From IMG/VR virus record IMGVR_UViG_3300005336_000054, positions 1 to 23,107 of that record: 23,107 nucleotides of DNA; one strand, written 5' to 3'. The DNA is from a virus. Positions 1 to 23,107 of this stretch are shown here, piece by piece. Position 1 is the first letter of the stretch, and each line of letters opens with the position of its first letter. The position numbers and the translations under genes were made by a program. The notes under the pieces are model-generated. The model had not been told where the DNA came from. It did no database searches and was given only the letters and a program-made list of their open reading frames with translations.

Positions 1-160
1 TGGCTTCAGTGGGTCTGCACATTTGATCTTGGTCTCGCAACTCGTCCAACTCCCGCTCTTTGCGCAGGTCTTTGACGAAATCTGCTCGGCGCTCGGCCTG
101 GGATTGGGCGCGGTCGTCGGAGTGGGAATAACGGAAGGGAAATCTATCGAGGTTGCTCAT
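1..160 (-). CDS. Partial small hypothetical phage protein
   Basis: The leftward frame starts at the ATG whose complement lies at 158-160 and runs open off the left edge, giving at least 53 residues. It begins MSNLDRFPFRYSHSDD and continues with a charged, Arg/Glu-rich stretch (AERRADFVKDLRKEREL) likely to be helical. The start lies inside the last codons of the 88-residue gene upstream, a 17-nt overlap typical of a packed phage operon. I do not recognise the family and the C-terminus is missing. The call rests on operon position, open frame and plausible composition. Confidence 0.45.
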   Translation of the reverse strand, partial: MSNLDRFPFRYSHSDDRAQSQAERRADFVKDLRKERELDELRDQDQMCRPTEA

Positions 161-410
161 GATTTATTTTGTCCCTGGCTTCGAGGATTGCCTCTTTGAT
201 GGTTGATCGTGCCTGTCCCGGATATTCGCAGCCTCCTACATAGGTTTGTTCAACAATCTCCGCAGCCTCCGTCAACGTCTCCCTCCTCGCTTTGTCGGTT
301 TCTGAGACGAGGAGTTGGGCGACATGTTCTTCAAATTGAGCGTCAGTCTGAAGCTCATGGTTTTTAATCCATGCGCCATTCACCAACTCGCGTGCGTGTT
401 CTATTTTCAT
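144..410 (-). CDS. Hypothetical phage protein, 88 aa
   Basis: This is an 88-residue acidic, helix-rich protein starting MKIEHARELVNGAW. It has no transmembrane segment and no motif that I can assign to a family. Its start overlaps the stop of a possible 18-codon ORF by ATGA, and its end overlaps the next leftward start by 17 nt, so it looks translationally coupled in a chain of small genes. The position downstream of the replication genes suggests an accessory or early function, but none can be assigned. Confidence 0.6.
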   Translation of the reverse strand: MKIEHARELVNGAWIKNHELQTDAQFEEHVAQLLVSETDKARRETLTEAAEIVEQTYVGGCEYPGQARSTIKEAILEARDKINHEQPR

Positions 411-463
411 AGCGTGAAATCGGACTCAGTATTTTCGTATTCGTCATGTGGGTAATCGCTCAT
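407..463 (-). CDS. Possible 18-residue micro-ORF (acidic peptide)
   Basis: An ATG at 461-463 (complement) opens a frame of 18 codons, MSDYPHDEYENTESDFTL, whose TGA overlaps the ATG of the 88-residue gene as ATGA. A GGGTGA-like purine stretch lies about 10 nt upstream, at the end of the preceding gene. It may be a genuine micro-protein or a leader that delivers ribosomes to the next start by termination-reinitiation. It is too short to judge by composition, so confidence is low. Confidence 0.25.
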   Translation of the reverse strand: MSDYPHDEYENTESDFTL

Positions 464-468
464 TTCAT

Positions 469-603
469 TCACCCTTTCTTGTCGCGTTGTTTTTGTCGTT
501 CCGACTGTTCGCCGTCCTTAAACCCCGCCATGTAGGAGCAACCAAAACAGAAAACGACCACCATCATCAAACCTAAGAATTGGAACAGAAAAATAATACT
601 CAT
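469..603 (-). CDS. Small single-pass membrane protein, 44 aa
   Basis: A 44-codon leftward ORF starts MSIIFLFQFLGLMMVVVFCF. Residues 3-22 form one strongly hydrophobic segment and the remainder is a short polar tail rich in Lys, Arg, Gln and Glu (GEQSERQKQRDKKG). The arrangement resembles small phage inner-membrane proteins such as spanin or holin partners or immunity peptides. It has no lytic neighbours in the window, so no function is proposed. It fills the gap between the 60-residue gene and the 18-codon ORF, which supports it being real. Confidence 0.45.
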   Translation of the reverse strand: MSIIFLFQFLGLMMVVVFCFGCSYMAGFKDGEQSERQKQRDKKG

Positions 604-640
604 TTCTCGGTTGCGCCATCAGCGCGGTGGGGGTTGGGTT

Positions 641-823
641 TCACTTAGCGAGTTCCTTTTCATACGGGCTATTCTTTGGCAACCGCTTCCATACTTCGTA
701 CCATTTACTGCTGTTGCTTGAAGGTTTCGACATTTCCATTCGCCTGCATATTCTACAAATACGGTAATATTTTTGGTCTCCCTTTTCATGCAAATAAAAC
801 CATTGGTGAACATGTAGTGTCAT
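641..823 (-). CDS. Small putative zinc-binding protein, 60 aa
   Basis: This 60-residue basic protein starts MTLHVHQWFYLHEKG. Two histidines near the N-terminus and a CRICRR motif around residues 23-28 resemble the short His/Cys zinc-ribbon proteins often found among early phage genes. A Trp/Tyr-rich stretch (KWYEVWKRLPK) follows. A second leftward frame (619-813) overlaps it almost completely. I prefer this one because of the metal-ligand pattern and because its ATG lies 4 nt after the stop of the ORF ending at 828. The GAGGAA ribosome-binding sequence lies very close to this ATG and suits the alternative start somewhat better, so the frame choice is uncertain. Confidence 0.45.
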   Translation of the reverse strand: MTLHVHQWFYLHEKGDQKYYRICRICRRMEMSKPSSNSSKWYEVWKRLPKNSPYEKELAK

Positions 824-827
824 TTCC

Positions 828-1082
828 TCAGCTTGCTCTTAACTGTGGCTCGCCAACAACCGGCCTGAACTGACTCAGCGCGAGTTCACGCCCGACCTTT
901 TGGCCTCCGGCGGTTTCTCTCGCGGGCGCGGGCTTCTGGATCGGGAAATGCGCGACGAAGATTCTTCCCAAGTCGAAGTAAAAACAGAGGCCGTATTCCT
1001 GCTTCGGCTTGAGCTGACGTGATTTGTTCCGTGCAACTCCTTGCATATGGGGAGTATTTAGCACATTTGCTGGCGGTTTCAA
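828..1082 (-). CDS. Hypothetical ORF overlapping the gene at 886-1182 (C-terminal part looks coding)
   Basis: This 84-codon leftward frame contains a protein-like stretch in its second half (KQEYGLCFYFDLGRIFVAHF) with G/C-rich third positions. It ends 4 nt before the next start. No ribosome-binding site precedes its ATG at 1082, so it may not be an independent gene. It could be the continuation of the gene that starts at 1182 after a frameshift. Over the shared region the frame starting at 1182 becomes Arg-rich and shadow-like. I recognise no family. Confidence 0.4.
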   Translation of the reverse strand: MKPPANVLNTPHMQGVARNKSRQLKPKQEYGLCFYFDLGRIFVAHFPIQKPAPARETAGGQKVGRELALSQFRPVVGEPQLRAS

Positions 1083-1182
1083 GATTGCGCTGTGCCTGCT
1101 TAGCCTCTGTCATTTTCACAAAGGCCATGAACCGTTCTTTGAATTGTTGGTCAGTTATTGGCATATTGTCGTTCATTTCCAT
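886..1182 (-). CDS. Hypothetical protein, N-terminal part convincing, C-terminal part doubtful
   Basis: A 98-codon leftward frame begins MEMNDNMPITDQQFKERF and is preceded by a GGAG sequence that suits the second ATG (residue 3) best. The first 50 or so residues look like a genuine helical protein (FMAFVKMTEAKQAQRNLE). The last 35 are Arg-rich and look like a shadow of the frame ending at 828. The start overlaps the upstream gene by about 30 nt. The likely options are an intact small gene overlapping another, or one gene broken by a single-base change between about 1000 and 1070. Confidence 0.45.
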   Translation of the reverse strand: MEMNDNMPITDQQFKERFMAFVKMTEAKQAQRNLETASKCAKYSPYARSCTEQITSAQAEAGIRPLFLLRLGKNLRRAFPDPEARARERNRRRPKGRA

Positions 1183-1432
1183 GGTCTCCGTTCATACATT
1201 CAACCCATTGATCTCTGGCTTTTCTTTCGCTCATTATCGCCACTCCAAAAGCGTAAAGAGCCGCTTCGTAATTAAGGTTTATCTCGACTTCTTGTTTGGA
1301 GTAAACGCGGTCGATGTCCACATGAAGTCCGGCATTTTTAAGAGCCTCGTATGCCGACAAAAACCTGGCTCTGGCAGCAGCGAGAACATCTCCGCAGTGT
1401 GTGTAAATCACTTCTGATTCTTCAAATGTCAT
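1151..1432 (-). CDS. Hypothetical phage protein, 93 aa
   Basis: This 93-residue acidic helical protein starts MTFEESEVIYTHCGDVL. Its start overlaps the end of the helicase gene by 4 nt in an ATGA arrangement, which indicates coupled translation. No transmembrane segment or known motif is visible. Because it directly follows the replication genes it may be an accessory replication or early protein, but that is inference from position alone. Confidence 0.6.
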   Translation of the reverse strand: MTFEESEVIYTHCGDVLAAARARFLSAYEALKNAGLHVDIDRVYSKQEVEINLNYEAALYAFGVAIMSERKARDQWVECMNGDHGNERQYANN

Positions 1433-2691
1433 AATTCAGCGTCAGTAAACTTACAGAATTTCCCGTCGAACTTCAGTTTTACGTTTCCAATTTCTCCATC
1501 TCGTTGCTTGGCGATTATCAACGTAGCGTCCTCGCCGCCGTCTTTGCGCGGGCGGTGCAGGAGTGCCACCGTGTCGGCGTCCCGCTCAATCTGGCCACTG
1601 TCCGCTAAGTCGGTGAGCCTCGGCATTCGCTCCTTGTCTTTTTCGCTTTCTCTGTTCAGTTGGGCAATCGTCAAGAAGGCTGCTTGGGTTTCCACGGCCA
1701 ACGCTTTTAAGACTCCGCTTACCTCTCCGACTTCGTATGTTCGCTTTTCGTGTTTCGTGCTTGGTTTTATTTTTTGCAGGTAATCAATCACCACAAGTTT
1801 TATTCCGTGCTTTCGGCAAAGTCGGCGCACAATCGAAGCGAGTCTATAAGAATCAAGACTAGCAATGCCTTCAACCACATAAAGCGGGCATGTCTTCATG
1901 CTGGCGTTGAAGTGGGTGAACAATTTGAACTGCTCTGGCTGGAACAGTCCGCTTCTCAAAACACCCATTGGCACACGGCAATGCGACGACAACATTCTCC
2001 GACACAACGCAACCGCACTCATTTCTAGAGTCACCACGATTGTTGGGATTTGATCCACTAAACAAACCTTCTCGACAATGTTCATTGCGATTGCACTCTT
2101 TCCGAGAGTCGGGCGAGCCGCAATTACGGTTTGTTCCCCAAGCTGCAACCCATCCGTTAGTCTGTCGAAATACTTGAACCCGGTTTCCAGGCCACTCTTT
2201 TTCCCGTTCAGATTACAACGCTGTTCAAGGTGAACCAGCAATGACTCCGCGCAGCGTTCCCCGTCATAAAGGTTTTGCGGTGCTTCATCTGATTCGGCCA
2301 GCGTGTTTTCAAGTTCGGCAATCACCTCGTCAATGTTCCCGTTCGCCACCATCGCCTTGTCCACGAACCTCAGCGCGGCTGCTATCACCGCCCGTTTTCG
2401 CCTGTGTTCAATCAGAATCGTTTTCCAGTAATCAAACGTGCTGCTAGCCGGGGACGCTGCTAGACATTGATTACACAGATCAATCGACGTGTGGCAGGTC
2501 TGAACAACGGACTGCACCGTGATAATTTTTCTCTCTGCGGCCATTACTCGAAGCGATTGAGCAAGTTCTCCCAGTTCCACCATGTAAAACCAGGACGGGT
2601 CCAGTTCTTCGGCGTATTCTTGATTGTCCAGGGCACAGCCAATTACGGCTCTTTCAGCATTTTCGTCATGTGGCGGGAGTTGGTCGGTCAT
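1429..2691 (-). CDS. dnaB: DnaB-type replicative DNA helicase
   Basis: This is a phage homologue of the hexameric helicase that unwinds DNA at the replication fork. The N-terminal domain opens with the DnaB-typical PPHDENAERAVIGCAL. The RecA-like domain begins near residue 165 (SGLETGF). It has a Walker A (ARPTLGKSA), a Walker B (LVVIDYLQ) about 105 residues later, and the late motif DLADSGQIERDADTV expected in DnaB. I place the start at the ATG at 2691, giving 420 aa, because it overlaps the upstream TGA as ATGA. A GTG at 2706 would add five residues but has no separate ribosome-binding site. The gene is coupled to the replication protein upstream. No helicase loader of AAA+ type is visible in the window. 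Confidence 0.93.
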   Translation of the reverse strand: MTDQLPPHDENAERAVIGCALDNQEYAEELDPSWFYMVELGELAQSLRVMAAERKIITVQSVVQTCHTSIDLCNQCLAASPASSTFDYWKTILIEHRRKRAVIAAALRFVDKAMVANGNIDEVIAELENTLAESDEAPQNLYDGERCAESLLVHLEQRCNLNGKKSGLETGFKYFDRLTDGLQLGEQTVIAARPTLGKSAIAMNIVEKVCLVDQIPTIVVTLEMSAVALCRRMLSSHCRVPMGVLRSGLFQPEQFKLFTHFNASMKTCPLYVVEGIASLDSYRLASIVRRLCRKHGIKLVVIDYLQKIKPSTKHEKRTYEVGEVSGVLKALAVETQAAFLTIAQLNRESEKDKERMPRLTDLADSGQIERDADTVALLHRPRKDGGEDATLIIAKQRDGEIGNVKLKFDGKFCKFTDAEL

Positions 2692-3407
2692 AAAGCGTTC
2701 ATCCACTCCTTTTCGTGTCCGACAGGGTAAAACCCGTCAATCCTGCCGTCTTTGTCCGGGACGCCTGGAGCTTTTGCCTTTTTAACGGTGCGCTCGTTTT
2801 CCGACCAAGTTTTCAGTTTTACCCGCCATTTCACCAACCGCCCGTGCTGGTTGATCCACGTTTGGTTGCCTTCGTGGTGCTCGAAAAACTTCTGCGCCAC
2901 ATGTTCGGGAATGCCACGGAGTGCGGCTTCTTCCTGAATTTCTTCTATGGTCGGAATGTTTGCTTCAGGTGTGTCCTGTTCTTTAATATGCTTCTGCTTC
3001 TGCATTGGCTTACAAAAGTTTACTTCTGCTAACGCCTGTTTACGCTGTTTACGGTAATCCCGCATGTAATTTCGCATGTAAACTTTACGCTCGTTTTCGT
3101 CTCTAATGTCCCTGTAATCAAGGTAATTGATGATTTTCCAACCCCAGTCTCGCTTCGGATCAATGCGTTGGATTCTTCGACCGTCATGTTTACGCGTTCT
3201 ACTTCTTTTGTCGGGTTGCTCAAGCTGTCTCAGCATTTCGGTAACTTTGTCGATTGGAATACGGGTTCTGCCAGCGATGGCTTCCTGGGTCATGTCAACC
3301 ACTCCGTCGCTCTCGGCTAGAACGAGTAGGTCCATAAAAAAGTGTCTTAGGGCGTAGTCGTTTGCGATGCTGCTATCAAATATCTGGGAGAAAACTTTGG
3401 CGTACAC
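2688..3407 (-). CDS. Winged-helix replication initiation / helicase-loading protein candidate
   Basis: This 239-residue basic protein precedes and is coupled to the DnaB-like helicase by an ATGA overlap. Residues about 10-75 look like a winged helix-turn-helix (a helical DYALRHFFMDLLVLAESDG, then TQEAIAGRTRIPIDKVTEML). A highly basic stretch (MRNYMRDYRKQRK) follows. The C-terminal part (FFEHHEGNQTWINQHGRLVKW) resembles the end of phage DnaD/O-like primosome proteins that recruit helicase. The start codon is GTG with no strong ribosome-binding site. The repeat-rich non-coding region directly upstream is a natural binding target. The family assignment is by pattern and gene context, not by a specific signature. 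Confidence 0.7.
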   Translation of the reverse strand: MYAKVFSQIFDSSIANDYALRHFFMDLLVLAESDGVVDMTQEAIAGRTRIPIDKVTEMLRQLEQPDKRSRTRKHDGRRIQRIDPKRDWGWKIINYLDYRDIRDENERKVYMRNYMRDYRKQRKQALAEVNFCKPMQKQKHIKEQDTPEANIPTIEEIQEEAALRGIPEHVAQKFFEHHEGNQTWINQHGRLVKWRVKLKTWSENERTVKKAKAPGVPDKDGRIDGFYPVGHEKEWMNAL

Positions 3408-3429
3408 GCTGAAAAATGGTTTGTGAAAC

Positions 3430-3532
3430 TTTTGTCGTGCCGTGGGAGGTTGTGACGCCAGACAGTGGATCGTTGAGGAACCGCTGATCCAACGGCACGA
3501 CGAAAATTTCCAATTTAGTCTGCGTCACAACC
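3430..3532. repeat. Interleaved inverted repeats upstream of the replication operon
   Basis: GTCGTGCCGT at 3434-3443 is matched by ACGGCACGAC at 3492-3501. GGTTGTGACGC at 3448-3458 is matched by GCGTCACAACC at 3522-3532. A third pair, TGGATC (3466-3471) and GATCCA (3486-3491), is nested inside the first. The first two pairs interleave, so they cannot all form simple hairpins together. They fit paired protein-binding sites, or a pseudoknot if transcribed. Confidence 0.75.
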
Positions 3533-3842
3533 GAAGATTCCCAAACTCCGCACCTCTACGCAAGAACTATTTTGGAAAAGTTATTAACAGGTTGTTCACA
3601 ATTTCGCCTGGATCGGATAAAGCTGTTTCTCGTGGAGAATCCAAATTTCCTTCATGGGATACACCTGCCATAGGTGAACCCAAGGTGATCGCTCATGAAT
3701 CCTGCGGAGGGAGGCGATTGAGAGTTTTAACATGTTCAACTGTTCGCTGAATTGAGCCAGAGCCTAGGCGGGATCACTGCACACTTAGGTTTATACCCGC
3801 CTTCTAGTGCCCTCTTTGGTAGTGCAGGACACAGGGCACGAC
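3434..3842. repeat. Iteron-like 8-mer GGCACGAC, three copies
   Basis: GGCACGAC occurs at 3494-3501 and 3835-3842 on the plus strand and at 3434-3441 on the minus strand. In each copy it is followed by a purine-rich run (AAAA, GAAA or AAGG). I noticed no copy elsewhere in the window. The clustering next to a replication gene fits initiator or repressor binding sites, but three copies is a small number. Confidence 0.5.
3581..3600 (+). promoter_or_regulatory. Two tandem DnaA-box-like 9-mers
   Basis: TTATTAACA (3581-3589) and TTGTTCACA (3592-3600) each differ from the consensus TTATNCACA at one position, and they are separated by two bases. The surrounding bases are A/T-rich. Two near-matches side by side in the region thought to be the origin suggest host DnaA involvement. 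Single-mismatch boxes are common by chance, so support is moderate. Confidence 0.35.
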
Positions 3843-3860
3843 AAGGATTAGCTCAATTCA
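3748..3860. ncRNA. Candidate structured RNA or cruciform with three-way junction
   Basis: A perfect 10-bp closing stem pairs TGAATTGAGC (3748-3757) with GCTCAATTCA (3851-3860). Inside it are two 7-bp stems: AGGCGGG (3766-3772) with CCCGCCT (3796-3802), and GTGCCCT (3807-3813) with AGGGCAC (3833-3839). The two loops carry complementary hexamers, CTGCAC (3777-3782) and GTGCAG (3822-3827), which could form a kissing interaction. An 8-bp direct repeat AACTGTTC (3738-3745 and 3864-3871) brackets the element. The strand of transcription is unknown. A miniature mobile element with terminal inverted repeats is an alternative. Confidence 0.5.
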
Positions 3861-3876
3861 AAGAACTGTTCAAAAA

Positions 3877-3929
3877 TGGCCGCTGGCGTGAAACGCGTCT
3901 CAGACAAAACGCAAAAACACCAGCGGCCA
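3877..3929. repeat. Inverted repeat, 10-bp stem
   Basis: TGGCCGCTGG at 3877-3886 pairs with CCAGCGGCCA at 3920-3929 across a loop of 33 nt. It lies between the putative structured RNA and the end of the large virion gene. No T-run follows on either strand, so it is not a standard intrinsic terminator. It may be another arm of the origin or RNA region. Confidence 0.6.
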
Positions 3930-3960
3930 CCAACCGCACACTGCGACAACGAACACGGGC

Positions 3961-3990
3961 AGATTAAGGCCCGGGACTGAGGCGTGTCAA
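3961..3990 (-). promoter_or_regulatory. Weak candidate leftward promoter
   Basis: On the minus strand a perfect TTGACA (complement of 3985-3990) is followed after 18 nt by TAATCT (3961-3966), a poor -10 match. If real, it would drive a transcript through the structured region into the replication operon, giving a long leader. The weak -10 keeps confidence low. Confidence 0.2.
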
Positions 3991-3996
3991 TGGGAT

Positions 3997-6900
3997 TTAT
4001 TTAACATGCTCAAAAGCATTCAGGATTTGCTGTCTCGTTTTGAGGGCGTGTTCGTAAAGTTCCTTGTTGTAACCTGAGAGCGATTTGGCGAATTGTTCGT
4101 CCTGCGCTTTGCTCCCGGTGAATGGGTGATTGACAGATTCCTTGAATCCTTTGGCGATTTTATCTGCGGTCATAGTCTTTTTCAGTTCTAGATATTCGCC
4201 TTTCGCCCTGTCCAGATCACCGTCCTCTAAGGCGTATCGCAACTGCTGATATTTGCTGATCGGATAACTGCCCTTGTCTTTAGGAAGTTTCTGTTTGTCC
4301 TTCCACTCACCGGCGAGTTTGTACGTCTCGCTGATTGGACTGTAGCGGGAGATTCTTAATCCGAGAGAACCGGCCAACTGTTGAATCGGCGTGGTTGGGT
4401 TGTTCCTGCTGCTCTCGGTAAGTTCGCGCAATCCTGGCATTGATCTGAGCGTGATCGGAATGTAACCGGCCAGCAGTTCCGTGAACGTCTCCAACGGCGT
4501 AACTTTTTCGCCCCGGTAATTGAGTTCAGTCAACGCTTGTATTCCGCCTTTAACGATCAAAGGATTAACGCGGCCGTAAATGAACTGGCGCGTGTCCTTC
4601 AGCAAACTGTAAATGTCTTCCGGCACGCTCCGCATGGCGTATCTTCGGCCTTTGTAAACGAGTTCAAACGGGTGTTTCGGGTCATACGGCACACCAAGCA
4701 TGTTGGACAGGATAAACGCCGTGCCAGCCTGGGCTGCTGCCAGAATCGCCACGGCTTTCAATTGTTCGTGACCGACTTTTGAAGTGAGACCTTTCACCGC
4801 CTGACCTGCAAATCGTGTTCTGGCCTCAAGAAAATCCGGTGCAAGTGCGCCTAATTGAATCAGGTGTTGAATCGTAGGATTGCGGTCAAGCAAAGCGTAA
4901 TTTAGGTGGCCATAAGCAGCATTGGCCTGTTCTGCTGACGTGATCTTTACGTCTGCGAGTGTCATTTCGCCAGAAGCGAGTTCGTCAGCATACAGCTTTG
5001 TGTTGCGCTTTAACATGGCCTCGTAGGTCTTGAATTTGAGTCCTGGAATGTATTGGTGAAACAGGTAATCCTGATACCCGTCAATCACGTCAGCCAACGC
5101 TTCCCCGGCCTTCGGAATCTTCCTGATCCCACGCGACAGCAAAGAAGTTTTGGCACCAACCCCTTCCAGATAAACCCGTGAACTTGCCCTGTCCGGCAGC
5201 AACATTAGACCGTGATTGGCGGCGTCGAATTGAGCCGGATTACGCAGGTCAATCTTGGGTATTCCAAAGAACGGATTGACCATGTGGCCGATTCCGTGAG
5301 TGCCTTCCTGAACCTGGTGGAATGGCGCAAGAAAACCGAACATCTCACGTTTCATGGCCGCCTGACCAACGTCAATACCACGAACAATTGCGCGTGGAAT
5401 CTGAGCCATGCCACCAACCGGATCGTGATACCACTGGCGCAATGCCGATTGTCCAAGCATAGCGTTTACCCGACGATATGCGTCCGGGTGTAAGGCGAGG
5501 TCGGCTTTAACAAATACCGGGTTGCCATTCGTATCTTTGCTTTGCCAAATCCAGTCATGCAACGCCGGTTGATTCTCCATTGTCTTGTAATCTGCTGTGT
5601 CCTCACCCCGGAGCGCACGCGGTTGAACCAACACGGCTTTACCTTCGTCGCCTTCGACAACCTTGACGTGACCTCTTTGCGCCACAAGCGGTCTGCCGTC
5701 GGCTGCCGTCTCATTGGCCAGGTCACGGACAAATTGTCTATCCGCAATCACCTTGTTCATTTCGTGGATATACGCTGGCAGAAGTTTCCCGATTGCGAGT
5801 GTCTTTGGTTTGAATCCGGCTTGATCGCCTTCAAAGAACGTGGCAAATGTTCTGGCTTTGGAGAATCGAAAGCGTTGCTGCAACATGCCTGTGCCGAATC
5901 CCGTCCCCGGCCTTTTCACGTACCAAACGTGAGGAACGTAGTTTTCGCGGTGCGAACCGAGCACGTCGAATGTATTCCCGCGAGTTTCCAAGGTTGAGAA
6001 TGCCGCAATTGCTTTGTTGGCCACGGCGACTTCCTTGGGCGTGAGGGATTGCGCGTCACGAGCCACGTCCCTCATCCACTTCTGTTTGGCGTTAGTTTCC
6101 CACTGTTTGAGAACAGCCACGTCTCCACCGGCTTCCCTCCAAATACTGATTGCATTCTGTCTGCGTTCGGTTGGAACGTCGCGCTTGATTTCTTTTTGTG
6201 CTCGTCGCGCTTCGTCCATTGATTTCTGGAGCTTGCCACTGTGCTGTGCTGTCACCTTGTCGAGTGGGGACATTTTGCGATTGGCAAATTTGGGGATTGG
6301 GATACCAGCACCCAACTCCATTCCTGTTTCAGTGAATGGTTTTTCCATTGTTGCGCTAACCCAGTCGTCTATGGCCAATTGTTGCTTTGCTTCTAATGCC
6401 TCTTTTTCAGCCTTTGCCTTTTCTTGATTGGCTTTAAGCTTGGCGGCTCGTTCAACGTCAATTCCTTTTTCTCCAGCGAGAGCAAAATCTTCGGTTTGAG
6501 TGCTGGAAATCAAGTCGCCTTGTTTCTCGCCGGGAAGCAGTTTCGGTTTGGTGACGGCCTCTCCAAAATCGTTTTCAACATGCTCTCTAAGTTTTTCCAA
6601 TGCCGCCGCACGTCCAGTAGGAGTGTCAATCGAATCAGGGTCAATTCCCGCTTCGATGGCGGCATTACGCCTGGCAATCTTCAATTCCTTACTTTTTAGA
6701 ATTCGTGCTTGAATACTGGCTGTTCCTTGTTGACCTCCACCGCCTGTTTCGGCGTAGAGCGATTCTGGATTTCTCGCCCAACCGCGTTCCGCCGCATGTT
6801 CCATTACCATCGCGTCAAATTCCTGTGAGGCTTTTTGTGGGCTGATCGACTTGCTTGGTTTTGTAACTACTTCAGATACCGCTTGGCCTTCCGTATTGAC

Positions 6901-7755
6901 GGTGGGCGCAGTTTCTTTTTCCGTTGCGGCAGCGATTTCAGGTTTGGCGTTTTGTGCGCCCACTCCTTGCAATTCCACAACCCCGCCTTCCCCCGCGCCT
7001 TGAGCGCGAAGCATTTCCTCTGCTGACTTTTGCTGACGAAGGGCATTTTCCGTTCCTCCTTGTTTAGCGACTTCCGCCGCTGTTATTGGTGCGACTGTGT
7101 TTAAGCGGTCAATCAACTCTGCGCGTTGACCGGCTTCGGCTGGCGTTTCAATTGGCGTGATTGCTTCGAGCTTGGCTTTGACACCTTTAACAGTGTGCGC
7201 TCCGGTCAACCCGGCAAACACTCCCGTTCCGGCCATCTCGGTGATTGCTCCGGCCTTTTGTCCCGGACTCATTTCCGACCAGTTCTTGTATGTGTCCTGA
7301 ACTTTCTGGCCAAGACTATGAAGCAAGTCCGCCGTGAACAACGCGGCCACGGCTGTCGGTGCAACTGTTCCTGCCGCCAATGCTTCAACGCCAAGTGCGG
7401 ACGTGAAGAACTGTGGAATTCCAACGCCAAGATTGACGACCTCCTTGCCAATTGCCGTAAGTGGCGAATCCTCTTTCTTGACTTCAAACGGTGTTGGAAT
7501 CGGGCTTGGGTGAGTCAGCGTTTCGCCAGCGGCCTCAATCGGCTCAACCAATGTCTCGGCTAAACTTGCAACCGGAACGCGCCCACCTCCCTTGGTTGTG
7601 GACTCGCCTAAAACTCTTGGGATTGTGAAACGAGATTCTTCAACTGGCTTGGCTTTGGCTGGTTCTATGGGTTCGATAACGTCATAACCTTTGGCTTCAG
7701 GCTCGATTATGTCGTAACCAGATTTCGTTTCCGGCTCTAGGAGGTCATAAGCCAC
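3997..7755 (-). CDS. Very large internal virion / DNA-ejection protein candidate, 1252 aa
   Basis: This is the last gene of the leftward virion operon, 3 nt after the 318-residue gene, with a GTG start. The N-terminus carries three short repeats of the form YD-[LIV]-[LI]-EP (residues 3-29). A hydrophobic, Ala/Gly-rich segment spans about residues 105-148, a charged coiled-coil-like stretch lies near 430-470, and another hydrophobic segment near 1000-1018. Size, position after the tail genes and membrane-active segments resemble the huge internal or ejection proteins of short-tailed phages and the large polyvalent proteins of phage genomes. I see no lytic transglycosylase or peptidase motif with confidence, so an enzymatic role is not claimed. 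Confidence 0.65.
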   Translation of the reverse strand: MAYDLLEPETKSGYDIIEPEAKGYDVIEPIEPAKAKPVEESRFTIPRVLGESTTKGGGRVPVASLAETLVEPIEAAGETLTHPSPIPTPFEVKKEDSPLTAIGKEVVNLGVGIPQFFTSALGVEALAAGTVAPTAVAALFTADLLHSLGQKVQDTYKNWSEMSPGQKAGAITEMAGTGVFAGLTGAHTVKGVKAKLEAITPIETPAEAGQRAELIDRLNTVAPITAAEVAKQGGTENALRQQKSAEEMLRAQGAGEGGVVELQGVGAQNAKPEIAAATEKETAPTVNTEGQAVSEVVTKPSKSISPQKASQEFDAMVMEHAAERGWARNPESLYAETGGGGQQGTASIQARILKSKELKIARRNAAIEAGIDPDSIDTPTGRAAALEKLREHVENDFGEAVTKPKLLPGEKQGDLISSTQTEDFALAGEKGIDVERAAKLKANQEKAKAEKEALEAKQQLAIDDWVSATMEKPFTETGMELGAGIPIPKFANRKMSPLDKVTAQHSGKLQKSMDEARRAQKEIKRDVPTERRQNAISIWREAGGDVAVLKQWETNAKQKWMRDVARDAQSLTPKEVAVANKAIAAFSTLETRGNTFDVLGSHRENYVPHVWYVKRPGTGFGTGMLQQRFRFSKARTFATFFEGDQAGFKPKTLAIGKLLPAYIHEMNKVIADRQFVRDLANETAADGRPLVAQRGHVKVVEGDEGKAVLVQPRALRGEDTADYKTMENQPALHDWIWQSKDTNGNPVFVKADLALHPDAYRRVNAMLGQSALRQWYHDPVGGMAQIPRAIVRGIDVGQAAMKREMFGFLAPFHQVQEGTHGIGHMVNPFFGIPKIDLRNPAQFDAANHGLMLLPDRASSRVYLEGVGAKTSLLSRGIRKIPKAGEALADVIDGYQDYLFHQYIPGLKFKTYEAMLKRNTKLYADELASGEMTLADVKITSAEQANAAYGHLNYALLDRNPTIQHLIQLGALAPDFLEARTRFAGQAVKGLTSKVGHEQLKAVAILAAAQAGTAFILSNMLGVPYDPKHPFELVYKGRRYAMRSVPEDIYSLLKDTRQFIYGRVNPLIVKGGIQALTELNYRGEKVTPLETFTELLAGYIPITLRSMPGLRELTESSRNNPTTPIQQLAGSLGLRISRYSPISETYKLAGEWKDKQKLPKDKGSYPISKYQQLRYALEDGDLDRAKGEYLELKKTMTADKIAKGFKESVNHPFTGSKAQDEQFAKSLSGYNKELYEHALKTRQQILNAFEHVK

Positions 7756-7758
7756 AAC

Positions 7759-8715
7759 TCAACGGAGTTTTACTTTGCCAACGCCTTCGAGGTAAATAAC
7801 GTCGCCAGCTTTCGCACCAGCAGTTCTGGCTGCTTCTTCAGATTGATACTTGGCGGTTTCCTGTCCAGTCTCAGCCGCTGCCTTTCCACTCGGCACGGTT
7901 CGTTTGATCGTAATTTCTCCGTGACCTTTCACGGCTTTGACCTCCGGTGTTGCGCCAATTGAAGTTCCGAAATATCCAGGTTTTGCCGGAGCAGCTTCGA
8001 CGGCCTCGACCGCTGGAATCTTTTCCGTTTCAGTCTGTAACCCCTGAGCCGCTGCTGAAGGATTCTCAAACACCATTTTGCCAGTGGCTGGGTTGAACAC
8101 CTTTCCGCCCGGCGGCACGTTCAGAATCTTGTTCTCGGCTTTGGCTTTTTCTTCAGCGAGTTTCTTGGCTTCATTCTCTGCCTTTACACGTTCATTGATA
8201 ATCCCCAACGCCTTGAACTGATCGCCATTAGGAACTTTCGCCGGGTCTTGTTCCATTTCCAATACGGCCGCCTGATACGTTGGCGGGACAGCAGCCAAAT
8301 CTTTCCAGAACGTGTTGGCCAGCGATTGTTTCACGCGACCTTCGTATGTCTTGGTTGCGGCTTCGCTTGCCGCCAATTGCACGCGGGTCATGTTGGAGAA
8401 CACGCTGGATAGATTCTTGACTAACGGCGCCGTGAGTGGAGACAGGGCAGCCCCCGGATTCTTGACCAGGAATCTGGCCATGCCTTCCTCGTCCTCAACA
8501 CCAAATGCCCGCATTTGATCGACCAACTCCTTGCTCGCCTCCATTTGCGCCCGCATTTGGTTCTCACGAAATTGCAACTGCTCGATCCTAGACTGCCGCT
8601 GCAACTCGACACTCTCCCGCGCCGTGCGTGCATTGTAACCGCTAATGGCCGCCGCCGCCGCGCTGCTGTTGCCGCGCTCAACCCAAGGTGGGGGCATGTT
8701 CTCGAAAAGACTCAT
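7759..8715 (-). CDS. Internal virion-type protein with coiled coil, 318 aa
   Basis: This 318-residue protein lies between the 256-residue virion gene and the 1252-residue protein. The first 80 residues are Ala-rich and then form a charged coiled coil (RQSRIEQLQFRENQMRAQME). A second helical Lys/Glu/Ala segment occurs near 180-200. The last 30 residues (GAKAGDVIYLEGVGKVKLR) look like a small beta-rich cap. This architecture is usual for internal core or ejection proteins of podoviruses. Its ATG overlaps the stop of the HNH-AP2 gene as ATGA and no independent ribosome-binding site is visible, so its translation now seems to depend on the inserted endonuclease gene. Confidence 0.6.
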   Translation of the reverse strand: MSLFENMPPPWVERGNSSAAAAAISGYNARTARESVELQRQSRIEQLQFRENQMRAQMEASKELVDQMRAFGVEDEEGMARFLVKNPGAALSPLTAPLVKNLSSVFSNMTRVQLAASEAATKTYEGRVKQSLANTFWKDLAAVPPTYQAAVLEMEQDPAKVPNGDQFKALGIINERVKAENEAKKLAEEKAKAENKILNVPPGGKVFNPATGKMVFENPSAAAQGLQTETEKIPAVEAVEAAPAKPGYFGTSIGATPEVKAVKGHGEITIKRTVPSGKAAAETGQETAKYQSEEAARTAGAKAGDVIYLEGVGKVKLR

Positions 8716-9194
8716 ATTCTATTTTGATAGGCGAACACGCCGTGATATTTTACGGCAGCTACATTGTATGCACATGCGGCATCCCTTACATTATCGAAGC
8801 ACCCTAATGGGAAAGACTTTCCAGACACTTTGATCCTGACTCTAAACTTTCTGTTTTTAGGAATCCATGTAACTCCCTTAAATCCAGTTGGAGAATCAGA
8901 CCTTGGGCCTTGGTTCATTTGGTTTTGAGAACGCGTACAATGTCTCAAATTACTTCTTTGATTATTCAAACCATTCCCATCTTTGTGGTCAATAATGCAA
9001 CCATGAACAGTTCCTAGGATCACCTGGTGCATTTTGACATGCTTTGTCTTTGCCCCTTTTTTCCCGTAAGCAATAGCATAGCACCCGTAACCAGGAACTG
9101 GTTGATTTGCGAACCATGAAAACTGTGAAATCTTTTCAAAGTCAGTGTCATCACAAAGCGCTATTTGTCCGGTAGGCAAAGAGATTGTTTTCAT
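8712..9194 (-). CDS. HNH homing endonuclease with C-terminal AP2 DNA-binding domain
   Basis: This is a free-standing homing endonuclease of 160 residues. The HNH nuclease core spans about residues 55-93 (MHQVIL, then IIDHKDGNGLNNQRSNLRH), with H56, H70 and N78 or N82 as likely catalytic or metal-binding positions. An AP2-type DNA-binding domain covers about 103-152 (TGFKGVTWIPKNRKFRVRI, then DAACAYNVAAVKYHG). It is set between two virion genes: its ATG lies one base after the upstream TAA with a good GGAG site, and its TGA overlaps the downstream ATG. Such genes cut intron-less or insertion-less alleles and spread by repair. The closely matched junctions suggest recent or well-tolerated insertion. 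Confidence 0.93.
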   Translation of the reverse strand: MKTISLPTGQIALCDDTDFEKISQFSWFANQPVPGYGCYAIAYGKKGAKTKHVKMHQVILGTVHGCIIDHKDGNGLNNQRSNLRHCTRSQNQMNQGPRSDSPTGFKGVTWIPKNRKFRVRIKVSGKSFPLGCFDNVRDAACAYNVAAVKYHGVFAYQNRI

Positions 9195-9195
9195 G

Positions 9196-9966
9196 TTATT
9201 CTCCCCACGGGCCTATTCCAATGTCGGCATTGCTGCTACTGGTGTTGGGGTTCCCACCGCCGGGATTATAGCCAGTAGGATTGCTGTTGCTGGTGTTTGG
9301 TTGCGTCTTGGCCTGTCCACCGCTGTAATACGACAGCACAATGTCCAAAGCCGCGTCCAATCCCCGCCCAATCCTCGACGACCAATCGTAGTGTGCGCTC
9401 ACGATGTTGGCCATGTACTTGCGCTGAAATTGTTGTTCCCGTTCTTTGAACGCCACATCAATCCTCTGCATGGTGTTCGGCACCGCTTGAGCCAGAACAT
9501 TCGCCGGAGATATGAACCGCGCCCCGGTCGATTGCTGCGCCATCGTCGTCCACCGCGTTGCCGCGTCCAATCCGCGCTCCATAAGATTCAAACTGGTGAT
9601 CCCCAAATCTCGCGCAACCAGATTCCTGCCCATGCCCGTCCCGCTATACCCGCCATACAAGGACTTCACCGCGCCTGACCGCTGGATATTCTCCTGAACG
9701 TCCTGCGGGATTATCCCGGCTTGAAGCGATTTAATGTAATCCGTGACACCGCCGGAAATGCTCGCATACTGCGGGAAACCAGTCGCCAACATCTTTTGCC
9801 ATTGCTGCTCCGACAATGTGTTGAGGCTGGACGCAATCTCGCCAGCCTGCGGTAGATACTTCTCTGTCGCCGCTATCTGCGCCTCAGTCTCGGCATCGAC
9901 GCTAATAGGCTTGAGCTTAGGAACCTTGGGTTCCTTTTCCATTACGGCAGAAAAAAAGTCGCTCAA
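9196..9966 (-). CDS. Virion structural / internal protein, 256 aa
   Basis: This 256-residue protein starts at a TTG (complement of 9964-9966) with AAGGA placed 6 nt upstream, which decides the start. It is mostly helical (SGAVKSLYGGYSGTGMGRN, then VAFKEREQQFQRKYMANIV) and ends in a low-complexity Asn/Ser/Gly/Pro tail (about residues 215-256). The location among tail and ejection genes suggests a minor virion or internal core protein. I do not recognise a named family. The HNH-AP2 gene follows directly after its stop. Confidence 0.6.
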   Translation of the reverse strand: MSDFFSAVMEKEPKVPKLKPISVDAETEAQIAATEKYLPQAGEIASSLNTLSEQQWQKMLATGFPQYASISGGVTDYIKSLQAGIIPQDVQENIQRSGAVKSLYGGYSGTGMGRNLVARDLGITSLNLMERGLDAATRWTTMAQQSTGARFISPANVLAQAVPNTMQRIDVAFKEREQQFQRKYMANIVSAHYDWSSRIGRGLDAALDIVLSYYSGGQAKTQPNTSNSNPTGYNPGGGNPNTSSSNADIGIGPWGE

Positions 9967-9980
9967 TGTATGTCCTTTAG

Positions 9981-10985
9981 TTACAGCATGTTATAGACTC
10001 CAGCACCATAAACTTCTCTGGCTGGTAATCGAACTGGTTGAACAATACCTGAACCGTTATAGTGGTGAAGCTCACGCCCTAAAGTTATCAACGCACGCGC
10101 CTCCCATTGTGCTGATTCCACGGCTAGGTTCCGTTCTCCCTTGAGAATCGATTGGCACATATCCTTCAACGCTGGCAGATTGCCAATCACAAGCCAGTCC
10201 GTATCCACCCGAGCCGGAACGTAATCTAATTTTACTTCAGCGGTCACGGTCTTGGTCTCACACGCCCCACCGCTGACGCGGGACAAACCCGGAATCAAAC
10301 TGCGCCGATACGAAGGGTTGGTTTCGTCCGGTTCATAAATGGCAATCGCCCGCTGTGTCGTTAGGTCTGTGTCATATTCATAGAGCCGCACAAATCCGTT
10401 CGTGATCGGTTTCTGAATCCCAGTAATCGAACTGAAAAACTTCGTGCTCGTAACCGGCGTGGTCGAAATCGAAACGTATTCACCGTCCACCCATTCCCCG
10501 CTGACCAACGTGCGAATCCAGTTGAAATTCTCGTCATAACCCTGAATCAGAATCTTGGCCTCAGTAGCCTCGGTCACGTCGGCATACACCTTGATCTTTT
10601 TGTTGACGCCGATTATGTCCGCGAACGTGCAGGCTGTTCCCCGGTCAAACATTTGCAAACCGCCACAGGTATTGCATGAACCAGTCCCGTCACCTTGCAA
10701 TCCCGGCCCGGTCTCAAGAAACTCAAACCAACCGTTCCTGATAAGGATTGGAGTGTTGCAGATGGCAACTGCTTCAACAGCGGCAATTATTCTAGGCCAA
10801 GTTAAACACCCGTTTGTCACGCAAATCTGATAGCGCATGACAGTTCCCCACGATCTCATGCAGGTAATCAGCCTCTGCATACTTTCGTTGACGTATGCGG
10901 TGAATCTGGCGTCGCTCGGATCAAGATTCAGCACGCGGCTGATTCCAGAATTGGGGTCTTTAGCATTTTCCAAGGTTGAGCGCAT
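9981..10985 (-). CDS. Phage structural protein, possibly head-tail adaptor or tail component, 334 aa
   Basis: This 334-residue protein begins MRSTLENAKDPNSGISRVLN, with an ATG directly abutting the upstream TAA and a GGAGG about 12 nt before it. An N-terminal helical part (FTAYVNESMQRLITCMRSWG) is followed by a mainly beta region with a Cys cluster (SCNTCGG). Proteins of this type sit in the tail modules of environmental podoviruses. A role at the head-tail junction, similar in place to gp11 of T7-like phages, is possible but rests on position only. Confidence 0.55.
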   Translation of the reverse strand: MRSTLENAKDPNSGISRVLNLDPSDARFTAYVNESMQRLITCMRSWGTVMRYQICVTNGCLTWPRIIAAVEAVAICNTPILIRNGWFEFLETGPGLQGDGTGSCNTCGGLQMFDRGTACTFADIIGVNKKIKVYADVTEATEAKILIQGYDENFNWIRTLVSGEWVDGEYVSISTTPVTSTKFFSSITGIQKPITNGFVRLYEYDTDLTTQRAIAIYEPDETNPSYRRSLIPGLSRVSGGACETKTVTAEVKLDYVPARVDTDWLVIGNLPALKDMCQSILKGERNLAVESAQWEARALITLGRELHHYNGSGIVQPVRLPAREVYGAGVYNML

Positions 10986-11762
10986 TTACGGTATTGCCCT
11001 CCGGTAAATCCTTGCGGTTCGCTTTATCACGAAAGTTCCAAAATAAGGCGGCAAGTTCGTAAACGTCATGGCCGTTGTTCCGCCGGTGCCGTCCCCAAGT
11101 GAATTGCGCGTGTGCCCGACCTTGACCGTGGCCACATTCTGCCAGAGCACTTCCAACCCACCACCAACACGCAAACGTCCCGTCTCACTCGCCACGTCCG
11201 GGTCGTCGCTTTTCTCCGTGCCGATTGTATGCTGGTGCGGTGGGACGTTGGCCGCAACCAAAGTCTCATGGGAATTCTCGCGCCCGCCTGTGCCGCCCAC
11301 TGCGATTGTGGCGCCGCTGGTTGGGTCAGCCGGGTCAGCGGTAAACGTCCCGGGGCCAATCGGCACCCTTGCGTCGAAAAGGTGATCCACAGTCCAGAAT
11401 GGCCCCGTGGTATCTGAAACTGCTCCAGCTTCACCACCATCGTAAGTTTCCAAATCCGCTTCAAGTCCAACCCACAATCTCCGCTCTGAACTGCTCGGTG
11501 GTGTTTCGTACGGGGCGAGCCAATCGCCCATGAAGAAAACGTAGGTTCGATCCAGTGAACCGTCATTGTTTAATCTGATCCACGGTTTCCCTCGATCCGA
11601 CGGTGCAGGCTCCGAATTTCCAAAATTAAATAGGGAATAGTTCCCTGGTAGATAGGCTGAACTTAGCGTGAAGAAATCGGTGAGAAGACGCTGAAACGTG
11701 CTTAGGCAATAGCCTTCAGGTAAGGTTCCTGGAACTAAAACTACTGCGGCGTTCTCCGGCAT
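10986..11762 (-). CDS. Tail collar-domain fibre protein, 258 aa
   Basis: This 258-residue protein has a phage tail collar signature in its C-terminal half: VPPHQHTIG near residues 175-183 and a terminal NLPPYFGTFVIKRTARIYR. Both are typical of collar-domain fibre tips and microcystin-dependent-type proteins. The N-terminal region is not assigned. Residues 40-110 contain aromatic-rich beta segments. It lies 3 nt from the FN3 gene upstream and abuts the 334-residue gene downstream. The likely role is in receptor contact or fibre assembly. Confidence 0.75.
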   Translation of the reverse strand: MPENAAVVLVPGTLPEGYCLSTFQRLLTDFFTLSSAYLPGNYSLFNFGNSEPAPSDRGKPWIRLNNDGSLDRTYVFFMGDWLAPYETPPSSSERRLWVGLEADLETYDGGEAGAVSDTTGPFWTVDHLFDARVPIGPGTFTADPADPTSGATIAVGGTGGRENSHETLVAANVPPHQHTIGTEKSDDPDVASETGRLRVGGGLEVLWQNVATVKVGHTRNSLGDGTGGTTAMTFTNLPPYFGTFVIKRTARIYRRAIP

Positions 11763-11765
11763 TGG

Positions 11766-12113
11766 TTAAGGGGTGTAAGCTGAGTAAACCGGCTCTCGCG
11801 CAGTTTTACCGTCGAAAATCTGGTCACGCCACGCCCTGACACGATAATAATAGGTCGTTCCAACTGTAACGTCCGTGGCCGTAGTGTCCGTGTAGGTGTG
11901 TATTCTTGCCGGGACATTAGCTAGCGCAGTCCACGTTGTCCCGTTTGTGCTCCGTTCAATGTATGTGGTGTGGTGTGCCCGGGTTGACCCGCCCCAACTC
12001 AGGACGACCGTATCCAGCACGTCGCCGATCACCAAAAGCACCAGTTCTCCCGGTGGGGCGATGGCGGCGGGGTCTGTTGTGGCTGAGAAATCGAATATTA
12101 AAGATGCGCTCAT
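11766..12113 (-). CDS. Single fibronectin type III domain protein, 115 aa
   Basis: This protein of 115 residues is essentially one FN3 fold. It has a hydrophobic strand pattern with the core Trp (VVLSWGGS), a central YIERSTNGTTWTALANV and the closing YYYRVRAW motif. A ribosome-binding site AGGA sits 6 nt before the ATG. FN3 domains decorate phage capsids and tails and are thought to aid adhesion to cell-surface glycans. The neighbours are the collar fibre and the beta-helix spike, which fits an accessory adhesion role. Confidence 0.8.
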   Translation of the reverse strand: MSASLIFDFSATTDPAAIAPPGELVLLVIGDVLDTVVLSWGGSTRAHHTTYIERSTNGTTWTALANVPARIHTYTDTTATDVTVGTTYYYRVRAWRDQIFDGKTAREPVYSAYTP

Positions 12114-12157
12114 GTTCTTTCCTTTACCGTTAAAGCAATGGCATTACAAGTTATTTA

Positions 12158-14041
12158 TCAAGGATAGGTCTTTCCCGCTCCGCTATTCCAATCGTATTCC
12201 GAGTTGGATTCTGACCAAGCGTAGGCTTTCCAGAAGCCAACCTCGTCGAATTGATACCAGCCTGCGCTTGAAATGAATTCCATTACCGGATTTACCGAAC
12301 CGATTCCGGCATGAACGTTGGACACTCTTGCGTCATTGTTGAGTTGGGCAAAAGCCAATCCTGACCCTGAATCGTAGCCAAACACGATTCTGTTCCATTG
12401 ATCCAGAGTGGGAAGTCCAACGCTTATTGTAAGCGCCGCAAAGCCAACGGTGAAATCAACCTTTACAGCGTCGTCACTGTCTTGATAACAAGCCCACCCG
12501 TTCCCCGCAGAACTGCGCTTCAAGAGATAGTGAAAACTGCCGTCTAACACGGTGGGTTTTGCCCAAAAACGAACCGTCCATGAAACTCCAAAGAAATTGA
12601 AATCGGCGTCATTCCGGCTCATTGCTTGTCCGAAAACGGCGTCAAAAAAAGTGAATCCATTACTGATAATTCCAGCCGTAAGAGCGTCATCCGTGGCTCC
12701 GAATAGTGTTTTTCCTCCGATTGAATCCGGTGCGTCCGTTGTGTCGATCATTGAATCGAGCGTGTAATAGGCAAACGGCTCCGGCCACGGGTCAGGCGGC
12801 ACAGGTTCCTGACAAACCAATTCGTCTGCGCCCTGTGCTGCGGCAACAAAGGCGTCCAGTGCGGCCTGGGCGAGCGCATTGGCTTCCTCCTGCGTGGCTG
12901 CTGAATAAGTTCCGGCAGCCCCAATAAGGCAGTCGCCGTCCTTTGTAATCCATTCAGGCAATTCTGCGCTGATTATCAGGCACCCGGCTTCATACGCGCC
13001 AATGTCAATCGTGCCGTTCACAATGCGAGACAATCCACGCTGATCCGTGGCTGGCGCGGAGGCATTGTCTCCAGCATTTAGTGCGGGACTGTTCGGCAGC
13101 AAGGCATGTGTCAATGTAGTCCCGCCATTGTCCTGTAATGGACCAATGAGCAATGCGGCGAAGTTCAACCCGAACTGATCGCCTGCGGCTGGCGTGATCG
13201 GATTTGTGCTGAATCCGTAAATGTTGCAGCCATCCGAGATTATGTCGGCCGTATCCCCGTCATAATCCATTGTCGTGTTCCCGGCCAGAATCGTGTCGTA
13301 AACATGCGCTGTGCTCCCCTCGGTCTGAAGCAGGCCGGTGTCATTGTTCGTGATCGTGCTGTTGGTGAATGTGACCGAGCCAAGATCGTTCTTTACCGCG
13401 ACTGTGTTGGCATGACCGCTGACTGTGCTGTTGGCAATTGTAACTGTCCCGGTATCATTAAATATGGCCGCAGTTCCCGGCGTGTTCGTGCTGTCGTCGC
13501 TGACCGTTGTCCGGGTCAGTGTGATTGTGCCTTCGTTCAGAACCTGAAATCCGTCTGCGTTCAAGATATTGGCGGATATGGAGCACTCAACCGCGTCCAG
13601 CGTGCCGGAGTTGAACACGCCCCCGCCCGTATTCGCGGTAATCCGGCAGTTGGTCATGGTGGCCGTGGCTGCGTTATGGATTCCACCGCCTGCATTTGAA
13701 GCTGTGCAATCGTGAATGTAGAGGTCTTCGAGAATGATTGTGCCGGTTGGATTGTAGATACCAGCCCCGTCGGTCGCCTGCCCGCCTGAAATCTCAAGGC
13801 CGGTTATGGTCGGGTTGTTGTTGCCGATTGTGAACACCCGAAATGCGCCCGTCGAAACAATCGCAAGCAGGTCAGAACCCGGCCCCGTGATTATACAATC
13901 CTGATCTACCAATAAGGCGGCGCTGGTGAGGCTAATAATTCCTGTCACGGAAAAAGTTATTTCCTCGCCAATCCCGGAATCAGCAATCGCTTGGCGAAGC
14001 GAACCTGCGCCTGCGTCATTGAGATTGGAAACCACGATCAT
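12158..14041 (-). CDS. Beta-helix tail spike: choice-of-anchor Q helix + DUF5977 + LamG-like domain
   Basis: Residues 1-352 form a right-handed parallel beta-helix. They open with the common VSNLNDAGAGSLRQAIADS entry strand, continue with NNG-type coils and TITNN turns, and end in the choice-of-anchor Q motif (DQRGLSRIVNGTIDIGAYE). Residues about 366-410 match DUF5977 (AGTYSAATQEEANALAQAA, then LVC). Residues 420-627 are a concanavalin/LamG-like beta-sandwich (FAYYTLDS, WTVRFWAKP, DQWNRIVFGYD, FDEVGFWKA). No signal peptide is present. The protein is probably a receptor-binding spike or depolymerase. The beta-helix type is familiar from secreted bacterial proteins, so acquisition from a host is plausible. 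Confidence 0.8.
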   Translation of the reverse strand: MIVVSNLNDAGAGSLRQAIADSGIGEEITFSVTGIISLTSAALLVDQDCIITGPGSDLLAIVSTGAFRVFTIGNNNPTITGLEISGGQATDGAGIYNPTGTIILEDLYIHDCTASNAGGGIHNAATATMTNCRITANTGGGVFNSGTLDAVECSISANILNADGFQVLNEGTITLTRTTVSDDSTNTPGTAAIFNDTGTVTIANSTVSGHANTVAVKNDLGSVTFTNSTITNNDTGLLQTEGSTAHVYDTILAGNTTMDYDGDTADIISDGCNIYGFSTNPITPAAGDQFGLNFAALLIGPLQDNGGTTLTHALLPNSPALNAGDNASAPATDQRGLSRIVNGTIDIGAYEAGCLIISAELPEWITKDGDCLIGAAGTYSAATQEEANALAQAALDAFVAAAQGADELVCQEPVPPDPWPEPFAYYTLDSMIDTTDAPDSIGGKTLFGATDDALTAGIISNGFTFFDAVFGQAMSRNDADFNFFGVSWTVRFWAKPTVLDGSFHYLLKRSSAGNGWACYQDSDDAVKVDFTVGFAALTISVGLPTLDQWNRIVFGYDSGSGLAFAQLNNDARVSNVHAGIGSVNPVMEFISSAGWYQFDEVGFWKAYAWSESNSEYDWNSGAGKTYP

Positions 14042-14044
14042 AAA

Positions 14045-14194
14045 TCAGCTGCAAGCCTCACAGCAGAACTCGACGGTTTGGTTAAAAAACTCTTCGGGAC
14101 CATCCCCTACAGTGATAACGAAATCCTTGTCGCACAGCACTTCCTCCGTTTCCGGGTCTTCCACTGCAACGGTGAATTCGTATTCGGTTGGCAT
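14045..14194 (-). pseudogene. Second half of a frameshifted He_PIG (Ig-like) protein
   Basis: A 49-codon leftward frame starts at an ATG one base after the stop of the 81-residue ORF upstream (TGA T ATG). It reads MPTEYEFTVAVEDPETEEV, then DKDFVITVGDG and a Cys-rich end (CCEACS). These are the last strands expected of a He_PIG domain, whose first strands and GTP motif end the upstream ORF. The two pieces therefore belong to one domain but lie in different frames. The explanation could be an assembly or sequencing error, a mutated gene, or deliberate frameshifting or coupling. I mark it as broken for now. Confidence 0.6.
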
Positions 14195-14195
14195 A

Positions 14196-14441
14196 TCACG
14201 CGCACTCAGGAGTTCCGCTCACTACCCCAGTCTCAGCATTGAGCGTCAACCCCGGCGGGAGTGAGCCAGACGTAATCACAAATGTTCCTATCACGCCCTC
14301 CACTTCAATCGTCGCTGAGTAGGCTTCGCCACAGACACCATCCGGCAACGAATCAGTTGTAACCACACACGCGCATGGTTGGGCTTGATACGCCCAGGGA
14401 TCAACGGGGCAACCACAGGTGATTGGCAAACACTCGGGCAT
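14196..14441 (-). CDS. He_PIG (putative Ig) domain protein, truncated by frameshift, 81 aa
   Basis: The N-terminal region is Cys/Pro-rich (PECLPITCGCPVDPW, QPCACVV). From about residue 30 it is a He_PIG domain: LPDGVCGEAYSATIEV, then GSLPPGLTLNAETGVVSGTPE. Families of this type continue after GTP with two further strands, but here the frame stops three codons later, and the missing strands appear in the next frame at 14045-14194. The ATG overlaps the nozzle-like gene's stop as TAATG and has a strong AGGAGG site about 10 nt upstream. Likely a small virion adhesion protein. Confidence 0.65.
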   Translation of the reverse strand: MPECLPITCGCPVDPWAYQAQPCACVVTTDSLPDGVCGEAYSATIEVEGVIGTFVITSGSLPPGLTLNAETGVVSGTPECA

Positions 14442-16162
14442 TAGCTTGGTTCCTCCTGAGTTTGGTATGCGTTGATCCGAAGCTGTTTGATTCTGGCGTA
14501 TCCCGTTACGGCCATTCGTATCTGCGCTTCAAACACGTTCCTGAGCAGGGTCTTGTTCACGCTATCAAAAACGTCAGCGGGTTGACGCGCATGAAGTTTG
14601 TTTCTGGCTTGCGGCACGTTCTCCTGAAACACCATGCAAGCGGTAATGTCCTCGCTGCATTGTTCAATCTTCGCGCACTCACTCCATTGCTGCCACGGCA
14701 TCCAACATCCGTATCCAAGCGGTTTGTATTGCATGGTGAAATTAACCGAACCGTCCATTTCGTCAAAGAATGCGTCGCATGTTTCCAATTTGACCAAATT
14801 GAACTTGTTTCCAAAATCAAAGGCGCGAGTCTCAAATGACCAGTCAATGCGTTGCTCATTGTGGTCGAAGTGATCCCCGAGACTCAATTCCCAAACTGCG
14901 ATTTCGTCATCACAATCCAAGACGTAAATGAAGCACCTCTCAACACCTTGATACCAACCGGTGACAATCTGGAGAATGTTCACGCCAACCCAAATCCCCT
15001 CCCAGCAAGGGGGCAGTCTTTGGCGTATGCTGCTGAGTAAATCAAAGTCCAGCACCGCGAGACCACGGTGGGCCACGCCTCGCGCACTTGGATAGGGCGA
15101 AACAGTTTCAAGCAAGCGGTTGTCGAACAAGACTCCGTTGGCGTGATTCAACAAATAGCGGTCGTCCCGATCAATGATTCTGGCCATTTCAGAACTGATT
15201 GGGGTCTGTCCCGGTTCACCAAAGAATCGAAGCGCATTTACGAGAGACCTGAATCCGTCTGGGGCGCGGTAATACAAATCTCCATTGACCTGGACAATAC
15301 TGTTCTGACTTGTGGCGCCATAGTTCAACTGGATAAGCCGCTGCAAAGGCTGAGTCGTGTTTTTCCATGTGGTTCGATCCGGCGGCAGAGCCGTGGCAAA
15401 CACCATATTGTTGGTCGTGATAATCGCCTCGCCCTGGCCAAGCACGGTATCCAGCCTCGTAATGGCCTTTATCCCCGTAATATCACCAGCACCAGCAGGC
15501 ACTCCAAACGATCCGCCTTCGTTCAGGAACGTGTTCTCAGTGAACTTAAGGAGCGCGTCACGAAAGCCCAAAGCCGGCGTTCCACTGGGGCCAAACTCAA
15601 TATCGCCAATGACGTATGTCCGGCCATTGGCCACAAACAAACGATTCATGATATACGCCATCTGCCGACCAACCGGGACTTCGTTTGCACCGGCTCTGCG
15701 CGAAGCCGAACCGTTGTAAATGAAAGCCTTGGTCTGCCCGTCTTGAATCAGGAAATAATTCTCAGCTTGAACAGTCCATGCCAGAGGCCGATTGGACGGG
15801 TTCAAATCACCAGCAATCGAAATATCCTGAACTGCCAGTGAATCCTTGCCAACTAGCGCACGAAACACCCTGCCGCCGTGCATGGAAATCAGGTAAAGAT
15901 TATTGTCGTCGCCTTGATACGAGCCTACGACCTGGAAATTGCCTGTCTTGAAGTTGGCCTCTAGGTCTTCCTGTTCAGCGTTGAAATTGAGCGTGAGTTT
16001 GCGTAAGCCCGGTCGCGGCTTTGGCCAACCACCGCGCACCGTGCAATTGACCATGAAGGCGAGTTGATTGGGCGCGAGAAGATTCGTGGCGCGTCCCGAA
16101 TCCATTCCCGACTCGCATGAGATTTGGCCGTCGCTTACGCGGAGTGGATCACGGACGGCCAT
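14441..16162 (-). CDS. Tail nozzle / tail tubular-like structural protein, 573 aa
   Basis: This 573-residue mostly beta protein is rich in Asp, Gly and Trp. Repeated strand patterns resemble a beta-propeller-like tail tubular B (gp12-like) nozzle: LYLISMHGGRVFRA, YFLIQDGQTKAFIYNG, RLFVANGRTYVIG, DLYYRAPDGFRSL and IWVGVNILQIVTGWYQG. The N-terminal GGWPKPRPGLRKL is typical of these proteins. It overlaps the fibre gene upstream by one base (TAATG) and couples likewise to the He_PIG gene downstream. The assignment is by fold pattern and place in the tail module. Confidence 0.6.
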   Translation of the reverse strand: MAVRDPLRVSDGQISCESGMDSGRATNLLAPNQLAFMVNCTVRGGWPKPRPGLRKLTLNFNAEQEDLEANFKTGNFQVVGSYQGDDNNLYLISMHGGRVFRALVGKDSLAVQDISIAGDLNPSNRPLAWTVQAENYFLIQDGQTKAFIYNGSASRRAGANEVPVGRQMAYIMNRLFVANGRTYVIGDIEFGPSGTPALGFRDALLKFTENTFLNEGGSFGVPAGAGDITGIKAITRLDTVLGQGEAIITTNNMVFATALPPDRTTWKNTTQPLQRLIQLNYGATSQNSIVQVNGDLYYRAPDGFRSLVNALRFFGEPGQTPISSEMARIIDRDDRYLLNHANGVLFDNRLLETVSPYPSARGVAHRGLAVLDFDLLSSIRQRLPPCWEGIWVGVNILQIVTGWYQGVERCFIYVLDCDDEIAVWELSLGDHFDHNEQRIDWSFETRAFDFGNKFNLVKLETCDAFFDEMDGSVNFTMQYKPLGYGCWMPWQQWSECAKIEQCSEDITACMVFQENVPQARNKLHARQPADVFDSVNKTLLRNVFEAQIRMAVTGYARIKQLRINAYQTQEEPS

Positions 16163-17334
16163 TAGTCAAAGCGTTCTCCGAACATGAACACATTTGCGGT
16201 TCGCGCTGCGCCCTCTGCCGTGCCCACCCGAAATCTGATAGTCGTTGCCGTGAAAGTGTCCGTGCCAGCGACAGCTTGCAGCACCAACTCCATGTACTTC
16301 GTCGTCCCGGTCAATGTGCCGGATAACGCCTGATCTGCCGCAATTGCAATCCCAGTCCCCCCCGCGCCAGTAAACACCCCTAACGTCGCCGTGGTCACGG
16401 CCGCAGACGGATTCTCGACCAGAACCTTTGTTATCCGATAGCGACTGGCCTCAACCACAACGTCGTTGTCGCTGAGAGCCGAGTTCAGATCAACCGCAGC
16501 AACCGCCGCCAAAACACCGTAACGCGGCAGCACTTTCCCAAGTGTTGCCCGCATGTCCAAAGCAAGTACATCGTCGAGTAGCGTTCTGGCCAACGGGGTG
16601 AGCGTGGTCAACGCCCAAGTCTGTGCTGCTGTGGCATAGAGCATTCTATCTGCAATCGAAGCCAGTGCCGCAATCGAATCAAGATCAGCGTCCCATGCCT
16701 GAACATTCGCGCCAATCGCCACGCCAAGATTCGTTCTGGCTGTGGCGGCACTGGCCAAACCGCTGAGATTACCAGCCTTCGTCAGATAGTTGGCCGCCGT
16801 CTCAACCGCCATTGTGCCGAGGCCAAGATTGGTTCTGGACGCTGCAATATCGTCCACGTCAGAGAGATTGTTGGCGGACAACATATCGCCCGTTCCAGAA
16901 GCACCGTCTGTTCCCTTTATCCCGCCTGGGCTTATCTGTGAACCGCTTGGGATATTCGTAGTTGGAGCTGCATTCCCGGTGTACCCGAGATTGGTCAGAA
17001 TCACCGATAGCGCAGTCGGTTTTGATACAACATCGTAATAACCTCCAACTTCAACAAACACTTTCTGGCCAACGACAAACCAGCCAGAGTCCAGAACCGC
17101 AACCGTGACATTGGCCGACACTGCTGGCTGAACAAATAAGGCTGTGGTAAACGTGGTGGCATTCTCGCCGTCGTCACCGACCAATGACGCAAGCCATTCT
17201 GCTTCAGTGCCGACAAAGCCATTCTCGACTGCAACTTCGTAGGCTGAGTCGCCTTGTGGGCCGGGAATATTTTCAACAATGGGGTCTGGACATTCAGAAC
17301 AGCAGTCCGAAATATTTGTAAGTGTTGTGCTCAT
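16162..17334 (-). CDS. Tail fibre protein, 390 aa
   Basis: A short collagen-like PGPQG motif near residue 24 is followed by the fibre motif VENGFVGTEAEWLASLVGDDG. A middle region follows with two copies of the fibre-shaft motif [AS]-x-RTNLG (ASRTNLGLGT and ATARTNLGVAI). The last 130 residues are a beta-rich tip (YRITKVLVENP, FTATTIRFRVG). I choose the ATG at 17334, giving 390 aa, because it overlaps the GIY-YIG gene's TGA as ATGA. A TTG at 17346 would add four residues without support. It is the first structural gene of the leftward operon and is likely involved in host recognition. Confidence 0.75.
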   Translation of the reverse strand: MSTTLTNISDCCSECPDPIVENIPGPQGDSAYEVAVENGFVGTEAEWLASLVGDDGENATTFTTALFVQPAVSANVTVAVLDSGWFVVGQKVFVEVGGYYDVVSKPTALSVILTNLGYTGNAAPTTNIPSGSQISPGGIKGTDGASGTGDMLSANNLSDVDDIAASRTNLGLGTMAVETAANYLTKAGNLSGLASAATARTNLGVAIGANVQAWDADLDSIAALASIADRMLYATAAQTWALTTLTPLARTLLDDVLALDMRATLGKVLPRYGVLAAVAAVDLNSALSDNDVVVEASRYRITKVLVENPSAAVTTATLGVFTGAGGTGIAIAADQALSGTLTGTTKYMELVLQAVAGTDTFTATTIRFRVGTAEGAARTANVFMFGERFD

Positions 17335-18089
17335 ACGTGGACCCAATGTTTTCTGCCAGCCTTTCCGCCACGACGCATAGCTCTGCCAATTAAATGGCGC
17401 AGCATTCCAAAATGATTTTCTGCGGCAACGTGCGATGGGAATATTTGCCCGGTTTCAACACATTTAACTCGCTTGCATTTATTAGCATGGCGAGGCGAGT
17501 TAATCATTGCCAACCTGATTTTCTCGACAAGTTCTGGAGGTCTTGTTTTTCCAGTGTTGTGCTTATGGCAAGCAGAAATTCCTTTCAACCAAAAACGGTT
17601 TCCGTTTTTCTTGGCTCGTTCTAGTGCCTGAGACATTTTTAGTCTGGTTTCAGGAGTATGTTTCCTGCCAGTCCAGATTCGCCTTATCGTTTCAATCGAA
17701 AAAGCACTTCTTTTTCTGCCAATCCCGGCTTGCCTGATCTTTTCTCTTGCTTCATCAGTGTGCCTGTAGCCCGTCATGTTTGGGCCGCCGGTGCCGCCAT
17801 CAGTTCTGTTTACCAGCCAACCGGAAGGTTTGAATAACTGAATCCAATACTTTTCTCGCCCTTGCCAATTATCGTTTGTGCACACTTCAAGTGGCCATAT
17901 TAAAGGCTTTGAGCCGCCTCTCACAACTTTGTCCACCCAATCGTTTTTGTGAGTCTTTCGTCGATGTGTTTGTGTAATATGTTGGCTTAATCTTTGGCGC
18001 AACCGAATCTTTGTTTTCCCAATGTAACGAATCTTTGTTTTCTCGGCGGGATCAGACATCGCGTAGATGGTGCATTGGTCAGTGGCCAT
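17331..18089 (-). CDS. GIY-YIG homing endonuclease with NUMOD repeats
   Basis: This 252-residue free-standing endonuclease has its GIY-YIG core at about residues 7-95. It carries CTIYAM, then IRYIGKT, R31 or R33 and H37 after it, a catalytic Glu in GREKYWI (E79), and LVNRTDGG. Three NUMOD3-like motifs of the GRKHTPETRLKMSQA type follow at roughly 105-122, 138-157 and 178-195, and the C-terminus (KCVETGQIFPSHVAAENHF) is NUMOD1-like. These parts bind the target DNA. The gene is first in the leftward operon, opposite the terL intein, and its TGA overlaps the fibre start. Its closeness to terL suggests its cleavage site lies near the divergent junction. Confidence 0.95.
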   Translation of the reverse strand: MATDQCTIYAMSDPAEKTKIRYIGKTKIRLRQRLSQHITQTHRRKTHKNDWVDKVVRGGSKPLIWPLEVCTNDNWQGREKYWIQLFKPSGWLVNRTDGGTGGPNMTGYRHTDEAREKIRQAGIGRKRSAFSIETIRRIWTGRKHTPETRLKMSQALERAKKNGNRFWLKGISACHKHNTGKTRPPELVEKIRLAMINSPRHANKCKRVKCVETGQIFPSHVAAENHFGMLRHLIGRAMRRGGKAGRKHWVHV

Positions 18090-18100
18090 ATTTTGCCATT

Positions 18101-18129
18101 AACGTAGGAACAATCTCTGTGATTGTCAA
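18101..18129 (-). promoter_or_regulatory. Leftward promoter candidate for the virion operon, with operator-like repeat
   Basis: On the minus strand a perfect TTGACA -35 (complement of 18124-18129) is followed after 17 nt by TACGTT (complement of 18101-18106), a weak -10. The inferred start would lie about 5 nt before the GIY-YIG ATG at 18089, so the message would be nearly leaderless. The inverted repeat CAATC-tctgt-GATTG (18111-18125) falls in the spacer and could be an operator. A CGTTAACG palindrome lies at 18137-18144, between the two genes. Confidence 0.45.
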
Positions 18130-18159
18130 AGGTTATCGTTAACGCTACCGTTTAAGGAC

Positions 18160-20940
18160 ATGCCAAAAGAAGCCTATGGGCGCCAGTGGGAAGATCATTT
18201 GAATGATTTCGAGATCGACGCCATTGTCTTTAATAAGATGTCGCCTGAAAAGGTGGACAAGGCACAAGTCTTCAAGCGCATTGCCAGACGATTCTGGCCC
18301 ACCAACGCCAAGCCTCCCAAAATGCCGTTTATCTGGCACCCGTGGGCGGACGACATGCTCCATGAGGCGTGCAAGACAAACTACCTCGCATTAAATGGGG
18401 GGGCTTGTGTTGCTGGAAACACGCGAATATTAAATCCGATAACGGGAGAAGAACCCACTATTGAGGAACTGTTTGAATCTCGGATTGCGCCGATGGTGAT
18501 GACCTTGCACGGCCCTGCTCAGGCAAGCGTTCCGTTCATTAAGGGGACGGATGATTTATACGAAGTCGTGATGGAGAATGGCAAACGGTTTACCTCGACC
18601 GGAGAACATCGCGTTCTAACGCCAACCACTTTTTCTGCCGTTTCAACTCTGCTGCCCGGCTCACTCCTTTTCTTATACGAGCCAGTCCGTCCTCAGTCCA
18701 CTTCGGACATTTCCCTTTCAGTTCATGCGCGAGATGTTCTGAGTTCTCAGAGAACAGTTGGAGATTTTCAGGAAGGTTGTCAGTTTTCACGCGATTACGA
18801 TGGTGGACGACTTCTTCCGGGCGAAGATAACGGCCAATCATCTTTTCCATCACAAGCCGATGCTCAAGAATGTAAGGCGTGTTCTTGCGACGGTTGGGGT
18901 GGTTTGGACAGTACACGATTTTATAGCCGTCTTTGTCAATATGCACGCCGCCATTCCACTGACCTGACTTCTCTCCAGGAATATTCACGGGGAAATTCCT
19001 TGTTTCGCCTTCACGCCGGAGAAAATATTTCACGCGCACCCCTGTTGTTCCAACAGCGCGGGCGATTTCCTCTAGGTACGCACCCTCAGAGTTCATTTTC
19101 AAAACTAAATCTCTGTTCCTCATGCACGCGCCATTTCTCGGAACGACTATCCCAATCTTTCGGCCAACCACACCACGATCTTTCAAGCGGGACTGAACCA
19201 GTCTATGCGACAACCCGATTTCCCCAGCTATTTCCTTGGGGCGAAGCCCGGACTTCCAGAGTCGCACCATTTCGTCAACCATCTGCAACGTCTTTTTTCT
19301 CAGAGCCATGTTCAGACTTTACGGTATCGCAACAGAAGGTGCAAGGAATAAGTCGTATCAAACGAGGAAAGTTTTACGACCTGTCTGTTCCGGGGATTGA
19401 GCACTACTTTGCTGAAGGAGCAATCCACCATAATTCAAGCGGCAAAACTGAATTTGAAGCGGTGTGGGCGATTATCAATTGGGCAGTTGACCCGTCCAAT
19501 ACTTGTGTGCTCGTAACGTCAACTGGCATTAAGGAAGCACGCCAGCGTATTTGGGGATCAATTGTAAAATATTTCAACGCCGTTCCTGGACTGCCCGGCA
19601 AACTGCTGGATTCAATCGCCATGATCCGCACCGATGACGGCACGGGCAGACGTTACGATTCAAAGTGCGGTATTCACGTTGTCGCCGGTGATAAGTCCAA
19701 GGAAAAGGAAAACATTCAGAAGCTAATCGGTATTCACGTTCCCCGCGTATTCCTGATTGCGGACGAGTTGCCGGAACTGTCCCCGGCGCTGTACGAAGCC
19801 GCCATGACCAACCTTGCCACGGCACCAAAGTTTCAAATGATTGGGAGCGGAAACTTCAAATCAATTTACGATTCGTTCGGGACATTCTGCGAGCCAAAGG
19901 AAGGTTGGTTGAGCGTGGACGCAGACACAGAACGGTGGGAAACAAAAATGGGCGTGTGCCTCCACTTCAATGGTGAGAAAAGTCCCAACGTATTACTTGG
20001 TGAAGATAAATGGCCAATTTACGGTTGCAAAAATCTCGAACAACACCGGAAGCAACCCGGCCAGCACACAGCCGGTTACTGGCGCATGTGTATTTCCATG
20101 CCGAGCCAGGACGCGGAGGAAAACACGATTTATCCGGCTTCGGCGTTTATCAAAGGGCACGCACACGATAAGCCGACTTGGATTGAGACTCCGATTCCGG
20201 TTGCGTCGTTAGACCCAAGTTTTGTTTCCGGCGGCGACAGGGCTGTTGCCTGCTTTGGATTGTACGGCAAAGAGAAAAACGGCAAGATGGTGTTGGGATT
20301 TACAAAGGTGACGGAAATTAAAGAAGACCGACGAAATGATCGAGAAAGCAAAAGCGTTCAAATCGCAAAAAGATACAGGGCAATGTGTGAAGAAGAACAC
20401 GTTGAACCTCAGAATGCGGCTTACGATGGTTCCGGTGGCGGCATTGTTTTTGGTGCTCTCCTTTCCGAACTTTGGTCTCCCAAACTTCTCTCAGTTCAAT
20501 TTGGCGGCAGTGCGTCTGACTTGCTTGCGAACATGGGAGACAAAAGAACCGGGAAACAATCCTACGTCAATCGCGTTACCGAACTTTGGTTCACAGGTTT
20601 GGAATTTGTTCAATCGTCGCAAATTCGAGGGCTCCCGGGAAGCACGGCGAAAGAATTGCAAGCGCGACGGTACGAAACTTCTAAGCAGGGCGAATTTTTG
20701 AAAACCAAGATTGAAACGAAAGCCGAAATGAAAGTTCGCACCAACGGAAAAAGTCCAGACGAGGGCGATAGCGCAATGATATTGGTCGAGCTTTGCAGGA
20801 GAAGGTTTGGATTTACACCGGGAGGAATTGCTGGCGCCAGAACAAAGGTAAAGGACGTTTGGAAACAGAAGGTCTTGAGAACAAATGGCATTTTTGACAG
20901 CGACTCGCTTTATCAGCCAGAAGAAATGGTTGCGGTTTAA
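18160..20940 (+). CDS. terL: Terminase large subunit interrupted by an intein
   Basis: This is a 926-residue precursor that gives a terminase of 583 residues once the 343-residue intein is removed. TerL is the packaging motor ATPase and DNA-cutting nuclease. The intein splits the ATPase P-loop: residues before it read LALNGGA and those after read SSGKT, giving GGASSGKT after splicing. The Walker B is FLIADE at 531-536. The RNase H-like nuclease has D685 (ASLDPSF), D756 (AYDGSG) and D867 or D870 (SPDEGDSA). The C-terminal extein is complete. A purine-rich AAGGA lies just before the ATG with a short spacer. It heads a rightward operon with the portal. Without splicing the P-loop would be destroyed. 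Confidence 0.95.
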   Translation: MPKEAYGRQWEDHLNDFEIDAIVFNKMSPEKVDKAQVFKRIARRFWPTNAKPPKMPFIWHPWADDMLHEACKTNYLALNGGACVAGNTRILNPITGEEPTIEELFESRIAPMVMTLHGPAQASVPFIKGTDDLYEVVMENGKRFTSTGEHRVLTPTTFSAVSTLLPGSLLFLYEPVRPQSTSDISLSVHARDVLSSQRTVGDFQEGCQFSRDYDGGRLLPGEDNGQSSFPSQADAQECKACSCDGWGGLDSTRFYSRLCQYARRHSTDLTSLQEYSRGNSLFRLHAGENISRAPLLFQQRGRFPLGTHPQSSFSKLNLCSSCTRHFSERLSQSFGQPHHDLSSGTEPVYATTRFPQLFPWGEARTSRVAPFRQPSATSFFSEPCSDFTVSQQKVQGISRIKRGKFYDLSVPGIEHYFAEGAIHHNSSGKTEFEAVWAIINWAVDPSNTCVLVTSTGIKEARQRIWGSIVKYFNAVPGLPGKLLDSIAMIRTDDGTGRRYDSKCGIHVVAGDKSKEKENIQKLIGIHVPRVFLIADELPELSPALYEAAMTNLATAPKFQMIGSGNFKSIYDSFGTFCEPKEGWLSVDADTERWETKMGVCLHFNGEKSPNVLLGEDKWPIYGCKNLEQHRKQPGQHTAGYWRMCISMPSQDAEENTIYPASAFIKGHAHDKPTWIETPIPVASLDPSFVSGGDRAVACFGLYGKEKNGKMVLGFTKVTEIKEDRRNDRESKSVQIAKRYRAMCEEEHVEPQNAAYDGSGGGIVFGALLSELWSPKLLSVQFGGSASDLLANMGDKRTGKQSYVNRVTELWFTGLEFVQSSQIRGLPGSTAKELQARRYETSKQGEFLKTKIETKAEMKVRTNGKSPDEGDSAMILVELCRRRFGFTPGGIAGARTKVKDVWKQKVLRTNGIFDSDSLYQPEEMVAV
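18590..19309 (-). CDS. HNH homing endonuclease encoded antisense inside the intein
   Basis: This 239-residue protein is on the strand opposite terL and lies wholly within the intein. The N-terminus contains two helix-turn-helix-like segments (KSGLRPKEIAGEIGLS at 19-34 and EGAYLEEIARAVGTTG at 75-90). The HNH domain follows at about 115-187: GQWNGGVHIDKDGYKIVY, then EHRLVMEKMIGRYLRPEEVV and HHRNRVKTDNLPENLQLF. H150, H169 or H170, and N178 or N182 are likely active-site residues. A weak promoter-like pair (TTGCAC, 17 nt, TAAAGT at 19316-19344) would give a nearly leaderless message. Its last 20 or so codons overlap intein blocks B and N4. It probably cuts intein-free terL alleles. Confidence 0.92.
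   Translation of the reverse strand: MALRKKTLQMVDEMVRLWKSGLRPKEIAGEIGLSHRLVQSRLKDRGVVGRKIGIVVPRNGACMRNRDLVLKMNSEGAYLEEIARAVGTTGVRVKYFLRREGETRNFPVNIPGEKSGQWNGGVHIDKDGYKIVYCPNHPNRRKNTPYILEHRLVMEKMIGRYLRPEEVVHHRNRVKTDNLPENLQLFSENSEHLAHELKGKCPKWTEDGLARIRKGVSRAAELKRQKKWLALERDVLRSR
19316..19344 (-). promoter_or_regulatory. Weak promoter-like pair upstream of the antisense HNH gene
   Basis: TTGCAC (complement of 19339-19344) and TAAAGT (complement of 19316-19321) are separated by 17 nt, each matching the sigma70 consensus at four of six positions. The predicted start would fall at the ATG at 19309. It lies inside intein coding sequence, so its bases are constrained by protein, and the match could be chance. 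Confidence 0.2.
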
Positions 20941-20969
20941 CGATAAAGCCTTTAGGATACTGCAAATTC

Positions 20970-21434
20970 GTGAGAAAGATTCTCGACACAGCAACCGTTC
21001 CACCAGGCGGATATTTCGTTTATATCGACAAGGATAGCGGCTATCGACTCGCCCACCCGTATTACTTCGAGTTGAAGAAACAAGCAAAGTCCCACCGCGT
21101 TGCAAACGAGTTTCCAATCGGCACAAACTGGTCAGATGATTTTGATAACAATGTAGCTGAGAACACGACTTCTGCCGCGTCAGTGGAATACAAGCCGCCG
21201 ACCATGCTGGAGAAAATGAGTGCCGTCAGTCGTGCGCTTTACAAGTTCGCACTAAGCGGATTCAAGGTTGTCTCTGATGAGGTGTTCGCACAGCGAAAGG
21301 CCATTTGTGAACAATGCGGTTTCTACGGTGGAGACACTGGAGTGCTTAAAATTTCATGCCGAGCCTGTGGTTGTTCGGGCGTTCATTTGCATATGGCCTC
21401 AAAGCATTGCGTGTTGAGTCCCCCAAAATGGTAA
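20970..21434 (+). CDS. Cys-rich zinc-ribbon-like protein between terL and portal, 154 aa
   Basis: This 154-residue protein starts at a GTG, with an AGGA about 12 nt upstream. It has no long hydrophobic segment. The C-terminal 42 residues hold a zinc-ribbon-like set of cysteines: C113 and C116 (CEQC), C130, C133 and C135 (CRACGC), and C147. Similar Cys-rich proteins occur between terminase and portal genes in environmental phages. A role in DNA packaging or head assembly is possible from position, but no specific function is known to me. Confidence 0.6.
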   Translation: MRKILDTATVPPGGYFVYIDKDSGYRLAHPYYFELKKQAKSHRVANEFPIGTNWSDDFDNNVAENTTSAASVEYKPPTMLEKMSAVSRALYKFALSGFKVVSDEVFAQRKAICEQCGFYGGDTGVLKISCRACGCSGVHLHMASKHCVLSPPKW

Positions 21435-21438
21435 TCCT

Positions 21439-23107
21439 ATGGCACAAGAATACGACGATCAATTAGCCACGCTGGATAAGGACGGGCAACCGCCTGAGAC
21501 ACGGCTTGGTTCGGCTGAGAAAGCCCGGAACATTTATCAGATACTGTTGCAGGCCGATATTGACCGATCCAAGAGACGCGGTTTGGTCAAGGGCTTGGTG
21601 GACGGCAACCCGCCTTACAGCTCGGCCAGATTGCGGCAGGAAGGGCGTTCAGCGCAATGCAACGTCAACTGGCGTATAGCCGAGTCCTACCTGAACAATG
21701 CCCTTGGCGCGTTCTACGATATTTTCTCCGAAGCCCCAACGTATTGCACAGTCAGAACGAGCCACGGCAGCCGGGATCAACGCGAGGAATGGTCGGGGAT
21801 TGAGACGGAGGAATTTGATCGTTCGCAAAAGGACGACGCCGGATTCGATTACACGCTGCAAATCTCGCAGCATGAGATGGTGCTGTACGGTAATGGCCCA
21901 GTGTTCTTCGAGGATTTCTACGACTGGCGCGGAAAGTCGATTCTTTGCGGGGCATTGAAAGTCCCTGAGCGCACCAAGAGCAATACAGACGACTGGGAAC
22001 TGGCATTTCTCGAATGCGACTACATGCCGGACAAGATGTACGAGTTCATTCGCAACGAGAAGATGGCCAGGGTTGGCGGTTGGAATGTTGACGCCACAAA
22101 GGAGGCCATCATGAAAGCCAACCCGGATTATCTCCGGGGAGGTTATTATCGGACGTGGGAATGGCACCAGCAGGAACTGAAGAACGGCGCGTTTTATTAT
22201 TCAGCCAGATCGAACGTCATTTCAACCGTGCATGTTTTCTTCAAGGAGTTCCCGAAGAAAGGCATGGATTCAGGCGGAATCTCGCATAAGATTTTCGTGG
22301 TCAATGACGACACCGGCAACAGGGAGTTCCTTTACGAGCGCGATAATCGGTTCAAGGATTGGCGCGAGTGCGTTCACCCAATGTATTACGATCACGGCGG
22401 AGGCGGATTCCACCATTCCGTAACCGGCATGGGGGTAAAAATGTATTCTGCAATGGAATACCAGAATCGCCTGCTGTGCAACCTAGCTGACAAAGCCTTT
22501 CTGCCGAAGGTCATGTTCAAACCGACCACGGCGGGGCAGGCGGAGGAATTCGCGGTTCAGCAGTTCACGGATTACGCCGTGCTCCGGGACGGTTATGATC
22601 TGGTTCAAACCCCAGTGCAAGGCGTTATAAACGACGCGCTCCTAATCAATCGTGAGGTAACCGGAATCATTGCTTCCAACCTGACCAGTTACCGTCAGAA
22701 CATGGAGGAAAAGAGCGGGAATCCTGTCACAGCCACCGAGGTTCAAGCACGCATGGGCGAGCAGGCGCGGCTTGGGAAAACTCAACTGAACCGTTATTAC
22801 GCGCAATTAGACCATCTCTACGCCGAGAAGTTCAGGCGCATTTGTAATCCGAACATTCCTTCATGGGCGCCCGGCGGCAAGGCTGCTCTGGATTTCCAGG
22901 AACGCTGCATGAAACGGGGTGTGCCCAAGGAAGCGTTGCTCAAGACTGAATCGGTCATTGCAACCCGTGTAGTCGGCCAGGGCAGCGCCTACATGCGGCA
23001 ACAGGAACTTCAATTCCTGCTTGGGTTGGTCGCCATGTTCCCCGAGCAAGGGCGGGACAATCTCATTCGTGACATTGTTTCGTCCCGTGCCGGACAGTCT
23101 TTTGTTG
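21439..23107 (+). CDS. Portal / head-tail connector protein (partial, open at right edge)
   Basis: The frame begins at ATG 21439, 4 nt after the Cys-rich gene, and is open for 556 codons to the window end. It has the pattern of podovirus gp8-like portals: an N-terminal helical section (LGSAEKARNIYQILLQADIDRS), a central beta/alpha core, and a conserved C-terminal helix (VTATEVQARMGEQARLGKT) near residue 430 followed by YYAQLDHLYAEKFRRI. The portal forms the dodecameric ring through which TerL pumps DNA. The terL-then-portal order supports the call. Confidence 0.8.
   Translation, partial: MAQEYDDQLATLDKDGQPPETRLGSAEKARNIYQILLQADIDRSKRRGLVKGLVDGNPPYSSARLRQEGRSAQCNVNWRIAESYLNNALGAFYDIFSEAPTYCTVRTSHGSRDQREEWSGIETEEFDRSQKDDAGFDYTLQISQHEMVLYGNGPVFFEDFYDWRGKSILCGALKVPERTKSNTDDWELAFLECDYMPDKMYEFIRNEKMARVGGWNVDATKEAIMKANPDYLRGGYYRTWEWHQQELKNGAFYYSARSNVISTVHVFFKEFPKKGMDSGGISHKIFVVNDDTGNREFLYERDNRFKDWRECVHPMYYDHGGGGFHHSVTGMGVKMYSAMEYQNRLLCNLADKAFLPKVMFKPTTAGQAEEFAVQQFTDYAVLRDGYDLVQTPVQGVINDALLINREVTGIIASNLTSYRQNMEEKSGNPVTATEVQARMGEQARLGKTQLNRYYAQLDHLYAEKFRRICNPNIPSWAPGGKAALDFQERCMKRGVPKEALLKTESVIATRVVGQGSAYMRQQELQFLLGLVAMFPEQGRDNLIRDIVSSRAGQSFV

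Follow-up and report, generated by a model that had tools for sequence, protein, structure and literature searches.

A candidate structured RNA with complementary loops between the late and replication genes of a phage

The question raised by this locus is whether the non-coding gap that precedes its replication genes encodes a structured RNA and, if so, what such an RNA might do there. The DNA analyzed here (the window) is an IMG/VR record of 23,107 bases, classed as linear, often a fragment. From ~18.1 kb leftwards its genes lie on the minus strand, and comprise tail-fibre-like and unknown genes followed by those of a 1252-aa protein (from its position presumably a late virion gene), an O-like initiator with a GTG start codon, and a DnaB helicase. 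The plus strand encodes, at 18160-20940 and where the large terminase would be expected, a protein of 926 aa with a sub-threshold match to the intein splicing domain. Cultured phages yielded no relatives of the 1252-aa, O-like or intein-bearing protein.

An initial annotation had described, within the gap between the 1252-aa and O-like genes, a three-way junction composed of perfect pairs and possibly locked by a kissing contact. A base-by-base script check found this fold in place, with Watson-Crick pairs throughout. As listed in Table 1, a closing stem surrounds two inner stems of equal length, the loops of which carry complementary hexamers, and the closing stem is prolonged outward by an imperfect extension.

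Table 1. Coordinates of the junction element, its surroundings in the window, and the members of two further element classes in other loci (L numbers).
Feature	Locus	Position	Strand	Basis or remark
Three-way junction with complementary loops	window	3748-3860	minus (inferred)	sequence and folding
Closing stem, 10 bp	window	3748-3757/3851-3860		TGAATTGAGC/GCTCAATTCA
First inner stem, 7 bp	window	3766-3772/3796-3802		AGGCGGG/CCCGCCT
Second inner stem, 7 bp	window	3807-3813/3833-3839		GTGCCCT/AGGGCAC
Complementary loop hexamers	window	3777-3827		CTGCAC 3777-3782, GTGCAG 3822-3827; possible kissing contact
Imperfect extension of closing stem	window	3735-3873		arms 3735-3757/3851-3873, 23 nt, 83% complementary
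8-bp direct repeat	window	3738-3745 and 3864-3871		AACTGTTC
Non-coding gap, 589 nt	window	3408-3996	minus	between 1252-aa and O-like genes
1252-aa protein	window	3997-7755	minus	function unassigned; related proteins in just two or three contigs of uncultured phages
O-like/DnaD-like replication initiation protein, 239 aa	window	2688-3407	minus	phrog_345 6e-5, phrog_10469 7e-4; relatives found
DnaB-like replicative helicase, 425 aa	window	1429-2706	minus
Terminator-like hairpin of late operon	window	3872-3929	minus	arms 3929-3917/3889-3877, then TTTTT 3876-3872
45-codon ORF	window	3596-3733	minus	ATG 1-2 nt past outer stem; may be spurious
H-type pseudoknot	window	3434-3532	minus	interleaved; S1 3532-3522/3458-3448, S2 3501-3492/3443-3434
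Pseudoknot	L002	5885-5975
Pseudoknot	L006	8467-8591
Pseudoknot	L012	3884-3978
Pseudoknot	L031	3822-3914
Pseudoknot	L069	3667-3776
Pseudoknot	L089	5496-5586
Pseudoknot	L089	6989-7076
Pseudoknot	L090	4661-4745
Pseudoknot	L091	6268-6356
Pseudoknot	L094	2937-3034
R1 member	L004	3068-3211	minus
R1 member	L010	5298-5459	plus
R1 member	L022	2258-2399	plus
R1 member	L038	4290-4438	plus
R1 member	L114	9427-9638	minus
R1 member	L150	5288-5403	minus
R1 member	L151	460-563	minus
R1 member	L183	2997-3154	minus
R1 member	L184	1994-2225	minus
R1 member	L219	2392-2527	plus
R1 member	L220	2378-2527	plus
R1 member	L221	75-96	plus	partial

The layout is rare in randomized sequence. A descriptor that called for a closing stem of at least 10 pairs, inner stems of at least 7 and a loop match of at least 6 was satisfied in 6 of 3742 Markov-shuffled windows, while the loop-loop match by itself is weak, being present in 4.8% of shuffled loops. 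Among ~1.7 Mb of real phage sequence from other, partly overlapping loci, the descriptor was satisfied at two distinct and unrelated places, one in GC-rich coding sequence (L086) and the other in L092; the post hoc chance rate of the layout is, roughly, a few percent per 23 kb.

Folding calculations gave z-scores of the minimum free energy (MFE) of -3.32 for the plus strand of the element and -3.63 for the minus strand. The minus-strand MFE structure holds the complete three-way junction; in that of the plus strand the closing and GTGCCCT stems persist, but the first arm is rearranged. Being a pseudoknot, the loop contact is beyond the scoring of the folding program. For the gap as a whole the minus strand reached z -4.94, with 100 of 100 shuffles less stable, and the plus strand z -3.20. 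In a scan across the window, the strongest values fell in this same gap, at 3841-4000 on the minus strand (-6.0) and at 3391-3550 (-4.3), and exceeded nearly all of the rest. A second strongly negative value (-5.2) lies at 8461-8620 on the plus strand, close to the junction of two genes.

These results bear on whether inverted repeats that arose from other constraints, such as the terminator or remnants, simply happen to form a neat junction. The element was picked out of 23 kb, its layout recurs at the two unrelated places noted above, and it shows no conservation; even so, with the scarcity of the layout among shuffled windows, z-scores below -3 on both strands and a non-coding position, coincidence has little probability. 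As a feature of the sequence the junction is real, and a chance origin of its structure is unlikely.

Inverted repeats in DNA are expected to have similar stability on both strands, and the strand of the element is indicated by weak hints: the direction of the flanking genes, the MFE structure that coincides with the junction, and the closing stem, which on a minus-strand RNA gains one G-U and one A-U pair and so extends to 12 bp. The G-U pair exists on the minus strand only. Read along that strand, the order is a terminator-like hairpin, the junction, a 45-codon ORF, a pseudoknot and the O-like gene. The hairpin is long and GC-rich and abuts the outer stem of the junction; since the extended stem begins within the TTTTT run, a promoter would not fit between them, and no sigma-70-like promoter beyond chance level was found near the element. 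Read as protein, the flanking small ORFs (45 and 34 codons) have no homologues.

Separate from the junction, the pseudoknot stops ~26 bases short of the O-like gene's GTG codon and carries GAAATTT in its first connecting loop. It belongs to a class with the order S1, loop, S2, hairpin-bearing loop, S1', short link, S2', for which 11 instances at a pairing score of at least 52 were counted in real sequence, against one in equal-size Markov copies. Members of the class immediately precede phage genes, those for replication among them. The GAAATTT loop is common to the pseudoknots of the window, L002 and L012, all just upstream of O-like genes; in several others an ATG (TTTTATG) follows after 4-8 nt. 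Two homologous pseudoknot-like stretches (CCGCAGGAGAGC...GTTCTTGGGAGAAC) were also observed in apparent coding sequence of different phage contigs (L124, 13592-13684, plus; L125, 6448-6536, minus). Other phages with a related O-like protein bear pseudoknots at the same position ahead of the initiator, which implies that folded leaders are usual there.

Together, these observations raise the possibility that the element acts in cis as a folded RNA domain, read from the minus strand where the late operon gives way to the replication operon. This reading, the most economical in mechanism, is tentatively preferred. The gap would be transcribed on the minus strand, and RNA that reads through the terminator region, or starts inside it, would fold into the junction. 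The 7-bp arms, equal in length, would lie side by side and bring the loops together for pairing, in the manner of other three-way junctions with loop-loop contacts. The resulting compact 5' domain might protect or process the leader of the O-DnaB mRNA, or bind a regulator. The rarity of the layout in shuffles, the minus-strand z of the element, the lower z of the gap on the minus than on the plus strand, and the minus-strand orientation of both neighboring genes all argue for such a domain.

No sequence homologue of the element was found by nhmmer and BLASTN over all fetched loci, nor by BLAST against 50 whole related contigs, which had been collected via the O-like protein, the helicase and the 1252-aa protein. 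Cultured phages and plasmids gave no match, the loop-pair pattern gave none in IMG/VR, and searches of the literature did not turn up a report of such an element. With Rfam 15, no family reached its gathering score anywhere in the window, and the only matches were at chance level (E 2.7 and 3). The view that the element is not a tRNA was borne out by ARAGORN, which found no tRNA or tmRNA gene.

Two further loci are informative as to the distribution of the layout. L006 is the closest relative that carries the late gene, its version of the 1252-aa protein reaching 62% identity over the best segment; the equivalent gap there, of 231 nt, holds a pseudoknot only, and no three-way junction of the kind found in the window. 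In L092, a stretch of 111 nt (2695-2805) has a near-identical layout with a 10-bp stem, two 7-bp arms and a 7-nt loop match, and lies on the gene-sense strand 1.4 kb upstream of that phage's own replication genes (O-like and DnaB). This resemblance counts in favor of the cis-acting RNA domain. The L092 stretch was, however, not counted as proof, since it falls within the 3'-terminal part of an ORF that has no known relatives, and has none itself.

The case for a cis-acting RNA domain is weakened on several sides: the element has no homologue and hence offers no covariation, the terminator abuts it and no promoter was found, its stability is similar on both strands, the L006 gap lacks the junction, and the L092 look-alike falls within an ORF. 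A more far-reaching version, somewhat unlikely, is that the element represents a new class of phage RNA, in which two equal 7-bp arms are locked by 6-bp loop-loop pairing into a compact three-way junction that would act as a processing or regulatory domain between the virion and replication transcription units, with a layout possibly shared with L092. Of the original suggestion of a new phage RNA, the phage intergenic location, the lack of an Rfam family and a structure above chance have stood; they are not accompanied by any homologue.

When the closing-stem pattern, TGAATTGAGC...GCTCAATTCA, was searched in IMG/VR and in 84,980 genomes, the matches in IMG/VR were two virus contigs, L150 and L151. 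Both belong to a separate phage RNA family, here designated R1, which was reached via this shared stem. R1 consists of a variable closing stem, a hairpin GCGTG-GAAAGCAGA-CACGC, a variable arm and a hairpin GCGGG-AGTAGCG-CCCGC; the closing stem often ends in TTGAGC, and changes with compensation while both hairpins stay. Covariation in R1 is strong: in a structure-free alignment of six sequences it amounts to 0.347, compared with 0.124 in shuffles and with none of 500 shuffles reaching it, and in 12 model-fitted sequences (one of them partial), an alignment that leans to the model, to 0.402 against 0.124.

R1 occurs in both cultured and uncultured phages, with several copies near terminase, portal or capsid genes. 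It lies between two tRNA genes in Ochrobactrum phage POI1126 and between the terminase and the next large gene in Synechococcus phage Ssp-JY40; the Pseudomonas phages Orimi01 and phiAH14a carry it too, and in Yong-M3-232 a partial match sits directly ahead of the portal gene. Rfam gave no match at the R1 element in the three members scanned. A hairpin like the second of R1 (GGGAGTAGCGTCCC) is found in L096 (421-436) and L100 (3053-3068), where a pseudoknot of the class above follows it immediately on the 3' side; this adjacency hints that the two classes may be linked.

The window element resembles R1 in its phage location, its long closing stem and its inner GC-rich hairpins, and the exact closing stem TGAATTGAGC, with TTGAGC/GCTCAA at its inner end, is common to the window, L150 and L151. 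Yet that stem was the very probe that led to R1, so the match is not independent, and it is confined to the stem. The hairpin GCGTG-GAAAGCRGA-CACGC was not found directly after the closing stem of the window, nor was a hairpin with the loop (A/G)GTAGCG found directly before its 3' arm; GGTAGTG does occur in one loop of the element, but not in such a hairpin. Both conserved hairpin loops are missing, and the window scored at background, with 5.6 bits (E 1.8) against 20-144 bits for members. The element was therefore rejected as a member, and that it is a divergent one is very unlikely.

Among the genomes, the closing-stem pattern matched one place in Photobacterium; its other matches, ~30 in number, were copies of a 113-bp repeat, all from a single uncultured Deferribacteres genome. 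This repeat (L153-L182) forms a family of at least 40 copies of ~113 bp with terminal inverted repeats ACCTGAATTGAGCGATT. As a relative of the window element it was discarded: its profile scores the window interior no higher than shuffles, and BLAST of the element against the whole Deferribacteres genome gave only chance matches of 14-20 nt. A single global alignment with the repeat favored the plus strand (2/300 shuffles), which the profile test did not confirm.

The Deferribacteres family bears on the proposal of a miniature inverted-repeat transposable element, in which the 8-bp repeat would be the target duplication at its flanks. The 10-bp terminal inverted repeats, the 8-bp direct repeat and the sharing of the same 10-bp end with a multicopy family fit such an origin. 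The direct repeat is indeed present around the element, but it is not flush with the ends and belongs to the extended inverted repeat. No second copy exists in the window, the related contigs, phages or plasmids, and the one repeat family that shares the stem has an unrelated interior. The proposal is accordingly unsupported and highly improbable.

The adjoining O-like initiator and DnaB genes invite a reading at the level of DNA, namely a cruciform or protein-binding inverted repeat, for instance part of a replication origin or an operator beside the O-like gene. The comparable structure on both strands would agree with this, as would the short TGTTCA-type repeats and the near-palindrome TTTAACATGTTCAA within the gap. 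An origin structure had been among the initial suggestions, but the direct repeats at 3380-4020 are two-copy only and form no iteron array, and GC skew has no clear extreme at the gap. Nor would an operator need two further independent stems with matched loops, and a DNA element is unlikely.

A stand-alone small phage RNA from either strand, whose loops would act in trans or join copies by pairing of the hexamers between molecules, would suit the compact, self-contained fold and its complementary loops, and phage gaps do hold structured RNAs that have no Rfam entry. Given that no promoter, no homologue and no sequence similarity to any known RNA was found, this is distinctly unlikely. The rivals of the cis-acting RNA domain thus rank, in falling order, as DNA element, small RNA, coincidence, R1 membership and mobile element.

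Among known systems, the purine riboswitch aptamer is a three-way junction closed by loop-loop pairing between loops of 7 nt, and the window element is like it in having a closing stem and two equal 7-bp arms with complementary loops. Its loops, however, are of 19 and 23 nt, and it has neither an Rfam match nor a purine gene downstream. The packaging RNA of phi29 type (Rfam Phage_pRNA) is likewise a three-way junction of ~110-120 nt with complementary loops; in contrast, the window lacks a match to that family, has lambda-like O and DnaB genes, and carries the element away from the presumed terminase. GOLLD and ROOL, the structures of which are available (PMC12286853), are comparable as large folded RNAs in phage non-coding regions. 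Unlike these, the window has no Rfam match, and no such unit was recognized in its 589-nt gap.

As it stands, the junction element is an orphan, for which no known relative was found. More widely, the non-coding stretches of phages near replication and head genes contain folded elements outside Rfam, of which R1 is one case. If transcribed and folded as predicted, the element would be a small natural three-way junction with a loop-loop lock, placed at a switch point of phage expression.

Follow-up and report, generated by a model that had tools for sequence, protein, structure and literature searches.

Can an intein carry its homing endonuclease on the opposite DNA strand while its own reading frame stays unbroken? 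In standard accounts of mobile inteins, the endonuclease is a domain of the intein protein. The locus described here has another organization. It lies in a whole IMG/VR contig of 23,107 bases, which we refer to as “the window”. A sequence-only reading of the window placed an intein within a TerL-like gene, split at the P-loop, and an HNH endonuclease gene on the opposite strand inside that intein. According to the same reading, the intein is one continuous frame, and no contiguous intein with an antisense nuclease is known to have been described.

The TerL-like host gene and its intein

The host gene occupies positions 18160–20940 on the plus strand as a single open frame of 926 codons. The frame is open throughout, so the proposed continuity of the intein holds, and recomputed intein boundaries agree with the proposed coordinates (18406–19434) to the base. 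The N-extein (18160–18405) ends at the P-loop glycines (...LALNGGA). The intein itself comprises 343 amino acids, from Cys1 to Asn343, with Ser as the +1 residue, and the C-extein (19435–20937) opens with the P-loop residues SSGKT. The P-loop, GGASSGKT, is split by the intein (GGA/C...HHN/SSGKT, with slashes marking the boundaries) and would be whole again once the intein is spliced out. The NCBIfam model intein_Nterm matches the intein with an E value of 5e-7 and 30.6 bits (cut-off 24.5). The match to intein_Cterm is slightly under the cut-off (13.6 versus 15.6 bits), and Pfam Intein_splicing has an E value of 2.4e-6, yet is under the gathering score.

Two splicing domains flank a “passenger”, all on the plus strand. 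The N-terminal domain contains blocks A and B (residues 1–93; 18406–18684), and the C-terminal domain contains blocks F and G (...HYFAEGAIHHN; 19315–19434). The passenger (residues 97–303; 18694–19314) lies opposite most of the HNH gene; it is open, unconstrained, and predicted to be disordered. In a family alignment of 48 inteins, C1 and the block-B histidine (H68) are invariant in the N-terminal domain, as are D325, V328, and N343 in the C-terminal domain; H342 is nearly so. The +1 residue is Ser, Thr, or Cys in relatives. Judged by its sequence, the window intein is of class 1, i.e., it has an N-terminal Cys, a block-B His, a His-Asn end, and a +1 Ser.

The intein was modeled with AlphaFold2 (AF2) using the intein family alignment as input, with two rows from database records left out. 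Confidence is high for residues 1–93 and 304–343 and very low between them: pLDDT is mostly 95–98 in the N-terminal domain, ~96–98 in the C-terminal domain, and ~37–55 in the passenger, a 207-residue insert. Foldseek assigned the model a Hint fold, with the Mtu RecA intein (E 1.3e-7) and the NpuDnaB intein as the best matches. The model predicts a Hint fold with a disordered insert.

The C-extein of the window, taken alone, has no match in Pfam or PHROG. Its nearest relative, at locus L039 (42% identity), has a weak match to a TerL PHROG (E 8e-4), and a connector gene lies downstream of the host gene. We refer to the host gene as “TerL-like” on the basis of its P-loop, its position, and weak similarity.

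The antisense HNH gene

The HNH endonuclease gene (18590–19309, minus strand) encodes 239 amino acids and lies wholly within the intein. The proposed identification stands: the ORF matches HNH_3 at E 1.3e-7, over the cut-off, and its best PHROG match, also HNH, has an E value of 1.5e-26. The AF2 model of the protein has a mean pLDDT of 91 and consists of two helix-turn-helix (HTH) modules and an HNH domain. The predicted DNA-binding modules (residues ~2–44 and 66–99; 19013–19306, minus strand) comprise helices at residues 2–19, 24–31, and 35–44, and at residues 66–74, 79–86, and 90–99; in profile and fold comparisons, they match Cbp1-like DNA-binding repeats. The catalytic motif, E166-V-V-H169-H170...N182...H192, is encoded at 18734–18814 (minus strand). 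Across 48 relatives, E166, H170, N182, and H192 are invariant, and H169 is nearly invariant. The gene is not a decayed fragment, which would have counted against the sequence-only reading; this possibility is rejected on the basis of the conserved motif residues, a dN/dS of 0.16 in close pairs of relatives, and the mean pLDDT of 91. In fold, the model weakly resembles I-HmuI (probability 0.97, E 0.17). I-HmuI is a phage HNH homing endonuclease encoded in sense within a group I intron; like it and other phage HNH homing endonucleases, the protein described here has an HNH domain with HTH modules.

Recurrence in other genomes

IMG/VR was scanned with the HNH protein and then with an HNH alignment. 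Loci were picked by HNH similarity alone, and the intein N and C blocks were located in them with profiles of those blocks. At 77 of the 80 loci that ranked highest in the alignment scan, the N and C blocks lie in one open frame, with the HNH gene antisense between them. The remaining three loci are L003, which is cut by the contig end and has a frame open up to that end; L085, at a contig edge, where a stop codon that follows the intein N-domain and precedes the region of the antisense HNH makes a possible exception to the continuous frame; and L087, where the HNH gene is free-standing. In all, 89 loci have the layout, forming 51 clusters at 75% nucleotide identity. The HNH gene is on the opposite strand in all 89, and the antisense phase is identical in all 51 clusters, i.e., intein codon position 1 is opposite HNH codon position 1. 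The insertion site is the P-loop in practically all cases, between G....G and [STC]GK[ST]. Many of the hosts are terminases; the others include two clamp loaders, an SbcC-like protein, and one or more helicases.

Cultured phages with the layout are Pectobacterium phage Koroua and its relatives, Dickeya phage Setonix, and Pseudoalteromonas phage PHS3, for a total of nine records, three of which were examined by sequence. The PHS3 and Koroua host genes are clear TerLs. The isolate chromosome of Polaromonas sp. CG9_12 has the layout, in a large protein; several bacterial MAG contigs have the layout too, and the phase is the same. The PHS3 terL is annotated as a truncated gene; the Koroua terL is annotated as “hypothetical protein”, and the HNH gene there has no annotation. 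The layout explains these mis-annotations.

Recurrence in many metagenomes, in cultured phages, and in an isolate chromosome rules out an assembly chimera, which would have counted against the sequence-only reading. A broken intein frame in relatives would have counted against it too; the frame is in one phase and free of stops in 51 of 51 non-redundant loci, with L085 as the sole exception. The opposite-strand HNH genes that the reading suggested looking for in phage terL inteins were found repeatedly, including in PHS3 and Koroua. The layout is a recurrent class, comprising clearly more than fifty different insertions in phages, beyond the single oddity noted earlier. In an HNH tree, the antisense HNHs are not resolved as one clade; the tree therefore neither shows nor excludes a single origin.

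Selection on both strands

The number of stop codons expected by chance was estimated by synonymously recoding the HNH region with the contig's own codon usage and counting stops in the intein frame. For the window alone, there are no stops over the HNH region, versus 5.6 predicted (p ~0.0005). For the 51 non-redundant loci, there are none versus 257 expected, which rejects a chance open frame. The two other antisense phases contain 449 and 264 stops in the same loci, above expectation, and the free-standing HNH relatives checked mostly have 1–11 stops in the intein phase. An explanation based on codon bias or GC content is therefore rejected, since the other two phases are not depleted and the free-standing relatives have stops.

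Rates of substitution were compared zone by zone in 17 close pairs of relatives; some of the pairs are not independent of one another, and where genes overlap, dN/dS is an approximation. In the HNH core, dN/dS is 0.16 for the HNH frame and 1.91 for the intein frame, and substitutions concentrate at HNH third positions (0.172 versus 0.057 and 0.047). The pattern is reversed where the C-terminal tail of the HNH protein is encoded opposite block B of the intein N-domain (18590–18684, both strands): dN/dS is 0.26 for the intein frame and 1.33 for the HNH frame. In the blocks that are intein only, dN/dS is 0.15 (C) and 0.05 (N). Each gene therefore conserves the part it needs and, opposite the working part of the other, merely stays free of stops. 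Both strands are under selection.

Putative expression signals of the HNH gene

On the HNH strand, the best sigma-70-like score 5′ of HNH starts averages 8.64 out of 12, versus 7.31 for the recoded intein frame (p ~3e-8); dinucleotide shuffles and recoded sequence upstream of HNH score 7.2–7.3 out of 12. The opposite strand upstream of HNH starts has no promoter-like enrichment. An exact TTGACA is found upstream of HNH in 16 cases, versus 2.2 expected under synonymous recoding, a comparison that rejects the conserved V-S-I of block F as the source of the excess. At locus L073, a perfect TTGACA-18-TATAAT is present, and AGGAGG precedes the ATG; PHS3 has TTGACA-17-GATAAT, at positions 2932–2960 of locus L026. 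Choosing HNH starts by their Shine-Dalgarno score is biased by construction; a test free of this bias gives p 0.009. In the window, no clear Shine-Dalgarno sequence precedes the HNH start, and the sole promoter-like site on the HNH strand scores 9 out of 12, no better than chance. In Koroua, terL is grouped with structural genes, and the HNH gene is on the strand that bears most replication genes, a layout consistent with, though no proof of, a nuclease that is expressed early and a terL that is expressed late.

Empty alleles and mini-inteins

In PHS3, terL corresponds to the terL of phage AL with an insertion of exactly 900 nt (300 codons) between GGAG and SGKS, and the flanks are ~95% identical. 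This host family is the only one for which a near-identical empty allele is known. The PHS3/AL flanks have 8 mismatches per 600 nt at the site, in the lowest 7% of windows and not exceptional genome-wide; they are therefore not counted as evidence of co-conversion. Searches for relatives of the window TerL C-extein, and for relatives of the full-length window ORF among phage records, found none, so there is no empty allele for the window's own gene.

Two further samples, in which loci were selected on the C-terminal splicing block instead of the nuclease, have 51 and 80 loci, some of them on contigs that are also in the HNH-based sample. The antisense HNH is present in 44 of the 51 and 56 of the 80, i.e., 100 loci in total. 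The rest of the 131 loci consist of 25 mini-inteins, five loci cut by the contig end, and one other antisense HNH family; an in-frame nuclease was found in none of the 131. The mini-intein relatives are ~134–151 amino acids long and have no passenger. They are compatible with the usual gain-loss cycle of homing elements, and in one of the 44 loci (L159) the HNH gene is reduced to a remnant. At locus L142, the HNH belongs to a different family (PF01844) and is likewise antisense, in another phase; hence, the architecture probably arose at least twice.

Comparison with known systems

In the open-access full-text literature searched, no description was found of an unbroken intein whose nuclease is antisense, in agreement with the sequence-only reading. 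The nearest known systems each share part of the architecture. In fractured genes, which Dassa et al. are said to have described in 2009, split-intein halves surround a separate nuclease gene, and the two host-gene parts reportedly trans-splice. As in those genes, the nuclease described here is a separate gene between the intein N and C parts; unlike in those genes, it overlaps a sense frame that runs through unbroken. Split inteins and fractured genes are defined by separate reading frames; here, there is one frame in all 51 clusters, and the elements belong to neither category. Nor is the window intein a standard intein with an in-frame endonuclease.

TerL inteins of mycobacteriophages have an in-frame LAGLIDADG nuclease, and splicing and cleavage have been demonstrated for several mycobacteriophage inteins (PMC5050341). 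The inteins described here resemble them in the Hint domain, Cys1, the block-B His, the His-Asn end, and insertion in the TerL ATPase domain, and also in the position of the endonuclease between blocks B and F. They differ in that the nuclease is an HNH enzyme and a protein apart from the intein; its gene is on the opposite strand and has its own start, which in relatives is accompanied by promoter-like sequence. Antisense homing endonuclease genes, probably with their own promoter, are known from nuclear group I introns of Didymium and Diderma (PMC9548176). There, too, the gene is on the opposite strand of a self-splicing element. Those introns are in eukaryotic rDNA and encode His-Cys box nucleases; a group I intron needs no reading frame, and its antisense gene is therefore free, whereas here both strands must remain translatable over ~720 nt.

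Proposed mechanism and alternatives

The best explanation of these observations is very probably a mobile intein whose homing endonuclease is encoded separately, by a gene on the other strand. Computation supports this explanation in that both frames are intact and under selection, the layout recurs, and the splicing and catalytic residues are conserved; further support comes from the PHS3/AL allele pair, promoter enrichment, and mini-intein relatives that lack the nuclease. From these we infer splicing, HNH expression, cleavage, and homing, as follows. The sense strand would be translated into a single continuous TerL-intein-TerL precursor. The Hint domain would fold, with the peptide encoded opposite the HNH gene looping out, disordered, at the usual position of the endonuclease, and the intein would splice itself out and restore the P-loop. 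The antisense strand would provide a complete HNH gene, in many relatives with its own promoter-like and ribosome-binding sequence. The HNH protein, with its two HTH modules and HNH domain, would cleave a terL that lacks the intein, at the codons for the P-loop, and repair from an intein-bearing copy would insert the whole intein and the antisense gene along with it. Selection on the sense frame over the HNH core would be for stop avoidance only, and selection on the HNH frame would be confined to the core.

The abundance of terminases among the hosts raises another reading, in which the HNH protein is one of the phage HNH nucleases known to act with terminase in packaging and happens to sit in a terL intein, rather than acting as a homing nuclease. 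HNH proteins are reported as packaging components in a passage of PMC10448857 that cites Kala et al. We consider this very unlikely: the same layout is found in clamp loaders, an SbcC-like protein, helicases, and the large chromosomal protein of Polaromonas, the two HTH modules and HNH domain of the AF2 model form a homing-nuclease layout, and terminases that are otherwise similar lack the gene where the allele is empty or has a mini-intein.

Still less probable are two readings that give the intein or the nuclease a different role. The sense frame might be open by accident or codon bias, with a free-standing HNH gene dropped into TerL and the intein dead or once split. The stop codon at L085 is in keeping with this, and long antisense frames can occur in GC-rich genes, as at L087; against it, none of the 257 stops expected over 51 loci is present while the other phases are not depleted, the splicing residues are invariant, the intein blocks are under strong purifying selection, and mini-inteins that lack the passenger preserve the frame. 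Maintenance of an open frame of ~200 amino acids could equally point to a passenger peptide that is itself functional, e.g., in the regulation of splicing, with the HNH gene secondary. We give this equally little weight, given an intein-frame dN/dS of 1.91, the predicted disorder of the passenger, and 25 mini-intein relatives that do without it.

Implications

The elements described here are likely to represent a widespread class of mobile inteins, undescribed in the literature searched, whose homing endonuclease is encoded by an independent antisense gene under a promoter of its own. If so, two protein genes would share one stretch of DNA, and the timing of nuclease expression would be uncoupled from that of the host gene. 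Since the nuclease is a separate gene on the other strand, the role of the intein would shift to hiding the antisense gene from the host protein. The cultured systems, i.e., PHS3 with the intein-free AL, and Koroua with its relatives, are open to studies of homing and of splicing with a long disordered insert, and they suit the study of antisense transcription inside a late phage gene. The locus also offers a clear example from nature of long coding on both strands, in which the strand under selection changes between zones; models of overlapping-gene evolution thereby become directly testable.

Other homing endonuclease genes and nested HNH frames

In the window, a GIY-YIG/NUMOD3 homing endonuclease gene (17331–18089, minus strand) lies immediately upstream of terL and antisense to it, and an HNH_3/AP2 gene occupies 8712–9194 (minus strand).

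HNH genes are also nested on the same strand as the surrounding gene. At locus L029 (LR756508.1, a huge phage), an HNH_3 gene (2434–3321, plus strand) lies inside a DNA methylase intein, on the intein strand but in a different frame from the intein frame, which spans 2061–4415. In the Mycobacterium phage Bipolar (L163, 1839–2390) and in Mantra (L164, 1683–2375), an HNH ORF lies on the same strand, in another frame, within an uninterrupted methyltransferase gene. Inspection of these two methyltransferase genes, by eye only, revealed no intein blocks; hence, the host protein seems to carry a translated passenger of ~200 aa.

Public annotation and further candidate inteins

Public annotation hides the intein in two cultured phages that have an antisense HNH gene in terL. 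In the Pseudoalteromonas phage PHS3 (KX912252.1), the terL record (17336–18511) is truncated, retaining only the part past the antisense HNH gene. In the Pectobacterium phage Koroua (PQ008972.1), terL (CDS0009) is labelled “hypothetical protein”, and the antisense HNH gene has no annotation. Koroua also has an annotated LAGLIDADG endonuclease at 28430–31540 (minus strand). It overlaps both a DNA helicase gene and one other ORF, and may be either a split helicase or a further intein. In contigs L015–L017, a neighboring ORF (339–851, minus strand) contains N and C blocks that form a second intein-like pair (171 aa, with a weak C-block).

Variant, broken, and reduced inteins

At locus L142, an HNH gene of another family (PF01844, E = 1.3e-6; 3380–3967, minus strand) lies antisense within a homologous intein. 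Its phase differs from that of the main class, with HNH position 3 facing intein codon position 1. L142 is a case in which the same architecture arose independently.

In L085 (17–773), a stop closes the intein N-domain frame ahead of an antisense HNH gene that lies at a contig end; this is a broken, or possibly split, version of the antisense-HNH intein. Mini-inteins of about 134–151 aa that lack the passenger (L136, L151, L275–L276, and most of L284–L305) are inserted at the same P-loop site, as is the intein of L159, in which the antisense HNH gene is reduced to a remnant. The mini-inteins and L159 are consistent with deletion stages of the homing cycle.
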